From: Hyalangium ruber
GTDB taxonomy: Bacteria > Myxococcota > Myxococcia > Myxococcales > Myxococcaceae
Direction: 5' to 3'
DNA length: 64,000 bases
Assembly: GCF_034259325.1 (NCBI RefSeq)
Contig: NZ_JAXIVS010000006.1
Span: forward strand, 496,001-560,000
Translations under genes and position numbers: made by a program
Shown here: one piece after another, positions 1 to 64,000 of the stretch
Layout of the letters: every line of letters begins with the position of its first letter
How positions within the stretch are numbered: the stretch's first letter is position 1
Notes under the pieces: model-generated
Seen by the model: the letters and a program-made list of their open reading frames with translations, nothing else
What the model was told of the DNA's origin: nothing
The model's database searches: none

Positions 1-2
1 GC

Positions 3-2480
3 CTCGCTGAAGAGGCACGACTGGCCGAAGAGGCTCGCAGGGCTGAAGAAGCCCGACAGGTTGAGGAGGCACGTCGAGCCGAAGAGGCTCGAATTGCCGA
101 AGAGGCGCGTCGAGCTGAGGAGGCGCGACTGGCCGAGGAGTTCCGGCTAGCCGAAGAGGCTCGCATTGAAGAGGAGCGGCGCCGAGCTGAGGAGGCGCGC
201 CTCGCAGAGGAGCAGCGGCTGGCCGAAGAGGCTCGGCTGGCTGAGGAGGCTCGGCTAGCCGAAGAGGCCCGTCAGGCCCGCTTGGTTGAGGAAGCGCGCC
301 GAGCCGAAGAAGCCCGTCAGGCAGAGGAGGCGCGGCTAGCCGAAGAGGCGCGGCTGGCTGAAGAGGCACGCCGAGCTGAGGAAGCCCGTATTGAGGAGGA
401 GCGGCGCCAAGCGGAGGCAGCCCGTCTCGAGGAAGAGCGGCGCCTTGCGGAAGAGGCACGGCTGGCGGAGGAAGCGCGCCGTGAGGAGGAAGCTCGGCTA
501 GCGGAAGAGGTACGGCTGGCCGAAGAGGCGCGGCTGGCGGAGGAGGCACGCCGAGCCGAAGAGGCCCGACTCGAGGAAGAAGCTCGGTTGGCCGAAGAGG
601 CGCGCCGGGCGGAAGAAGCGCGACTGGCGGAAGAAGCGCGACTGGCGGAAGAGGCACGTTTGGCCGAGGAGGCTCGGCTGGCCGAGGAAGCTCGGCTGGC
701 CGAAGAGGCGCGCCGGGCGGAAGAAGCGCGACTGGCGGAAGAGGCACGCCGGGCCGAAGAGGCACGTTTGGCCGAGGAGGCTCGGCTGGCCGAGGAGGCG
801 CGCCGAGCGGAAGAAGCGCGACTGGCTGAAGAGGCGCGTCGAGCTGAGGAGGCTCGGCTGGCCGAAGAGGCGCGACTGGCTGAAGAGGCGCGTCGAGCTG
901 AGGAGGCTCGGCTGGCCGAAGAAGCACGCGTGGCGGAGGAACTGCGGCTGGCGGAGGAGGCTCGGCGGGCGGAAGAGGCTCGACTTGCGGAGGAAGCGCG
1001 TCAGGCCGAAGAGGCTCGCCAGGAAGCGGCTCGGCTCGCAGAGGAAGCTCGACTGGCTGAAGAGGCTCGACTGGCCGAAGAAGCCCGTCGGGCGGAAGCG
1101 CTGCGTCAGGCCGCCGAAGCTGCGCGTCAGGCCGAGGAGGCCCGCCAGGCCGAGGAGGAGCGTCTGGCAGCCGAAGCGCGAGCGGCGGAGGAAGCTCGCC
1201 TCGAAGAGGAGCAGCGTCGGGCCAAGGAGGCTCGGCTGGCGGAGAAGGCGCGTCGAGCCGCGGAACTTGCCCGTCAGGCCGAGGTGGCCCGTCAAGCGGA
1301 AGAGGCCCGCCAAGAAGAAGAGCGACGGCAGGCGGAGGAGGCTCGGCGGGCCGAGGAAGCGCGACGCGAGCAAGAGCGTCGGGCCGAAGAGGAGCAGCAA
1401 CTGGAGCAGGCACGCCGGGCCGAAGCTGCCCGGCTGGCGGAAGAACTGCGCATGGCGGCCGAGGCCGAGCGGCTCGCGGCGGAGGCACAGCAGGCGGAGG
1501 ACTCCCACCGCCAGAGTGAGGAGGCACGGCAGGCGGAGGAACTGCTCCTGGCGGCCAAGGTGCGTCAGGCCGCCGAGGCTTCCCGGAGGGCTGCGGAGGC
1601 GCTGCGAGCGGAGGAAGCCCAAGCATCCGAAGCGCCTGTGGACGAAGAAGTCCACATCGAGGAGAAGCGTCGCAAGTCCAAGGAAGCCCGGTTGGCGGAG
1701 AAGGCACGCCGTGCCGCGGAGGAAGCCTCCCAGGGACAGGAGACACGGCCGTCCGAGGACGCCCCCGTCGCGCCCGTGGCGCCACAAGCCGGGGAGGAGC
1801 GCCAGGCCGCCGAAGCCGCACTCCAGGCCGAAGAGGTCCAGGGGACCGAAGAATCCCTTCAGGCCGAGGCGGCGCGTCAGGCCGAAGAGGCCCGGCTGGC
1901 CGAGGAGTTGCGTCTGGCCGCCGAGGCGCGCCAGGCAGCGGAGGCTTCCCATCAAGAAGGAGAGGCGCGTCAGGCTGACGAGGCGCTGAAGGCCGAGGAA
2001 GCACGCCTCGAGGAGCGGCGCCGGGCCAAGGAGGCACGTCTGGCGGAGAAGGCCCGTCAGGCCGCCGCCGCCACCCGTCAGGCCGCCCAGGATCGCCAGG
2101 CTCAGGAGAGCCGCCTTGCCGGTGGCGAAGATCGGCTCGTCGAAGAGGTCCCTCTGGAGGAGGCGGTCCTTCTCATGGAGGAGGCCCGTCAGGCCGACGA
2201 GGCGCGCTCCGCGGACGAGGCGCGAGTCGCGGCGGATGATGCACGCCGGTCCGAGGACGAGCGGCTCGCGGAGGAACTACGCCTGGCCAGCGAGGCGCGT
2301 CAGGCCGCGGAGGGCACTCATCACGCGGAGCAGGCGCTCCAGCCCGACGAAGGGGTGACGGAGGAAGTGCGCCTGGAGGACGAGCGGCGCCGCTCCAAGG
2401 AAGCGCGCCTGGCCAAGAAGGCGCGGCAGGCGGAGGAAGCGCGGCTCGCGGAGGAAGCTCAGCGGCTCGAGGGCACGGTC
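3..2480 (+). repeat. 18-bp tandem coding repeats (A-E-E-A-R-L hexapeptide array)
   Basis: Units of 18 bp, typically gaagaggcgcgactggcg and close variants, repeat head to tail inside the DnaJ/TPR gene. They are nearly perfect in bases 3-1110 and diverge afterwards with Gln, Ser and Pro insertions. Synonymous and nonsynonymous variation is mixed, and identical multi-unit blocks recur (for example around 600-700, 700-780 and 820-920). That pattern suggests recent expansion by recombination or slippage. The array runs off the left edge of the window. Confidence 0.9.
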
Positions 2481-4334
2481 GAAACCCCCGTGGCCCCGAC
2501 GCAGGAAGCCGCGCCAGCCCCGGTGGAGGAGGACGACATCATCATCGCCGAGGTCGAGGTGCCCGCCGCCCCGCCTCAGACGGACTCCATCGATGAGATC
2601 TCCTGGTCCGATGCCCTGCTGCCGCTCCCTCCCGGCTCACCCGACGCGTTGCTCCAGGAGGACAAGAACGCGCTGAACCTGGCGCGCCAGCGAGCGGAAG
2701 CGGAGCTCCTCCTCGATATGAAGGAGGTCCATCGCCGCGCGGTAGTTCCGTCGGTCGATCCCTGGCTCACCGAGGAGCCGGTCCGCAAGGCGCCTCCGCC
2801 CGCGCTCGCGACCGCCGCCCCGGACGAGATCCCCGTCACGGAAGTCGACCTGGATCAGGACACCTGGAGCGATCTCGTTCCCGGCAAGGACCCTGCTCCC
2901 GCCCCGGCCCCGCAGCCCGCTCCGGCCAAGGCGATTCCTCCGGGCATGCTGGCCGCCCAGCCTCGCCCGCCCACGGTCGCGCCCCCCTCCGATGCGCGGC
3001 CCGCGACTCCGTCTCCGACACCGCCGTCCTGGCCCGCGGCGGGCGCTTCACGGACCGGAGACGATGACCTCTGGCGCATCGTCACCTTCGATCGGGGAGA
3101 GATCCCCGCGAACCTCTCCGATTCCTTCGAGGCGGCGCTCAACCAGGTGGACTCGCACCTGGAGTCGCTCGTCCTGACGGATGTCAAGCCCTCCGAAGTC
3201 GAGGTGGAAGAGCTCCCGGTGGAGGCCATCGTCGAGGCGACCGTCGAACCGGTACCCGCCCCGGTCGGTTTTGCCCCACCCCCTGGTGACAATCCGGCTG
3301 TAACTGGCCAGACTGCGTGGAACAACCCATCCGACGGGGCGCTGGATGCGGATCTCGATGGGTTGGATGCGCTAGACGATTGGGATTTCGACGAGGACGA
3401 CGTGGCGGGCGATCCCTCCAACCCTGATGAAGCGGCCCGGATGCGGCGCCAGCGCCTGCTGCGCCGCGCCATGGAGAACATGGGCTCTCTCGGTGTCCGG
3501 GCGGACGCGCCCGTGGGGGCTGTCCCCGTGAGCGAGCTCCCCGCGGCTCCCCCGGCTCCCCCGGCTCCTGCTCCCGGAGCGGAAGACTCCGGGCTCGCGC
3601 TGCAGATCGAGAAGCGCTACGAGGACCTGCAGACCAAGCGCGACCACTTCACCATCCTGGGCATCACCCCGGAGACGCCCAAGGACCAGGTGAAGGCCGC
3701 GTTCCTCAGCCTGGCCAAGGTCTTCCACCCGGATCGTCTGCCGCCCACGCTGCCCCACCTGGCGCCCAAGATGACCTCCGTCTTCGAGGCCATCCGCGAG
3801 GCGTACGAGATCCTCCATGACGACGCCAAGCGCGCCGCCTACATCGAGGGCCTCAAGAAGGCGGCGGCCCCCAAGTCGACGGCGACCTCGACTCCGGGCG
3901 CGGGCCCGGCGGCGCGCGGCGGCGCCAACAGCGACGCGGGGGACCTCTTCAAGATGGGCGAGGTGTACTTCCGCAAGCGGGACTTCACCACGGCCGCCAG
4001 CCACTTCGAGCGCGCCTACGCCATGGAGCCCAAGGCCCTCTACCTGGCCGCGCTTGCCTGGACGGTCTACATGGACCCCCAGCGCAAGGCGGAGATCCCC
4101 AAGGCCAAGCAGATGATGGCCGATGCCATCAAGGCGGACGCCAACTGCGACCGGGCGCACTACCAACTGGGCGTCATCGCCCGGGTCGAAGGTGACACGG
4201 ATCGCGCCGAGCGGCACTTCCGCGAGGCGGTGCGCACCAACCCCAAGCACCTGGAAGCCAACCAGGAACTGCGCCTCATCGAGATGCGGAAGAAGAACAG
4301 TCCTCCTGCGAGCAAGAAGGGCTTCTTCCGCTAA
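3..4334 (+). CDS. Repeat-rich DnaJ-domain/TPR protein (5' end outside window)
   Basis: The frame is already open at the first base, so the true start lies upstream; a TTG at 282 is only an internal possibility. The first two thirds are a six-residue repeat of the type A-E-E-A-R-L, very regular to about base 1110 and looser to about 2480. A Pro/Asp/Glu-rich region follows, with Ala-Pro linkers. At about 3640-3860 sits a J domain with an intact His-Pro-Asp (3726-3734), the motif that stimulates DnaK ATPase. TPR-like helices occupy about 3940-4300. No signal peptide can be judged. Known of the families: J domains recruit Hsp70 and TPRs bind proteins. Inference: a cytoplasmic scaffold or co-chaperone on a long charged helix; the real role is unknown. 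A stretch of about 150 nt separates it from the next gene. Confidence 0.85.
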   Translation, partial: LAEEARLAEEARRAEEARQVEEARRAEEARIAEEARRAEEARLAEEFRLAEEARIEEERRRAEEARLAEEQRLAEEARLAEEARLAEEARQARLVEEARRAEEARQAEEARLAEEARLAEEARRAEEARIEEERRQAEAARLEEERRLAEEARLAEEARREEEARLAEEVRLAEEARLAEEARRAEEARLEEEARLAEEARRAEEARLAEEARLAEEARLAEEARLAEEARLAEEARRAEEARLAEEARRAEEARLAEEARLAEEARRAEEARLAEEARRAEEARLAEEARLAEEARRAEEARLAEEARVAEELRLAEEARRAEEARLAEEARQAEEARQEAARLAEEARLAEEARLAEEARRAEALRQAAEAARQAEEARQAEEERLAAEARAAEEARLEEEQRRAKEARLAEKARRAAELARQAEVARQAEEARQEEERRQAEEARRAEEARREQERRAEEEQQLEQARRAEAARLAEELRMAAEAERLAAEAQQAEDSHRQSEEARQAEELLLAAKVRQAAEASRRAAEALRAEEAQASEAPVDEEVHIEEKRRKSKEARLAEKARRAAEEASQGQETRPSEDAPVAPVAPQAGEERQAAEAALQAEEVQGTEESLQAEAARQAEEARLAEELRLAAEARQAAEASHQEGEARQADEALKAEEARLEERRRAKEARLAEKARQAAAATRQAAQDRQAQESRLAGGEDRLVEEVPLEEAVLLMEEARQADEARSADEARVAADDARRSEDERLAEELRLASEARQAAEGTHHAEQALQPDEGVTEEVRLEDERRRSKEARLAKKARQAEEARLAEEAQRLEGTVETPVAPTQEAAPAPVEEDDIIIAEVEVPAAPPQTDSIDEISWSDALLPLPPGSPDALLQEDKNALNLARQRAEAELLLDMKEVHRRAVVPSVDPWLTEEPVRKAPPPALATAAPDEIPVTEVDLDQDTWSDLVPGKDPAPAPAPQPAPAKAIPPGMLAAQPRPPTVAPPSDARPATPSPTPPSWPAAGASRTGDDDLWRIVTFDRGEIPANLSDSFEAALNQVDSHLESLVLTDVKPSEVEVEELPVEAIVEATVEPVPAPVGFAPPPGDNPAVTGQTAWNNPSDGALDADLDGLDALDDWDFDEDDVAGDPSNPDEAARMRRQRLLRRAMENMGSLGVRADAPVGAVPVSELPAAPPAPPAPAPGAEDSGLALQIEKRYEDLQTKRDHFTILGITPETPKDQVKAAFLSLAKVFHPDRLPPTLPHLAPKMTSVFEAIREAYEILHDDAKRAAYIEGLKKAAAPKSTATSTPGAGPAARGGANSDAGDLFKMGEVYFRKRDFTTAASHFERAYAMEPKALYLAALAWTVYMDPQRKAEIPKAKQMMADAIKADANCDRAHYQLGVIARVEGDTDRAERHFREAVRTNPKHLEANQELRLIEMRKKNSPPASKKGFFR

Positions 4335-4398
4335 ACCACCTTCCTGCCGGTGGCTCGTCTGCCCGGATACCGGGCGGGGGAGGGTACCGGCCAAACCA

Positions 4399-4428
4399 TT
4401 GACATGCCTGGAGACCGGGCGTGATCAT
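4399..4428 (+). promoter_or_regulatory. Candidate sigma-70-type promoter for the receiver-DUF4388-TPR gene
   Basis: A perfect -35 hexamer TTGACA (4399-4404) is followed after 18 nt by GATCAT (4423-4428), which matches the -10 consensus at four of six positions. Transcription would begin near 4435, about 50 nt before the GTG start at 4488. It lies in the 153-nt gap between two genes on the same strand. Confidence 0.55.
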
Positions 4429-4487
4429 CGCGCGACTCCTGGGCGCCGGATCCTCTGGGAGCCGTCCGCAGCGAAAGGCAATCCAAC

Positions 4488-7232
4488 GTGGCCAAGCAGC
4501 ACCTGCTCCTGGTCGATGGTGACGCGAAGAGCCTTCGCGTGATGGAGGTCAGCCTGAAGAAGGCGGGCTTCTCCGTGACAACGGCCATCCACGGCAAGGA
4601 CGCGCTCGAGAAGGTCCAGATCAGCCCACCGGATCTCGTGCTCGCCGACACGAAGATGCCGGAGATGGATGGCTTCGAGCTGTGCAAGTCGCTCAAGTCG
4701 GACGAGCGCTTCAAGTTCATCCCGTTCGTGTTCCTGACCAACCAGAAGTCGGTTGAGTTCAAGGTGCGCGGGCTGGAGCTCGGCGGCGACGACTACCTGA
4801 CGAAGCCCATCTACATCAAAGAGATCGTCACGCGCGTCCGCATGATTCTCCAGAAGGCGGAGAAGGAGCGGATCGAAAAGCGGGAGACGACCAAGGGTGG
4901 CTTCGGCGGCAGCCTCGCCGACATGGGCGTGGTGGACCTGGTCCAGACGTTCGAGATCGGCCGCAAGACGGGCACCATCAACATCCAGGGCGAGCGCGTC
5001 GGCGCCATCTACTTCAAGGAGGGCCGCGTCATTGACGCGGAGCTGGGGCGCCTCAAGGGTGAGAACGCGTTCTACCGGATGCTGAACACCTTCGAGGGCC
5101 AGTTCGAGGTGCAGTTCACCCCGCTGGACCGGCCCGAGCGCATCGAGGTCTCCACCCAGGGCCTGCTCATGGAGGGCATGCGCCGGCTGGACGAGTGGGG
5201 CCGCATGCTCGAGCAGCTGCCGCCGCTCGAGACGGTGTTCGAGATCGACTACCACCAGCTCGCCGAGCGCCTGTCGGAGATCCCCGACGAGGTGAACGGC
5301 CTGCTGCGCCTCTTCGACGGCAAGCGCACGCTGAGCCGCGTGGTGGAGGACTCGGACTTCGAGGACCTGGCCGCGCTGGGCATCATCAGCAAGCTCTACT
5401 TCGAGGGACTCATCCGCGAGCTGGGCAACGTCTCGCAGGAGCCCATCCAGAGCGGCAAGCCGGGCATCGAGGAGTGGCTGCACGCCGCGGCCCCTCCGCC
5501 ACCGCCCGCGCCCGCCGAGCCGCCCGCCGCCGAGCCGATTCCGAGCCCCGTGCCCGTGGCGGCTACGGCCTCGATTCCGACCCCTCCGCCCGTCGCCGCG
5601 GTCAAGCCTCCGCCTCCCGTCGAGCCGCCCCCCGCGCCTCCCGCGGCGGTCGAGTCACCCGCTCCGGTTTCTGGCTCCGGCGCTCCGGGAGGACCTCCCG
5701 CGCAGCCGGCCAACGTCGTCGTCTTCCAACCCAAGCCCAAGCGCCACAATGCTCCCACGGTAGAGGTGCCGGCCATCGCGGAGATCCCTCCCGCGCAGGA
5801 AGGCTCCTCGTTCCTCGTGGAGCCTCCGCCCGAGCACCGCGCCCAGGAGCACGCGCGGCGCAGCCTGCTGCTGGACTGGAGCCGGGTGGATACCGATGGC
5901 CTGGGCTCGGCGAGCACGTGGGCGCCGCTTCCTTCCTGGTCTCCCTCGCGAGGAGGGCACTCGCCGTCCAGCGCGGCGCCGCAGCCCGCTCCGTCGCAGC
6001 CCGAGGCGCCTCCCGCGGTCGCACCGGTGTCCGTCGGGGCGGCCGGACCGGGCGCGCCCTCCAAGCCGCCCATCTTCGGTGGCGCCGCCGTGGGGCCTGA
6101 TCCGTTCCCTCCGGTTCCTCCTCCCACGCCCGCGCCGCCCTCTTCGGAGGTGACGCTGGTGACGGGCCCCACGCCGGTGGCCGAGCCGCTCAGCGTGGAT
6201 GAGGTGGAGCCCTCGGCGCCGCCGCAGCTCGCGCTGCCGCCGTACCCGGGCCATGGGGCTCCGGAGTCCGCGGCCAAGCCGACGTCGACGCCGACGCCGG
6301 CGCCTGTGAAGCCCGAGCCCAAGGTGGAGAAGCGCGAGGAGCCGTCTCTGCCCACGCTGGATCTCCGGCCTGGGCCGGAGCCCAAGCCCGTGCCCAAGCA
6401 GCCTGAGAAGAAGCCGGAGAAACAGCCCGAGAAGAAGCCGGTGCCGCCCAAGAAGGAGGAGGGCATCGACGAGCGCGCGCTCGCCGAGGCGGTGCGGCCC
6501 AAGCGCACCGGGCTCTATATCGGCGTGGGCATCGCGGCGATCGTCATCGCCGGCGCGGTGGTGGCGATGCGCGGTGGCTCGGACGCGTCGGATCCGAAGC
6601 CGACTCCGCCGCCGGAGCAGGCCTCCACGAACACGAAGCCTCCCGAGACGCCCAAGCCGCCCGAGGCGGTGGTGACGCCTCAGCCGACCCCGCCGACTCC
6701 GAGCGCCACGCCGGACGCGGGGACGCTGGCCACGCGCCCGCCGGAGCCGTCCAAGCCCGTCGAGACCGTTGTCCAGACGCCGAAGCCGCCGGAGCCCGAG
6801 GAAGACCCGGAGCACACCGAGCCGGCCCCCGACCCCGCCAAGCCGGTGGACCCGGACGAGGTATTCGCCGCCGCCATCAAGCAGGCGAGGACGGCGGTGG
6901 TGAGCGGACGCTACAAGGCCGCCGCGGTGAACTACCGCAAGGCGCTGAAGGCCAAGCCGGGCTCGGAGGAGGCCAAGGAGGGACTGGGCTTCTCGCTGGT
7001 CATGGGCAGCACGACCGATAGCGCCTACCGGGAGGCGGCGAAGCTGCTGCAGGACGTGGTCCGGGACAAGGAGGCCAACGCCCGGGCCTGGTTCGCCCTG
7101 GGCATGGCGCTGCAGGTGACCCAGCAGAATGCGCAGGCGGTGCAGGCTTATAAGAAGTACCTTGCACTGGAGCCCTCCGGGAAATTCTCCTCCGACGTTC
7201 GCCTCGCGCTGAAGCAGCTGGGCAGCAACTAG
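4488..7232 (+). CDS. Receiver-DUF4388 (PATAN)-TM-TPR response regulator
   Basis: 914 aa from a GTG start, with a weak AAAGG upstream. Residues 1-120 form a CheY-like receiver: acidic D10 and D12, phospho-acceptor D54 in the A-D-T-K-M-P context, and the conserved Lys in L-T-K-P near residue 106. Residues about 138-250 match DUF4388/PATAN (G-S-L-A-D-M, then a G-x-I-Y-F-K-E-G-R core). A long Pro/Ala/Lys-rich linker follows. A single hydrophobic segment lies near residues 672-692, and TPR-like helices fill about 795-914. Known: DUF4388 modules accompany receivers in myxobacteria and cyanobacteria and mediate protein contacts. The order implies a cytoplasmic receiver tethered to the membrane with TPRs on the other side. 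The partner histidine kinase is not adjacent. Function inferred only as signalling. Confidence 0.85.
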
Positions 7233-7275
7233 GGGCGGAGGGCTCGGGCCCTTGTTGGCCTGAGAGGTCACCGCC

Positions 7276-8274
7276 TTGCTCGTTCTTGGACTGGAAACCA
7301 GCTGTGATGAGACCGCCGCCGCCCTCGTGGAGGATGGCCGGCGGGTGCTCTCGGACGTCGTCTCCACGCAAGTGGACATCCACCGGCGCTGGGGTGGGGT
7401 GGTGCCGGAGCTGGCCAGCCGCAACCACATCGTCCAGGTGATGCCGGTGCTGCACGAGGCGCTCACGCGCGCGGGCAAGACGCTGGAGGACGTGGACCTC
7501 ATCGCCGTCACCTCGGGGCCGGGCCTCATCGGCGCGCTGCTGGTGGGCGTACAGGTGGCCAAGTCGCTGAGCCTGGCGACGGGCAAGCCCTTCGTGGGAG
7601 CCAACCACCTGGAGGGGCACCTGCTCGCCATCCGACTGCTCGAGGATGCGCCCGAGCCGCCGTTCCTGGGGCTGGTCGTCTCGGGGGGGCACACCAGCTT
7701 CTACGAGGTGCAGGACTACGGGCGATACCGCCTGGTGGGAAGCACTCGGGATGACGCGGCGGGCGAGGCCTACGACAAGACGGCGCGCATCCTGGGCCTG
7801 CCGTACCCAGGGGGGCTGCCCATCGACCAGCTCGCGCAGAAGGGCAACCCGGAGGCCATCCACTTCCCGCGTGCGCTGCCGCAGCAGGACACCTTCGACG
7901 TGTCCTTCTCGGGGCTGAAGACGGCGGTGCTGAACCACGTGCGCAAGAACGGTGTTCCGCAGGGCCAGGAGCTGGCGGACCTGTGCGCCTCCTTCCAGGA
8001 GGCGGTGGCGGACGCGCTGTCGAAGAAGTTCGTCGCGGCGGCGCGCCGGCTGGGGCTGCAGCGCATGGTGTTGTGCGGGGGCGTGGCGGCCAACTCGCGG
8101 CTGCGCTCGCTGAGCCTGGAGCGGGCGCAGGAGCGCAACCTGCGGCTCTACCTGCCGCCGGTGCGATTGTGTACGGACAATGGGGCGATGGTGGCCGTGG
8201 CGGGGTATGAGGCGTGGCGTCGGGGGCTCCGCGGAGACTTCCGACTCGCCGCCGATCCGGCCTGGCGGATGTAA
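7276..8274 (+). CDS. tsaD: tRNA N6-adenosine threonylcarbamoyltransferase TsaD
   Basis: 332 aa, the normal TsaD length. The TTG start is supported by GAGAGGT at 7262-7268 and by the family's typical opening L-G-L-E-T-S-C-D-E-T. The metal-binding pair is present as H111-x3-H115 (H-L-E-G-H), at the same positions as in E. coli TsaD. The ASKHA-fold motifs V-S-G-G-H-T and G-G-V-A-A-N-S are intact. The enzyme transfers the threonylcarbamoyl group from TC-AMP to A37 of ANN-decoding tRNAs together with TsaB and TsaE, which are not in this window. rsmA begins 11 nt after the stop, so the two RNA-modification genes are probably cotranscribed. Confidence 0.97.
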   Translation: MLVLGLETSCDETAAALVEDGRRVLSDVVSTQVDIHRRWGGVVPELASRNHIVQVMPVLHEALTRAGKTLEDVDLIAVTSGPGLIGALLVGVQVAKSLSLATGKPFVGANHLEGHLLAIRLLEDAPEPPFLGLVVSGGHTSFYEVQDYGRYRLVGSTRDDAAGEAYDKTARILGLPYPGGLPIDQLAQKGNPEAIHFPRALPQQDTFDVSFSGLKTAVLNHVRKNGVPQGQELADLCASFQEAVADALSKKFVAAARRLGLQRMVLCGGVAANSRLRSLSLERAQERNLRLYLPPVRLCTDNGAMVAVAGYEAWRRGLRGDFRLAADPAWRM

Positions 8275-8285
8275 GGGAGGGAAAC

Positions 8286-9122
8286 GTGGAATCGCCGCGC
8301 GACATCCTCAAGCGTCACGGGCTGCACGCGAAGTACAGCTGGGGGCAGAACTTCCTCGGCGACGAGCGAGCGCTCCAGAACATCGCGGACGCGCTGGCGC
8401 TGCGCGAGGGCGAGCCCGTGGTGGAGCTGGGGCCTGGGTTGGGGCACCTCACGCGGTTCCTGTCGGCCACGGGGGCGCGTGTCACGGCGGTGGAGAAGGA
8501 CCGGGACATGATCGCCGTGCTGGAGAAGGAGGCGATCCCCGGTGTGCGGGTGGTGTCGGGCAATGCGGCCACGGTGGACTTCGCGCAGGCGGCCGGTGAG
8601 CCCGAGGTGGCGGTGGTGGGAAACCTCCCGTACCACCTGACGAGCTCGATCCTCTTCCAGGTGCTGGAGCAGCGCGCCCATGTGTCGCGGGCGGTGTTCA
8701 CACTGCAGAAGGAAGTGGTGGAGCGGCTGGCGGCGGAACCGGGGACGCGAGACTACGGGCTGCTGACCGTGTTGCTGGGGCTCTACTTCGACATCGAGCA
8801 CCTCTTCACGCTGCATGCGCGGCTCTTCCACCCGCCACCCAAGGTGGACTCAGCGGTGGTGCGGCTGACGCGGCTGAAGGCACCGCGCGCTCCGGTGGTG
8901 GACGGTGCGCGCTTCATCCGCGTGGTGAAGGCGGCTTTCGCTCAGCGGCGCAAGACGCTGCTCAACTCGCTCAAGTCGGACCGGACGCTGGCCTCACCCG
9001 AGCAGTTCGCGAAGGCGCTGGAGACCGCGGGCATCGACCCGATGCGCCGCGCGGAGACGCTCTCGGCCGAGGAGTTCGCCGCGCTGGAGCGAGCACTGGG
9101 CCCCGTTCCTCAGAGTCCTTAG
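8286..9122 (+). CDS. rsmA: 16S rRNA dimethyladenosine transferase RsmA (KsgA)
   Basis: 278 aa from the GTG at 8286, chosen because GGGAGGG lies at 8275-8281 and homologues begin just before the K-x-x-x-Q-N-F-L signature. A longer reading from 8214 would overlap tsaD. The SAM-binding motif E-L-G-P-G-L-G is near residue 47 and the catalytic N-L-P-Y begins at N113. The family dimethylates two adjacent adenines in the 3' hairpin of 16S rRNA during small-subunit maturation. Its TAG stop overlaps the TAA of the convergent gene on the other strand, so there is no room for a terminator between them. Confidence 0.97.
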   Translation: MESPRDILKRHGLHAKYSWGQNFLGDERALQNIADALALREGEPVVELGPGLGHLTRFLSATGARVTAVEKDRDMIAVLEKEAIPGVRVVSGNAATVDFAQAAGEPEVAVVGNLPYHLTSSILFQVLEQRAHVSRAVFTLQKEVVERLAAEPGTRDYGLLTVLLGLYFDIEHLFTLHARLFHPPPKVDSAVVRLTRLKAPRAPVVDGARFIRVVKAAFAQRRKTLLNSLKSDRTLASPEQFAKALETAGIDPMRRAETLSAEEFAALERALGPVPQSP

Positions 9123-9421
9123 GATGTAGGCGGACGCTCAGGGGGAATGAGCGGCCAATAACAACGCCCCTTCCACTCATACCAGGTGGGGTCGCATGGT
9201 GCCTCCATATCCGCGATGCGTGCCCAGCACCCTCCGTTGATCTCGATCTCTCCCCGGCTTGCACACGGTGGCCGCTTCTGGCGCTTGAGTGGGCTGCTGG
9301 GCATATCGAGGCCGACCACGCGAGGAGTGCCGGGAGGACCCGTGACAAGGGCTCCGGACATGTGGGCTGGGTTCAGCGGCTCGTGCATGAAGAGCAGGAG
9401 TGCAATCGCTCGTGTCTTCAA
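9119..9421 (-). CDS. Small four-Cys protein, paralogue of the neighbouring kinase's C-terminal domain
   Basis: 100 aa. The TTG start follows the kinase stop directly (TGA-TTG) and AAGGAG lies inside the last codons of the kinase, so translation is probably coupled. Residues 38-100 align with kinase residues 401-463: L-D-M-P, P-L-K-x-Q-K-R-x-P-C, I-N-G-G-C-W, M-E-A-P-C and the final Cys. Four cysteines (53, 65, 76, 87) have spacing C-x11-C-x10-C-x10-C, identical to the kinase. The N-terminus has only a short hydrophobic stretch (residues 5-12), too short for a confident signal peptide. It looks like a partial duplication of the kinase tail, either a free ligand-like or decoy version of the domain or a decaying copy. 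Function unknown. Confidence 0.75.
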   Translation of the reverse strand: MKTRAIALLLFMHEPLNPAHMSGALVTGPPGTPRVVGLDMPSSPLKRQKRPPCASRGEIEINGGCWARIADMEAPCDPTWYEWKGRCYWPLIPPERPPTS

Positions 9422-10822
9422 TCACGGCTCCTTGGAGGTGGGTTGTCGCAAGGGAGCGCTCACAGGCAAGTAACACTTGCCTTGCCAATCGTAGGCGTCG
9501 GCTTCGCACGGTGCTTCCATGGTTCCTACCTGTATCCAGCATCCCCCGTTGATCTCCACCTCTCTCCGGCGCACGCACGGGGCGCGCTTCTGACCTTTCA
9601 GCGGGCGGTCGGGCATATCGAGGCTCACTGCGCGCACGGGAAGACGGTCTGCGATGAAGGGCGCGGCAGATGCCAGGGTCGTGTCTCCCAATCCCACAGG
9701 CTCCCCGGCGCGTCCTTTGGCTGGCTGCTCCCCACAGGTCAATTGTGGCGGATCTTCCATGAGATGAGCTGACAACACGGTGACCAGCGTCACTGCGGCC
9801 AGTGCGGCAGAGGGGACAAGCCACCTCGACAGCAGTACCAGGACGCGCCTGAACCAACTCGGAGGCCCCGGCCGGGTTGCACGCTCGGTGGTCCGTGTGG
9901 ACGAGTTTGGGACGATGGGTAGATCCAGTTCCGGTTCCACGCTCGCCGCTGCTTTCTTGAGGGACTGCGCCAACTCTCCAGCGGTTCCGCGCGCGGAGCG
10001 CTCCTCGGAAAGCATCTGAAGGATGAGGCTGTCCAGAACAGGCACCACGGAGGCCATGTCTCGTGGAGCCACGAGGCGCGGGGGACGAGGCCGCTCCGGA
10101 TCATCAGAGCACTCGGGATCCGTGCCGGCGGGAGGGTAGGTGCCTGTCACGAGGCGGTAGGCCATCACCCCCAGCGCATAGAGATCATCCTCCGGAGGGT
10201 AGTGGTAGTGCGCCTCGAGGTGGCGCCGGAACTGGTAGCGGAAGCGGATGAGCTGGTGGCTGCGGTAGGGCTCGGTGCCAGGAGGAATGGCGGAGTCCGT
10301 GAGAGGACGCGCCCCTGCGTACCAGCAGGCTCCAAAGTCCACGAGGAAGACCTGCCCATTCTCTCCCACCAGCACGTTGTCGCCCTTCACATCCCGATGC
10401 ACGCCGTGCAGGTGGGTGGCCTCCAGCGCCCGAGCCACCTGCGCCAGGACCAGGAGCACCTGTCGGGAGGTGAAGCTGCGCTGGTCGGCCCACTCGTAGA
10501 GCGGAACGCCCTCCACCCACTGCATGACGACGTAGGGATAGCTCTGTCCCAGAACGTCCTTCCACAGGCCGTGCCCATGGAACTGGGGCACTGCGGGGTG
10601 ATGGATGCGTGAGAGCAGCATCGCCTCCCGCTCGAAGCGCTCATCCTCCGGGTTCCGGGCGAGCTTGAGCGCGTAGGTGCCAGCCTCGGGCTGCTCGGCG
10701 CGTACGACGCGGTACACCACGCCGTAGCTACCGCTCCGGAAGCGCTTGATAACGCGCCACTGGTCGATGAGCGCACCGCTTTCGAAATTGGGATCCGAAG
10801 CAAGGGACAAGGACGGAGACAT
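9422..10822 (-). CDS. Transmembrane Ser/Thr protein kinase with four-Cys ectodomain
   Basis: 466 aa; AGGAG lies about 11 nt before the ATG. The kinase domain spans residues about 20-290 and is complete: glycine loop G-S-Y-G, K53, an alpha-C Glu near 66, H-R-D at 142-144 with N149, and D-F-G at 162-164. After a linker, one hydrophobic segment at about 326-352 should cross the membrane. The remaining 110 residues would lie outside the cytoplasm and end in a domain with C416, C428, C439 and C450 and the signature I-N-G-G-C-W. The domain is duplicated in the next gene. Hanks-type receptor kinases are abundant in myxobacteria. The ectodomain is inferred to be the sensor; its ligand cannot be guessed. 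Confidence 0.92.
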   Translation of the reverse strand: MSPSLSLASDPNFESGALIDQWRVIKRFRSGSYGVVYRVVRAEQPEAGTYALKLARNPEDERFEREAMLLSRIHHPAVPQFHGHGLWKDVLGQSYPYVVMQWVEGVPLYEWADQRSFTSRQVLLVLAQVARALEATHLHGVHRDVKGDNVLVGENGQVFLVDFGACWYAGARPLTDSAIPPGTEPYRSHQLIRFRYQFRRHLEAHYHYPPEDDLYALGVMAYRLVTGTYPPAGTDPECSDDPERPRPPRLVAPRDMASVVPVLDSLILQMLSEERSARGTAGELAQSLKKAAASVEPELDLPIVPNSSTRTTERATRPGPPSWFRRVLVLLSRWLVPSAALAAVTLVTVLSAHLMEDPPQLTCGEQPAKGRAGEPVGLGDTTLASAAPFIADRLPVRAVSLDMPDRPLKGQKRAPCVRRREVEINGGCWIQVGTMEAPCEADAYDWQGKCYLPVSAPLRQPTSKEP

Positions 10823-11072
10823 GCGTGAGGGACTCTCCTGAGGGAGATACCCTACCTGAAAGGTCGGCCCGCATGCACCTGCCCTGATGCGTCACATGGA
10901 GGGCCCCGCGAATAACCGCCAGCGGATGCCCTCGCCGGTGCTGTCCGGAGCCCAAAAATGTCAGACCCGTTGGGTACTTTCTTCGCATGGCCGCCAGAGA
11001 AGGGGCCTCGAATCTCACGCCGCTCGCAGGCCTGATCCGCCGCGGGCACTACCCTCACATTGGAGAACCGTC

Positions 11073-12071
11073 ATGGCTTCGCGCACTCGTTCCACCGAGC
11101 AGACCAAGGCTTCGTTCGATGAGCTGGCCCGCAAGGCTCGTAACAAGCCCGTGGTCTCGGCCAAGGAGCAGGAGGCACGTCACTCTCACGCCAAGAACGT
11201 CCTGGCGGATGTCGCCAGCCTCACCGCCGAGGCGGCCGTCAAGAAGGTGACCGAGGCGGGACTGACGATCAACAAGACGCTGGGCGGCATCAACGAGCAG
11301 GTGATGGGGCTGGTCGAGGAGCTCAAGAAGCTCGATGAGGCCATCAAGCTCAAGAACGAGGAGCTGACGGGGCTTCACGGCAAGGACATCGCCGCCAGCG
11401 CCATCGATGTGCTGGTGGCCGAGTACGACAAGAAGAAGGCGGAGCTCCAGCTCGAGATGGAGCGGCTGCAGAAGGAGATCGCCGAGACGCGCGCGAAGTT
11501 CGACGCGGATCTCGCGGCGGAGCGGCAGGCCGGCGAGGTGGCCCGTACGCGCGCCGAGGAGGAGTACAGCTACAACATCCAGCTGCAGCGCAAGAAGGAC
11601 CAGGATGCCTTCCAGGAGCAGCTGCGCCTGCAGTCCGCCACCGAGCGCGACCGCAAGGAGAAGCTCGAGAAGGAGTGGGCCACGCGCGAGGAGAGCCTGA
11701 AGCTGCGCGAGAAGGAGCTGGAGGATCTGCGCAAGCAGGTGGCGGACTTCCCGGCGGTGCTGAAGAAGGACACGGACGCGGCGGCGGCCATCGCCGGCAA
11801 CCGCGTGAAGTCCGAGTGGGAGATGAAGTTCACCCTCGCCCAGAAGGACGCGGAGACGGCGCAGCGTGTGGCGAGCATGGAGATCGCCTCGCTCAAGGAG
11901 GCGAACGCGAAGCAGGCGCATGCGCTCCAGCTGCTCCAGACCGAGCTGGCCGAGGCCAAGCGTCAGGTCCAGGCCATCGCCGAGAAGGCGCTGGAGTCCG
12001 CCTCGGGCGCCCGTGCGCTCGCCGAGGTCCAGGGCGTCATCGCCAGCCGCGACTACAACAAGAACAAGTAG
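11073..12071 (+). CDS. Long coiled-coil cytoplasmic protein of unknown function
   Basis: 332 aa from the ATG at 11073, preceded by GGAGAA; the frame is open further upstream but lacks a ribosome site there. No signal peptide or membrane segment is visible. After about 60 residues the protein is almost wholly Lys/Glu/Ala/Arg/Gln-rich heptad-like helix (residues about 70-320), with one break containing G-I-N-E-Q. No enzymatic motif is seen. It stands alone, divergent from the kinase across a 250-nt gap and followed by the lipoprotein gene. I do not recognise a named family. A structural or scaffolding role is a guess from composition only. Confidence 0.8.
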   Translation: MASRTRSTEQTKASFDELARKARNKPVVSAKEQEARHSHAKNVLADVASLTAEAAVKKVTEAGLTINKTLGGINEQVMGLVEELKKLDEAIKLKNEELTGLHGKDIAASAIDVLVAEYDKKKAELQLEMERLQKEIAETRAKFDADLAAERQAGEVARTRAEEEYSYNIQLQRKKDQDAFQEQLRLQSATERDRKEKLEKEWATREESLKLREKELEDLRKQVADFPAVLKKDTDAAAAIAGNRVKSEWEMKFTLAQKDAETAQRVASMEIASLKEANAKQAHALQLLQTELAEAKRQVQAIAEKALESASGARALAEVQGVIASRDYNKNK

Positions 12072-12165
12072 TCATGGTCGGCCCCCCGCGAGACCTCTTC
12101 AAACTTCGGAGAGGCTCGCGGAGTGATGCTGGCGGGTGGAAACATGCTCGTGTTGAAGTGAAGGG

Positions 12166-12621
12166 GTGAATTCCTGGTTGAGGGTGGTACTGGCGTGCGC
12201 GAGCTTCTGGCTGGGGGGCTGTTCCACCAGCCACCAGCAACTGCGTCAGTCCGGGGGCCCAGGACCTGGGCCAGGGTGCGCGAGCACGTTGGATTGCGCG
12301 TGCAAGAACGGCTCAAAAGTGGCGTGCGAGCAGGTGGGGACCGCGCCCAAACGACGGCCTTCGGGGCCTGGGCCTGTCTTGCCACCAGGGACGGGAAAGG
12401 ACCCTGTTACTCCCGAACCAGATGCTCAGGAAGATGACACCAAGGAGCGGTGCGCGAAGTACTACGCGAAGTGCATTGCCCAGGGGGGTGGCAGCCTCCC
12501 TGGGCATGCCTTGGGCTACAGCCGCTGCGCTTCCTGCATGGCGTACTGCACCGCTAACGGCTTCTGGCCCCAGGCGATCTACACGTGGAACGGAGAGCGG
12601 TTGCCATGCCCCGGAACCTGA
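12166..12621 (+). CDS. Cys-rich lipoprotein, candidate secreted effector
   Basis: 151 aa as read from GTG 12166. A TTG at 12178 is at least as likely, because AAGGGG at 12161-12166 touches the GTG but sits 11 nt before the TTG. The N-terminus is a lipoprotein signal ending in L-G-G-C, with Ser after the Cys, which in Gram-negatives usually allows outer-membrane sorting. A Gly/Pro linker and a small four-Cys patch follow, then a Pro-rich stretch. The last 60 residues form a compact six-Cys module (C-x-x-C, G-F-W-P and P-C-P-G near the end). The stop overlaps the next gene by 16 nt. This layout of lipoprotein leader, linker, compact C-terminal domain and coupled cytosolic partner resembles SitA-type lipoprotein toxins of Myxococcus, but no toxin family is recognised. 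Confidence 0.7.
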   Translation: MNSWLRVVLACASFWLGGCSTSHQQLRQSGGPGPGPGCASTLDCACKNGSKVACEQVGTAPKRRPSGPGPVLPPGTGKDPVTPEPDAQEDDTKERCAKYYAKCIAQGGGSLPGHALGYSRCASCMAYCTANGFWPQAIYTWNGERLPCPGT

Positions 12622-13124
12622 AGCAGGAGCAGGAGCAGAGGTTCATGCACTGGGCCCAGGCGCGTGACCGCCTTGCACTCTCGCTCCAAGGGGCATCCAT
12701 CCCTGAGAAGGTCCGGGCCTATCGGAAGCTCGAGAAGCAGATCCTCCAGGAGACGCGCACTGCATTCGAGAAGCAGGAGATGCAGCGGCGGCTGACCGAG
12801 GATCTGCTGATGGCGACCAGTGCTGGGCCCTGGAGAGGGTTCTCGCCGTACCTGAGGCGGATGGAACAGCTCGGCTACTCCTCGATGGACTGTCGCCTCT
12901 TGGTCTGTGCCTGGGCGGCCCAAGCCTCCCGAGGTTCTCCCACCGGAGCGCGCAAGACCGCCGCGCTTATCGCCGCCTTCGAGAGGCGCGTGGGCTCTCG
13001 GAAGTTGCATCCCGAACTGCGGAAGCAACTCGATGAGGTGCTGATGCGGGCTCGCAGGCTTGCAGGTCTTGCTCTCGCGAACGTCTCGGAGGGGAGAGCG
13101 CGCGGTCGTCGCTCCCCCAAGTAG
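12606..13124 (+). CDS. Helical cytosolic protein coupled to the lipoprotein gene (candidate immunity partner)
   Basis: 172 aa from ATG 12606, chosen because GGAGAG lies 8 nt upstream (12592-12597); a GTG at 12585 is an alternative. The gene starts inside the 3' end of the lipoprotein gene, so the two are translationally coupled. There is no signal peptide or membrane span. The protein is almost entirely charged and helical, with Trp/Phe patches (W-A-Q-A-R-D, G-P-W-R-G-F-S-P-Y) and a basic tail. I do not recognise a named domain. Gene order and coupling fit an antitoxin or immunity role for the upstream product; this is inference. A chaperone or regulator is also possible. Confidence 0.75.
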   Translation: MPRNLKQEQEQRFMHWAQARDRLALSLQGASIPEKVRAYRKLEKQILQETRTAFEKQEMQRRLTEDLLMATSAGPWRGFSPYLRRMEQLGYSSMDCRLLVCAWAAQASRGSPTGARKTAALIAAFERRVGSRKLHPELRKQLDEVLMRARRLAGLALANVSEGRARGRRSPK

Positions 13125-13127
13125 TCG

Positions 13128-13406
13128 CTACCGCTCGCGCAGGCCGATGGCCTTCCCCAGGCCACCGTGCTGCTCCAGGAACGCGCGGAACTCGTGCTCG
13201 GGAATGCGCATGCGCCTGAGCACCTCGCGGAGGATTTCCTCGACGCTGCCATCCTTGCGGCGCTTGAGCTCCAGCGCCGTCTTGAGCAGCACCACGCCGT
13301 AGAGGGGGTCGGGTTCCACGCTGGGTGCGGGCTGCGCCTTGGGCTGCGCGGCCTGCTTGCGCTCCTCCAACCGCACCACCGTCTTCACCCGCTGCCTTCC
13401 GCTCAT
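13128..13406 (-). CDS. Small conserved-looking hypothetical protein
   Basis: 92 aa, ATG with GGTGAG just upstream. The N-terminus is basic and Gln/Ala/Pro-rich. The C-terminal 60 residues look like a compact helical domain with alternating charge (L-Y-G-V-V-L-L-K-T-A-L-E-L-K-R-R, then E-E-I-L-R-E-V-L-R-R-M-R-I-P). No signal peptide, cysteine or enzymatic motif is present. It converges on the preceding gene with 3 nt between stops and is divergent from the deoxynucleoside kinase. Codon use and third-position GC match its neighbours, which supports a real gene. Function unknown. Confidence 0.65.
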   Translation of the reverse strand: MSGRQRVKTVVRLEERKQAAQPKAQPAPSVEPDPLYGVVLLKTALELKRRKDGSVEEILREVLRRMRIPEHEFRAFLEQHGGLGKAIGLRER

Positions 13407-13600
13407 CTCACCCTACGCCCGCTGTGTTGGAACGGCGCGCGGACCGTATGGAAACGTCCCCCGAAACGTCAAGCGGCGGCGCGGGGCTCGGTCGACTGGC
13501 CCGATGAAAAATTGCCCCATTGGCCTGCCCGCGATCTGTGGTATCGCGCCGTGCGCGCCGGAGGTACTTCCCGGCGCGGTCTTCGCGAGGCCTTCGGCGC

Positions 13601-14248
13601 ATGGACTACCGCTACATCGTGGTCGAGGGGCCCATTGGCGTGGGCAAGACGAGCCTCTCCAATCTCCTGGCCGAGCGCTTCCGCGCGCGCCGGGTGCTGG
13701 AGGTGGTGGAGGAGAACCCGTTCCTCTCCAGCTTCTACACGGATCGCCAGAAGTACGCGTTCCAGACGCAGATCTTCTTCCTGCTCTCACGCTTCCGTCA
13801 GCAGCAGGAGCTCTTCCAGCAGGACCTGTTCAGCGCCGTCACCGTCAGCGACTACCTGTTCGCCAAGGACCGCATCTTCGCGTGTCTCACCCTGGACTCG
13901 CACGAGCTGTCACTCTACGACCGGGTGTTCGAGGCGCTGGGGCCCCGGGTGACCAAGCCGGACGTCGTCATCTACCTGCAGGCCCGGTTGGACGTGTTGC
14001 TGCACCGCATCAAGAAGCGGGCGCGCGAGTTCGAGCGCAAGTTCGACGCCGGCTACCTGGAAGAGCTGGTGCATGCCTACAACGACTTCTTCTCCCACTA
14101 CACGGAGACGCCGTTGTTGGTGGTGAACACCTCGGACATCGACTTCGTGAACAACGAGGCGGACCGGGAGGGGCTGATCGCGGCCATCATGAAGGCCCGG
14201 CAGGGGGGCGTACACCACTACGATCCACAGCCCTCCCGGCGAGCGTGA
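13601..14248 (+). CDS. Deoxynucleoside kinase (dNK/dGK-dCK family)
   Basis: 215 aa from ATG 13601; an upstream in-frame ATG at 13520 would add a basic, unconserved leader. The Walker A loop G-P-I-G-V-G-K-T-S is at residues 10-18 (K16), in the family context Y-I-V-V-E-G. The N-terminal E-E-N-P-F-L, the central D-R (Y-D-R-V-F) and the Arg-rich lid R-I-K-K-R-A-R-E-F-E are present. These phosphorylate deoxynucleosides at the 5' position in the salvage pathway. A dUTPase gene occurs 23 kb away but is not linked. Substrate preference (dA/dG versus dC/dT) cannot be read by eye. panB follows after 154 nt. Confidence 0.92.
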   Translation: MDYRYIVVEGPIGVGKTSLSNLLAERFRARRVLEVVEENPFLSSFYTDRQKYAFQTQIFFLLSRFRQQQELFQQDLFSAVTVSDYLFAKDRIFACLTLDSHELSLYDRVFEALGPRVTKPDVVIYLQARLDVLLHRIKKRAREFERKFDAGYLEELVHAYNDFFSHYTETPLLVVNTSDIDFVNNEADREGLIAAIMKARQGGVHHYDPQPSRRA

Positions 14249-14402
14249 ACCGAGGGGTTACCTGGCTGGTCGCTTCACAGGGTTCCCCACGGAGCCCCGG
14301 AGGGCGTTAGAGTGTCGGTAAGCCCCCGTCGATCCCCTGGGACGGCGAGGGGTGTGTGCCTGGAACACCGTGAACCCTCTCCACCGAACAAGGAGGTGAA
14401 CC

Positions 14403-15311
14403 GTGAAGGACAAGGTCACCATCCACACGCTGAAGCGCCTGAAGCAGAGTGGCCAGAAGATCTGTATGGTCACCGCCTACGATGCCACCTTCGCCCGCCT
14501 TCTCGATGAAGCCGGGGCGGACGTGCTGCTCGTCGGCGACTCGCTGGGCATGGTTGTCCAGGGGCATGACTCCACGCTCCCGGTGACGATGGACCAGATG
14601 ATCTACCACTGTACCGCCGTCACCCGCGGGGCCCGCCGGGCCCATGTCGTGGGGGACATGCCCTTCATGAGCTACCAGACCTCGGTGGAGGCCGCGGTGC
14701 GCAATGCCGGGCGGCTCGTGGCCGAGGGCGGCGTGGGCAGCGTGAAGCTGGAGGGTGGCGCCGAGTTCGCCGAGACGGTGGCGGCCATCACCCGCGCCAG
14801 CATCCCCGTCATGGGGCACCTGGGGCTCACCCCTCAGTCGGTGCACAAGATGGGCGGCTACGTGGTGCAGGGCAAGGACGAGAACGCCGCCCGGAAGATC
14901 CTCCACGACGCCCAGGCGCTGGAGCGCGCGGGCTGCTACGCCCTGGTGCTGGAGGGCGTGCCGGCGGAGCTGGGCTGGCAAATCACCCAGCGCCTGAGCA
15001 TCCCCACCATCGGCATCGGCGCGGGAGTGGCCTGCGACGGGCAGGTGCTCGTCTGCTACGACCTGCTGGGGATGAACCCGAACTTCAAGCCCAAGTTCGT
15101 CAAGCGCTACGCGGACCTGCACGGCTCCATCACCGGCGCGGCGGGGGCCTTCTTCGCCGAGGTGCGCGCTGGCACCTTCCCGGACGAGGACCACTCGTTC
15201 CACTCGAAGACGCTGCGGCTGGTGGCCTCCAACGCCCACCCGGCGACCGAGGGCGCCGAGGGCGCCGAGGGGACCGAGAAGGTGGGCCCCGTCTACGGAG
15301 TCCCGGTCTGA
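14403..15311 (+). CDS. panB: 3-methyl-2-oxobutanoate hydroxymethyltransferase PanB
   Basis: 302 aa. GTG start with a near-perfect Shine-Dalgarno AAGGAGGT at 14390-14397. The signature [10 protein letters not shown] and the Mg-binding acidic residues of the TIM barrel are visible, as is G-I-G-A-G-x-x-C-D-G-Q near residue 205. The enzyme forms ketopantoate from alpha-ketoisovalerate and methylene-THF, the first committed step of pantothenate synthesis. The C-terminus carries a short E-G-A repeat tail beyond the usual end. panC follows 5 nt later, giving a panBC unit. Confidence 0.97.
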
Positions 15312-15316
15312 GTCCC

Positions 15317-16171
15317 ATGGCTCTCCAGGTCCTGCGTACGGTGGATGAGGTGAAGGCGTGGGTGGCGTCCGTGCGCCGTGAGGGGCGCCGGCTCGCGCTG
15401 GTGCCCACCATGGGCTACCTGCACGAGGGCCACCTGTCGCTCATGCGCGAAGGGCGCAAGCGGGCCGACGTGGTGGCCGCCTCCATCTTCGTCAACCCGA
15501 CCCAGTTCGGTCCCAAGGAGGACCTGGGGCGCTACCCGCGTGACTTTCAGGGCGACCTGGCCAAGTGCGCCAGCGCGGGCGTGGAGGTCGTCTTCGCGCC
15601 CGAGCCGTCCGTCATGTACCCGCCGGGCTATCAGACGTACGTGGAGGTAACGGAGGTGAGCCAGGGGCTGTGCGGCGCTCGGCGGCCCGGGCACTTCCGG
15701 GGCGTGGCCACCATCGTCACGCAGCTCCTGTGCCTGTTCCGGCCGGACGTGTCCCTGTTCGGAGAGAAGGACTACCAGCAGCTCCAGGTGATCAAGGCCC
15801 TGAACCGGGACCTGCACCTGGGCGGTGAAGTGCTGGGCATGCCCACGGTGCGCGAGGCGGACGGGCTGGCGATGAGCTCGCGCAATGCCTACCTCACTGC
15901 GGAGGAGCGGCAGCGGGCCCTGGCCATCTCACGGGGGCTCCAGGCGGCGCAGGCGCTGCACCGGGCCGGTACCTCGGACGGGGTGGCGCTCACCGAGGCG
16001 GTGCGCCGGGAACTTCGAGCGGCGGAGCTGCGGGAAGACTACGTGGAGCTGGTGGACGCCGAGCGCTTGACGTCTCTGTCCGCGGTCCAGCCGGGCCAGC
16101 CAGCGCGCCTGCTCGTGGCCGCCTTCTGCGGTGCTACACGGCTGATCGACAACCAGCCCATCGGAGGTTAG
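15317..16171 (+). CDS. panC: Pantothenate synthetase PanC
   Basis: 284 aa, normal length. The nucleotidyl-transferase HxGH motif is present as H-E-G-H in P-T-M-G-Y-L-H-E-G-H, and the KMSKS-equivalent is D-G-L-A-M-S-S-R-N. It condenses pantoate with beta-alanine using ATP. It lies 5 nt after panB, and smpB starts 11 nt after its stop. One transcript may therefore cover pantothenate synthesis and the trans-translation factor. No panD (aspartate decarboxylase) is present here. Confidence 0.97.
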   Translation: MALQVLRTVDEVKAWVASVRREGRRLALVPTMGYLHEGHLSLMREGRKRADVVAASIFVNPTQFGPKEDLGRYPRDFQGDLAKCASAGVEVVFAPEPSVMYPPGYQTYVEVTEVSQGLCGARRPGHFRGVATIVTQLLCLFRPDVSLFGEKDYQQLQVIKALNRDLHLGGEVLGMPTVREADGLAMSSRNAYLTAEERQRALAISRGLQAAQALHRAGTSDGVALTEAVRRELRAAELREDYVELVDAERLTSLSAVQPGQPARLLVAAFCGATRLIDNQPIGG

Positions 16172-16182
16172 AGGACGCGCAT

Positions 16183-16668
16183 ATGGCTGGGGGCAAGGCG
16201 AAGGGGGTGGGGAGCGAGCCGGGGGTGCGAGTCATCGCCGAGAACCGGAAGGCTCGCGCCGCCTACACGGTGGACGAGAAGCTCGAGGCAGGGCTGCAGC
16301 TCCAGGGCAGCGAGGTGAAGGCCCTGCGCGAAGGCACGGCCAACCTGTCGGACGCCTACGCGCTCCCCAAAGGCAGCGAGCTGTATCTGCTGAATGCCCA
16401 CATTGGCTCCTACAAGCCGGCCAATGTGTTCACCCATGAGCCCACGCGGGGGCGCAAGCTGCTGCTCCATCGCGCGGAAATCGACCGCTGGGCAGCGAAG
16501 GTGCGAGAGCGCGGTTATTCCATCATCCCGCTTGTGCTGTACTTCAAGAATGGGCGGGCCAAGGTGGAGCTGGGGCTCTGCCGCGGCAAATCGCACGAAG
16601 ACCGGCGACAGGACATCAAGGAACGGGAGACGAAGCGGGAGATGGACCGGGAAGTGCGCCGTCGCTGA
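16183..16668 (+). CDS. smpB: SsrA-binding protein SmpB
   Basis: 161 aa, ATG start with AGAGGA upstream. The oligonucleotide-binding core is clear: N-R-K-A-R, L-x-G-S-E-V-K-A-L-R-E-G, and the Leu-rich strand with L-L-L-H-R. The basic tail (K-R-E-M-D-R-E-V) places the C-terminal helix in the ribosomal mRNA channel. SmpB delivers tmRNA to stalled ribosomes so that the nascent chain gains the ssrA degradation tag. The next gene encodes an SspB-like ClpXP adaptor for the same tag. tmRNA itself (ssrA) was not seen in the window. Confidence 0.97.
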   Translation: MAGGKAKGVGSEPGVRVIAENRKARAAYTVDEKLEAGLQLQGSEVKALREGTANLSDAYALPKGSELYLLNAHIGSYKPANVFTHEPTRGRKLLLHRAEIDRWAAKVRERGYSIIPLVLYFKNGRAKVELGLCRGKSHEDRRQDIKERETKREMDREVRRR

Positions 16669-16698
16669 AGACGGCCTCCAGTCCCGCCTTGGATACGG

Positions 16699-17220
16699 AT
16701 GGACAAGAAGGGTCCCGACAAGAAGGAGCGGCTGCTGGCCGCTCTCGAGCAGGGCATGGTGATGATTCACTTGGACGCGCGCCGCCCGGGGGTGCTCGTC
16801 CCGTCGGAACTGCGCAACGAGTCCCACCTGCGCCTCAACCTCTCCTATCGCTTTGATCCGCCGGATCTCTCGGTCACCGAGTGGGGCGTTCGCTCCACGC
16901 TGAGCTTCGGTGGCAAGCGCTTCACCGTGGCGGTGCCCTGGTCGGCGCTGTTCGCCATCGCCAGCCACGTGACGAAGGAGCTGTTCTGGATGTACCCGGA
17001 CGACATGCCGGCGGAACTGCTCCAGCAGACGATGGTGACGACCAAGGTGTCCACGCAGGAGGTGGTGCCCACGCCCGCGCCGGCTCCCGCGTCGGCGGAG
17101 GCGCGTCCCAGGGCGGTGCTCCGGGAGGTGCCCAGCGGTGAGGGCAAGGAGCCCGAGCCCGAGGGACCTCGGGACGAGCCGCCCACGCCACGCAAGGGCC
17201 ACCTGCGCCTGGTGAAGTGA
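16699..17220 (+). CDS. sspB: SspB-like ClpXP adaptor (stringent starvation protein B family)
   Basis: 173 aa, ATG start 30 nt after smpB. Residues about 10-115 follow the SspB substrate-binding fold: V-M-I-H-L-D-A-R-R-P-G-V-x-V-P, N-L-S-Y-R-F and the core F-x-V-x-V-P-W-S-A-L-F-A-I. A long Pro/Glu-rich linker leads to a short basic C-terminal peptide (H-L-R-L-V-K), as expected for the ClpX-binding tail. SspB tethers ssrA-tagged proteins to ClpX. Adjacency to smpB places both halves of the tag-and-degrade pathway in one locus. The stop lies 8 nt from the convergent kinase stop. Confidence 0.88.
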   Translation: MDKKGPDKKERLLAALEQGMVMIHLDARRPGVLVPSELRNESHLRLNLSYRFDPPDLSVTEWGVRSTLSFGGKRFTVAVPWSALFAIASHVTKELFWMYPDDMPAELLQQTMVTTKVSTQEVVPTPAPAPASAEARPRAVLREVPSGEGKEPEPEGPRDEPPTPRKGHLRLVK

Positions 17221-17228
17221 GGCGCGCG

Positions 17229-19055
17229 CTAGCGCTGCTTCTGCAACTTCACGTCGAAGTGCGCCGGGGCGCCACCGGTGAAGGTTCCCTTCCACGGCTT
17301 GTAGCCCGGCAGTGAGACCTGCACAGGGATGTCCGCGCCCGCCGGGTAGACATTGTCCATGAGCAGCGGCGTGGTGCCCTTGTCCTCGCCATTCACCCGT
17401 ACCTGGGCTCCCTCGGGCTGGCTGCGGACGATGAGCGGCGGCAGCTCGGCGGGGGTGGTGGATAAGGTGGTGCGCACCATGTTCTCGGCACTCGGCAGCA
17501 GCACCTTGAGGTGGGGCAGGGCATAGTACCCACCCGCCACGAGCACCCCCAGCACGCCCAGTCGCAACGCCCATCGCACCCAGGGCGAGCGCCGATCCGG
17601 CTCCCAGAGCGTCTCCTGACGGGCCGCTCGCTCCTGCAACTCGAGCTTCTCCTCGGGGATCTCCACCGCGCTGAGCGGAGCCGCCGCCAGGGGCGCGGGA
17701 CCCTGGCTGGTCAGGTTCGCGGCGCAGCGATCACACGGCGCGTAGGCCGAGGGCAGGGGCGAGTCGCAGCGCACACAGCGGAAGGACGGGGCAGGCTCTT
17801 GCGCGGGATGCGCTGCCACCCCTGGATACGTCCTCGCGAGGGCGGGCTCCGCGGAGACATCCTCGGATGGCCCATTCACCCCTTGCCCCGAGAGGTCGAG
17901 CTCCAGGGAGGGGAGGGCGTTCGCGCCCGGCTGGGTGTCGACGGGGACAACGGGAGAGGGAGGCGAGATGAGCCGCCCGCTCATGCTCAGCTCCCGAGAC
18001 CCAGGCGCCAGGGACCACTCGGCGGACGCCTCGATGCCCCGGATTCCAGGGGGAGGAGCCGCAGGGGGAGGCGCGGGAGGAGACGCGCGAGGAGCCGCCG
18101 CGAGAGGAGGCTGCGCGGCCGCGGGCTCCCGTGCCGCCTCGGCCTGCTCGAGCAGGGTGGGGGGCAGGTTCAGCTTGGCGAGGAAGTCCGCCAGCGCGTG
18201 AGAGGTGGCGGGCTCTCCAGCGCGGGCGAGGTAGCGCGCGAGCGCCTCGGCCATGGCCTCTGGCTGGGCGAAGCGCGCCTCGGGCTGCTTGGCCAGCGCG
18301 CGCATCACCACCTCGACCAGGGGCTCGGGCACGTGGGTGAGGGGCGGAGGCTCGCGCTGGGCGATGGCCATGGCGACGATGATCGCCTCGGACGAGTCGC
18401 TGAAGGGGTGCTGCCCGGTGAGCAGCTCATAGAGGACGATGCCCAGGGAGAACTGATCGCTGGCGGCGGTGGCGGGCGCGCCAGTGACGACCTCGGGCGC
18501 GGCGTAGGAGGGCTTGCCCTTGAAGACGCCGGGCTGGGTGCCGTTGGAGACGCCTTCCAGCCGGGCGATGCCGAAGTCCGTCACCTTTACCTCACCCTCG
18601 CGGGACACGAGGATGTTGGACGGGGAGATGTCACGGTGGGCGGTGAGCACCGGCCGCCCGTTGTGAGTGCGCCGGTAGGCGTGGATGAGGCCGGCGAGCG
18701 CCTGGGCCCCGATGAAGGCCACCAGGTGCGGGGGAAAGCGCGTGCCCTGCCTCTTCGCGCGGCGGATCAGCGCGCCCAGATCCCACCCGTTCACCAGCTC
18801 CATCACCAGGAACAGGCCGTCGGCGTCGGTGCCCACGTCGTACACGCTGACGAGGTTCTGGTGGTGCAGGTGCGTGGCCAGCTTGGCCTCGGAGAGGAAC
18901 ATCTTGGCGATGCCCTCCTCCTTGGCCAGGTACGGAAGGATGCGCTTGATGGCGACGTGCTTCTCGAAGCCCTCGGCGCCTCGGGACAGGCCCAGGAACA
19001 GCTCCGCCATGCCTCCAGAGGCCAGGGGCCGCACGAGCCGGTAGCGTTCGTTCAC
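17229..19055 (-). CDS. Ser/Thr protein kinase with zinc ribbon, TM segment and PEGA domain
   Basis: 608 aa from a GTG with GGAGGGAGCT 4 nt upstream. The kinase domain (residues about 5-270) is complete: G-G-M-A-E loop, K37, E56, H-R-D at 140-142, N147 and D-F-G at 160-162. A long Pro/Ala linker follows, then a zinc-ribbon-like C-x2-C...C-x2-C at about 426-447. A hydrophobic segment spans about 493-515, and a C-terminal PEGA domain (S-Q-P-E-G-A-Q-V, then L-P-G-Y) spans about 538-608. PEGA domains are extracytoplasmic modules associated with envelope or surface carbohydrate. It is the last gene of a minus-strand run with the DUF971 and HD-GYP genes; the gap to the DUF971 gene is 19 nt. Confidence 0.93.
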   Translation of the reverse strand: MNERYRLVRPLASGGMAELFLGLSRGAEGFEKHVAIKRILPYLAKEEGIAKMFLSEAKLATHLHHQNLVSVYDVGTDADGLFLVMELVNGWDLGALIRRAKRQGTRFPPHLVAFIGAQALAGLIHAYRRTHNGRPVLTAHRDISPSNILVSREGEVKVTDFGIARLEGVSNGTQPGVFKGKPSYAAPEVVTGAPATAASDQFSLGIVLYELLTGQHPFSDSSEAIIVAMAIAQREPPPLTHVPEPLVEVVMRALAKQPEARFAQPEAMAEALARYLARAGEPATSHALADFLAKLNLPPTLLEQAEAAREPAAAQPPLAAAPRASPPAPPPAAPPPGIRGIEASAEWSLAPGSRELSMSGRLISPPSPVVPVDTQPGANALPSLELDLSGQGVNGPSEDVSAEPALARTYPGVAAHPAQEPAPSFRCVRCDSPLPSAYAPCDRCAANLTSQGPAPLAAAPLSAVEIPEEKLELQERAARQETLWEPDRRSPWVRWALRLGVLGVLVAGGYYALPHLKVLLPSAENMVRTTLSTTPAELPPLIVRSQPEGAQVRVNGEDKGTTPLLMDNVYPAGADIPVQVSLPGYKPWKGTFTGGAPAHFDVKLQKQR

Positions 19056-19074
19056 GGCAGCTCCCTCCGGTCCC

Positions 19075-19413
19075 TCAGCCCTGGGGCTGGGTGATGTCGC
19101 GCAGGAGCTGCCAGGGGTAGATGCCGGTGCTGTGCCCGTCGCTGAAGGTGAAGGTCAGCGCGTAGTTGCCCACCGGCTGCAGCGCCTGGACGCGGGTGTC
19201 CGCGGGCACGCGGTTCGGGTCGAGGGTGCGCTGGTGAGTCCACTCGTCCACGCAGGCGGCGCACGGACACTGCTGGCGCAGCACCTGCGCGGAGGCGGAG
19301 GTGTGGACTCCATCATCCCAGGTCAGCGTCAGGCGCATGCTGTCCGGTGCGAGCTGGACGTCGGTGGCCTTGACGGGCTTGGGGGCTGGCTTGATGCGAT
19401 CCCAGAAACTCAC
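19075..19413 (-). CDS. DUF971-domain protein
   Basis: 112 aa. The sequence matches the DUF971 family, also the N-terminal domain of gamma-butyrobetaine hydroxylase: an opening L-x-L-x-W-D-D-G, a Cys cluster C-P-C-A-A-C, and the ending G-H-S-T-G-I-Y-P-W-x-L-L. The three cysteines may bind zinc or an iron-sulfur cluster, consistent with the frequent association of this domain with Fe-S carrier proteins. It sits between the HD-GYP receptor gene (20 nt upstream) and the PEGA kinase gene (19 nt downstream), so it is part of that operon. Its role there is not known. Confidence 0.88.
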   Translation of the reverse strand: MSFWDRIKPAPKPVKATDVQLAPDSMRLTLTWDDGVHTSASAQVLRQQCPCAACVDEWTHQRTLDPNRVPADTRVQALQPVGNYALTFTFSDGHSTGIYPWQLLRDITQPQG

Positions 19414-19433
19414 CGGTTCACCTTACCTGAATC

Positions 19434-21134
19434 TCACGAGGCGAGCTTCACAGGTTGGCGGTGGCCTTCCAGGCGCACACCCTTCTTCTGCAGCACGCGG
19501 CGCAGGGCCTCCACCACCTTGGGGTCGAGCTGCGCGCCGCTGAGCTTGTCGAGGATCTGCATGGCCTGCTCCAGCGGCATGGCCTTCTGGTAGGGGCGCG
19601 TGGAGGTACAGGCGTCGAAGGTGTCCGCGCAGGCGACGATGCGCGCCAGCATGGGAATCTCCTCGCCCTTGAGCTTGTCCGGGTAGCCACTGCCATCCCA
19701 GCGCTCGTGGTGGCTGCGCACGCAGGCGCGCACCGAGGTGAGGAAGCTCACCGGCCCGATGATGGAGTCACCGATGGCCGGGTGCTCGCGCATGATGGCC
19801 ATCTCCGCGTCAGTGAGCCGCGACTGCTTGCAGAGGATGGACTCGACGATGCCGATCTTCCCGATGTCGTGGAGGATGCCGCCATACTGGAGCTGCTTGA
19901 GCTGGCGCTCGGGCAGGGTCAGCTCCCGGCCGATCTCCACCGCCACGTCTCCCACTCGCTGGCTGTGGCCGCGGGTGTAGGCGTCCTTGGAGTCGATGGA
20001 GTTGGCCAGCGCGACGATGGTCTCCAGGTAGCCCTGCTCCAGGCTCTCGTAGAGCCGGCGGTTCTCCATGTCGTAGGCCATGAGCTGCTTGCTCATGTAG
20101 TTGAACGTCTGGGCCAGCTCGCCCAGCTCGTTCTTCTGGCGGATCTCCACCTCGGCGCCGAACTTGCCGCCGGCCAGCTCCAGCGCCTTGGCGGTGAAGT
20201 TCTTCAGGGGGCGCGTGAGGTTGCGAGAGAAGACGGCGGCCAGCACCAGCGCCACGAGGATGGCGCCGCCCAGGGCCATCAGGATGCGCCGCTCCATGGA
20301 GCCTACCTGGTGGTAGGCCTGCACCACCGGCTGCTCGGAGACGATGGCCCAGCCCAACTCGGGCAGCACCGTGTAGGCGGCCACCGTGGCGTCCTTGCCC
20401 TTGCCGAAGTTGCCGACGTGGAAGTGCTCCGAGTCGGGCGAGTGGGTGAGCTGCCGCAGCAGGTGCTCCACGGGGCCGCGCTGGGAGATGTCCGGGTTCT
20501 CTCCGAGCGCCGCGCCGCCCGCCAGCAGGTGGCCGTGGCGGTCCGTCACATAGAAGAAGCCGCTGGAGCCCACGCGCTCCTGAAGGAGGAGCTCCTGCAG
20601 GCCCGCGAGGGACAGGTCCGCGGCGATGTAGCCCTTGACCGGCTCGCCCACGGGGAAGGCCAGCGTCAGCACCGGGACGTGCTGGGGCCCCTGATGCACC
20701 ACCTCCGCGTAGCTCATGCCGGTGAGGCCCTGGAGCAGGGCGCGGGCGCGCGCCTCGTGCTCGGCCACCGCGGTGGGAGGCAGGTCATTCACGGCGAAGG
20801 CCTGCAGGCCCGGCATCCGCTCGCCCTGCGCGGTGAAGACGGTGATGGCCAGCACCTCACGGTGTTGGCTGAGCACCGAGCCCAGCAGCGCGCGCTGCTG
20901 AACCGGCGGGTGCGTGAAGAAGGCGGTGTTGGTCAGCGCCACCACTGCTTCGGTGGGCTCGGACAGGAGGTTGTCGAGCTTCAGCCGCAGCTGCTTGACG
21001 CGCTCTTGCGCCAGCTCCTGCGCGTCGCGCACGAGCAGCTCGCGGGTGTGGGAGACAGACAGCCACCCCACCATCAGCGTGGGGATGATGCTGGCCACGA
21101 GCATCAGCAGGAGGATGGCTTTGAAGAGGCGCAC
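19434..21134 (-). CDS. Membrane HD-GYP cyclic-di-GMP phosphodiesterase with extracytoplasmic sensor and HAMP
   Basis: 566 aa. A first TM helix at about 6-26, a periplasmic Cache-like region of about 250 residues and a second TM helix near 285-305 lead into a HAMP segment (R-P-L-K-N-F...N-E-L-G-E-L-A). A coiled linker follows, then an HD-GYP domain with G-H-S-x-R-V, the metal pair in L-H-D-I-G-K (about 420), H-H-E-R-W-D-G-S-G-Y-P (about 475-485) and a Lys-Gly-Glu-Glu-Ile-Pro loop. All key residues look intact. The family hydrolyses c-di-GMP to GMP. An external signal is inferred to control c-di-GMP turnover at the membrane. The gene follows the LysM gene by 18 nt. Confidence 0.92.
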   Translation of the reverse strand: MRLFKAILLLMLVASIIPTLMVGWLSVSHTRELLVRDAQELAQERVKQLRLKLDNLLSEPTEAVVALTNTAFFTHPPVQQRALLGSVLSQHREVLAITVFTAQGERMPGLQAFAVNDLPPTAVAEHEARARALLQGLTGMSYAEVVHQGPQHVPVLTLAFPVGEPVKGYIAADLSLAGLQELLLQERVGSSGFFYVTDRHGHLLAGGAALGENPDISQRGPVEHLLRQLTHSPDSEHFHVGNFGKGKDATVAAYTVLPELGWAIVSEQPVVQAYHQVGSMERRILMALGGAILVALVLAAVFSRNLTRPLKNFTAKALELAGGKFGAEVEIRQKNELGELAQTFNYMSKQLMAYDMENRRLYESLEQGYLETIVALANSIDSKDAYTRGHSQRVGDVAVEIGRELTLPERQLKQLQYGGILHDIGKIGIVESILCKQSRLTDAEMAIMREHPAIGDSIIGPVSFLTSVRACVRSHHERWDGSGYPDKLKGEEIPMLARIVACADTFDACTSTRPYQKAMPLEQAMQILDKLSGAQLDPKVVEALRRVLQKKGVRLEGHRQPVKLAS

Positions 21135-21152
21135 GCGTTCTCGTCCCTGATG

Positions 21153-22046
21153 CTATTTCCAGCTGGGCTCGCCTACCTGGAGCTTCACGCGATCCTCGAT
21201 GAGTTCGAAGAGGCGCTCGGCGGATGCGTCGGATTTCTGGCTTTCACCCAGGGCTCGCACCGTCCATCGATAACGGCCGGCGGGGAGCGCTGGCAATTGC
21301 CACTGTGTGGCGGGCACGGTCTGGCGCAGGGGCGGGCCCTGGACGGGGTGTACCTCCACCTCGTACTGCTTGGCGCCAGGGACGGGGCGCCACGCCAGCG
21401 TCACCGGGCCCAGCTGGCCCTTGATGGGCGTGAACTTGAGCTTCTGGCCCTCGCTGGGAGAGCGGAGCTGGGGCACCTCCAGCGGAGGGGCGGGAGGAGG
21501 TGGCGGCTGCCCCTTCTCCACGCGCACCGTCTCACCGGGGCTGACCGGCCGGGTGACGCTCTCGGCGTTGACGCGCACCGGCGGCCCCGACTGGACGGAG
21601 ACGGTGGTGTCCCCGCCCTCGCTCACCTTCACCTGGAAGGAGGAGGGCTGGCCCGTGCCCGGAGACAGCAGGGCCCAGGCGTTGTCGGCGGCCTTGGCGG
21701 CGGACTGGTAGTCGGCGGACTGGAAGTGCGCCTCGGCCTCTCGCAGCTTGGCCGAGGCCTCCTCGCGCCGGGTGGCCTGGCGGTCCGCCTGAGCTACGGC
21801 GCTGCGCGCGGTCTCCAGCGCGCTCAGGGCCCGGGCCCGGTCCTCCTCGGGCGGCAGCTTGAGCTTGGTGCCAGGAGCCACGGCGTCCGAGGTCAGCTGG
21901 TTGAGCGCCCGGAGCTCACTGGCGCCCTTGGGGTCTCCCAGCGTGCGCTCGGCGACCTGGGCCAGCGACTCACGCTCGTTCACCACGACCAACCGCTCCG
22001 CGGGCGTGGCCGAGAGCCAGACCAGGAGGAAGAGGGCGCTTCTCAT
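21153..22046 (-). CDS. Secreted LysM-domain protein
   Basis: 297 aa. A short signal peptide (residues 1-16) is followed by a LysM-type module (about 18-66: V-V-N-E-R-E-S-L-A-Q-V-A, then G-T-K-L-K-L-P). Next come an Ala/Arg/Glu-rich helical repeat region (70-130), a Pro-rich linker, and a C-terminal beta-rich domain resembling a fibronectin-type fold (T-L-A-W-R-P-V-P-G-A-K-Q-Y-E-V-E-V; G-R-Y-R-W-T-V-R-A). LysM binds peptidoglycan. The ATG overlaps the TGA of the FecR lipoprotein gene (ATGA), so the pair is translationally coupled and probably works together in the envelope. Confidence 0.85.
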   Translation of the reverse strand: MRSALFLLVWLSATPAERLVVVNERESLAQVAERTLGDPKGASELRALNQLTSDAVAPGTKLKLPPEEDRARALSALETARSAVAQADRQATRREEASAKLREAEAHFQSADYQSAAKAADNAWALLSPGTGQPSSFQVKVSEGGDTTVSVQSGPPVRVNAESVTRPVSPGETVRVEKGQPPPPPAPPLEVPQLRSPSEGQKLKFTPIKGQLGPVTLAWRPVPGAKQYEVEVHPVQGPPLRQTVPATQWQLPALPAGRYRWTVRALGESQKSDASAERLFELIEDRVKLQVGEPSWK

Positions 22047-22510
22047 TGGAATACGATCTCCCTTCCCGCCTGGACGGTGGCCGAAGGCGTGGAGACGGAG
22101 AGCGACTGGGTGGAGGGCGTCTCCAGCGCGGCGTCCACCTGCCCCTTGAGCAGGGTGAGGTCCGTGCGCTGCTGGCCCGGCCGTGGCCGCGTCTCGGCGA
22201 TACCGATCAGCGCATCCTCTCCCAGGTTCACCCGGCCCCCATTGCCGAAGACGATGCGCGCGCTGGCCCCCGCGGCGGTGCGCACCTTGTCATTCTCGAA
22301 GAGGGGCATGCCGTCTTGCGCGGAGATCCATTCATCTCCCACGACCCGCTTGAGCTTCACATCCCCCCGCACCTCCCGCAGGTGCGCGCGTGGCTCCGGC
22401 GCCTTCGGCGGGGTCGCGGAGGGCGCGGGTGGCTTCTCATCGGCGGTGCAGCCGAAGGGCATGGCCGAGAGCGCGAGGGCGAGGAGCATGAAGGAGCGGC
22501 GACCGGTCAC
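22043..22510 (-). CDS. FecR-domain lipoprotein
   Basis: 155 aa from the GTG at 22510. This start gives an Arg-Arg n-region and a lipobox ending M-P-F-G-C; the frame runs further upstream only into the neighbouring nitrilase gene. An ATG at 22489 is an alternative. The mature part holds a FecR domain: G-D-V-K-L-K, D-G-M-P-L-F-E-N-D-K-V-R-T, A-R-I-V-F-G-N-G-G, L-L-K-G-Q-V. FecR domains detect or transmit envelope states, often with sigma factors, but no sigma factor is adjacent here. It is coupled to the LysM protein by an ATGA overlap. Confidence 0.85.
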   Translation of the reverse strand: MTGRRSFMLLALALSAMPFGCTADEKPPAPSATPPKAPEPRAHLREVRGDVKLKRVVGDEWISAQDGMPLFENDKVRTAAGASARIVFGNGGRVNLGEDALIGIAETRPRPGQQRTDLTLLKGQVDAALETPSTQSLSVSTPSATVQAGREIVFQ

Positions 22511-22580
22511 GAGAGGTTCCAGGGCGCGCAGTGTAGCCCGGGAGCCACCGTGCTCGCACGGGCCGATCATTCCCCGCCCG

Positions 22581-23387
22581 TTAATCCACCAGGCGGCGGT
22601 GCTGCAGGCACGGCAGGTTGCGGCGGATGCGGGCCTGGAGGTCCGGGTCCACCGGCGCCAGCGCCAGCCCCTCTCCCTCCGAGGCCCGCGCGGTGACGAG
22701 CCCCCATGGGTCCACCACCATGGCGTGACCATAGGTGACGCGCTTGTCGGAGTGCCGCCCACCTTGTGCGGGGGCGATGACGTAGCACTGGTTCTCGATG
22801 GCGCGGGCGCGCAGCAGCACCTCCCAGTGGTCCTTGCCCGTCATCAAGGTGAAGGCCGCTGGCACCGCCAGCATGGTGGCTCCCTGAGCGACCAGGCGTC
22901 GGTACAGCTCCGGGAAGCGCAGGTCGTAGCAGACGGAGAGCCCCAGCCGGCCCACCTCCGTGGTGGCCGCCACCACCTCTGTGCCGGGAGCCACCACCGC
23001 GGACTCGTGGTAGGTCGCCCCGTCTCCCACATCCACATCGAACAAGTGCATCTTGCGGTAGACGCCCAGCCGCTCGCCGTCCGGCCCGAAGAGGGTGCTG
23101 GTGTTGTAGAGGCGGCCGCCCGGGGCTCCGGTCTCGAGGATGGAGCCGGCCAGCACGGTGATGTTCTGCTCACGGGCCACCTCCGCCATGCGGGACAGGG
23201 TGGGGCCCTCCAGGGACTCGGCGGCGCTGGGACGTTCGACCTCGGAGCCCATCCAGCTGAAGTTCTCGGGCAGCCCCACCAGACGGGCTCCCAACTTCGC
23301 CGCCTGCCGGACGAGCCGGGTGGCGACTTCGAGGTTGTAGGCCTTGTCCGCGGTGGACACCATCTGAGCGGCGGCGATCAGGTGCAT
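22581..23387 (-). CDS. Nitrilase-superfamily amidase (deaminated-glutathione amidase type)
   Basis: 268 aa. The catalytic Glu-Lys-Cys triad is visible: L-P-E-N-F (Glu near 41), Y-R-K-M-H (Lys near 113) and V-C-Y-D-L-R-F-P-E-L (Cys near 153). The last motif and K-M-H-L-F-D-V-D are typical of the Nit1/YbeM branch, which removes the toxic amide from deaminated glutathione. The exact substrate is inferred from these motifs. There is no Shine-Dalgarno, but a TATAAC box lies 6 nt before the ATG (see the promoter entry). It heads the minus-strand run but is 70 nt from the FecR gene. Confidence 0.9.
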   Translation of the reverse strand: MHLIAAAQMVSTADKAYNLEVATRLVRQAAKLGARLVGLPENFSWMGSEVERPSAAESLEGPTLSRMAEVAREQNITVLAGSILETGAPGGRLYNTSTLFGPDGERLGVYRKMHLFDVDVGDGATYHESAVVAPGTEVVAATTEVGRLGLSVCYDLRFPELYRRLVAQGATMLAVPAAFTLMTGKDHWEVLLRARAIENQCYVIAPAQGGRHSDKRVTYGHAMVVDPWGLVTARASEGEGLALAPVDPDLQARIRRNLPCLQHRRLVD

Positions 23388-23399
23388 GGGGGCGTTATA
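23388..23399 (-). promoter_or_regulatory. -10-like box directly before the nitrilase ATG (possible leaderless start)
   Basis: On the minus strand TATAAC (23399-23394) is followed by six bases and then the ATG at 23387. A -10 hexamer at this distance would place the transcription start at or next to the ATG. No clear -35 and no Shine-Dalgarno are present. The same arrangement occurs before the OmpA-like gene and the lipoprotein gene at 46255. Confidence 0.45.
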
Positions 23400-23481
23400 A
23401 CGGGATGGAGGGCGTGGAACCCTTGGGAATCATTGTCCTTGGGGGCCGTGTTCTACCTTGAGCATGGGTGCGTCATCCTTT

Positions 23482-23575
23482 ACACGCCGTCTGGGCGTGT
23501 GCTAGGGGACCCGCCCGACATTTTTCGACGGCAGTTCTTCGAAAAGTGGGCCGACGTGCCCGCTTTTCTTTTTTT
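23482..23575 (+). promoter_or_regulatory. Structured leader of the rimP-nusA-infB operon, candidate attenuator
   Basis: Three hairpins can be drawn. P1 is a 7-bp stem 23482-23488 with 23494-23500. P2 is a 10-bp stem 23519-23528 with 23539-23548 (one G-U pair, 10-nt loop). P3 is a 10-bp stem 23542-23551 with 23558-23567 (one U-G pair), followed by T7 at 23569-23575. P2 and P3 share bases 23542-23548, so only one can form. P3 with its U run is an intrinsic terminator, and P2 would then be the antiterminator. The leader precedes rimP by 20 nt. In E. coli the homologous operon is known to be controlled through its leader with NusA involved; a related logic is inferred here. Confidence 0.6.
23542..23575 (+). 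terminator. Intrinsic terminator within the rimP leader
   Basis: A 10-bp stem (AAAAGTGGGC with GCCCGCTTTT, one U-G wobble) and a 6-nt loop are followed by C and seven T residues. It lies 20 nt upstream of the rimP ATG, inside the presumed transcript. It could instead be read as a terminator for anything entering from upstream, but the upstream gene points away, which favours attenuation. Confidence 0.7.
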
Positions 23576-23595
23576 GGAGCCAGGTTTCCGGACGC

Positions 23596-24081
23596 ATGGC
23601 GGAGAGCAACTTCAAGCAGACGGTGGAAGAGCGGGCGATGAGCCTGCTGGAGCCCATCGTTGCGGGCGAGGGGCTGGAACTCGTCGACCTCGAGTTCCTC
23701 CGCGAGCGCGAGGGGTGGGTGTTGCGCCTGTTCATCGACAAGCCTGGCGGTCGGGTGGGCTTGGACGAATGCACGCAGGTGTCCCGGGCGGTGGAGCCAA
23801 GCCTGGACGTCGAGGATTTCATCCCCAACGAGTACAACCTCGAGGTCTCCAGCCCCGGGGTCAACCGGCCTCTGAAGAAGCCGGCCCACTACGCGCGGGT
23901 GAAGGGACAGAAGGTCAAGGTGAAGACCTTCGGTCCCATCGGCGACCCGCCCCGCAAGAACTTCACTGGCACGCTCGCTGAGGTGACAGGGGAGGACATC
24001 GCGGTCGAAGTGGAGGGGGCGGGCAGCTTCCGCATCCCCTTCAAGGACATCGCCAAGGCCAACCTGGAGTTCGAGTTCTAG
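23596..24081 (+). CDS. rimP: Ribosome maturation factor RimP
   Basis: 161 aa from ATG 23596, with GGAG about 16 nt upstream. The N-terminal domain has L-E-L-V-D-L-E-F and L-R-L-F-I-D-K-P-G-G; the centre has the family signature E-V-S-S-P-G-V-N-R-P-L; the C-terminal SH3-like domain ends F-K-D-I-A-K-A-N-L-E-F. RimP assists 30S assembly. It is the first gene of the rimP-nusA-ylxR-infB order found in most bacteria, and it follows the structured leader. Confidence 0.97.
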   Translation: MAESNFKQTVEERAMSLLEPIVAGEGLELVDLEFLREREGWVLRLFIDKPGGRVGLDECTQVSRAVEPSLDVEDFIPNEYNLEVSSPGVNRPLKKPAHYARVKGQKVKVKTFGPIGDPPRKNFTGTLAEVTGEDIAVEVEGAGSFRIPFKDIAKANLEFEF

Positions 24082-24146
24082 CCGTCGACATACAGGGCGC
24101 GCCGTGGAGCGGCGGGCCCGTGGACCCTTTTAGGAGAACGAAGACC

Positions 24147-25844
<1,698 letters not shown>

Positions 25845-25865
25845 GCTGTCCGGCCGGAGGGTGGG

Positions 25866-26171
25866 ATGAGCCCGAAGTCCCGTTCCGGCCCCTCGCAGGG
25901 CCCTCTGCCAGAAGGGCCCGTTCGCAGCTGTGTCGGCTGCGGAGCCCGGCGCTCACAAGCCGAGCTCACCCGGGTCGCCTTGGACCCGGAAGGTGAAGTG
26001 GTGGTGGACAAGGAGAGGCGGCTGCCCGGCAGGGGCGCCTACCTCTGCGGTGCCGGGTGTCTGACGGCGGCGCTCAAGCGGAAGGCCTTCGGGCGGGCCT
26101 TTCGAGGAAGGGCGGGCAAGGTTGACCCGCTGAAGCTCGGGCAGGCGTGGGAGTCTGGCTCGGGGCCTTGA
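25866..26171 (+). CDS. ylxR: YlxR/RnpM-family RNA-binding protein (DUF448)
   Basis: 101 aa. The family core is clear: R-S-C-V-G-C-G-A-R-R, then G-R-G-A-Y-L-C-G-A-G-C, with a basic helical end (L-K-R-K-A-F-G-R-A-F-R). It carries a longer, Pro/Ser-rich N-terminus than the roughly 90-aa Gram-positive proteins. The Bacillus homologue binds RNase P RNA, and other members act as nucleoid-associated regulators. Position between nusA (21 nt) and infB (99 nt) is the standard one. Confidence 0.93.
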   Translation: MSPKSRSGPSQGPLPEGPVRSCVGCGARRSQAELTRVALDPEGEVVVDKERRLPGRGAYLCGAGCLTAALKRKAFGRAFRGRAGKVDPLKLGQAWESGSGP

Positions 26172-26270
26172 GGGGTGGCGAGGGGGAGTGGGTGTTAAGG
26201 ACCACTCGCACACATTTTTGGATTAGGGTGCTGCGCCCCGGTATCGGCGGAGCAGAAGGCCAAGCAACGT

Positions 26271-29200
26271 ATGTCGAAGAAGCGCGTTCACGAAATCGCC
26301 AAAGAGCTCAAGAACCACGGCATCGAGCTCGACAACAAGGAGGTCGTCACCGAGCTCGCGGCGCTCGGTTACGACGTCAAGAGCCATTCGTCCTCGCTCG
26401 ATGACGATCAGGCCACGGCTGCGGTCCAGAAGATCTTGGACAAGCGCAAGCCGAAGCAGGCCGCACCGCCGGTGACGGCCAAGGGCTTCGTGGTGCGCCG
26501 CAAGGTCGGCCCGCCCGCCGGAGCCACGAGCGAGCAGGCCCCCGAGGCGGCCTCCGAGGCTTCACAGGCGGCTCAGCCCGAGCCCGAGGTGGAGGCTCCT
26601 CGCGTCGCCGCGCAGCCCGAGCCCGAGCCTGAGGTCGAGGCTCCTCGCGCCGCCGCGCAGCCCGAGCCAGTAGCCGAGGCGCCGAAGGCTCCCGCGCAGC
26701 CCGAGCCTGCCACCACCGAGGCTCCTCGCGCCGCCGCGCAGCCCGAGCCTGTGGCCGAGGCGCCGAAGGCTCCCGCGCAGCCCGAGCCTGCCACCACCGA
26801 GGCTCCTCGCGCCGCCGCGCAGCCCGAGCCCGTGGCTGAGGCGCCGAAGGCTCCCGCGCAGCCCCAGCCCGCCGTCGAGGCGCCCCGGGCCGCCGTGCAG
26901 CCGCCGGTCTCCACGCCGCCGCGTTCTCCCGTTCAGGAAAGGTCTTCCTTGCCCACGACTCCCCCGCGCACGCCGGTTCCTCCGACAGTCCGGACGCCCG
27001 GCACGCAGGCGACCGTCATCTCCCGTCCGGCGCCCGGCATGTCCGGTCGTCCCGGTGGTCCGTCCCAGGGGGGTCGTCCCGGTGGTCCGGGTGGCCGTCC
27101 TGGCGCGCCGATGCATGGCGGTCGTCCGGGTGGTCCCGGGCAGCAGCACCGGCCGGGTGGTCCCGGTCAGTACCGTTCGAGTGGTGGCCCGGGCTCCGGT
27201 CCGGTGCGTCCCACCTCTTCGCCGGGAATTGGCGGTGGCGCTCAGGCTTCGGCCTCGCCGACCCAGCCCGGGCAGCCGCCCGTCATGGTCGGCGGCGTGC
27301 CGCACGCCCCGGTCTCGCAGGAGCAGCGCCAGATGCGCCCCACGGCCACCCAGGCCGTCGTCATCTCGCGCCCGCTCATCCAGGTTCGCCGCGTAACGCC
27401 CACGACGTCCGCGCAGAAGCAGTACCCGATGGCGCCGGGCAAGAAGGCCATCGGCGAGGTGCGCGAGTTCAAGGTCGTCCCGGATCACGCCGGTCGCGGC
27501 CGTGAGCTGGTCGACGTCTCCAAGAACAAGGACAAGGCGCCGCGCAAGAGGGGTGGACCCAATGACACGTCCATCTCCAAGCAGGAGCTGACGGACCTGG
27601 TCTGGGGTCGCGTCAACATCCCCGTTCGCGGCAAGAAGAAGAAGCCGACGAAGAAGGGCGCCAAGACGCAGATCACCCAGATGGCCGAGGAGAAGAAGGT
27701 CATCAAGCTCCAGGAGGGCATCAGCGTGTCCGACCTGGGTCAGCGCATGGGTATCCGCACCGCGGACATCATCAAGAAGCTGATGGGTCTGGGGAAGATG
27801 GCCACCGCCAACCAGATGGTGGACGCGGACACCGCGGAGCTCATCGCCACCGACTACGGCTGGAAGGTGGACCGGGTGGGCTTCGAGGTGGAGGACTACC
27901 TGCCCGAGGTGGAGCTGAAGCCCGAGGACGAGCGCACCCGTCCGCCGGTCGTCACCGTCATGGGCCACGTCGACCACGGAAAGACGAGCCTGCTGGACGC
28001 CATCCGCTCGGCCAACGTGGCCTCGGGCGAGGCGGGCGGCATTACGCAGCACATCGGCGCCTACAGCGTCACCACCAAGCGCGGTGACCTGACGTTCCTG
28101 GACACCCCGGGCCACGAGGCCTTCACGTCCATGCGCGCTCGCGGCGCCAACGTGACGGACATCGTCATCCTGGTGGTGGCCGCGGACGACGGCGTGATGC
28201 CTCAGACGATCGAGGCCATCAAGCACGCCAAGGCCGCCGAGGTCCCCATCGTCGTCGCCATCAACAAGATGGACGTGCCGGGCGCCAACCCGGACCGCGT
28301 GAAGAAGGACCTGGCCAGCCACGAGCTGGTGCCCGAGGAGTGGGGCGGCGAGACCATCATGGTCCCCGTCTCCGCCAAGCAGAAGATGGGCTTGGACCTG
28401 CTGCTGGAGAACGTCGTGCTGCAGGCCGAGGTGCTCGAGCTGACGAGCAACCCGGCTCGTCCGGCGGTGGGCGCCATCATCGAGGCCAAGCTGGATCGCG
28501 GTCGTGGCCCCGTGGCCACCGTGCTGGTGCAGGAGGGCACGCTGCGGTTGGGCGATGCCATCGTCACTGGCACCCACTACGGGCGCGTTCGCGCGATGAA
28601 CAACAGCCGCGGCGAGATGGTGAAGGAAGTGCTGCCGGGCTACTGCGCGGAGGTCATCGGCCTGTCGGGCGTGCCCACCGCGGGTGACGCCATCAACGTG
28701 GTGGCGGACGAGAAGGCGGCCAAGCAGATCGGCGATCACCGCGGCATGAAGGAGCGTCAGGCGGACCTCAGCAAGGTCAGCCGCGAGACGCTGGATCAGC
28801 TCTTCGCCAAGACGAAGGCGGGCGGCGGTCCCAAGGAGCTGCGCGTCGTCATCAAGGCGGACGTGCAGGGCTCGGCCGAGGCCGTCAAGCAGGCGGTGCA
28901 GAAGCTGGCCACCCACAAGGTCAAGGTGGAGGTCATCCACACCGGCGTGGGTGCCATCACCGAGTCGGACGTGATGCGCGCGGCTGCTTCCAAGGGCCTG
29001 GTGCTGGGCTTCAACGTGAAGCCGGAGTCGGGCGCGGAGTCGGCGGCCAAGGCTCAGGACGTCACGCTGCAGGGCTACAGCATCATCTACGAGCTCATCG
29101 ACGGTGTGCGCACGGCCATGGAGGAGCTGCTGGAGCCCATCCGCACCGAGCGCAAGCTGGGTCGCGCGGAGGTCCGCAACACCTTCAACGTGCCGAAGCT

Positions 29201-29447
29201 GGGCACCATCGCCGGTGCGGCGGTGCTGGAGGGTGTCATCCGCCGCGGCGCCTTCGTGCGCCTCATGCGCGAGAACAAGCAGCTGTTCTCCGGAAAAATG
29301 GCGTCGCTCAAGCGCTTCAAGGACGACGTCAAGGAAGTGGCGCAGGGCTTCGAGTGCGGTATCGGCATCGAGAACTACAACGACCTCAAGCAGGGCGACA
29401 TCATCGAGGCCTACGAGATCGAGGAGACGCGCCAGAGCCTGACGTAA
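26271..29447 (+). CDS. infB: Translation initiation factor IF-2
   Basis: 1058 aa. The N-terminal IF2_N helix ([11 protein letters not shown]) is followed by a very long low-complexity region (residues about 80-430): an 81-bp Ala/Pro/Glu repeat, then Gly/Arg/Pro-rich sequence of the kind G-G-R-P-G-G-P-G. A second IF2_N module (about 485-535) precedes the GTPase domain with G-H-V-D-H-G-K-T (near 565), D-T-P-G-H-E and N-K-M-D. Domains II, III (A-D-V-Q-G-S-A-E-A) and the fMet-tRNA-binding C-terminal domain are complete. IF-2 places initiator tRNA on the 30S subunit. Myxobacterial IF-2 is known to be unusually long; the disordered part is not needed for GTPase activity in the family. Confidence 0.97.
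26637..26878 (+). repeat. 81-bp direct repeats in infB (27-residue Ala/Pro/Glu unit)
   Basis: Units start at 26637, 26718 and 26799, exactly 81 bp apart. The first two copies are nearly identical in DNA and the third diverges in its last third. Each encodes [13 protein letters not shown] followed by [11 protein letters not shown]. The near identity, including third positions, points to recent duplication within the disordered linker. Confidence 0.9.
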
Positions 29448-29526
29448 GCCCATCGTCGCCTTCGGCGCAGTTCACCGTTGGCCCCGGCGGCTGGCCCAAG
29501 TGCCGCCGCCGGGCAGAGGGCCCGTC

Positions 29527-30114
29527 ATGTTCGTGTGTGTCTCACGTCTCACCCTTCAGATTCCCGAGAGCGGCTCGCTCAAGGCCAAGCGTCAGGTGCT
29601 TCGTCGGGTGACGGAGCGGGTGAAGGCCCGCTTCAACGTCGCCGTGGCGGAGGTGGACGACCAGGACCTCTGGCAGAAGGCCTCCATCGCTCTCGCCGTG
29701 GTGGGCAACGAGCGCCGCCACGTGGATGAGCAGATGGAGAAGATCATCCACTTCGTGGAGGAGATGTACGTCGCTCCCCTCATCTCCCGGGAGAAGGAGA
29801 TCCTCGCGCTCGGGGACAAGCTCTTCTCGCACGAGCTGGCGCCGGAGGCTCCCGAGGCGGGAGACACGGAAGAAGCGCCGGAAGGGGAGCAGGAGGGCTT
29901 GAGCCCCGATGAGCTGATTGCCAGCTTGAACCGGGCGGAGCGCTCCATGGCGGAGGCCGAGGGGATGGGGGACTGGGAACGGCGGCACGAGGGGCAGGAG
30001 GGCCGGGAAGGCACGGGCAAGCCTGCTCCCTCGCGGGGCGGCCCGTTGACGCTGGATGAAGCCCGGGTACGCGCGCGCAACCTGCGCAACCCCCGGGACT
30101 GGGAGAAGAAATGA
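29527..30114 (+). CDS. DUF503 (YlxP-like) protein with long C-terminal extension
   Basis: 195 aa from ATG 29527, with AGAGGG 6 nt upstream. Residues 1-95 are the DUF503 ferredoxin-like fold (L[17 protein letters not shown], [16 protein letters not shown]). DUF503 proteins are normally about 95 aa; here about 100 acidic and Gly/Glu/Arg-rich residues follow, ending in a basic [10 protein letters not shown] motif. The stop overlaps the rbfA start (ATGA). Location between infB and rbfA is the conserved one and suggests a role in ribosome assembly or translation. Confidence 0.88.
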
Positions 30115-30470
30115 GTACGCATTCGCGACCGGAGCGCGTGGGCCAGGAGATCCAGGCCGCCATTGGCCAGATCCTCACCCGCGGCGAGCTGCGCGACCCG
30201 CGCATCGGCTTCATCACCATCACCGGAGTGAAGGTCTCGCCGGACCTGCGCGTGGCCCGCGTCTTCTACTCGATGCTGGGCACCGAGAAGGAGCGCGAGG
30301 ACACGCAGAAGGGCTTGGAGGCAGCCAAGGGCTTCATCCGCCGGGAGGTGACGTCGGTGGTGAACCTGCGGGTGTCCCCGGAGATCTTCTTTTCCTTCGA
30401 TGCGTCGGTGGGCGAGGGCGACAAGATCGACCGGCTGCTGCGCGAGGTCCGCGAGAAGGAAGGCTGGTAA
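30111..30470 (+). CDS. rbfA: 30S ribosome-binding factor RbfA
   Basis: 119 aa. The KH-like fold signature is clear: [31 protein letters not shown] in separate strands, and a C-terminal I-F-F-S-F-D-A-S-V. RbfA binds the 30S subunit late in assembly near the 5' helix of 16S rRNA. The ATG overlaps the previous stop, and truB follows after 34 nt. Confidence 0.97.
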
Positions 30471-30504
30471 CCGCGTCGCGCGGCATCCATGATGTAAGGC
30501 AGTC

Positions 30505-31374
30505 ATGGACGGCGTTCTGGTCATCGACAAGCCCTCGGGTCCCACCTCGTTCGACGTGGTGCGGCAGGTACGTGCGCTGCTGAAGGTGAAGAAGGCGGGG
30601 CACACCGGCACGTTGGATCCGATGGCCACGGGCGTCCTGCCCCTCTGCCTGGGAGACGCCACCAAGGTGGCGGGCTTCATCACCGAGGGGGACAAGGCCT
30701 ACGAGGCCACGGTGCGCCTGGGCGTGGAGACGGACACCCAGGATGCCCAGGGGAAGGTGATGGCGGAAGCGCCGGTGCCGCCCCTGACGTCCGCCATGCT
30801 GGAGACGGCGCTGGCGTCCTTCCGAGGCACCTTCGAGCAGGTGCCGCCCATGTTCTCGGCGGTGAAGGTGGATGGCAAGCGCCTGTACGAGTTGGCCCGG
30901 GCGGGCGAGGAGGTGGAGCGAGCGAGCCGCCAGGTGACGGTGTACGAGCTGGTGCTGCGCGACTTCTCGGCCAACACGCTGCGGCTCTCGGTGCGCTGCT
31001 CCAAGGGCTTCTTCGTCCGCACGCTGGCCTATGACCTGGGCCGGGCGCTGGGCTGCGGCGCCCACCTGGAGGCGCTGCGCCGCACCATGAGCGGCCCGTT
31101 CACGCTGTCCCAGGCGCTGCCGCTCTCGGAGCTGCCGAAGCTGGCGCAGGACCGGGCGGCCATCACCCCTCGCCTGCTGTCCGTGTCCGAGGCGCTGTCC
31201 AACCTGCCACCGCTCCGGGTGAGCGCGGCGGAGGCTGCCCGGGTCACCCACGGCGTGCCGCTGGAGGCGCCGCCCATGCCGGGCCGCGTCCGGGTGCTCG
31301 GGCCGGACGACAAGCTGCTGGCCGTCGCCGAGGTGGTGCGCGGCCGGCTCAGCTACCTGCGCGTGCTCGCCTGA
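30505..31374 (+). CDS. truB: tRNA pseudouridine(55) synthase TruB
   Basis: 289 aa. The catalytic motif G-H-T-G-T-L-D-P-M-A-T-G-V-L places the nucleophilic Asp at D38. The start is D-G-V-L-x-I-D-K-P-S-G-x-T-S, as in the family, and F-V-R-T-L-A-Y-D-L-G near residue 172 is the second signature. A PUA-like C-terminal domain is present. It makes pseudouridine 55 in the T-loop of elongator tRNAs. Part of the infB-rbfA-truB-rpsO-pnp order. Confidence 0.97.
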   Translation: MDGVLVIDKPSGPTSFDVVRQVRALLKVKKAGHTGTLDPMATGVLPLCLGDATKVAGFITEGDKAYEATVRLGVETDTQDAQGKVMAEAPVPPLTSAMLETALASFRGTFEQVPPMFSAVKVDGKRLYELARAGEEVERASRQVTVYELVLRDFSANTLRLSVRCSKGFFVRTLAYDLGRALGCGAHLEALRRTMSGPFTLSQALPLSELPKLAQDRAAITPRLLSVSEALSNLPPLRVSAAEAARVTHGVPLEAPPMPGRVRVLGPDDKLLAVAEVVRGRLSYLRVLA

Positions 31375-31387
31375 AAGGGGGAGGCGC

Positions 31388-31714
31388 GTGGCCCGACCGC
31401 TCGACATCACCGTGGTGGTCGCTCCCTCCCTGCGCGGGGCCTTCGAGGGCCGGCAGGTGGTGAACCTGGGCGTGCCCGCCACGGCCCATGTGGGAGACGT
31501 GCTGGAGACGCTGCTGCGGCTCTACCCGCGCCTGAACAGCCTGCTGGCGGGGGACAAGGGGCCTCCGGGTGGGCGCTACCTGCACGTGGCGCTGGATGAG
31601 CACGCGAGCCGGGAACTGGCTCAGGGGCGGGGAGGGCTCGCTGCTGGACACAAAGTCTTCATCTTCGCCCTGTCCCGTCCTCCAGCGAGCAGCCGGACGA
31701 GCCTCGAAGGTTGA
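31388..31714 (+). CDS. Beta-grasp (MoaD/ThiS-like) small protein lacking the Gly-Gly end
   Basis: 108 aa from a GTG 13 nt after truB, with GGGGGAGG upstream. The pattern I-T-V-V-V-A-P-S-L, V-x-V-P-A-T-A-H-V-G-D-V-L-E-T-L-L-x-x-Y-P, then Y-L-H-V-A-L-D-E and G-H-K-V-F-I-F-A-L-S follows a MoaD/ThiS-type fold. In sulfur carriers the chain ends in Gly-Gly shortly after this last strand. Here it runs on for 13 residues and ends S-L-E-G, so it cannot be an ordinary activated sulfur carrier. Insertion between truB and rpsO is unusual, and the rpsO promoter overlaps its stop. Role unknown. Confidence 0.7.
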   Translation: MARPLDITVVVAPSLRGAFEGRQVVNLGVPATAHVGDVLETLLRLYPRLNSLLAGDKGPPGGRYLHVALDEHASRELAQGRGGLAAGHKVFIFALSRPPASSRTSLEG

Positions 31715-31740
31715 CCGCCCGTGTAGGTGAAGCTTATAAG
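31711..31740 (+). promoter_or_regulatory. Sigma-70-type promoter of rpsO
   Basis: TTGACC (31711-31716) is a five-of-six -35, followed after 17-18 nt by TTATAA or TATAAG (31734-31740). The -35 contains the TGA stop of the upstream gene. Transcription would start near 31747, leaving a leader of about 90 nt before the rpsO ATG. It is the best-looking housekeeping promoter in the window. Confidence 0.75.
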
Positions 31741-31839
31741 CCCCCCCGCTGTTAGTAGGGAAATGCCCGGTCTGTACCCCTCCGCGGACCGCGGCCTCTG
31801 AGCAGTTCCACCGGAGTGGGACGTAGAAAAGAGAGAACC

Positions 31840-32109
31840 ATGTCGTTGCATCAGGAACGCAAGAGCGAGCTCGTTACGAAGTTCCGGACCCACGAGACGG
31901 ACACCGGGTCTCCCGAGGTGCAGGTGGCGCTGCTGTCCGAGCGCATCAACATGCTCACCGAGCACTTCAAGACCCACAAGAAGGACCACCACTCTCGGCG
32001 CGGTCTGCTGAAGCTGGTGGGTCAGCGTCGTCGGCTCCTGGACTACCTGAAGACCAAGGACACCGTGCGCTACCGCAAGCTCATCGAGGGCCTCGGTATC
32101 CGCAAGTAG
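31840..32109 (+). CDS. rpsO: 30S ribosomal protein S15
   Basis: 89 aa, exactly the usual length, from ATG 31840 with GAGAG upstream. Typical S15 sequence: [15 protein letters not shown], then [20 protein letters not shown] in order, and Y-L-x-x-x-D in the last helix. S15 binds the 16S three-way junction and in E. coli represses its own mRNA. The roughly 90-nt leader here could host similar control. A hairpin terminator follows. Confidence 0.98.
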
Positions 32110-32121
32110 GCCTGTAGAACC

Positions 32122-32149
32122 CGGGGCGCTGGCATTCACCAGCGCCCCG
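32122..32149 (+). terminator. Hairpin after rpsO
   Basis: An 11-bp perfect stem (32122-32132 with 32139-32149, GC-rich, loop CATTCA) is followed by CGCGCATTTGTTGGTTG, only moderately T-rich. It probably causes partial termination and processing between rpsO and pnp, as the equivalent region does in E. coli. Confidence 0.6.
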
Positions 32150-32462
32150 CGCATTTGTTGGTTGTTGGAGAGAGGCGGGGCGAAGCAGGAGCAAGGGCGA
32201 GGGTGCTGTCGGAAGTTTTGGTTTCCGTTCGGAGTGGCTGACCGCTGTCGGCCCCCGCGATCAGGGATCAAAATTCCGCAGAATCCCTGCCGGCGCTCTC
32301 CAAGCGCCCCAATGTGCAGTCAGACCGCGGTTGCCCGATTCCGCCTGTCCAAGGCCCGGCGACCGCTCATCACCCAAAGCCCTCCGGCACGCGGACCCCA
32401 CCCTCGCGGGTGCGAGGCGGGACGCGCACGGCAGGGGGCTTTCAGGAAGCAAAGGCAAGGAC
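32150..32462 (+). other. Gene-free leader region of pnp with one clear hairpin
   Basis: About 310 nt without a coding frame that resembles a gene. It holds a 7-bp stem CAGGGAT (32262-32268) with ATCCCTG (32283-32289) around a 14-nt loop; further pairing on either side is weak. No convincing promoter was seen. In E. coli the equivalent leader carries an RNase III site through which PNPase controls its own mRNA. A similar role is possible but not shown. Confidence 0.4.
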
Positions 32463-34637
32463 ATGCTGAAGAAGAGCGTCAAGATTGGCGACAGTGAGCT
32501 GAGCATTGAAACGGGCCGTCTGGCCAAGCAGGCCGACGGCTCCGTGGTGGTTCGCTACGGCGACACCATGCTGCTGGTCACCGCGGTGAGCGCGCGGGAG
32601 AAGAAGGACGTCGACTTCCTGCCCCTCACGGTGGAGTACCAGGAGAAGCTGTACTCGGCGGGCCGCATCCCCGGCAGCTACTTCAAGCGCGAGGGCCGGC
32701 TGACGGAGAAGGAGACGCTGGCCAGCCGCCTGGTGGACCGCTCCGCCCGCCCGCTGTTCCCCGAGGGCTACGCGTACGAGACGCAGATCATCGCCGGCGT
32801 CATCTCCGCGGACCCGGAGAACGAGGGTGACATTCACGGCATCACCGGCGCCTCGGCGGCGCTGTGGGTGTCGGACATCCCGTTCAACGGCCCCATCGCG
32901 GGCATCCGCGTGGGCCGCGTGGAGGGGAAGTTCGTGGCCAACCCCACGGCCAAGCAGCGCGAGCAGAGCGACATCGACCTGGTCATGGCGGTGAGCCGCG
33001 AGGCCATCGTGATGGTGGAGGGTGGCGCCGAGGAGGTGAGCGAGGCGGACATGGTGGCCGCGCTCGAGTTCGGCAAGCAGGCCGTGCAGCCCGCGCTGGA
33101 CATCCAGGACGAGCTGCGCCGCGAGCTGGGCAAGACGGTGCGCTCCTACGAGAAGCAGGCCTCCATCGACGAGGGGCTCAAGGCCAAGGTTCGTGAGCTG
33201 GCCTGGGACGGCATCGTCAAGGGCTACACCATCAAGGAGAAGGGCGCTCGCTACGAGACGCTGGGCAAGGCGAAGAAGGAGACCGTCGCCAAGCTCAAGG
33301 AGCAGCTGGGCGAGACGTTCACCCCCACCGTGGAGAAGCACGCCAAGCAGGTGGTGGAGGACCTGAAGTACGAGCACATGCGCCAGCTCACCGTGGACGG
33401 GGGCCGCATCGGCGCCCGTGGCCACGCGGAGGTCCGCAAGATTACGTGCGAGGTGGGCGTGCTCCCGCGCACCCACGGCAGCGCGGTGTTCACCCGCGGC
33501 GAGACGCAGGCGCTGGTGGTGACGACGCTGGGCACCAGCGAGGACGAGCAGCGCCTGGAGCTGCTGGGCGGCATGGCCTTCAAGCGCTTCATGCTGCACT
33601 ACAACTTCCCGCCGTTCAGCGTGAACGAGACCAAGCCGCTGCGCGGCCCGGGTCGTCGCGAGGTCGGCCACGGCGCGCTGGCCGAGCGCGCCCTGCGCAA
33701 CATGGCGCCCAAGAGCGACTCGTTCCCGTACACCATCCGCCTGGTGTCGGACATCCTGGAGTCCAACGGCTCCTCGTCCATGGCCTCGGTGTGCGGTGGC
33801 ACGCTGGCGCTGATGGACGCGGGCGTGCCCATCAAGGCGCCGGTGGCCGGCATCGCCATGGGCCTGGTGAAGGAGGGCGACAAGGTCGCCATCCTCTCGG
33901 ACATCCTCGGTGACGAGGACCACCTGGGCGACATGGACTTCAAGGTGTGCGGCACCTCGAAGGGCATCACCTCCATCCAGATGGACATCAAGATCACCGG
34001 TCTCACCACGGAGATCATGAGCCGCGCGCTGGAGCAGGCGCGTCAGGGCCGCATCCACATCCTGGGCGAGATGCTCAAGGCGATGCCCGAGGCCCGCAAG
34101 GAGATCAGCCAGTACGCTCCTCGCATCACCACCATCCAGATCCGTCCCGAGTACATCAAGAACGTCATCGGGCCGGGCGGCAAGGTCATCAAGGACATCA
34201 TCGCGCGCACGGGCGCCTCGATTAACATCGAGGACTCGGGCCGGGTGGACATCGCGAGCGCCAACAGCGACGCGGTGAAGGCCGCCATCGCGATGATCCA
34301 GGCGCTCACGCGCGAGGCGGAGATCGGGAAGATCTACACGGGCACGGTGCGGAAGATCGCCGAGTTCGGCGCCTTCGTGGAGCTGTTCCCGGGCACCGAC
34401 GGCCTCATCCACATCTCCGAGCTGTCGGACAAGCGCGTCAAGAGCGTGTCGGACGTGCTGAAGGAGGGCGACGAGGTGCTGGTGAAGGTGGTCAGCATCG
34501 ACAAGACGGGCAAGATCCGCCTGTCGCGCAAGGAGGCCATGGCCGAGCGCGCCGCCGCTCAGCAGCAGACCACGCCGCCCACGGGTGACGGGGCTCCGGC
34601 CGCCGCGCCCACCACGCCTCCGACCGCGAAGGCCTGA
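32463..34637 (+). CDS. pnp: Polyribonucleotide nucleotidyltransferase (PNPase)
   Basis: 724 aa from ATG 32463; the frame is open upstream but homologues start here (short N-terminus before the first strand [14 protein letters not shown]). Two RNase PH-like domains flank the helical domain. The second carries the active-site region with F-P-P-F-S-V-N-E-T and D[13 protein letters not shown]. A KH domain (V-I-G-P-G-G-K-V-I) and an S1 domain (G-A-F-V-E-L-F-P-G) follow, then a short Pro/Ala tail. It degrades RNA phosphorolytically from the 3' end. A strong terminator closes the operon. Confidence 0.98.
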
Positions 34638-34688
34638 GCAGGCTAGCAAGCTCCTCGGGTTGAGCCTGAGGAGCGGGTGCTCTCACGT

Positions 34689-34730
34689 CGCCCTCTTCCA
34701 CCTCGGTGGGGGAGGGCGTTCGTGTTTCTG
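34689..34730 (+). terminator. Intrinsic terminator of pnp
   Basis: A 13-14-bp stem pairs 34689-34702 with 34705-34718 (two G-U pairs, tiny loop), followed by TTCGTGTTTCT. It lies 50 nt after the pnp stop and separates the ribosome/RNA operon from the membrane-protein gene downstream. Confidence 0.75.
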
Positions 34731-34829
34731 GAGGGCCGGGCTGGGTCACTTGGCACCTGGAGCCAATCCGGGGAAAAATCCTCCCTGCTGCCCGTGCGTT
34801 GAAGGCGCGAGCACGCTCCCGGAGCCCTC

Positions 34830-35627
34830 GTGTCCCTGCGCCCGCTGACGCCTCCCGCCCAGCCGTCCGGCCCTCTGTCGGGGCTGTCGCGCTTCATCGG
34901 CGGCTTCCGCTGGGCCTTCATGCCGCTGGGGCTGCTGGCCCTGGTCGCGGTGGGGGTTCACGCCGCGGCGGACACGCTCGATGACCGGTTGCTGACGCTG
35001 GTGGACATGGCGGATGCCGCCTTCGACCGGCTGGTGGGGTCCTCCACCGTCACCGAAGGGCTGGTGGACTTCGTGTCGCTCGAGCAGCGCACCCTCATTG
35101 CCCGTGCGCTGGCGCTGGTGTGGGAGCTGTCCGTGGACCTGGTGCTGGCCCTGCCCGCGCTGGGCTATCGCGAGTCCAAGGCGAAGGAGGAGGAGCCGTG
35201 GCGCAAGTACCTGGCGCAGGACACGCGCCCCACCTGGCGCCAGCTCTTCCAGCGGTCGCTGCGCAAGCCCACCACGATGCGCTGGACGCGCCCGTTGGCA
35301 ACGGCCGCGGTGGTGCTCGCCGGGGCGTGTGCGGTGGCGCGGCTCGTCCAAGGCACGGTGTACCTCTCCTGGCGTGAGCTGCTGGGGGAGGGCGCGGCCG
35401 ACATGGCGGCGCGAGGGCTGGCGTTGAGCGCGCTGGCGGGCATCCTCGTGACGCTGGGCTGGCGCGCGGTGCTGCGCAACCTCCAGCACGCGGACACTGC
35501 CTCGGAGGAGAATGTCCGCAATCGGCTGCAGGCCCTCTCCTATGGGCTCATGGGCTCGGCGATGGCGGTGCCCCTGGCGCTCGCCGCGCTGCTGGATGCC
35601 TCTCCTGTCCTCTCCTTCCTTCGCTGA
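34830..35627 (+). CDS. Multi-pass membrane protein of unknown function
   Basis: 265 aa from a GTG with GGAG 6 nt upstream. Hydrophobic segments lie at about 28-48, 86-106, 150-170, 190-210 and 236-258, giving about five helices; a charged cytoplasmic-type loop (K-A-K-E-E-E-P-W-R-K-Y) sits between the second and third. No catalytic motif or named domain is recognised. It lies 9 nt before the M23 peptidase gene and is probably cotranscribed, which hints at an envelope function. Confidence 0.75.
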   Translation: MSLRPLTPPAQPSGPLSGLSRFIGGFRWAFMPLGLLALVAVGVHAAADTLDDRLLTLVDMADAAFDRLVGSSTVTEGLVDFVSLEQRTLIARALALVWELSVDLVLALPALGYRESKAKEEEPWRKYLAQDTRPTWRQLFQRSLRKPTTMRWTRPLATAAVVLAGACAVARLVQGTVYLSWRELLGEGAADMAARGLALSALAGILVTLGWRAVLRNLQHADTASEENVRNRLQALSYGLMGSAMAVPLALAALLDASPVLSFLR

Positions 35628-35636
35628 GGTGGCCCC

Positions 35637-36647
35637 GTGTTCTCGCGCAATGCACGTGGCCTGCTCGACTTCCTGATGGCGGCCCTGTGCCTCTGGACGG
35701 CCTATCACCACACTCCCGCGGGGGCGCTGGCGCGGCGGGCCGGGGCCTGGGCCTTCAACTCCCGAAGCACCGCCCGCCCGCTGCTGGCCTACTACGACGG
35801 GGTGAGCAGTTCGGGGGTAACGACCTCCGCGCTCGTGCCGGCGGCGCCTCTGACACGGCCTCTCTCCGACGCCGAGACGCTCGCCTATGGCACGCACCTG
35901 GCGCTGAAGGGACTTCAGCCCAAGGCCCGACAGCACACGTTGGCGCTGGCCGCCGAGTTGGGTGTGTCCTCGGAGGCGCTGCTGGACGCGGCGCAGGGGC
36001 CTGTGGCGACGCGGAAGCTCCTCGATGCCCTCGCGAGTGACTTCCCGCACGAGGAGTCCCGCATTGCCGCCCTGTTCGCTGGCCGCATTCCCGCGCGCTA
36101 TGCCCTGGAGCGGGTGTCGGCGGAAGGTGGAGCACCCACGCTGGAGCGACTCTCCCAGCAGTTGCCTCCGGGCTTCGAGGACGCCACGGTCGGCGCGGCC
36201 CAGGCGCTGGCGCTCACCACCGCGTTCGGGCTGACGTGGCCTGTCTCGGAGACGGCGCGCATCTCGAGCCCCTTCGGTTATCGCATCCACCCCACGTTGG
36301 GCACACGCAAGCTGCACACCGGCGTGGACATCAGCGTGGCGCAGGGTACGGAGGTGCGCGTGGTGGAGGACGGCACAGTTCGCCGCGCGAGCGAGGACGC
36401 GGTGAACGGCCGGGTGCTCATCATCGACCACGGCCGAGGAGTGACGACGGCCTACTGTCACAACTCGGAGTTGCTCGTGAAGCGGGGCCAGCACGTGAAG
36501 CGAGGCGAGCTCATTGCCTACTCGGGCAACACAGGTCGCTCCACCGGGCCGCACCTGCACTACCAACTCGAGCTGTCCTCGCAGCCCGTGGACCCGCTGC
36601 GCTTCCGCGTCCGGTCGAACGCCGTGGCCACCGAGTCCAAGCCCTGA
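35637..36647 (+). CDS. Membrane-anchored M23 (LytM-type) peptidase
   Basis: 336 aa from a GTG. A hydrophobic N-terminal segment (about 8-24) serves as signal or anchor. A helical middle region precedes the C-terminal M23 domain (about 205-320) with H-T-G-V-D-I, G-R-V-L-I-I-D-H-G, and H-L-H-Y-Q near the end. The zinc ligands His and Asp of HxxxD and the HxH are all present, so it should be an active endopeptidase on peptidoglycan cross-links. It follows the membrane protein by 9 nt. A role in cell-wall remodelling is inferred. Confidence 0.92.
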   Translation: MFSRNARGLLDFLMAALCLWTAYHHTPAGALARRAGAWAFNSRSTARPLLAYYDGVSSSGVTTSALVPAAPLTRPLSDAETLAYGTHLALKGLQPKARQHTLALAAELGVSSEALLDAAQGPVATRKLLDALASDFPHEESRIAALFAGRIPARYALERVSAEGGAPTLERLSQQLPPGFEDATVGAAQALALTTAFGLTWPVSETARISSPFGYRIHPTLGTRKLHTGVDISVAQGTEVRVVEDGTVRRASEDAVNGRVLIIDHGRGVTTAYCHNSELLVKRGQHVKRGELIAYSGNTGRSTGPHLHYQLELSSQPVDPLRFRVRSNAVATESKP

Positions 36648-36722
36648 GCTTAAGGGCCGCTCCCGGGCGCCATAAGGCAAGGTCCTCGGCGGGGGCTCCG
36701 CTTCCGTGCTACTTCGCGGGGC

Positions 36723-37181
36723 ATGTCCTCCCGCGTGACCCTCCAGGTGCGCCGTGTGCGCCCCAACCACCCGGATCCGTTGCCCCTCCCCCGGTACGAG
36801 ACGGCGCTCGCCGCCGGGTTGGACCTGCGCGCGGACATCGAGGAAGAGCGCACACTGAAGTCCCTCGAGCGCTTCGCCGTGCCCACCGGGCTCGCCCTCG
36901 CGCTGCCCCCCGGCTACGAGGGGCAGGTGCGCCCCCGCTCGGGCCTGGCGCTCAAGCATGGCGTCACCTTGCTCAATTCTCCGGGCACCATCGACGCGGA
37001 CTACCGGGGCGAGGTGCAGGTGATCCTCGTCAACCTCTCCCAGGAGCCCTTCACCCTTCGTCGCGGGGACCGGGTCGCCCAGTTGGTGGTGGCGCCCGTC
37101 ACAACCGCCGAGATTCAGGAGGTGGCCCTTCTGGATACCACCCCACGGGGTGAGGGGGGCTTCGGCTCGACAGGTCGATGA
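36723..37181 (+). CDS. dut: Deoxyuridine 5'-triphosphate nucleotidohydrolase
   Basis: 152 aa. All five trimeric dUTPase motifs are visible: [30 protein letters not shown] and [10 protein letters not shown]. The enzyme hydrolyses dUTP to dUMP and pyrophosphate, keeping uracil out of DNA and feeding thymidylate synthesis. It lies 95 nt before the kinase gene. Confidence 0.97.
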
Positions 37182-37275
37182 CACGGGACCGTTCCTTGCT
37201 GGCCCGGGAGCGGGCAGGATAAGGAGAGAGCGGGCCCTGTGCCGGAGGCCCGCGAGGACCTGGAGTCCATCCCCC

Positions 37276-39405
37276 GTGCTCTGCAAGCGCTGTGGCAGCC
37301 ACGTTCCCGAGACGAGCGATTCCTGCCCGACCTGCGGCCTGAAGTACGACGCAGCCGCCCGGCAGGCCGCGGGTGCCTCCGCGCGCAAGCGGGGTGCGGT
37401 TGAGGGCGCTCCCTACAAGGCGGGTGATGTAGCCGCCGGGCGCTATGCCATCCGCGAGCTGGTGGGCGCCGGTCCCGTGGGCTACGTCTTCCGGGCGCTG
37501 GACCAGACGCATGACGTGGAGGTGGCTCTCAAGGTCATCAACCCCCGGCTGCTCCAGGAGCCCGAGGAGCGCACCCAGTTCTCCCTGGTGCTCCGGGTGG
37601 GCAAGAAGCTCGGCCACCCGCACCTGCTTCGCGTGTACGAGGAGGGCTTTGATCAGGACCGGCCCTTCTTCACCACGCAGCTCGTCGAGGGCATGACGCT
37701 GCGCCGCATGATGGAGATGCGCGTGGCCAAGGGGCAGCCCTTCACCCTCAGGGAAGTGGAGCCGCTGCTGGGCCAGCTCGCCAGCGCGCTGGACGCCGCG
37801 CACCGTTACGGGCCGCACTCGGACCTCAAGCCCGAGAACATCATCGTCCTGCCGGACATGCTCAAGGTGACGGACTACGGGCTCGCGCTGGGCCTGCCGC
37901 GCCCGCCCTTCGTCCAGGCCCAGAAGGGCTTCCGTGCCGATGGCTACATCGCCCCCGAGTACGCCTCGGGCGGTGAGATCGACACGCGCATGGACCTGTA
38001 CTCGCTCGCGGCCATCGTGGGCGAGATGCTCACCGGGCTCATGCCGGATGGCGACGGCATCCCCGAGGTCCTGATGAAGAATCCGGACCTCCCGCCCGCC
38101 TTCGAGGCGCTCTACCGGCGCGCGCTCAACGCCAACCCCACCGCCCGCCCGAGGACCGCCGGAGAGTTCGCCGCCGAGTTCTCCTCCATCGTGGCGAGCA
38201 ACTCCTCGGGGACGAGTCGCCCTCCCAAGTCCGCGCCGCCCGTGGGGCAGTCCGCTTCGTCTTCCACGGCGCGCACAGGGGACAAGCCTCCCCCGCCGGT
38301 GCCTACGGATCAGCTCCCTGTCGTCAACATCGCGCCGCCCGTGATGGTTCGTCCCGCGTTGAAGGACGACGCGCCGGTCGATGCCACCCAGCCCATGGAC
38401 GCGGCGATGCTGGCCGCCATCATGGCGGCTCCGCCGGGAACCGCCCCTCCCGCCGGGGGCCAGGCGCCAGCGCCTTCCGAGCCGGTCGCGAAGCCCACCG
38501 CCCAGGTGAAGCCCGCGGAGCCTCGGCCCGCGCCGAAGGCGAATGCGTCCCCAGCCCCCACTCCGCCTCGTGCCGCCGCGAAGCCCGCGGCCGCGCCTCG
38601 GCCCAAGAAGGCTCCCGACAAGCGCTCCCAGCCCGTGCTCTGGCTCGTGCTGCTCACGGTGGCGGGGCTGGCGACGGGCTCGGCGGGGGGGTATGTGCTT
38701 CTGAAGCGGCTTCGTGCAGGGCAGGAGACGGGCACTCCGGCCGTGGGAGGGCAGGACCCCGGCCGCACTCAGCCGGTCAATCCGCAAGCCAGCCCGGTGA
38801 GCGACCCGATGGCACCCGCGGGAAGCTGTCCCCCAGGGATGCGGCTGGTGAGTGGCGGGACGTTCAAGATGGGGGCTCCCGCGGGCGAAAAGGACAAGAC
38901 GTTCGACGAGCGCGAGCTGGAGAACGTCCAGGTGGCCTCCTTCTGCATCGACGAGTACGAGCACCCCAACCAGAAGGGCAATCCGCCCACCATCAACGTG
39001 AGCTGGCTGGAGGCGAAGCAGGCCTGCGAGAGCCTGAGCAAGAGGCTCTGCACGGAGGAGGAGTGGGAGAAGGCCTGCAAGGGTCCGGGCAGCGCCCGCT
39101 TCCCTTACGGCAATGACTTCGACCCGGACCGCTGCAACACCGAGGACGCGTCCAACAAGGACCGTGCGGTGGCCGCCTCGGGCAGCTTCCCGCAGTGCCG
39201 CTCGGCCTACGGCGTCATGGATCTCTCCGGCAACGTGACGGAGTGGACCTCCTCGACGAGCCAGGACGGGACGGTCATGGCTCAGAAGGGTGGAAACTTC
39301 GCCCGCTCGGATAGCTCGGTGCGCTGCTCGGCGCGCAGGAGCGTCGTGCCCACCGAGCGCGACCAGAACCTGGGCTTCCGTTGCTGCGCGGGTGTCGGAC
39401 CATGA
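37276..39405 (+). CDS. Zinc-ribbon, degenerate Ser/Thr kinase, TM, FGE-sulfatase-like receptor
   Basis: 709 aa from the GTG at 37276, with GGAG 10 nt upstream. Residues 3-20 form a zinc ribbon C-x2-C-x10-C-x2-C. The kinase-like domain (about 55-305) keeps the G-A-G-P-V-G loop, K86 and N188, but HRD is H-S-D (181-183), DFG is D-Y-G (200-202), and the alpha-C Glu position appears to be Val. After a Pro/Ala linker, one TM helix spans about 454-476. The C-terminal 190 residues match the formylglycine-generating-enzyme fold (G-G-T-F-x-M-G, E-E-W-E-K-A-C, G-N-V-x-E-W, G-F-R-C-C). A weak or pseudokinase receptor is inferred. The TGA overlaps the next ATG. Confidence 0.9.
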   Translation: MLCKRCGSHVPETSDSCPTCGLKYDAAARQAAGASARKRGAVEGAPYKAGDVAAGRYAIRELVGAGPVGYVFRALDQTHDVEVALKVINPRLLQEPEERTQFSLVLRVGKKLGHPHLLRVYEEGFDQDRPFFTTQLVEGMTLRRMMEMRVAKGQPFTLREVEPLLGQLASALDAAHRYGPHSDLKPENIIVLPDMLKVTDYGLALGLPRPPFVQAQKGFRADGYIAPEYASGGEIDTRMDLYSLAAIVGEMLTGLMPDGDGIPEVLMKNPDLPPAFEALYRRALNANPTARPRTAGEFAAEFSSIVASNSSGTSRPPKSAPPVGQSASSSTARTGDKPPPPVPTDQLPVVNIAPPVMVRPALKDDAPVDATQPMDAAMLAAIMAAPPGTAPPAGGQAPAPSEPVAKPTAQVKPAEPRPAPKANASPAPTPPRAAAKPAAAPRPKKAPDKRSQPVLWLVLLTVAGLATGSAGGYVLLKRLRAGQETGTPAVGGQDPGRTQPVNPQASPVSDPMAPAGSCPPGMRLVSGGTFKMGAPAGEKDKTFDERELENVQVASFCIDEYEHPNQKGNPPTINVSWLEAKQACESLSKRLCTEEEWEKACKGPGSARFPYGNDFDPDRCNTEDASNKDRAVAASGSFPQCRSAYGVMDLSGNVTEWTSSTSQDGTVMAQKGGNFARSDSSVRCSARRSVVPTERDQNLGFRCCAGVGP

Positions 39406-40340
39406 GCCTGGCGAGGGGGGCCCTGCTGCTCGCGCTGCTGCCCGTGATGGCCGTTGCCCAGGCGCGCCCCAAGGTGGTGGCGGTGAAGTCCGCGGACCTG
39501 GCGGCCTACGGCTCCGTCATCGCCGGCTTCCGCGCCGAGGCCGACGCGGACGTGCAGGAGGTGATGCTCGACGAGAGCAGCGCCACCGCCGCGCGTGTCT
39601 TCAAGAAGCTGGCGACGCAGAAGCCCTCGCTGGTGCTGGCGCTGGGGCCGCTGGCGGCCAACGCCGCGCGTCGCTCCCTGAGCGAGGACACCCCCGTGCT
39701 CTTCGTCATGGTGCCCTACTTCGAGAAGTATGGCCTGGAGGGCCCCAACGTCACCGGCATCGCGTTGACGAGCGACTACACCCCGGAGCTGGGCGCTCTC
39801 AAGGCCATGGCTCCCAAGGCTCGCAAGGTGGGCATCCTCCACGATCCGCGCTTCTCCGCCCGGCAGGTGCAGATGGCGCAGGAGGCGGCCGGAGGCCTGG
39901 GGCTGAGCATCGTCCCGCTGGAGACGGACGGGCAGGGCAAGGTGGAGAAGGTGCTGGAGGGAGCGGCGGGCAAGGTGGATGCGCTGATGATGGTGGCCGA
40001 CAAGACGGTCGCCAACACCACCGTGTTCCAGGCGCTCATCGCCTTTGCCCAGGCGCAGAAGATTCCCGTGGTGGGGCTCACCGTCAGTCAGGTGAAGGAG
40101 GGCGCCACGCTCGCGGTGTCCCCCAGTCCCACGGCCATCGGCCAACAGGCGGGGCGGCTCTCCAACCGCATCATCCACGAGAAGGTGGACCCTGGAGCGC
40201 TGGCGGTGGCCCAGCCGGAGGGCATGGACATCGTTGTCAATCTCACCGCCGCGCGGAAACTGGCCTCCTCCTGTGATGCCGCGATGGAGCTGATGCGCTA
40301 TGCGGCCAAGCGGGACTTTCCCGTGAGGGTCTACGAGTGA
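39402..40340 (+). CDS. ABC-type substrate-binding protein (ABC_sub_bind family), orphan
   Basis: 312 aa from ATG 39402, overlapping the kinase stop (ATGA). A signal peptide ends near A-V-A-Q-A. The mature part looks like the ABC_sub_bind/TrpX-like periplasmic fold: P-S-L-V-L-A-L-G-P-L-A-A, then V-T-G-I-A-L-T, P-K-A-R-K-V-G-I-L-H-D and V-S-P-S-P-T-A-I-G-Q-Q-A. No permease or ATPase gene is nearby, so it may serve as a sensor subunit rather than a transporter part. Coupling to the kinase upstream and purB downstream (GTGA overlap) is tight. Confidence 0.85.
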   Translation: MSLARGALLLALLPVMAVAQARPKVVAVKSADLAAYGSVIAGFRAEADADVQEVMLDESSATAARVFKKLATQKPSLVLALGPLAANAARRSLSEDTPVLFVMVPYFEKYGLEGPNVTGIALTSDYTPELGALKAMAPKARKVGILHDPRFSARQVQMAQEAAGGLGLSIVPLETDGQGKVEKVLEGAAGKVDALMMVADKTVANTTVFQALIAFAQAQKIPVVGLTVSQVKEGATLAVSPSPTAIGQQAGRLSNRIIHEKVDPGALAVAQPEGMDIVVNLTAARKLASSCDAAMELMRYAAKRDFPVRVYE

Positions 40341-41650
40341 TTCCGCGATACAGCCGACAGGAGATGACCTCCCTCTGGTCCGACGTGGCCCGCCTGCGCC
40401 GCTGGCGCGACGTGGAGCTCGCCGCGCTGGAGGGCATGGTGGAGGCAAAGCTCGCCCCACGTGAGGCGCTGGACGATTGCCGCGCCCGTGCCGGTGACTT
40501 CAGCCCGGAGGACGCCGCGCGCATCGAGGAGATCGAGCGCACCACCAAGCATGACGTGATCGCCTTCCTCACCTTCATGGAGGAGCGGGTGGGGCCCAGC
40601 GCGCGTTGGCTGCACCTGGGCATGACGTCCTCGGATGTGCTGGACACCTCGCTGGGGATGACGCTCCGTGACGCGCTGGACCTCATCCTCAAGGGGCTGA
40701 CGCGGGTGATGGCGGCGGTGGAGAAGCGTGCCTTCGAGCACCGCCACACGGTGATGATGGGGCGCAGCCACGGCATCCACGCCGAGCCCATCACCTTCGG
40801 GCACAAGCTGGCCATCTGGTACGACGAGCTGAGTCGTGCCCAGGCCCGTCTGGAGCGCGCGCGGGAGACCATCGCCGTGGGGAAGATCTCCGGCGCGGTG
40901 GGCACCTTCGCGCACCTGCCTCCGGCGGTGGAGGAGCACGTGTGCCGCAAGCTGGGCCTGCACGCGGCGCCGGCCTCCAGCCAGATCGTCCAGCGAGACC
41001 GGCACGCGGAGTACTTCACCGCCCTGGCCCTGTTGGGCTCGAGCATCGAGAAGTTCGCGGTGGAGATCCGCCACCTGCAGCGCACCGAGGTGCGCGAGGC
41101 GGAGGAGGCCTTCACCGCGGGGCAGAAGGGCTCCAGCGCGATGCCGCACAAGCGCAACCCCATCCTCTCGGAGAACCTCACGGGGCTGGCGCGGCTGCTG
41201 CGCGGCTACTCGCTGAGCGCCATGGAGGACGTGGCGCTGTGGCACGAGCGGGACATCTCTCACTCCTCCGTGGAGCGGGTAATCGGCCCGGATGCCACCA
41301 TCGTGGCGGACTTCATGCTCCACCGCTTCGCGGGGCTGATGGAGAACCTGCGCGTCTACCCCGAGCAGATGGCGAAGAACCTGGAGCTGCTGGGGGGAGT
41401 GGTGAACTCGCAGCGCATCCTGCTGGAGCTGGCGCGCAAGGGCATGGACCGGCAGGCCGCCTACGTCGTCGTCCAGCGCAACGCGATGAAGATGTACGAG
41501 GAGGGCGTGGACTTCCGCCAGGCGCTGCTGAAGGACGCGGACCTGCTGAAGATGATGACGCCCGAGGAGATCAACGACTGCTTCTCCACGGGCTACCACA
41601 CGCGGCACGTGGACGACATCTTCCGCCGGGTGTTCGGGCGCAGCCAGTAG
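40337..41650 (+). CDS. purB: Adenylosuccinate lyase PurB
   Basis: 437 aa from a GTG overlapping the previous stop. The fumarase/ASL superfamily signature G-S-S-A-M-P-H-K-R-N-P is at about residue 263. The catalytic His region (M-G-R-S-H-G-I-H-A-E-P) and T-S-S-D-V-L-D-T are present. It acts twice in purine synthesis: SAICAR to AICAR and adenylosuccinate to AMP. purC, the enzyme just before it in the pathway, lies 3 kb away on the other strand. Its stop is 3 nt from the convergent histidine kinase stop. Confidence 0.97.
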   Translation: MIPRYSRQEMTSLWSDVARLRRWRDVELAALEGMVEAKLAPREALDDCRARAGDFSPEDAARIEEIERTTKHDVIAFLTFMEERVGPSARWLHLGMTSSDVLDTSLGMTLRDALDLILKGLTRVMAAVEKRAFEHRHTVMMGRSHGIHAEPITFGHKLAIWYDELSRAQARLERARETIAVGKISGAVGTFAHLPPAVEEHVCRKLGLHAAPASSQIVQRDRHAEYFTALALLGSSIEKFAVEIRHLQRTEVREAEEAFTAGQKGSSAMPHKRNPILSENLTGLARLLRGYSLSAMEDVALWHERDISHSSVERVIGPDATIVADFMLHRFAGLMENLRVYPEQMAKNLELLGGVVNSQRILLELARKGMDRQAAYVVVQRNAMKMYEEGVDFRQALLKDADLLKMMTPEEINDCFSTGYHTRHVDDIFRRVFGRSQ

Positions 41651-41653
41651 TCG

Positions 41654-43693
41654 CTAAGCCCAGCCGTGCCCGGCGTTCGGCCCCGTGGTCGCCGCTCGCC
41701 GGACCTCTTCCTTCAGCGCTCCGATGATGGCGTCCAGCTCCGTCTGGATGGCGTGGATGGCGGCGCGGATCCGGCCCGCGTCGCTCTCCTTCTCCGCCAG
41801 GGCCCTGCGGCCCTGCTGCAGCGCGGATTGCAGCGCGTGAGCCTCCAGCAGCTCCAGGGTCATCTTGATCTTGTGAGCGTGGAACTCGAACTCCTCCGGG
41901 CTGCCGTTCTCGAGGGCCTTCTGGAACTCGTGCTTCTGGGTCTCGGAGGTGGTGATGGCGATGGTGGCGAACTCGATCAGCGCCTCGGGATCGCCCTCGG
42001 CCAGGCTCCGGAACTTCTCCAGGTGGAAGGGCGGGGGCGCCGCGGTGACGTCCGCTGCTTCGTATCCCCGCTCCGGCGCGCTCGCAGCGAGGCTGCTCGC
42101 GGGAGTGGCATTGGAGCGAGAGGCGTGCATGGCGATCTTCGCGAAGAGCTCATCCGGCCGGAACGGCTTGCCGACGAAGTCCGTGAAGCCGGCGGAGGCG
42201 AGCCGCTCCTCCAGGCCCATCCGGGCCGAGGCCGTCAGGGCCAGGATGGGCAAGCGCCGGAAGCGCTCCTCGGGAAGCGCTCGGAGGGTGTGGGTGGCGG
42301 CGTAGCCATCCATCTCCGGCATCTGCAGGTCCATCAACACCAGGTCGTAGGGCGTCTTCTGGAGCTTCTCCACGGCCTGCCGCCCGTTGCCCACCACGTC
42401 GAAGTGGATGCCCCATTTCCGCAGGAACTGTGAGAGCACGAAGATGTTGATGGCGTTGTCTTCGGCCACCAGGACCTTGAGCCCCTGGACGTCCTGCGCG
42501 TTCGCTCCGACCTGCGCGGGGCGCTCGACCGCTTTCTCCACGTGAGCGACCTTCAGGCGCAGGCTGAAGGAGAACGACGAGCCCGCCCCAGGCACGCTCT
42601 CCACGCGCATGGTGCTGCCATACAGCTCCAGCAGCTTCTGGCAGATGGCGAGGCCCAGGCCGGTGCCTCCGTACGTCATGTTGACGTCGTAGCTGGCCTG
42701 GGTGAACTCCTCGAAGATGTGCCCCAGGCGGTCCTGGGGAATCCCGATGCCCGTGTCGGTGACCTGGAAGTCCAGGCCGACGGCATCCGAGAGCACCTCT
42801 CGGGTCCGCAGCGCCACCGTCACGGTTCCCGTCTCGGTGAACTTGATGGCGTTGCCCAGCAGGTTGCTGAGCACCTGGCCGATCTTGACCGGATCCCCCA
42901 TCAGCCAGGCGGGCACCTGCTCGTCGATCTCCACCTGGACCGAGAGCTTCTTCTCCTCCACCTTGGCGTTGAAGCCGCAGACGATGCCGTAGATGAGCTG
43001 GCGCAGGTCGAAGCGCCGCTCCTCCAGCGTCACCTTGCCTGCCTCGATCTTGCTGAAGTCCAGCACGTTGTTGAGCAGGCCCAGCAGCGTCTCCGAGGAG
43101 GCTTGCAGGACGCTGACGTACTTCTCCTGCTCGGGCGAGAGCTCCGTCTGCAGCAGCAGCCCCGACAGCCCGATGATGGCGTTCATCGGGGTGCGGATCT
43201 CATGGCTGATCATCGACAGGAAGTCCGCCTTGGCCTTGGCGGCCTGCTCCGCCTTCTTCCGGGCCAGCTGCAGCTCCCGCTCGTAGTTCTTCCGGTCCGT
43301 GATGTTGAAGAGGGTGGTCCGGTTGAGCAGCGGCTTACCCTCCGCATCCCGCTTCTGGAAGGTGCTGACCAGCACCGGCAGCGGCAGGCCGCTCTTGCAC
43401 ATCAGGTCGAAGTTGACCTCCTGGACCAGGCCCTGCATCCGCAGCAGGGGCCCGTAGTGCGTCTCGTGGTAGATCTTCCCCCCCATGCCCAGCAGGTCCT
43501 GGAACCGCTTGCCGCCCAGCAGCTCCTCGCGCTGGTAGCCCGTCCAGCTCAGGAAGGTCTGGTTGACCTTGACGATGGTGCCGTTGGGCAGCGTGGAGAT
43601 GTAGCCACAGGGCGCGTTCTCATAGAGGTCCTCGACGCTCTCCTCGATGAGCGCCGCGTCGGTACCGCCATGGGGAGGGGCTGAGGTATTCAA
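41654..43693 (-). CDS. PAS-containing hybrid histidine kinase with receiver and Hpt domains
   Basis: 679 aa from a TTG start (no strong ribosome site). A PAS domain occupies about 18-140; the dimerisation helix carries H164 in S-H-E-I-R-T-P-M-N. The ATPase domain (about 275-400) has the N, G1 and G2 boxes (N-A-I-K-F, D-T-G-I-G-I, G-G-T-G-L-G-L). A receiver at about 405-525 has acceptor D455 in M-D-L-Q-M-P, and an Hpt-like C-terminus has H607 in A-H-K-I-K. No TM segment is seen, so it is cytosolic. The RsbQ-type hydrolase gene lies 15 nt upstream on the same strand, suggesting that the hydrolase supplies the PAS signal. Confidence 0.93.
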
Positions 43694-43708
43694 GGCGGGT
43701 TCAAGGAC

Positions 43709-44509
43709 CTATGCCGCGAGGAAGCTGCTCATGGCGGCGATGGTTTCCGCGGGCTCGCTGAGGTGGGGGCAGTGCCCCGTGGCGCTCAGTTGGTGGAAGT
43801 GGCTGTTGGCCAGGTGCTGGTGCAGGTACCGGCCCACCGCCTCTGGCGCGATGATGTCCTCGCTGCACTGGAGGATGAGCGCCCGCTTCTTCAGCTTCGG
43901 CAGGTCGGTCCGGTTGTCGGACAGGAAGGTGGCGCGCGCGAAGTGCTTGGCGATCTCGGGGTTGGTTCGACAGAAGCTGTTGGTCAGCTCCTCGCCGAGG
44001 TGCGGGCGATCCGGGTTGCCCATGATCGACGGCGCCATCGCGCTGGACCAGCCAAGGTAGTTGCTGTCCAGGGACTCGAGCAGCCCGTCGATGTCTCCCC
44101 GGCTGAACCCACCCACGTAGTCGCCGTCATTGATGTAGCAGGGGGAGGGGCCGATCAGCACCAGCTTGTCGAACCGCTCCGGCTCGGCGATCGCCGCCAG
44201 CACGCCGATCATCGCGCTCACCGAGTGCCCGACGAAGACGGCGTCCTTCAGCGCCAGCTCGCGGCAGATCTCCAGCACGTCGTCCGCATAACCCTTCAAG
44301 CTGCTGTATTTGGTGCGGTTGAACGCGGAGATGTCGGACTGTCCGGCGCCAACGTGATCGAAGAGAACGATGTGGTAATCGTCCTGGAAAGCGGGCGTGA
44401 TGAACCGCCACATGTTCTGATCACAGCCATAGCCGTGGGCCAGGACCATGGCCTTCCTGCCGCGCCCCATGACTCGGACGTTGTTCCTCTTGAGCGCGCT
44501 CGCGGCCAT
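43709..44509 (-). CDS. rsbQ: RsbQ-type alpha/beta hydrolase
   Basis: 266 aa from ATG 44509, chosen because AAAGGGAAG lies just upstream; a GTG 30 nt earlier lacks this. Length and residues match RsbQ/KAI2/D14: nucleophile S96 in G-H-S-V-S-A-M, D218 in C-S-E-D-I-I-A-P and H246 in T-G-H-C-P-H. The N-terminus (R-N-N-V-x-V-x-G) is also typical. In Bacillus, RsbQ is needed for the PAS phosphatase RsbP and is thought to provide a small hydrophobic ligand. Here the adjacent partner is a PAS histidine kinase, so a parallel ligand-to-PAS circuit is inferred. Confidence 0.9.
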   Translation of the reverse strand: MAASALKRNNVRVMGRGRKAMVLAHGYGCDQNMWRFITPAFQDDYHIVLFDHVGAGQSDISAFNRTKYSSLKGYADDVLEICRELALKDAVFVGHSVSAMIGVLAAIAEPERFDKLVLIGPSPCYINDGDYVGGFSRGDIDGLLESLDSNYLGWSSAMAPSIMGNPDRPHLGEELTNSFCRTNPEIAKHFARATFLSDNRTDLPKLKKRALILQCSEDIIAPEAVGRYLHQHLANSHFHQLSATGHCPHLSEPAETIAAMSSFLAA

Positions 44510-44668
44510 GGTGACTTCCCTTTGGATTCCAGGTGGCACGGGTGCGCCACCGCATCAGGGTAGTTCAAGAGGTTGGGGCGAAATTCCACGGCCGCAAGGG
44601 GCTCCGCGAGGAATGTGGACTAGCGCCCACTCCCTCGGAGCCCGTGTTCATTGGCGGATAGCCGGTGT

Positions 44669-45625
44669 CTACAGGTGCCCCGCCGCGCGCAGGTTCTGCT
44701 CGATGCGCGCATGCACGTCACCTGCCTCCAGCTTCAGCGTCGTGCCGGTGATGCGCTCGTAGGCCGCCAGGTACTTCTCCGCCAGGTCCACGCGCACCGC
44801 GTCGGGGATCTGCGGCGGGGTGCCCTGTCCCGAGAAGTTCCGCTCGCGGATGAGCCACTGGCGGATGTTCTCCTTGTCCAGCATGCGCTGGTCCTCGCCC
44901 TTGGCGAAGCGCGCCGCGTACTCGTCCGCCACCCAGTAACGGCTGGAGTCCGGGGTGTGCATCTCGTCGATGACGTACAGGTCGTCGCCCACCTTGCCGA
45001 ACTCGTACTTGGTATCCACGAGGATCAGCCCGCGCGTGCTCGCCCAGCGCTGGCCCTCGGCGAACAGGGCCTTGGCCGCCTCGCACAGCCGTGCCCAGTC
45101 CCGGGGACTGGCCAGCCCACGCGCCAGCAGCTCCGCCTCCGAGATGGGCTCGTCGTGCTGCCCGTACTGCGCCTTCGTGGAGGGCGTAATCACCGGCTCG
45201 GGGAAGGCCTCGTCCTTGCGCAATCCGGAGGGGAAGGGCAGCCCGTAGGCGGTGTGCGTGCCCTTCTGGTAGTCGCGCCACAGGCTGCCCGTGAGGTAGC
45301 CGCGCACCACCATCTCGATGGCGAAGGGCTCACACGCGCGCGCTACGGTGACGTTCGGGTCCGGCACCTCCAGCACGTGGTTGGGGACGATGTGCTTGGT
45401 TCGCTCGAACCAGAACGTCGCCAGGCGGTTGAGCACCTCGCCCTTGAAGGGCAGGGTGGTCAGCACATGGTCGAACGCGGAGAGTCGGTCCGTGGTGACC
45501 AGGAAGAGCCGATCGCCCTTCCGGTAGGTGTCGCGGACCTTGCCCTGGTAGCGCGTTCCCAGGGTGGGGAACTGCGTCTGCCGGAGGGTGTGCGGAAGCT
45601 GGGCGTGGAGAGCGGACGTGTTCAC
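44669..45625 (-). CDS. purC: SAICAR synthase PurC
   Basis: 318 aa from a GTG, the longer bacterial/fungal-type PurC. Signatures: Y-Q-G-K-V-R-D-T-Y, T-T-D-R-L-S-A-F-D, R-G-Y-L-T-G-S, L-I-L-V-D-T-K-Y-E-F-G and D-E-M-H-T-P-D-S-S-R-Y-W. It ligates aspartate to CAIR in purine synthesis. The lipoprotein gene lies 42 nt upstream on the same strand. A 159-nt gap to the hydrolase downstream holds an inverted repeat (44599-44606 with 44636-44643) without a T run. Confidence 0.97.
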   Translation of the reverse strand: MNTSALHAQLPHTLRQTQFPTLGTRYQGKVRDTYRKGDRLFLVTTDRLSAFDHVLTTLPFKGEVLNRLATFWFERTKHIVPNHVLEVPDPNVTVARACEPFAIEMVVRGYLTGSLWRDYQKGTHTAYGLPFPSGLRKDEAFPEPVITPSTKAQYGQHDEPISEAELLARGLASPRDWARLCEAAKALFAEGQRWASTRGLILVDTKYEFGKVGDDLYVIDEMHTPDSSRYWVADEYAARFAKGEDQRMLDKENIRQWLIRERNFSGQGTPPQIPDAVRVDLAEKYLAAYERITGTTLKLEAGDVHARIEQNLRAAGHL

Positions 45626-45667
45626 GAGGCGCCTCGAACCCCGCGGGCCTGCGGGGAGGCGCGGACT

Positions 45668-46255
45668 CTACTGAACGGCCGCTGGGGTGGAAGCGGGACC
45701 TGAGGCGGCTGCCAGATAGAGGAAAGCCGGGTTGATGCGAACGATGCCGTCCACGTAGGCCACCGCGTACGGCGCGCCCGTCACCCGGTCGACCTGCACC
45801 GGCCCCGCGGGGTGGATCTGCCAGTGGGTGAGCAGCGTGCGCGCCACCAGCTCGGCCGCCTCGCGCTCGGAGAGCCCCTGGAGGCTGTCGCGGCGATCCT
45901 CGGGCCAGCGATCACCGGTGCGCCCGTCGAACGCCAGCTGCAGCGCGGCTCCCGAATCCGGAGCCTGCAGCAGGTCCATCCGCGCCTCGAAGCCAGGCGC
46001 CGCCACCAGCTCGCCGTTGTGGCTCATGGGGAACAGCACCAGCGCCTGCGCCGCGCGGCCCGTCTCCTGCTCCGACAGCCGCGCCAACTCGCGGAACAGC
46101 TCCAGCCGCGTGGAGGCGGACTCGAACTCGAGCGCCTCCGGAGAGCTGGTGAGCGCCTGGCGCGCGGTGATCGACATGCGCGTGGGGGTGCCCGCCCCGC
46201 CACAGGCGGTCAGGACAAAGACGGAGAGCAACAGGCCAGGCACCCAGCGACGCAT
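45668..46255 (-). CDS. Lipoprotein of unknown function
   Basis: 195 aa from ATG 46255; an earlier in-frame start would overlap the divergent methylase gene. The n-region M-R-R-W and lipobox V-L-T-A-C mark a lipoprotein with Gly after the Cys. The mature part is mixed helix and strand, with no named domain: T-R-L-E-L-F-R-E-L-A-R-L and a C-terminal V-D-R-V-T-G-A-P-Y-A-V-A-Y-V-D-G. No Shine-Dalgarno, but TATATT lies 7 nt before the ATG. It precedes purC by 42 nt. Confidence 0.75.
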   Translation of the reverse strand: MRRWVPGLLLSVFVLTACGGAGTPTRMSITARQALTSSPEALEFESASTRLELFRELARLSEQETGRAAQALVLFPMSHNGELVAAPGFEARMDLLQAPDSGAALQLAFDGRTGDRWPEDRRDSLQGLSEREAAELVARTLLTHWQIHPAGPVQVDRVTGAPYAVAYVDGIVRINPAFLYLAAASGPASTPAAVQ

Positions 46256-46268
46256 CGGCCGGAATATA
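46256..46268 (-). promoter_or_regulatory. -10-like box 7 nt before the lipoprotein ATG
   Basis: On the minus strand TATATT (46268-46263, five of six to consensus) is followed by seven bases and ATG (46255). This suits a leaderless or near-leaderless mRNA. No good -35 hexamer is visible at 16-18 nt. The divergent methylase gene starts at 46307. Confidence 0.4.
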
Positions 46269-46306
46269 CCGATCCGCTCCCGGAGCAGCCAGATAAACTC
46301 GGGGCC

Positions 46307-47041
46307 ATGAGTCTGGGTTTGCACCTCTCCGTCGTTCTCCACCAGACGCGATCTCCCGACAATCTCGGTGCGGTTGCCCGGGTCATGGCGAATTTCGGCT
46401 TTTCACGCCTCATCCTGTCGGACCCTGCCACCTACGCCTTCCGAGGCGCCGAGCGGCTGGCCGTCAAAGGCGAGGCGGTGCTGGAGCGGATGGCCGTAGC
46501 GAAGGATCTGCCCGAGGCCCTCAAGGACTGCGTGTACGCCGTTGGCACCACCTCTCGTACCCAGCTCAAGGGGCGCGCCGCGCTTACCCCGGAGCAGGCG
46601 GTGCGACGGCTGGCGGAGGAGAGCGCGCGGGGCCGGGTGGGGCTGGTGCTCGGCGGAGAGCAGCGGGGCCTGTCCGACGAGGAGCTCGCCGTCTGCACCG
46701 ACGTGCTCGTCATTCCCACGAGCGAGGTGCAGCCCTCGATGAACCTGGCGCAGGCGGCGGCGGTGCTGCTCTACCTGTGCAGTCGGGAGGGCGCGCAGCA
46801 GGCCGTGCCCGCGGCTCCCGAGCCGGGCGCGCGCATGGGGACGCTCAACGCGCTGGGCGGCCGCATGCAGCAGGTGCTGTTGTCGGCGCAGTTCCTCAAC
46901 CCGCAGGCGCCGGAGCATGTGCTGCACGAGCTGGAGCGGACGTTGTTACGGGCGCAGCTGACCCAGCGCGAGGCGGAGCTGTGGCTCACGGCCTTCAAGC
47001 ACCTGGAGCGTGCGGTGAAGCAGGGCGCCTCTACTCCTTAG
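46307..47041 (+). CDS. TrmJ-like (SPOUT) RNA 2'-O-methyltransferase
   Basis: 244 aa from ATG 46307. The three SpoU motifs are clear: motif 1 R-S-P-D-N-L-G-A-V-A-R-V-M-x-N-F-G-F, motif 2 L-V-L-G-G-E-Q-R-G-L-S-D, and motif 3 P-S-M-N-L-A-Q-A-A-A-V-L-L-Y. The short N-terminal H-Q-T-R-S-P-D-N and the length with a helical C-terminal extension fit TrmJ (Cm/Um32 of tRNA) better than TrmH or RlmB. The substrate is an inference. A hairpin including its stop codon separates it from the convergent gene. Confidence 0.9.
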   Translation: MSLGLHLSVVLHQTRSPDNLGAVARVMANFGFSRLILSDPATYAFRGAERLAVKGEAVLERMAVAKDLPEALKDCVYAVGTTSRTQLKGRAALTPEQAVRRLAEESARGRVGLVLGGEQRGLSDEELAVCTDVLVIPTSEVQPSMNLAQAAAVLLYLCSREGAQQAVPAAPEPGARMGTLNALGGRMQQVLLSAQFLNPQAPEHVLHELERTLLRAQLTQREAELWLTAFKHLERAVKQGASTP

Positions 47042-47056
47042 AAGGGAGAGGCGCCC
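47023..47056 (+). terminator. Hairpin at the trmJ-like gene end, possibly bidirectional
   Basis: A perfect 9-bp stem (47023-47031 with 47048-47056) extends after a 3-nt bulge by 47035-47039 with 47043-47047. It includes the TAG stop. No T run follows on the plus strand, and TGCTTC follows on the minus strand, so termination may be weak. Confidence 0.4.
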
Positions 47057-47079
47057 GGTACGAAGAGAAGGGGACGGCT

Positions 47080-47352
47080 TTAAGCCGCCGCCTCCTTCTT
47101 GTAGGCCTCGCCGTAGTGCTTCTCGCACAGGCCAGCCTTGCCCGCCTTCGCGCGGCACTCCGGCTTGGAGCACGTCTTGTAGCGCGAGTGCGGCAGCTCC
47201 TCCTGGCGCCACTTCTTGTAGTGGAAGAAGCAGTAGCCCTTGGCGCGGTAGGGGCGCTTGCAGTTCGCGACAGTGCACGCCTTCTTGCCATTGCCCTTGG
47301 CCGTACGCGGCCAGCTCTTGTGCGGGTTGGTCTTCTTGGCTTCCTCGGCCAT
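47080..47352 (-). CDS. Small basic protein with two identical-spaced CCCH zinc-finger-like motifs
   Basis: 90 aa, ATG with GAGAGGAA upstream. Two motifs share the spacing C-x4-C-x9-C-x2-H: C26, C31, C41, H44 and C61, C66, C76, H79. Each has G-[YL]-C-x-x-H near its end, followed by Y-K-K or Y-G-E. The rest is Lys-rich with no signal peptide. Two Cys3-His sites suggest zinc binding and possibly nucleic-acid contact; I do not recognise a characterised family. It is a single gene between the methylase and the HtrA protease. Confidence 0.85.
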   Translation of the reverse strand: MAEEAKKTNPHKSWPRTAKGNGKKACTVANCKRPYRAKGYCFFHYKKWRQEELPHSRYKTCSKPECRAKAGKAGLCEKHYGEAYKKEAAA

Positions 47353-47497
47353 GGGGTTCCTCTCTCTTGCGATGCGGTGCCGGACGCCACGTCTTGGTGG
47401 CCCACCCGGGTACGAAAAAGGCGCACTGTGTAGCGCCCACGCAAGGGGAACGCAAGCCGGGCAATGAGGTAGCAGGCAGGCGAGGGGCCTGAACCCG

Positions 47498-48715
47498 TCA
47501 GGGAGACGGCGTGGCGGCCGGCTCCGGAGCCTTCACGGCGGCCCTCGGAGCGGGCTGATCCGTCCGTACCCGCTCCAGCCGGGAGCCGGTGGGCTTACGA
47601 GGAGGCGAGCGCCGGGCGGCCACCGCCGGGGAGGCCGTCTCCTCGGTGGGCAGCTCCTCCAGCTTCACCCGCAGTTTCAGGGGCTGGGCGCCCCGGCGCA
47701 CCTGGAGCACCACGCTCTTGCCGACGCCGCGCGCCGCCACCTGCCAGCGCAGCTTGTGCGCCCGGTCCACCTTCCGGGAGTCCAGGCCGACGATGACATC
47801 TCCCACGCGCAGGCCAGCCCGGCCCGCGGGGCCCTGCTCCTCGACGGCGGAGACCACGACGCCACTGCCGCGCGTGGACAGCCCGTACTCCGCGGCCAGG
47901 TCCTTCGAGTAGTCCGCCACGGCGATGCCCATCCACCCGCGGCGCACCTTGCCGTGCGCCTTGAGGTGCGGGAGTACCGCCTTGGCGATGTCGATGGGGA
48001 CGGCGAAGCCGATGCCCTGGCCCGCCACGTTCACCGCGTTGGCGATGGCCACCACGTCCCCGTGCAGGTCCAGCACCGGCCCGCCCGAGTTGCCCGGGTT
48101 GATGGAGGCATCCATCTGCATGTAGTCGAAGTCACCGTCGCGCCCGTTGGGCGTCACGTCCTGGCGGCCCTTGTAGCTGACGACGCCCACCGTCACCGAG
48201 TGCGCCAGCCCGAAGGGGTTGCCGATGACGACGATCCAGTCGGCCACCTCCACGTGGGAGGCCGAGGACAGCTTGAGCGCCTGCAGCTTGCGGCCCGTGT
48301 CGACCTTCAGCAGCGCGCAGTCGGTGCGCGGGTCCTGGCCCACCACCTTCGCCGGGAAGTCCTCGGGGTAGCCGCGCGGGGAGAGCACCGACACGAACAC
48401 GTCCGAGGCGCCCTCCACCACGTGGGCGCTGGTGAGGATGTAGCCGTCCGGGTGGATGATGAAGCCCGAGCCGATGCCCTTCTGCGGCTCCTCACCGGAG
48501 ACGGCGGAGTCGGCGCTTGCCTGGTGGGTGGTGATGGAGACCACCGAGGGCATGGCCGCGCGCGCCACCTGGCTCAGCGTGGAGCGCTGCTGGTGGACTT
48601 CCTGGCCCTTGGCTTCGAGCCACAGCCGTCCCCCTCCCGCCCACGCCGGGGCCGCCACCATCACCGCGTACGTCACCGCCGCCAGCAGCACGCCCTTGAC
48701 CCGCGTCCTCGACAT
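47498..48715 (-). CDS. HtrA/DegP-type serine protease with PDZ domain
   Basis: 405 aa from ATG 48715 with GGAGG 6 nt upstream. A signal peptide ends near A-P-A-W-A. The trypsin-like domain has H98 (S-A-H-V-V), D132 (T-D-C-A-L-L-K) and S210 (N-P-G-N-S-G-G-P). One PDZ domain follows (about 275-365), then a Pro/Arg-rich tail. Only one PDZ is seen, as in DegS-like proteins. Expected in the periplasm as a quality-control protease. The small membrane-protein gene lies 90 nt upstream on the same strand. Confidence 0.93.
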   Translation of the reverse strand: MSRTRVKGVLLAAVTYAVMVAAPAWAGGGRLWLEAKGQEVHQQRSTLSQVARAAMPSVVSITTHQASADSAVSGEEPQKGIGSGFIIHPDGYILTSAHVVEGASDVFVSVLSPRGYPEDFPAKVVGQDPRTDCALLKVDTGRKLQALKLSSASHVEVADWIVVIGNPFGLAHSVTVGVVSYKGRQDVTPNGRDGDFDYMQMDASINPGNSGGPVLDLHGDVVAIANAVNVAGQGIGFAVPIDIAKAVLPHLKAHGKVRRGWMGIAVADYSKDLAAEYGLSTRGSGVVVSAVEEQGPAGRAGLRVGDVIVGLDSRKVDRAHKLRWQVAARGVGKSVVLQVRRGAQPLKLRVKLEELPTEETASPAVAARRSPPRKPTGSRLERVRTDQPAPRAAVKAPEPAATPSP

Positions 48716-48805
48716 GGACCGCCTCCACACCCGACCACCTTGGCGCGAAGCTAAGGAGGCACGGGAGGTAGCGGAAGCGGCAGGGGGCCGGGCGGGGAGC
48801 GCTGC

Positions 48806-49108
48806 TTACTTCTTTTGGGCGATCAGTCGGTTCACCGCCTCACGGTCCTCGGCGGTGATTCGCTCGCGGGGCGCCCCTTCCGTCTTGCGGCCGACAGCAT
48901 CCTTGGCGTCCTCGAAGGCGTCCTCCAGCCCACCCTTCACCCGGTCCACCCCGTCCTTCATCTTGTCCATCTGCGTGGGCCGCGTGGCGCGCTTCCACGC
49001 CTTCTCCATGTGGTCCAGCGGCGAGCGCCCGTCGATGTTCCCCTTCGCCAGGAAGATGCCCAGCGCCACCGCGCACACCGTCCACACCAGGAACTTCAGA
49101 ATCCCCAT
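48806..49108 (-). CDS. Small single-TM protein with amphipathic helices
   Basis: 100 aa from ATG 49108, preceded by AGGAGGG at 8 nt; an earlier in-frame ATG at 49138 lacks such a site. One hydrophobic segment (M-G-I-L-K-F-L-V-W onward, about 5-22) is followed by charged helices with regular D-x-M-K-D-G-V-D-R-V-K spacing and a basic tail. No family is recognised. It may be cotranscribed with the HtrA protease. Confidence 0.75.
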   Translation of the reverse strand: MGILKFLVWTVCAVALGIFLAKGNIDGRSPLDHMEKAWKRATRPTQMDKMKDGVDRVKGGLEDAFEDAKDAVGRKTEGAPRERITAEDREAVNRLIAQKK

Positions 49109-49210
49109 GCGTTTACACCCTCCTACCTCCTCGTACACCGGAATGAAGGGGGAGGCCAGTTTCCAACGCGGGAGGACTTGGGCGCTGACAGGGGAGGCAG
49201 GGCGCCTCTA

Positions 49211-50293
49211 ATGTGCGCGGCCTTGCAGCCCGAAGAACTCTTCCAGGCGGCCCAGGAGCGGGCGGCGCAGATCGATGTCCGGCGCAGCGGTCTGCCGGCG
49301 GCGTTGGAGCGCGTGCGAGCGGATGCCTCGGCGCTGTTCGCGCGCATTCCCGAGCCCCCGTTGTACCGGCGCGCGGAGGATCCGGCGCGCAAGGCGGCCG
49401 AGGCGCTGCTGCCCGAGGTGGAGCGGGTGCTGGCGATGGCGCTGGCGGTGTCGTACGAGCGGGAGGCCCCGGCGGCGATTCACGGCATCCTCGCGGCGGT
49501 GCGTGCGCACGGCGAGGCGCTGTGCCACACGGTGAGTGGGCGGCTGGGACAGGCGGAGTCGGCCTGGCGGCGGGCGCTGGAGCTGGAGCGGGCGGCGCAC
49601 CCCACGCGCAACCTGGTGACGCAGGCGCCCCGGCAGCCGCCGGTGTTCGACAAGTCCTCGGGGGCCTCGCGGTATGACCCCCGGGAGGCGCCGCACGCGA
49701 AGGTGAAGCTGGTGTGCCCCAACACGGGGTGCAAGCGCATCGACGACTACGCCTTCACGGCGAGCCACGCCTACCACCGCTTCGTGTGCCCGGCGTGCAA
49801 CACGCCCTTCCTGGCGTACTTCGGCGAGCTGCGGATGCTGGAGGTGGAGTCGCACCGCAGCTCCAACCGCTACCTCTTCACGGTGGATGAGATCGCCGGC
49901 GGGGGTAGCTCGCGCATCGACTTCGAGGAGGCCAGCGGCGCTGAGTTCCCCGCGGCGCGCAGGGACCTGCTGGCCTTCCTCTATACGGAGGCGCGGGAGC
50001 TGAAGGCGGTGGTGAACGTCACCAACGGCCGGTTGATGTGGATCAGCCCAGCGGCTTCCTGCTTCCTTGCTACGGCGGCCTTCGGCGAAGGGGCGCCCGA
50101 GCTGGTGGCCTTCCGAGCGTTCCGGGACGATGTGCTGCGCCACCATGGGCTCGGCCGGGCCTTCATTCGGGGCTACTATCGCCATGGTCCCGGGGTCGCG
50201 GAGTGGGTGGTGCGCCACCCGCGCGTGCGGACCGGGGTGCGCGGGGCGCTGACGCTCGTGCATCGGGGCTTGATCAGGAGTGGACACGCGTGA
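49211..50293 (+). CDS. CFI-box-CTERM protein with zinc-ribbon-like motif
   Basis: 360 aa from ATG 49211. Residues 1-145 are helical (TPR-like packing). A Cys motif follows (C-P-N-T-G-C, then C-P-A-C about 25 residues later), then a beta-rich stretch. The C-terminus carries the CFI-box pattern S-C-F-L-A-T-A-A-F-G, followed by L-x-x-F-R-x-F-R-D-D-V-L and an amphipathic G-R-A-F-I-R-G-Y-Y-R segment. CFI-box-CTERM domains are a known C-terminal module of unknown function. It opens a seven-gene plus-strand unit; its TGA overlaps the next GTG. Confidence 0.85.
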   Translation: MCAALQPEELFQAAQERAAQIDVRRSGLPAALERVRADASALFARIPEPPLYRRAEDPARKAAEALLPEVERVLAMALAVSYEREAPAAIHGILAAVRAHGEALCHTVSGRLGQAESAWRRALELERAAHPTRNLVTQAPRQPPVFDKSSGASRYDPREAPHAKVKLVCPNTGCKRIDDYAFTASHAYHRFVCPACNTPFLAYFGELRMLEVESHRSSNRYLFTVDEIAGGGSSRIDFEEASGAEFPAARRDLLAFLYTEARELKAVVNVTNGRLMWISPAASCFLATAAFGEGAPELVAFRAFRDDVLRHHGLGRAFIRGYYRHGPGVAEWVVRHPRVRTGVRGALTLVHRGLIRSGHA

Positions 50294-50886
50294 CGCAGCA
50301 GGTGACACCGCCACAGAACGAGGGAGCACCCAAGCCGCCCGCCCGTAGCGCGGGGGACTGGGGGGCCACGGCGCTGCTGGTGCTCACGGCGCTGTTCGGG
50401 CTCGGGGGGCTGGTGTACCTCGGGGTGACGGAGGCACAGCGCTCCAAGATGGTGCCGGAGGGCGCCAGGCCCATGAGCTTCCAGTTGGGGCGCTACGGCG
50501 GGGGCACGCTGGCGCTGGAGGACCTTCGGGGCAAGGTGGTGATGCTCGACTTCTGGGCGACGTGGTGCCCGCCGTGCCAGGAGGAGATGCCCGCGCTGGT
50601 GAAGCTGGCCAAGGAGTACGAGAGCCAGGGGCTGGTGTTCGTGGCGGCCAGCCGGGATGACGACGACGTGAAGGAAGAGGTGGTGGACCAGTTCGTCAAG
50701 CGCTTCCTGCCGGAGCTGGGCCCCTACGTGGTGTACGCCAATGACGACGTGGCGCGGGCCTTCAAGGTGGAGGCGCTGCCCACGCTCTACTTCCTGGACC
50801 GCGAGGGCAAGGTGACGGACGCGGTGCGCGGGATGATGAGCGAGGCCGCCTTGCGCAAGCGTATCGAGCGGGCGCTGAAGCCCTGA
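50290..50886 (+). CDS. Membrane-anchored thioredoxin-like protein (TlpA/ResA type)
   Basis: 198 aa from GTG 50290 (GTGA overlap). A single N-terminal TM segment (about 28-48) anchors a thioredoxin domain with W-A-T-W-C-P-P-C (C93, C96) and the cis-Pro loop V-E-A-L-P-T-L-Y-F. The Glu-rich insert typical of TlpA/ResA is present. It should reduce or isomerise disulfides in the periplasm, or deliver electrons. Partner unknown; Cys-bearing products of the same operon are candidates. Confidence 0.93.
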   Translation: MTQQVTPPQNEGAPKPPARSAGDWGATALLVLTALFGLGGLVYLGVTEAQRSKMVPEGARPMSFQLGRYGGGTLALEDLRGKVVMLDFWATWCPPCQEEMPALVKLAKEYESQGLVFVAASRDDDDVKEEVVDQFVKRFLPELGPYVVYANDDVARAFKVEALPTLYFLDREGKVTDAVRGMMSEAALRKRIERALKP

Positions 50887-50889
50887 CGC

Positions 50890-51726
50890 ATGGAAGCCTC
50901 GCGTGGTGGCCTGGTAGGCCTGTTCGGGCGCCCCTTCCTCAACCTCGAGCCCTACCTGGACCTGAAGCGGCTCGAGTCGCTGGACGATGAGATCTGCTAC
51001 GCGCTGGCCCAGGTGCAGACGGGCTACACGGGCGGCAGCCACAAGGCGATGGGGATCGTCCCGCCCTCGATGGCGGAGGACCCCTACATCGACTACGGGC
51101 AGGTGATTCGCGGCTTCAGCGAGGCGGAGTTCGCCACCTTCCTGTCGCTGGGGCAGGAGCCCGGGGCGTTCGACCCGAAGTTGCGGCACACGTACGAGTT
51201 CGGCGAGGAGCGCGAGCACCCGCTCACGCGCGAGCAGATGCTGTTCCTGAAGTACAAGCACGGCGTCTACTTCCCGTGGAAGGTCTTCTACGAACTCATC
51301 CCCGGCGGCTACTGGAGCGAGAAGAGCAAGGCCAAGGACTTCACGCGGGAGGCGCGGCTGTACTTCCCGCGCACGGTGGCGTTCGTCCAGTCGCTGCCCT
51401 TCCAGGAGATCGGCCGCTGCACGGTGATGGGGCTGGAGGCCAACGATCATGGCACCGTCCACCGCGACGGTGAGCCCGAGGAGCAGACGGCCCCGGACCA
51501 CTTCATCACCGTGAGCCCGCGCGGCAACAAGCGGCTGTTTCTCTGGGAAGAGGAGGCGCGGCGCAAGACACCGGTGACGGGCCGGGCCTACTGGTTCAAC
51601 GATTTCGACTACCACGGCGTCGAGGCGGATCCGTTCTTCCGCTACTCCCTCCGGGTGGATGGCGTCTTCACTCCGGAGTTCCTGGAGCGGCTGGGGCGGG
51701 ACTTCGAGGTGTCCTCGGGCAGTTGA
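50890..51726 (+). CDS. Protein with 2-oxoglutarate/Fe(II) oxygenase-like site
   Basis: 278 aa, starting 3 nt after the previous stop. The C-terminal half shows a facial-triad pattern: H191-x-D193 (V-H-R-D-G), distal H242 (D-Y-H-G-V-E) and a downstream Arg (R251 or R255 in F-R-Y-S-L-R), as in Asp/Asn beta-hydroxylase-type oxygenases. The N-terminal half is not recognised. No signal peptide is present, so a cytosolic enzyme is expected. The fold assignment rests on spacing alone. A second 2OG oxygenase gene lies 4 kb away on the other strand. Confidence 0.65.
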   Translation: MEASRGGLVGLFGRPFLNLEPYLDLKRLESLDDEICYALAQVQTGYTGGSHKAMGIVPPSMAEDPYIDYGQVIRGFSEAEFATFLSLGQEPGAFDPKLRHTYEFGEEREHPLTREQMLFLKYKHGVYFPWKVFYELIPGGYWSEKSKAKDFTREARLYFPRTVAFVQSLPFQEIGRCTVMGLEANDHGTVHRDGEPEEQTAPDHFITVSPRGNKRLFLWEEEARRKTPVTGRAYWFNDFDYHGVEADPFFRYSLRVDGVFTPEFLERLGRDFEVSSGS

Positions 51727-51743
51727 GGTAGGCTTCCCGTCCC

Positions 51744-52601
51744 ATGGAGCTTCGCCCCCTGTACCTGCTCACCTTCAGTGGGATCACCACGCTGATCCTC
51801 CTGCTGCTGTTCCGCCTCGGGCAGCGGTTGGTGTCCCCCTCGCACACCGTGCGAGAGGACCTGGAGCACGACCACACCGCGCGAGCGCTGCTGCAGGTGG
51901 GGCAGGTGCTCAGCGTCTTCCTTATCGCCGGCTCGGTGGTGGCGGGCTCCGTGCAGGGCGAGAGCGTGGCGCAGGATGCGCTCTGGGTGGCCGCCTACAG
52001 CCTGCTGGCGCTGGGGCTGCTGGCCGTCTTCGGGCACCTGGGGGTGAAGGTGCTCCTGCGCTCGCGGCTGCCGGCGGAGATCGAGCGCGGCAACACCGCG
52101 GCGGGGCTGGCGGCCGGCGCGCATTACCTGGCCACCGGCATCATCCTCTCGCGCTCCATCTCCGGCACGGACCTGAGGACGCTGGGCATCGCGCTGGTGT
52201 TCTTCGTCATGTCTCAGTTCGCCCTGCACCTGTTCGTGGTGCTCTTCCGCACGCTCACCGCCTATGACGACGCGGAGGAGGTGCTCGGGGAGAACGTGGC
52301 GGCGGCGATCAGCTACGCGGGCGTCACCATCTCCCTGGCGCTCATCATCGGTCACGCGGTGGAGGGCACCTTCGAGGGCTGGGGGCCGTCGCTGAGCGGC
52401 TATGCCAAGGCGCTCATCTTCATCCTCACGCTCTACCCGGTGCGCCAGCTGCTGGTGCAGACGCTGCTCCTGGGGGCGCGCTTCACGCTGCGCGGGGGCC
52501 GGCTGGACCAGGGCATCGCCGCCGAGCGCAACCTGGGCATGGCCGTGCTGGAGGCGGTGGCCTACCTGGCCGCGGCCTTCCTCGTGACGCGCATCTCATG
52601 A
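51744..52601 (+). CDS. DUF350 membrane protein (YjfL-like, duplicated)
   Basis: 285 aa, about eight hydrophobic helices arranged as two similar halves (about 1-140 and 141-285), each starting with a helix rich in Leu/Ile and containing a G-x-x-x-G-A or S-x-x-G-x-I pattern. This matches tandem DUF350. In E. coli, yjfL (DUF350) lies in one operon with yjfC, an ATP-grasp protein. Here too the ATP-grasp gene begins inside this gene's stop (ATGA). Function unknown in all species as far as I know. Confidence 0.85.
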   Translation: MELRPLYLLTFSGITTLILLLLFRLGQRLVSPSHTVREDLEHDHTARALLQVGQVLSVFLIAGSVVAGSVQGESVAQDALWVAAYSLLALGLLAVFGHLGVKVLLRSRLPAEIERGNTAAGLAAGAHYLATGIILSRSISGTDLRTLGIALVFFVMSQFALHLFVVLFRTLTAYDDAEEVLGENVAAAISYAGVTISLALIIGHAVEGTFEGWGPSLSGYAKALIFILTLYPVRQLLVQTLLLGARFTLRGGRLDQGIAAERNLGMAVLEAVAYLAAAFLVTRIS

Positions 52602-53857
52602 ACGCGTCCTCCTTGAGCTACGAGGCGCTCGCCGAGCGCCTGCTCGCCACGGGCATCGTCACGGATCCGTGGCTGTCCGGCACGCCGCGCTTCCGCGTGG
52701 AGCCGCTGCTGCTGTCGCGCGAGCGTCAGGCGCGGCTCTACCGGGCGGCCGAGGACGTGGCGGCGGCCTATCACGAGCTGAGCTTGGCGTGCGCCGCCTC
52801 GCCGGAGGTGCTGGAGTCCTTCTTCGCGCTCACGCCGTTCCAGCGGCTCATGTGGCAGGTCTCGCAGCCGTTCTGGCATGGCATCGCCCGGGCGGATGTC
52901 TTCTTCACCCGGGACGAGGGGCTGGCCGTGTGCGAGCTCAACAGCGACACGCCCACGGGCGAGGCCGAGGCGGTGTTGCTCAACCCGCTGGTGCAGCCCT
53001 CCTGGCCGGGCACGGTGGACCCGAATGGGGAGCTGGGCGAGCGGCTGTGCCAGATGGTGGAGTCGCTGGCGGGACGGCTGCTGGTGCCGGTGCCGGAGCG
53101 GCTCTCGGTGGGCATCATCTACCCCACGGAGATGCCCGAGGACCTGGCGCTCGTGCGGCTGTATCGCGCCTGGTTCGAGGAGCGCGGCTGGACGGTGTCG
53201 CTGGGCTCGCCCTTCAACCTGTCGGCGGGCGCGGACGGGCGGGTGTGCCTCTTCGGGGAGCCGTGTGACGTGCTGCTGCGCCACTACAAGACGGACTGGT
53301 GGGCCGAGCGCCTGCCGGTGTGGGGCGACGAGGAGCCCGCCGAGGACATGGCGCCGCTGTCAGGCCCCTTCTCCGTGGTGATGCAGGCGTGCCTGGAGGG
53401 CCGGTGCGTGGTGGTGAACCCCTTCGGAGCCGTGCTCACGCAGAACAAGCGGGCCATGGCCTTCATGTGGGAGCACCACGAGCGCTTCTCACCGCGCGCC
53501 CGCGCCACCATCCGCGCCTTCGTCCCCTACACGGTGCGGATGGAGACGGTGCCCATCGAAGAGCTGGCGAAGGATCGGGAGGGCTGGGTGCTCAAGTCGG
53601 ACTACGGAGCCGAAGGGGACCAGGTGCTGGTGGGCCGGCACACGGTTCAGGGCGACTGGAACGCGGCGCTGGTCCATGCGGTGCCGGGCCGGTGGGTGGC
53701 CCAGCGCTACTTCGCGGCGGAGGAGACGGCGGGTGGCGAGGCGGTCAACCACGGTGTCTACGTCATCGCGGGCGAGGCGGCGGGCCTCTATGCCCGCGTG
53801 CAGCGCGGCGCCACGGACACGCAGGCCTTGAGCGCCCCGGTGCTCGTGGTGCCCTGA
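52598..53857 (+). CDS. Glutathionylspermidine-synthase-like ATP-grasp ligase (YgiC/YjfC family)
   Basis: 419 aa. Family features: E-L-N-S-D-T-P-T-G-E near residue 113, a central N-P-F-G-A-V-L-T-Q-N-K, and the ATP-grasp lysine/glycine segment L-K-S-D-Y-G-A-E-G-D-Q-V. W-V-A-Q-R-Y-F stands at the phosphate-binding end. There is no amidase domain, unlike true GspS. Such enzymes make amide bonds with ATP; E. coli YgiC and YjfC have unknown substrates and are encoded beside small proteins (YgiB, YjfM). Here the following gene could play that part. Confidence 0.92.
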   Translation: MNASSLSYEALAERLLATGIVTDPWLSGTPRFRVEPLLLSRERQARLYRAAEDVAAAYHELSLACAASPEVLESFFALTPFQRLMWQVSQPFWHGIARADVFFTRDEGLAVCELNSDTPTGEAEAVLLNPLVQPSWPGTVDPNGELGERLCQMVESLAGRLLVPVPERLSVGIIYPTEMPEDLALVRLYRAWFEERGWTVSLGSPFNLSAGADGRVCLFGEPCDVLLRHYKTDWWAERLPVWGDEEPAEDMAPLSGPFSVVMQACLEGRCVVVNPFGAVLTQNKRAMAFMWEHHERFSPRARATIRAFVPYTVRMETVPIEELAKDREGWVLKSDYGAEGDQVLVGRHTVQGDWNAALVHAVPGRWVAQRYFAAEETAGGEAVNHGVYVIAGEAAGLYARVQRGATDTQALSAPVLVVP

Positions 53858-53870
53858 GGGAGGCTCGGCG

Positions 53871-55328
53871 ATGGCGAGTGACGACACGAAGAAAGAGCCC
53901 GAGGTGCTTCCCTTCCGGCGCCATGTGACGGTCCAGCAGCCGGGGATCGTCGGCGCTCAGTGGTGGAACGATGGCCTCTCGGCGATGGGGTCTCCGGTCA
54001 ACCGCCGTGGCGCGCTCAAGGCGTTGCTGGTGGTGGGTGGCACGGTGGCGGTGGGGGGAATCGGCATTGCCTCCCAGATCAAATCGTCCGAGCCCGACTA
54101 CGACATCGAGATGCTCGACACGCTGGAGACCCAGCGCTCGCAGGGGTGGAACTTCGGCGCTCCGGACGAGTCGCTCTCCTTCACGGGCCAGGTGCCGGTG
54201 AGTCATGAGGAGACGTCCCTCCACAAGTTCGCCACGGAGATGTCGCCGAAGCAGGACCGGCTCAAGCCCTTCTACCAGGCGACGCTGTTCCAGGCGCTCG
54301 CGGGGACGGTGCCGAGCACGATTCCGTCGGCCGTGGCGCTGAGGGCCGCGGTGAAGCCCGTCCTCACGCCCGCGATGGACACGGCGTTCCGACAGGGCCA
54401 GGCGCTGGCGCGCCTCTTCGAGGAGAGCGAGGAGGTGACGCGCGCCACGGTGGTGATGGTGGATCTGCCGGGGCCCGAGGCGGTGGCGTTCGCCGCGGGG
54501 CTGTCGCGGAGCTTCGAGCCCGTCTTCACCTTCGACAACTGGCCGCACCCGCGCGGCCTGGTGCCCGCGCACCTCACGCTCGGCGCGGCGCTCTACTACC
54601 GCCCGCTCCTGGAGCGGACGGCGAGGAGGCGATCCACGTCGGCGCCTCCGGTGCTCGTGCTCGATCGCAACCGGCTGCTGCCCTACACCAAGCCGCAGAC
54701 CCAGTTCGACAACCGCTACCTGGCGCGGCTGCCTCCGGCCGCCCGCCTGACGGAGATGGGCTTCAAGCACGTGCTGTACGTCGCGCCCGGGGACGGCCCC
54801 CTGCAGGAACTGGACGACATCAACGAGGACTTCGTGAGCTACCGCGAGGCCCGCCTGGACGTGAAGAGCGTGGCGGCGAGTGACTTCCAGCCCGCGCCCT
54901 CCGAGCCCTCGCTGGTGGAGGACGTGGTGACCACGCCGTACACCAGTGATGTGCTGCCGGAACTGCAGCGGCGGCCCTTCTACTTCGGGGGCTCACCGGT
55001 CTCGCACAGCTCCTTCTGGATGTTGTACCCATGGCTACGGGGCGCGACGGCTCCGGCGATGGCCGCTGTGCCGAACCCCCTGCCTCCGAAGACCGCGGGT
55101 GGGCACCGCTACGAGCCTCAGAGGAGGGCGACGATGTTCTCGCTTCCGCCGAGCTCGGCCTCGGGCGCGCCGCGACCGAAGCCCACGGGCTTCGCCAAGG
55201 TGCAGGTGAAGGTGGCGGCCGCGAACCGGCAGATCCTCGGGTTTGCCTATGGCTCCTACAGCTCGTGGAACCGTGCGCCGACGGCCCACAGCTCTTCCAG
55301 CTCCGGCTATTCCAGTTACGGTGGGTGA
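53871..55328 (+). CDS. Membrane-anchored protein with Ser/Tyr-rich Gly-Gly tail, possible ligase substrate
   Basis: 485 aa. A Tat-like segment N-R-R-G-A-L-K-A-L starts near residue 44, followed by a hydrophobic stretch (to about 67), so most of the protein would lie outside the cytoplasm. A long unrecognised domain follows. Near 375-385 is S-S-F-W-M-L-Y-P-W, then a low-complexity region, ending in a Ser-rich stretch and G-Y-S-S-Y-G-G. As I recall, E. coli YgiB also has an S-F-W-M segment and ends in Ser-rich sequence with Gly-Gly; this needs alignment. Lying 13 nt after the ATP-grasp gene, the tail is a candidate for modification. Confidence 0.75.
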   Translation: MASDDTKKEPEVLPFRRHVTVQQPGIVGAQWWNDGLSAMGSPVNRRGALKALLVVGGTVAVGGIGIASQIKSSEPDYDIEMLDTLETQRSQGWNFGAPDESLSFTGQVPVSHEETSLHKFATEMSPKQDRLKPFYQATLFQALAGTVPSTIPSAVALRAAVKPVLTPAMDTAFRQGQALARLFEESEEVTRATVVMVDLPGPEAVAFAAGLSRSFEPVFTFDNWPHPRGLVPAHLTLGAALYYRPLLERTARRRSTSAPPVLVLDRNRLLPYTKPQTQFDNRYLARLPPAARLTEMGFKHVLYVAPGDGPLQELDDINEDFVSYREARLDVKSVAASDFQPAPSEPSLVEDVVTTPYTSDVLPELQRRPFYFGGSPVSHSSFWMLYPWLRGATAPAMAAVPNPLPPKTAGGHRYEPQRRATMFSLPPSSASGAPRPKPTGFAKVQVKVAAANRQILGFAYGSYSSWNRAPTAHSSSSSGYSSYGG

Positions 55329-55337
55329 GAGGAGCGT

Positions 55338-55904
55338 ATGGACTACTCCATCTTCGCGATGCAGGTGACGCGCCGCATGCAGTCGCCGAGGGACCCGCTC
55401 CACGAGCGGCTGCACCGGCTCATCTCCGGAGAGCCGGAGCGCGTCACCGCCGGGCAGCGGTACCGCTTCTACCGGAAGCTGAGCACCGAGCTGCTGCCGG
55501 CGGTCGGGGAGTTCGAGAAGGGAGTCTGGGACTACTGGGATGTGCCCTCCCGTGCGCCGGGGGACTTCCAGGACTGGGTGGATGGGCTCCAGGGACGCGA
55601 GGCGCGCTCCTCACCCGCGCCGGACGACGGGGAGCCGCGATACATGGTGTTCACCATGTCGCTGCTGCTCCAGCACGGCAGCACGAGCGACGTGCGGATG
55701 ACGTCGCACTGCAACATCCCCGAGCTCCAGCTGTGGCGGTGGTCCACGTTCGAGCACCTGCTGAAGGGCATCACCCTGCTGAACTTCCTGAACGTGCAGT
55801 CGGATGTGGTGTACCTGTTGCCGGGAGACGACGCGGGGTACGGCCTGACGGCGGAGAACCTGGGGAGCCAGGACTACCACTACCTGCGCAACCTTCACCG
55901 GTGA
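55338..55904 (+). CDS. Unknown protein closing the DUF350/ATP-grasp operon
   Basis: 188 aa, ATG 9 nt after the preceding stop. No signal peptide or TM segment. Features: an N-terminal helix with Arg/Pro, Y-R-F-Y-R-K-L, D-Y-W-D-V-P, and a C-terminal part rich in Trp, Leu and Asp (L-Q-L-W-R-W, V-Y-L-L-P-G-D-D-A-G-Y-G). No family is recognised. It ends 5 nt from the convergent oxygenase gene. Confidence 0.75.
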   Translation: MDYSIFAMQVTRRMQSPRDPLHERLHRLISGEPERVTAGQRYRFYRKLSTELLPAVGEFEKGVWDYWDVPSRAPGDFQDWVDGLQGREARSSPAPDDGEPRYMVFTMSLLLQHGSTSDVRMTSHCNIPELQLWRWSTFEHLLKGITLLNFLNVQSDVVYLLPGDDAGYGLTAENLGSQDYHYLRNLHR

Positions 55905-55909
55905 GCGCG

Positions 55910-56662
55910 TCAGAACCACACTTCCCAGACGGTGCCTGAGGCATCCAGCGCAGCATGCGCGGTGGCGGAGATGCGGTCCCGCGAGCCGGTGAACGGCTGG
56001 ATCTGGTGGAGGCGGTAGCTGTCGAGGATGACCAGGTCCCCGGTGCCGTAGCGCGCATCCGCGTGGGCAAGCTGGGGCAGGTCCTCCGGAACCTCATCAC
56101 TTCCCTCGTAGGTGGCGTCCCACAAGCGCAAGGCTCCGCCCGCCTCGGGAGGCTGGAGCATGAGAACCAGCGTGATGGCGCGCGAGCCCCGCTCGCACTG
56201 GGTCTCGGAGAGCCCCTCGGTGTCGAAGTGGATGTCTCCGCCGTGTTCGGACAGCCACTGGCCCGCGGGGAAGATGTGGACACCGGGGCCGCACCAGCCG
56301 GGGCGCTTGATGGCGGAGGCTCCGACGAGCGTGGAGAGGACCTCGAGCAGCCGGGCCTGGAAGCCGGGGAGGAAGCGCTCGACCTGGGCGTCGGAGGCGC
56401 GGGCGTTGGTGAAGTACTCCTCCTCGCGATCCTGCTCGAGGTGGGTGTACCAGGCGCGGCCAAGGGAGAACTGCACGCCGTTGAAGTCGGAGATCCAGAA
56501 GGGCCTCCCGGCGTAGACGCGGCGCGCGAGGTGCGCGCACTCCTCGGCAGCCAGGAAGCCCGGCACGTGAACGCCGAGGTGCGCATCGAGCAGCCCGAAG
56601 AAGTCGGCGCGGCCCGAGCGCAGCTCTTCCCACGAGCGCTCGGCGAGGGTGCCCAGGCTCAC
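55910..56662 (-). CDS. 2OG-Fe(II) oxygenase (prolyl-4-hydroxylase type)
   Basis: 250 aa from a GTG that overlaps the stop of the OmpA-like gene (GTGA). The iron/cosubstrate site is complete: H145-x-D147 (H-F-D-T-E-G), distal H219 (S-Y-R-L-H-Q-I) and Arg R228 or R230. The double-stranded beta-helix core I-T-L-V-L-M-L and G-G-A-L-R-L-W-D supports the call. No signal peptide. Family members hydroxylate Pro, Lys or other side chains. Coupling to the OmpA-like gene suggests, but does not prove, a link to that protein. Confidence 0.88.
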   Translation of the reverse strand: MSLGTLAERSWEELRSGRADFFGLLDAHLGVHVPGFLAAEECAHLARRVYAGRPFWISDFNGVQFSLGRAWYTHLEQDREEEYFTNARASDAQVERFLPGFQARLLEVLSTLVGASAIKRPGWCGPGVHIFPAGQWLSEHGGDIHFDTEGLSETQCERGSRAITLVLMLQPPEAGGALRLWDATYEGSDEVPEDLPQLAHADARYGTGDLVILDSYRLHQIQPFTGSRDRISATAHAALDASGTVWEVWF

Positions 56663-58479
56663 TTCGTGCCTGGTGCCGCGCCGCCGGGAGCCGCGGGCGG
56701 AGCCGCGGGGGGCGTGGGAGCGGGCACCTCGCGGGCCGGCGTCTCCACCTCATCGCGGATGAGGCGGAAGTCGACGCGGCGGTTCTTGGCGCGGCCCAGC
56801 GGCGTGGCGTTGTCGGTGATGGGACGATCGAAGCCGAAGCCCTTGGCGCTCAGGCGCTTGCGCGCGATGCCCTTGCCGACGAGGTACTCCATGACCGCCT
56901 TGGCGCGCCGCTGGGACAGGTCGACGTTGTAGTTGCGCGAGCCCACGTTGTCGGTGTGACCCTCGATGAGGACGGGGCCGAGCATGGGGTTCTTGGCGAG
57001 CACGGAGGCCACCTCATCGAGCAGCTTGAAGGACTGCTTCTGGATCTTCGCCTGGCCCGTCTCGAAGAGGATGTTGCCCTTGATGCGGATGCGGTCGGAC
57101 TCGACGACGACGAACGGCGGCGCGTCGTAGGGGCAGCCGTTGTTCTCCGGGGGGCCGTACAGGTCCGGGCACTCGTCCTGGTTGTCGGGGATCTCGTCGC
57201 CGTCGCTGTCCGGGCAGCCGTCGTACTCCTTGGGGCCGGCCTTGTCGGGGCAGGCGTCCAGGTGGTCGAAGAGGCCATCGCCATCGGTGTCCGTGTCGGG
57301 CGGGCAGCCGCGGTGCTCCTTGAGTCCGGGCTTGTCGACGCAGCGGTCCTCGCCGTCGGCGATGCCGTCACCGTCGTTGTCCGGGTCCAGGCACCCATCA
57401 TCATCCTCGTGGCCGTCGCGGTCCTCCTTCTCGCTGGGGCACTTGTCGCGTGAGTCGGGCACGCCGTCGCCATCCGAATCGGCGGACTCCTTCTCGTAGC
57501 TCAGGGCCACCATCACCCGGAACGCCTCGCGCCCGTAGCCGCCCCTCAGGCCGATGCCACGGCCCACGGTGAGCGCCAGCCCCCAGGGGCCGGCTATTCG
57601 GGTGCGCGCGCCCACCATGGCCTCGAACGGGGTCTTGAGCGAGTCGGCCTGGCTGAAGTTGAAGGGCGAGGAGGCCGGGGTGGACAGGTGCAGCTCCGCC
57701 AGGGCCTGCACGTCGGTGAAGCGTCCCATGTTCGGCAGGTCCACCACGGCGCCCGCGCCCAGGGTGAGCTCGTCGTCCACGAGGAGGTTGAGGTACTGGG
57801 CGTGCTTGCGGAAGCGCCACCCCACGTTGCCCAGCAAGCGCACCGGTCCGAAGGAGCGCTCCACCGCCAGCCGCGGCGACACCAGCACTCCGCGCTCGCC
57901 GAGGAAGCTGCCCGCGTTGCCCGTGGGCAGCCGCACCTCACCCACCAGGGCCAGCCCCACGGGAGCCAGAGAAGGATCCAACAGGGTGAAGCGCGGCAGC
58001 AGGCGCACATCTCCCAGGCCGTAGCGGCTCACGCCCGCCGCGCCCGGAAAGTCCGGCGCCGCGAGGGCATCGCGCAGCAACTGGAAGCGATCGCCTTGGA
58101 TCACGGTGAAGGGAAGGTCCGCCGCCAGCTCCAGGCGCGGGTGGACCTGGTAGGCGAAGAGCGCGTGCGCATCGAGCCGATAGGGGAGCAGGTCCCCTAG
58201 CTTCTCGTCCCCCAGGTTGAGGGAGAGGATGCTCAGGTTGAAGTCCAGCAGCAGCGAGGCGCGCATGCTGCCCACGGACGGCATCCGGGCGCCCTCGAGC
58301 GCGAGGCCGCTGTCCTGGGCCGCGGTGGCCTTCACGGGCACCGCGTCGAAGCTCCGCGAGAATGGATCGTGATCCGCCCAGGCCGTTCCGCTCCCCACGA
58401 GGAAGCACAGGAACACCAGGCGGATGGCGGCGGGGTGCAGCAGCCCTCCAAGGTAGGGCGCCAAGAGCGAGCCTCGCAT
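56659..58479 (-). CDS. Outer-membrane protein with TSP3-type repeats and OmpA domain
   Basis: 606 aa from ATG 58479, giving a signal peptide that ends near G-T-A-W-A. The first 330 residues look like a transmembrane beta-barrel (alternating aromatic strands, R-Y-G-L-G-D-V). Then come five to six calcium-binding thrombospondin type 3 repeats (D-x-D-G-D-G-x-x-D, each with a Cys) over about 345-455. An OmpA C-terminal domain follows (E-G-H-T-D-N-V-G, N-x-x-L-S-x-R-R-A) and a Pro/Ala tail. It anchors outer membrane to peptidoglycan. The oxygenase gene is coupled downstream. No Shine-Dalgarno; a TATAAG box lies 7 nt before the ATG. Confidence 0.93.
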   Translation of the reverse strand: MRGSLLAPYLGGLLHPAAIRLVFLCFLVGSGTAWADHDPFSRSFDAVPVKATAAQDSGLALEGARMPSVGSMRASLLLDFNLSILSLNLGDEKLGDLLPYRLDAHALFAYQVHPRLELAADLPFTVIQGDRFQLLRDALAAPDFPGAAGVSRYGLGDVRLLPRFTLLDPSLAPVGLALVGEVRLPTGNAGSFLGERGVLVSPRLAVERSFGPVRLLGNVGWRFRKHAQYLNLLVDDELTLGAGAVVDLPNMGRFTDVQALAELHLSTPASSPFNFSQADSLKTPFEAMVGARTRIAGPWGLALTVGRGIGLRGGYGREAFRVMVALSYEKESADSDGDGVPDSRDKCPSEKEDRDGHEDDDGCLDPDNDGDGIADGEDRCVDKPGLKEHRGCPPDTDTDGDGLFDHLDACPDKAGPKEYDGCPDSDGDEIPDNQDECPDLYGPPENNGCPYDAPPFVVVESDRIRIKGNILFETGQAKIQKQSFKLLDEVASVLAKNPMLGPVLIEGHTDNVGSRNYNVDLSQRRAKAVMEYLVGKGIARKRLSAKGFGFDRPITDNATPLGRAKNRRVDFRLIRDEVETPAREVPAPTPPAAPPAAPGGAAPGTK

Positions 58480-58593
58480 GGGGGCGCTTATAGCCCCCAC
58501 TGTTCGAGAACCAAAAAATTTATGCCGGAATGAGACTTTTACATGTTTTTTGTGAGAAAACAGTGAATCACGTTGGACCACCAAGGAGCGTAA
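58480..58593. promoter_or_regulatory. AT-rich divergent promoter region between the OmpA-like and subtilase genes
   Basis: The 114-nt gap is the most AT-rich stretch of the window. For the OmpA-like gene (minus strand), TTGGTT (58514-58509), a 16-nt spacer and TATAAG (58492-58487) end 7 nt before the ATG. The -10 lies in an inverted repeat GGGGGC (58480-58485 region) with GCCCCC (58493-58498), a possible operator. For the subtilase, AAGGAG (58583-58588) is a good ribosome site, but no clear promoter hexamers stand out in the T-rich stretch at 58537-58560. Confidence 0.5.
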
Positions 58594-61098
<2,505 letters not shown>

Positions 61099-61118
61099 TC
61101 GAGCCGGAATGAAGCACG

Positions 61119-61155
61119 GAGGCCCCGGGTCGGCTCACGCCGGCACCGGGGCCTC
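61119..61155 (+). terminator. Bidirectional terminator between the subtilase and M16 genes
   Basis: A perfect 10-bp stem pairs 61119-61128 with 61146-61155; a second 4-bp stem (61131-61134 with 61139-61142) lies inside the loop. TGCTTTGG follows on the plus strand, just before the convergent stop at 61166. It fits a shared terminator for convergent genes. Confidence 0.65.
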
Positions 61156-61165
61156 TGCTTTGGGG

Positions 61166-62788
61166 CTACTGCTCCATGAAGTCGCTGGCGGAGAGGACCT
61201 CGATGGCGTCCGTCCGCAGCGGCAGCGGATGCAGGAGGATGGCCTTGTCCTCAGCGAGCAGCTCGGGCTGCTTGGGGGAGGCGTAGGTGATGGGCGCGGG
61301 CGTCGGGGACTTCAGCGCGGACACGAGCGCCGGCGCATCCTGGGTGACGAAGGCGAAGCTGAGCGCCGAAGGAGACAGGCGGCGGCGCACGGCCTCCTGG
61401 ACGGCCTCGGGCGTCATGTCGGTGAGCGCCTTGCGGTACTGCTCGAGGAAGTCCGGCGTGCCATAGAAGCGCGAGTCGATGGCGTAGCCCAGGCGGCGCT
61501 GGTCCGTCTGCTCCCACAGTCGCGTGTAGCTCAGCAGGAAGCCGCGAGACTGCTCGAACGCGTCGCGCGACATGCCCTGACGGACGAGCCGGTCGAGGTA
61601 GTACACGGCGCCGTGGGTGGCGAAGACGGCATGGGTGGGCACCACCGGGCGTACCCAGAGGGTGATGTCCTGCTGGGTGCGGGCGATGTTGGTGCGGTTG
61701 AAGGTGGTGCCGGGCTGTTCGGCGAAGTGCTCGGCGTAGGCGTAGTTGCCGTAGTTGAGGCCGCGTTTCTCACGCAGTTCCTGGAAGAGCACGCCATGGG
61801 ACTGGCGGTGCTCGCCCAGGTACGAGAGGGCGAAGGCCACCGGGAAGAAGTCCGGGTCACCTCGGCGCAGGGGTGTCACGTAGCCCATGGAGACGGCGGT
61901 GGAGGAGGTAGGCTTCTGGAGGACGACCGCGCGGCCCGGCATGGGCTGCACGGGGGGCAGCTCCACCCGAGGAGCTCCGGTGGCGGGCAGCGCGGACAGG
62001 CGCGAGGTGAGGGACTGCTTCAGCGCCTCGTCCACGGGACCGGCCAGTCCGATGACGAGCCGGTCCTGGGTGAAGATGCGGCGGGCGTGGGCCTTCACGT
62101 CCTCCAGGGTGAGGGACTCGAGTCCCTTCACGGTGCCGCCCACGAAGTGCGCGTACGGGTGTCCCCGGTAGAGGAGCGCGTCGAGGGCGACCTGGCCCAG
62201 CCGCTCGTCGTTCTCGTTGCGCAGCTGGTTGCGGACGGTGTTGAGCGCGTCGGTGCGCAGCCGCTCGAACTCGCTTTTCTCATAGCGGGGCTCGAGCAGC
62301 ACATCGGTGAAGATCTTCAGGAAGCGCGGCAGGAAGTCCTTGTGGACGCGGCCGGAGAAGGTGGTGAACTCCTTGTCGGGCAGGACTTGCAGCTCGGCGG
62401 CCATGGGGAAGAGCGCCTCCAGCAACTGCGCGGAGGTGAGCTCCCGGGTGCCGCCCTCCGCAAGAAGGGTGGCGGTGAGCGCGGTGAGGCCCTCCTTGCC
62501 CTTCGGGTCGTCGATGGAGCCGGCACGGAAGACGAGCCGGAAGCTGACGATGGGATTCTGGGGGTTGGTCTGAATGACCAACTCCATGGGCGCGGGCTGC
62601 TTCAGGGGCACGGCCGGCACGGCTACGGGAGCCTGGGCCGTGGGAGAGGAGGCGGGTGCGGTAGTCGGCGCCGGAGCAGGGGTGGCCTGGGGCTCGGGCG
62701 TGGGCGTGGGCTGGGGCGTGCTGGCGCAGCCGCCGAACCACAGCGTGGCGGTGAGGGCGAGGGAGGCTCGGGTGAAGGGGCTCATCAC
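61166..62788 (-). CDS. M16-family (insulinase-like) lipoprotein without the zinc motif
   Basis: 540 aa. The signal peptide ends in F-G-G-C, followed by a Pro/Thr/Ala linker to about residue 65. Two M16 domains follow. Where active members have HxxEH, this protein reads G-L-T-A-L-T-A-T-L-L-A-E-G-G, so it lacks the zinc site. The C-terminal domain has the conserved L-R-E-K-R-G-L-N-Y. In bacteria such proteins pair with an active M16 subunit, and indeed the next gene upstream has HxxEH. The ATG overlaps that gene's stop (ATGA). Confidence 0.93.
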   Translation of the reverse strand: MMSPFTRASLALTATLWFGGCASTPQPTPTPEPQATPAPAPTTAPASSPTAQAPVAVPAVPLKQPAPMELVIQTNPQNPIVSFRLVFRAGSIDDPKGKEGLTALTATLLAEGGTRELTSAQLLEALFPMAAELQVLPDKEFTTFSGRVHKDFLPRFLKIFTDVLLEPRYEKSEFERLRTDALNTVRNQLRNENDERLGQVALDALLYRGHPYAHFVGGTVKGLESLTLEDVKAHARRIFTQDRLVIGLAGPVDEALKQSLTSRLSALPATGAPRVELPPVQPMPGRAVVLQKPTSSTAVSMGYVTPLRRGDPDFFPVAFALSYLGEHRQSHGVLFQELREKRGLNYGNYAYAEHFAEQPGTTFNRTNIARTQQDITLWVRPVVPTHAVFATHGAVYYLDRLVRQGMSRDAFEQSRGFLLSYTRLWEQTDQRRLGYAIDSRFYGTPDFLEQYRKALTDMTPEAVQEAVRRRLSPSALSFAFVTQDAPALVSALKSPTPAPITYASPKQPELLAEDKAILLHPLPLRTDAIEVLSASDFMEQ

Positions 62789-63999
62789 TGCTTCCCTCCG
62801 TTGGCGGGCGTCAGGGTGAGGACGGTGAGGTTGGTGTCGACGAGGTAGGAGCGGGCGAAGGCGACGAGCTGCTCGGGTTGGACGCGGGAGACGTTCTGGA
62901 GGTGGCGGGAGAGCGCGTCCGGAGTGCCGAAGATGCCGGCGTACAAGGCGAGCTGGACGCCGACGTCATCGGGCGCCTCGAGGTTCATGAGGAGGCCGTA
63001 GCGGATGTTGCTCTGGATGGCCTTCACACGCGCTGCGTCCACCTTGCCGGAGGCCAGCTCGCGGACGGCGCGGGTGAGGGCGGCGTCCACGGCGGCGCGG
63101 TTGTCCTCGGCCTTGAGGGTGGCGATGAGGTTGAGGAGGTGGGGATCCCGGTGCGGGTAGAAGTCGCTACCGATGAACTCGGCGAGCTGCTTCTCGAGCA
63201 CGAGCTCTTTGTAGAGCGGGCTGGTGGGGCCCACGAGGTAGGCGGCGAGCACGGACTGGATGGCGGCGCTGGGGGTGGTGAGCGAGCCCGCGGGGGTGTG
63301 CCAGGCGAGCACGTGGCGGGGCAGGGTGCTGGAGGCCCAGTCGATGTGCGCGGTGCGCTTCTCCTTCTGGGGAGGCTCGGTGGGCATGTTGAGCTGGGCC
63401 GCCTTGCGCGCCCAGGGGCCATAGTGCTCCTGGATGGCCTTCATGACGGCCGCGTCATCGAAGTCGCCGACGATGAAGATGATCGTGTTGTCCGGGGTGT
63501 ACCAGCGCTCGAAGAAGCTGCGGCTGTAGGCGTAGGCCTCCGGCATGGCCTTGATGTCCTCATAGAAGCCGAGGGTGGTGTGCCGGTAGGTGTGCTTCTG
63601 GAAGGCGGTGCCCAGCAGGCGCTCCTCCATCTTCAGCTCCGGGCGAGATTCGTTCTTGTGGTACTCGCCGAGCACCGCGAGCGCCTCCGTGCGGAAGGAG
63701 GGCTCGGCGTACTCGAGGTTGCGGAAGCGGTCTGCCTCCAGCTCGATGAGGGCGTCGAGCCCGGCGGTGGGGCCGTAGGCGTGGTAGACGGTGAAGTCGT
63801 CGGTGGTGAAGGCGTTGTCGTCGAAGCCGTAGGAGGCGACGATGCGATCGCGCTCTCCCTCGGGGTGCTTCTTCGTGCCCTTGAACATCATGTGCTCGAA
63901 GAAGTGAGCGAAGCCCGTCTTGCCAGGCTCCACCTCGTTGCGCGAGCCCACGCGCACGACGGAGTAGTAGGCCACGAGGCCGGGCGAGCGGAAGGGCAC
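62785..63999 (-). CDS. M16-family zinc metalloprotease, active subunit (5' end outside window)
   Basis: At least 404 residues; the frame is open at the right edge, so the N-terminus with any signal peptide is missing. The GTG at 63999 is probably internal. The zinc motif HxxEH reads H-F-F-E-H (codons 63906-63892), and the distal Glu stands in A-V-L-G-E-Y. Characteristic D-N-A-F-T-T-D-D-F-T follows the motif. It forms a pair with the zinc-less lipoprotein downstream and is inferred to be an envelope peptidase. Confidence 0.95.
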   Translation of the reverse strand: MPFRSPGLVAYYSVVRVGSRNEVEPGKTGFAHFFEHMMFKGTKKHPEGERDRIVASYGFDDNAFTTDDFTVYHAYGPTAGLDALIELEADRFRNLEYAEPSFRTEALAVLGEYHKNESRPELKMEERLLGTAFQKHTYRHTTLGFYEDIKAMPEAYAYSRSFFERWYTPDNTIIFIVGDFDDAAVMKAIQEHYGPWARKAAQLNMPTEPPQKEKRTAHIDWASSTLPRHVLAWHTPAGSLTTPSAAIQSVLAAYLVGPTSPLYKELVLEKQLAEFIGSDFYPHRDPHLLNLIATLKAEDNRAAVDAALTRAVRELASGKVDAARVKAIQSNIRYGLLMNLEAPDDVGVQLALYAGIFGTPDALSRHLQNVSRVQPEQLVAFARSYLVDTNLTVLTLTPANGGKQ

Positions 64000-64000
64000 T

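Follow-up and report, generated by a model that had tools for sequence, protein, structure and literature searches.

A probable transcription attenuator with an antiterminator conserved in Myxococcia at the head of the rimP-nusA-ylxR-infB operon of Hyalangium ruber

The rimP-nusA-ylxR-infB locus

The window (the whole stretch of DNA analysed, 64,000 nucleotides from Hyalangium ruber) carries rimP, nusA, ylxR and infB behind a short leader with two overlapping hairpins, and this element sits between rimP (start at 23596) and a divergently oriented CN_hydrolase gene on the minus strand (start at 23387). The RimP protein encoded here is 91-92% identical to the RimP of Hyalangium versicolor and to that of a Myxococcaceae MAG. 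The features of the leader and the operon are as follows.

23479-23484, plus strand: -35 hexamer TTTACA, from comparison across leaders
23500-23508, plus strand: extended -10 element TGC TAGGGG (TAGGGG at 23503-23508), 18-nt spacer from the -35, from comparison across leaders
23513-23518, plus strand: predicted transcription start, most likely G23517 or A23518, placed by its spacing from the -10 element
23519-23528, plus strand: antiterminator 5' arm CAUUUUUCGA, from folding; at predicted RNA positions +1 to +5
23539-23548, plus strand: antiterminator 3' arm UCGAAAAGUG, from folding and covariation; overlaps the lower arm of the terminator
23541-23568, plus strand: intrinsic terminator hairpin of 11 bp with the rimP-leader GGGC..GCCC motif, from terminator scan and folding; kept in relatives
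23569-23575, plus strand: U tract (T7), from the sequence and the terminator scan
23576-23579, plus strand: GGAG, possible Shine-Dalgarno sequence of rimP, adjoining the U tract, from the sequence
23596-24081, plus strand: rimP (Pfam RimP_N, 94.6 bits, and DUF150_C)
24147-25844, plus strand: nusA (Pfam NusA_N, S1, KH_5, HHH_5)
25866-26171, plus strand: ylxR (Pfam YlxR)
26271-29447, plus strand: infB, encoding IF2 (Pfam IF-2, GTP_EFTU, IF2_N)

Several smaller features surround the leader. The GGAG sequence is separated from the rimP ATG by 16 nt, which is above the usual Shine-Dalgarno spacing, and TTTTTGGAG occurs likewise in many relatives. Within infB, positions 26574-26902 hold about three copies of an 81-bp tandem repeat (92-96% matches) that codes for a Pro/Ala/Glu-rich linker. 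On the minus strand (23385-23401) a TATAAC box stands 6 nt before the ATG of the divergent CN_hydrolase gene, which suggests that its mRNA is leaderless; a GTTATAAC-like box is found 4-9 nt from the start of the divergent gene in 33 of the 56 leaders of family f1. Upstream of the rimP promoter lies the block GGAACCCTTGGGAAT (23416-23430), with a similar block in 25 of these 56 leaders.

Two hairpins that share eight bases

The terminator arms GAAAAGUGGGC and GCCCGCUUUUC pair 23541-23551 with 23558-23568 to give an 11-bp stem, in which the GGGC at 23548-23551 pairs with the GCCC at 23558-23561. The fold of 23535-23575 has an energy of -17.9 kcal/mol (z -4.1), which is equalled by none of 200 shuffles. 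An earlier, sequence-only reading had recognised this stem but missed its outer pair, giving 10 bp at 23542-23567. The competing 10-bp hairpin that it placed within 23519-23548 is borne out by folding and by conservation, and the overlap it described is real, although by the fold the two hairpins have eight bases in common (23541-23548) and not seven.

Taken alone, the antiterminator of the window has an energy of -8.9 kcal/mol against -17.9 kcal/mol for the terminator. When successively longer prefixes of the predicted RNA are folded, the antiterminator is complete at 32 nt; between 44 and 50 nt it stands together with the upper GGGC/GCCC stem, its outer pairs opening from 47 nt onward, and at 53 nt the full terminator replaces it. 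The exclusion between the two structures is hence partial, being confined to the terminator's lower A/U half: the claim that one structure forbids the other holds for this half, whereas the upper GGGC/GCCC stem coexists with the antiterminator. The terminator is the more stable hairpin in 64 of 75 leaders, by far in family f1, and the antiterminator is at least as stable as the terminator in families f2 (7/9) and f23 (3/3). The element is operon-specific, as three patterns that include the terminator and the antiterminator match once each in the organism's own 10.8-Mb genome, and the pattern search found no further copies there.

Promoter and predicted transcription start

A scan of the window with the E. 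coli promoter consensus gave no match, and the promoter emerged solely from the comparison of leaders. A -35 element scoring at least 4/6 is present in 69 of 74 leaders as opposed to 8.8% of random positions, the spacer is 17 or 18 nt in all 74, and TGn precedes the TA of the -10 element in most. In 74 of 75 motif-bearing leaders this TA precedes the antiterminator arm by 11-17 nt, mostly 13-16, the range of 11-17 nt having been preset by the analyst for the search. The RNA is thus predicted from the sequence to start at about position 23517, at the first bases of the antiterminator.

The hairpin at 23482-23500 that the sequence-only reading noted further upstream folds well by itself (-12.8 kcal/mol, z -4.2). 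However, it is located between the conserved -35 and extended -10 elements and therefore is probably not part of the RNA made from the predicted promoter, and its ends, ACA..TGT, are in part promoter consensus. This spacer sequence, ACACGCC..GGCGTGT, is palindromic; palindromes of 5 bp or more occur in the spacers of 46 of 49 f1 leaders but in only 6 of 25 others, and they may serve as an operator or simply result from the ACA and TGT ends of the promoter elements. The suggestion that a ligand or a ribosome acts on this hairpin finds no support, given its location in the promoter and an antiterminator loop of 3-27 nt. In the window, no start codon with a Shine-Dalgarno sequence lies between the predicted +1 and the terminator, a result that depends on the predicted start. 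A ribosome-mediated attenuator with a leader peptide therefore finds no support in the window. Nor does a riboswitch or other ligand-sensing leader, since there is no conserved aptamer-like region, no Rfam match, and a variable loop of 3-27 nt.

Conservation of the leader in relatives

With RimP as the query, 37 loci were recovered from named genomes, and 137 of the phylum's 146 genomes had a match. Leaders were collected by place from 60 genomes of the phylum, from 29 loci of the phylum search and from 35 loci in named genomes, which together with the window make 125 from overlapping sources. The terminator finder missed eight of the 125, of which three (L030, L038, L078) were entered manually and the other five (L075, L113, L124, L126, L128) excluded; no terminator was found in L075, L113, L126 and L128, and L124 has only a different GCGGGC..GCCCGC hairpin. 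After removal of duplicates and of the five leaders with no located terminator, 95 distinct rows were tested. A leader was counted as pairing when at least six bases of the terminator's 8-nt lower arm were paired upstream in the minimum-energy fold, with shuffled upstream sequence as the control.

Of 77 Myxococcia leaders, 72 pair the lower terminator arm with upstream sequence, compared with 24-31% of shuffles; they comprise 52 of 56 leaders of family f1 (shuffled 24%) and 20 of 21 of families f2-f10 (31%). Pairing is also seen in f23 (3/3; shuffled 29%), f21 (1/1; 18%) and f12 (1/2), and it is absent from the single f15 leader (0/1). In f13 it is at chance level (3/8; 29%). Seven f13 leaders (L110, L112, L115, L117, L119, L120, L121) share another type of conserved leader, approximately RCTTCTTGAG and then CATCTTAGAGTGGG, whose short outer pairing (NCUU with GAGUG) possibly acts as a weaker antiterminator; L121 contains a tandem duplication of part of this leader.

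Outside the phylum the pairing is at chance level in Desulfobacterota (4/24; 23% shuffled) and in Bacillota (7/29; 19% shuffled). These rows are 53 of 58 fetched leaders whose core was placed by a permissive pattern, so some of the cores may be wrong. Three outgroup loci from named genomes gave 2/3 (20% shuffled). The terminator itself was called by script in 42 of the 58 Desulfobacterota and Bacillota leaders, including one false call at a tRNA (L147), and was found by eye in 8 of the 16 misses. A pattern of CATTTT, 8-34 nt and AAAGTGGGC matches 107 of 145 genomes of the order, and 92 of 115 good ones, against three genomes for the reversed control. The few matches off the locus are in G242 and, as extras, in G081, G088 and G115; those in G115 and G242 have no terminator and look like chance. 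One record, labelled Comamonas sp. KCTC 72670 (L033), has a Myxococcus-like rimP region on a contig equal in length to one of genome G073 and is probably a mislabelled or contaminated assembly.

Covariation of the antiterminator

For the covariation count, 17 Myxococcota leaders that do not have the CA[TC]TT motif were dropped and 37 distinct arm pairs were used. The 5' arm was thus selected by its motif, so the evidence comes from pairs 6-10 alone and pairs 1-5 are discounted. Across the 37 arm pairs, standard pairs occupy 88.6% of cells as opposed to 78.7% after shuffling, and 43 cells are changed on both sides as opposed to 19.9. The covariation score is 0.350 compared with 0.184 (sd 0.018) for shuffles, none of 500 of which reaches it, and no slid register exceeds 0.137. 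Five pairs show a double change, a number that is not above shuffles (139/500).

As shuffles ignore kinship, the changes were also rebuilt by parsimony on a RimP tree, which covered 48 of 53 rows. At the true register 11 double changes keep the pairing; registers slid by -3, -2 and -1 give 2, 6 and 3, and those slid by +1, +2 and +3 give 2, 0 and 0. Pair-breaking changes at the true register number 27 and fall mostly on the inner pairs 8-10. Examples of matching arms are CAUUUUUCG/CGAAAAGUG in f1, CAUUUUCG/CGAAAGUG in f2, CAUUUAG/CUAAGUG in f23 and CACUUUC/GAAAGUG in L030. The loop between the arms varies in length (3-27 nt) and sequence, and in f2 it holds a nested CCCGGG hairpin. The covariation check proposed with the sequence-only reading has thereby been carried out, and the score together with the 11 compensatory double changes supports an attenuator of mutually exclusive hairpins. 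The antiterminator is real and conserved in Myxococcia, and it seems to have been kept by evolution in the myxobacterial branch.

Relation to known leaders of NusA operons

The rimP-leader, as set out in the relevant passages of Naville and Gautheret (2010, PMC2965389), is a GGGc..gCCC terminator with a U stretch that precedes rimP-nusA-infB across phyla and for which feedback by NusA was proposed; it was the most frequent attenuator in their survey. The terminator of the window shares with it the place before rimP-nusA-infB, the GGGc..gCCC stem, the U stretch and the operon-specific motif, and is a member of this known and widespread family. According to the same passages no antiterminator was seen apart from a tandem arrangement in some Gammaproteobacteria (PMC2965389), whereas Myxococcia add a covarying 5' antiterminator at which the RNA is predicted to start. 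On that account the antiterminator of Myxococcia would be a lineage variant. The proposal that this species uses a leader of its own for the purpose served in E. coli therefore applies to the antiterminator, which is lineage-specific, but not to the terminator, which is the general rimP-leader of many phyla.

Rfam RF01770, the rimP leader of Gammaproteobacteria, is the same kind of element before the same operon. This 102-nt model matches E. coli K-12 with 102 bits as a positive control, and E. coli has two terminators between metY and rimP; at the gathering cut-off RF01770 matches neither the window nor L006, L094, L132 or L154, and no other Rfam model matches the window. A literature search found no report of a myxobacterial rimP-leader or of its antiterminator.

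An attenuator in the nusA leader of B. subtilis was reportedly described by Mondal et al. in 2016. A review states that NusA of this organism is autoregulated by NusA-stimulated termination in its own leader (PMC12288461), so that here too the operon encoding NusA has an intrinsic terminator in its 5' leader; the passage in question does not mention an antiterminator, and the tested Bacillota leaders pair upstream at chance (7/29). In S. agalactiae, transcription ahead of rimP is reported to stop 31 nt from where it starts, and negative feedback by NusA is proposed (PMC4448216). A short terminated RNA before rimP is again like that predicted for the window, but on the analyst's reading of PMC4448216 a stop at 31 nt leaves no room for a 5' antiterminator hairpin, unlike in Myxococcia.

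Which gene the leader serves

Matches to rimP and nusA are adjacent in 136 of the 137 genomes that have both. In the exception, G080 (family f5), the rimP gene, confirmed by Pfam, has no leader upstream (L113, L237), and a complete leader, GACAUUUUUGG..CUGAAAGUGGGC..GCCCACUUUUUUU, stands some 40 bp upstream of nusA, with infB next after nusA. In this leader the antiterminator has an energy of -20.7 and the terminator of -15.4. The position beside nusA and not rimP favours NusA over RimP as the protein served, on the evidence of a single genome in which the separation could be an assembly fault. Counting against the link to nusA, a Bacillota genome (G200) has nusA with no detected rimP and no such leader in about 1.3 kb upstream. 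Inspection by eye of 80 genomes of two other phyla gave no further informative separation of the two genes; among these, nusA of G223 is split over two contigs and the region of G151 stops at a contig end. There is no leader before nusA of G049 or before the second nusA copy of G139, which is found at G139:C68:59462-60649 (upstream DNA L233) and encodes a protein 60% identical to the NusA of the window.

Proposed mechanism and alternative explanations

The computed evidence, namely the two hairpins, their conservation and covariation in Myxococcia, the chance-level pairing in Desulfobacterota and Bacillota and, in G080, the leader's link to nusA, makes it probable that the operon is headed by a transcription attenuator in which branch migration is read by polymerase speed and NusA to give negative feedback. 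It is proposed that the RNA would start at about 23517 and that its first bases, CAUUUUUCGA, would pair with UCGAAAAGUG as soon as the latter leaves the polymerase, thus forming the antiterminator. The emerging 3' arm CGCUUUUC would displace the CAUUUUUCG strand by branch migration, with both strands competing for GAAAAGUG and the upper GGGC/GCCC stem already standing. If displacement were completed while the polymerase is on the U tract, transcription would stop after about 58 nt, and otherwise it would read through into rimP. Termination would be favoured whenever the polymerase is held at the U tract, above all by NusA, so that a surplus of NusA would lower the expression of its own operon.

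NusA feedback would be the best-supported agent by analogy with B. subtilis, S. agalactiae and E. coli, to which the leader beside nusA in G080 can be added. According to PMC8060035, dependence of a terminator on NusA or NusG is associated with A-U pairing at the bottom of the stem and with breaks in the U tract. The terminator stems of Myxococcia end in A-U pairs at the base, and 57 of the 77 leaders scored have a broken U tract. The window is not among these 57, and its perfect T7 and a terminator 9 kcal/mol more stable than the antiterminator may cause strong termination even without NusA. A search of the literature found no RNA, termination or NusA data for myxobacteria, start sites included.

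A constitutive partial terminator would let a fixed fraction of polymerases pass, the 5' hairpin tuning basal read-through or protecting the 5' end with no feedback. This is unlikely, though the missing ligand-binding region, the varying sequence and length of the loop and the far greater stability of the terminator in f1 would all agree with it: mere termination does not need a sequence kept across phyla (in part from the rimP-leader passages of PMC2965389), and in G080 the leader remains with nusA. RimP, IF2 or another ribosome-assembly factor could bind the conserved GGGC/GCCC hairpin in place of NusA, seeing that the operon also encodes RimP and IF2 and that the GGGC motif could be a protein contact site. 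The separation in G080, where the leader is not with rimP, disfavours RimP while leaving IF2 linked, and binding by any such factor is judged very unlikely.

Two further explanations concern the antiterminator. The RNA 5' end might act as a sensor, with nucleotide pools altering the CAUUUUU strand, and so the antiterminator, through choice of start site or slippage on the U run. The arm does begin at predicted positions +1 to +5 and often holds a U run, but this run falls to three where the partner strand changes (CACUUUC, CAUUUAG) and so follows complementarity and not run length, which renders slippage unlikely and leaves this explanation little credence. The inverted repeat ATTTTTCGA..TCGAAAAGT is palindromic and adjoins the promoter, as would befit a DNA operator that binds a repressor just downstream of it. 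However, the distance between the arms ranges from 3 to 27 nt, hairpins are nested in the loop, and the arms make free use of GU pairs, which would not be preserved in a DNA dyad. An operator was rejected on the variable spacing, which fits an RNA hairpin instead, and its probability is close to nil.

Significance

NusA is a core transcription factor that the 2010 survey only proposed as the regulator of the rimP-leader, and the genome in which rimP and nusA are separated with the leader at nusA provides comparative evidence on the gene that is served. The covarying antiterminator of a single class offers a compact system of about 60 nt for how NusA and polymerase speed choose between two folds, and it probably helps to hold the level of NusA steady. 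More tentatively, and with some doubt, it may be that the mRNA of Myxococcia carries the antiterminator strand as its first ten bases and that the leader of about 58 nt, lacking both an aptamer and a leader peptide, is a pure kinetic sensor. Branch migration between the RNA 5' end and the 3' arm of the terminator would then read the dwell time of the polymerase at the U tract and hence the NusA level. The general rimP-leader would then be an ancestral NusA homeostat to which Myxococcia have added a threshold.

Follow-up and report, generated by a model that had tools for sequence, protein, structure and literature searches.

A divergent GspS/YgiC-type ligase beside a Tat-like anchored protein with a Gly/Ser-rich tail in Hyalangium ruber: a candidate system for C-terminal polyamine attachment

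The GspS synthetase couples the C-terminal Gly of glutathione to spermidine as an amide. Escherichia coli also encodes two ligases of this type next to proteins with Gly-Gly ends: ygiB, located directly before ygiC, encodes a protein that contains SGSFWMP and ends in TSSRSMGG, much as a first-pass annotation of the DNA studied here had stated, and yjfM, located directly before yjfC, encodes one that ends in SSARGHWGG. The same annotation had treated the substrate of these ligases as unknown, a view that is now out of date, since RefSeq names both YgiC and YjfC peptide--spermidine ligases; PMC12568646 cites them, after Pederick et al. 2023 (doi 10.1021/acs.biochem.2c00592), as peptidylpolyamine synthetases. 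The literature accessible to us holds no description of the biological role or the in-cell substrates of YgiC/YjfC-type ligases. PspA-context operons with ATP-grasp, YjfL and DUF1190 genes are described by Ravi et al. 2024 (PMC11237479), and spermidine attached to the C-terminal Gly-Gly of SUMO by E1/E2 enzymes has been reported (PMC12270671). Our search of the literature, outside which subscription papers lay so that a prior mention is possible, found no text on the tails or the gene cluster described below.

The window, i.e. the whole stretch of Hyalangium ruber DNA that was analysed (64,000 nucleotides), carries a cluster with several features of these systems on its forward strand (Table 1). 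The gene junctions proposed in the first-pass annotation are exact to the nucleotide: the DUF350 and ATP-grasp genes overlap by ATGA at 52598-52601, a 13-nt gap separates the ATP-grasp gene from that of a 485-aa protein (53857 to 53871), and a 9-nt gap separates the latter from that of a 188-aa protein (55328 to 55338). Its operon of these four genes stands, and has to be extended by a conserved upstream gene for a 278-aa protein that it had missed. A thioredoxin/TlpA-like gene (50038-50886, +) ends 3 nt before the 278-aa gene and is possibly co-transcribed. The surroundings further include a convergent gene for a WelO5-like 2OG-Fe(II) oxygenase (55910-56662, −; PF22814, E=7.4e-10), as well as genes for a DegP/HtrA-like protease with a PDZ domain (47498-48730, −), an OmpA-family protein with thrombospondin type 3 repeats (56659-58584, −) and a subtilase with Big_7 and PKD domains (58594-61098, +).

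Table 1. Position and basis of the features of the cluster in the window
Feature	Position	Strand	Basis or remark
278-aa protein gene	50890..51726	+	2OG-Fe(II)-oxygenase-like by motif; putative accessory gene of the system
DUF350 membrane protein gene (YjfL relative)	51744..52601	+	Two PF03994 stretches
ATP-grasp ligase gene, GspS/YgiC-type, 419 aa	52598..53857	+	PF03738 above cut-off and residue conservation
485-aa protein gene, Tat-like anchored, proposed ligase substrate	53871..55328	+	Homologue alignment; no family
Twin-arginine and hydrophobic stretch of the 485-aa protein	53997..54084	+	About residues 43-71
Gly/Ser-rich C-terminal tail of the 485-aa protein	55251..55325	+	Residues 461-485; SSWNR motif, terminal SYGG
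188-aa protein gene	55338..55904	+	No family or fold match

The DUF350 and ATP-grasp assignments both proved sound: the former protein matches PF03994 over two stretches (E=1.5e-33), and the latter matches PF03738 (GSP_synth) with E=1.5e-12 and 47.9 bits versus a cut-off of 29.3. Equivalents of GspS R316, D318, E330, N332, E391, E392, K498, K533 and R598, for which we assume the functional roles ascribed to them in GspS, are kept in the window ligase (R98, D100, E113, N115, E181, D182, K284, K333 and R400) and in its relatives; the equivalent of E392 is Asp in the window ligase clade, as it is in YgiC. The position of GspS R538 is not conserved, being Ala or Cys in this clade and A338 in the window ligase. 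Similarity to YgiC is distant (23% identical columns by hhalign), and sequence searches of the PDB gave nothing useful, with the profile of the ligase clade reaching YgiC (7uk8) only at E=0.6. The window ligase is a divergent GspS/YgiC-type ATP-grasp enzyme with conserved catalytic residues. Several positions near the catalytic residues differ between its clade and YgiC, so the amine specificity may differ as well, and no polyamine gene lies within the cluster. Both points would suit a ligase that acts on the tail of the 485-aa protein with another amine or amino acid (a second peptide, putrescine or a lipid amine), yielding something other than a spermidine conjugate. This is unlikely in our judgement, because the ligase retains the acidic pair that corresponds to GspS E391/E392, homologues of SpeD (AdoMet decarboxylase) and SpeE (spermidine-synthase-like) lie about 3 kb apart in the host genome, and the nearest characterised relatives use spermidine.

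No family in Pfam or NCBIfam matches the 485-aa protein above cut-off, and a fold search with its predicted model returned no PDB match at E<=0.001. The 10.8-Mb host genome contains no other convincing copy of its gene, and a plasmid search found none. A Tat-like N-terminus is plausible: R45 and R46 are invariant in 11 homologues, a hydrophobic run follows them, and TAT profiles score below or near threshold, with the best stretch for the NCBIfam TAT model at residues 43-63 (E=0.18, sub-threshold) and one homologue matching Pfam TAT_signal (E=0.0014). The L027 homologue has RRE and then a lipobox-like TQAGC. Ahead of the twin arginine lies a long, conserved stretch with GIVGAQWWN, in which W31 and W32 are invariant; this part would be cytoplasmic and, as a speculation, could hold the ligase or DUF350.

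At the other end of the protein, the tail segment is disordered in the predicted model. The tail is not a chance feature, in that none of the 296 gene-like ORFs in a 400-kb sample of the host genome has a comparable C-terminus and S-[WF]-x-R occurs near the C-terminus of all 18 complete homologues. All 18 adjoin a ligase gene; a further relative (L025), which is interrupted by a contig end, lies outside this set. Because the tail is kept in every complete homologue, the finding that the first-pass annotation would have taken as a refutation, namely ligase-linked homologues without a tail, was not made. A Gly end is found in 17 and a Gly-Gly end in 15 of the 18, so that the strict Gly-Gly tail of the first-pass annotation is not universal, and 16/18 pass when Gly/Ser plus motif is scored uniformly.

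In 12 other Myxococcota genomes and on ten contigs (partly of the same genomes), we found relatives of the 485-aa protein with identities as low as 31%. Their hosts comprise Hyalangium, Archangium and Sorangium as well as unclassified assemblies of deltaproteobacteria and one of a planctomycete; among the named hosts that we found, Hyalangium and Archangium are the closest. The ligase gene adjoins the 485-aa gene in every one of these loci, and the DUF350 gene, which neighbours the ligase in nearly all loci, and the 188-aa gene are nearly always there too. The order in Sorangium is divergent, with the ligase and DUF350 genes on one strand and the genes for the 278-aa, 485-aa and 188-aa proteins on the opposite one. 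Among 193 Myxococcota genomes, 13 have the 485-aa protein, and exactly these 13 also have the 188-aa protein. The ligase occurs in all of them, in one genome where the locus is interrupted by a contig end (G057) and, as a remote relative, in another (G014). The tail protein and the ligase thus co-occur in a phylogenetic profile, a point that the first-pass annotation had proposed to check, and the ligase, 485-aa and 188-aa proteins are essentially all-or-none.

The 188-aa protein has a confident predicted model (pLDDT 88), which matches no PDB fold at E<=0.001; neither Pfam nor NCBIfam yields a family for this protein above cut-off. The 278-aa protein, present in 9/193 Myxococcota genomes, all of them ligase-bearing, has no Pfam match and no relevant PDB match, and looks like a 2OG-Fe(II) oxygenase by its HxD...H...R motif, with H191, D193, H242, R251 and R255 invariant. 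Comparison by hhalign with the WelO5-like product of the convergent gene gave no relationship. In Sorangium, the 278-aa and 485-aa genes overlap by one base, and from this overlap and the gene order the 278-aa gene belongs to the system where it is present; a second copy, with about 45% identity to that of the window, is found in G055 and G057.

Comparable tails also occur beside YgiC-type ligases of other bacteria. At 19 of 20 YgiC-type loci in plasmid records from Pseudomonadota, Actinomycetota, Deinococcota, Cyanobacteriota and Bacillota (all but L088), an adjacent protein has such a tail, mostly of the form SRGGFG-x(n)-GG; a neighbour on either side of the ligase was accepted here, which favours a find. 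When scored uniformly, 19/21 ligase-adjacent proteins pass versus 0/120 other genes, a background formed by the remaining annotated genes in most of these loci; a terminal Gly is present in 16/21 versus 11/120. Most of the tailed proteins have a lipobox-like motif, and of ten searched against Pfam, one is a DUF1190 protein and the others have no match over cut-off. The tail could in principle be a Ser/Gly extension of generic, low-complexity type on an exported protein, with the ligase nearby only incidentally, as Ser/Gly-rich ends are easily gained and the tail is predicted to be disordered; however, its absence from both backgrounds (0/296 host-genome genes and 0/120 compared-locus genes) and its retention beside YgiC-type ligases across families and phyla make this highly improbable.

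Five myxobacterial YgiC-type loci (L058-L062) keep SRGGFG tails whose last residue is E, S, T, A or S and never Gly, so the tail motif is more constant than the terminal Gly. Such constancy of RGGFG or S-[WF]-x-R would be as for a docking motif, with an unmodified tail that only docks a partner (the ligase, DUF350 or the cell wall) and a ligase that makes a small-molecule or other amide; the related GspS uses a small molecule, and ligases without tailed neighbours exist. On the other hand, Gly ends are strongly over-represented (17/18 and 16/21 versus 11/120), and reports describe the relatives in E. coli as peptide ligases, so that we regard a purely docking tail as quite unlikely. Three divergent PF03738 ligases of Myxococcota (L054, L055 and L036; 25-28% identical) have neither DUF350 nor a tailed neighbour, and possibly act on another substrate. 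The L054/L055 ligase follows a gene with an NAD-binding-epimerase-like N-terminus.

We favour, with moderate confidence, the reading that the ligase would link a polyamine, probably spermidine, as an amide to the C-terminal carboxylate of the tail before Tat export. Polyamine attachment to the end of the 485-aa protein is probable because the ligase is related to the E. coli peptide-spermidine ligases and the tail resembles those of their partners. The first-pass proposal that the ligase adds an amine to a Gly tail gains from tail conservation, co-occurrence, the catalytic residues, SpeD/SpeE and the cross-phylum tails, though not with a strict Gly-Gly end; the alternative in which the tail serves as carrier and the proposed role of DUF350 as membrane site gain no such support. 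The cytoplasmic ligase would use ATP to turn the tail carboxylate of the 485-aa protein into an acyl phosphate and would then pass the acyl group to a primary amine, for which spermidine is the likeliest candidate, in the manner of GspS acting on the C-terminal Gly of glutathione. Once modified, the protein would be exported and anchored in the membrane via the Tat route, and its disordered tail would thereby bring extra positive charge to the envelope. Coupling should precede export because the ligase shows no export signal, and the Tat route would permit this because it moves folded proteins. DUF350, the 188-aa protein and the 278-aa oxygenase-like protein may be accessory parts, and the last of these might hydroxylate the substrate or the amine. 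From the comparisons above we infer which reaction takes place, with which amine and at which site, that it precedes export, and what the accessory proteins do. Against conjugation, the membrane would separate the ligase from the exported tail if modification did not come before export; a terminal Gly is absent in 1/18 of the 485-aa family, 5/21 of the wider set and 5/5 myxobacterial YgiC-type loci; some Myxococcota PF03738 ligases (L054, L055 and L036) have no tailed neighbour; and the R538 equivalent is Ala or Cys in the window clade.

More tentatively, it is possible that C-terminal polyamination of envelope proteins is widespread in bacteria and works through a short tail motif (SRGGFG...GG or S-[WF]-x-R...GG) on unrelated protein families, with a separate version in myxobacteria and relatives that has a Tat substrate and an oxygenase, possibly giving a hydroxylated, hypusine-comparable conjugate. 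If this is true, many bacteria decorate envelope proteins C-terminally with polyamines. That a second candidate substrate, unrelated in sequence, bears a similar tail suggests the tail as the feature that is recognised. This offers a directly testable prediction in bacteria ranging from Myxococcota to Bacillota, and a modification that is poorly understood would then look widespread.

Compared with known systems, the cluster resembles YgiB-YgiC and YjfK-L-M-C in that a GspS-type ATP-grasp ligase adjoins an anchored protein whose Gly/Ser-rich tail ends in Gly-Gly, and in that the ligases share their catalytic residues; with the yjf operon it also has DUF350 in common. It differs in that the 485-aa partner is not a DUF1190 protein like YgiB/YjfM and only the tail motif is alike, in that PspA, DUF2170 and DUF2491 genes are absent from the cluster, in its extra 188-aa and 278-aa partners, and in the predicted Tat export of its partner as opposed to lipoprotein export in E. 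coli. Homology to DUF1190 was tested since SFWM, PxFSS[KR] and GFG occur both there and in the C-terminal region of the 485-aa protein, and it was rejected: hhalign of the family profile with YgiB and YjfM gave short segments and no shared domain, and when the comparison was confined to the C-terminal regions only a 7-column motif aligned, with a score of 12.7 versus a mean of 7.2 (sd 1.3, maximum 11.6) in 100 column shuffles. Because the alignment covers only these seven columns, it points to a short linear motif rather than a shared domain, and convergence or transfer is a fair reading of its presence in both YgiB/YjfM and the 485-aa family. The synthetase domain of E. coli GspS has the PF03738 ATP-grasp family and the catalytic residues in common with the window ligase, and differs by its small-molecule substrate, fused amidase and lack of a tailed protein partner. 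The operons of Ravi et al. 2024 (PMC11237479) likewise bring together DUF350, a GspS-like ATP-grasp enzyme and an exported protein, and the accessible text describes neither C-terminal tails nor a window-type cluster with three uncharacterised families. SUMO/ubiquitin-spermidine conjugation (PMC12270671) shares the placement of spermidine on a C-terminal Gly-Gly carboxylate, but it is eukaryotic and uses E1/E2 enzymes and a folded ubiquitin-like protein. As its partner is not DUF1190, the window system is not a strict member of the YgiB-YgiC type; it would nevertheless work like YgiB-YgiC, with further partners and a substrate from a new family.
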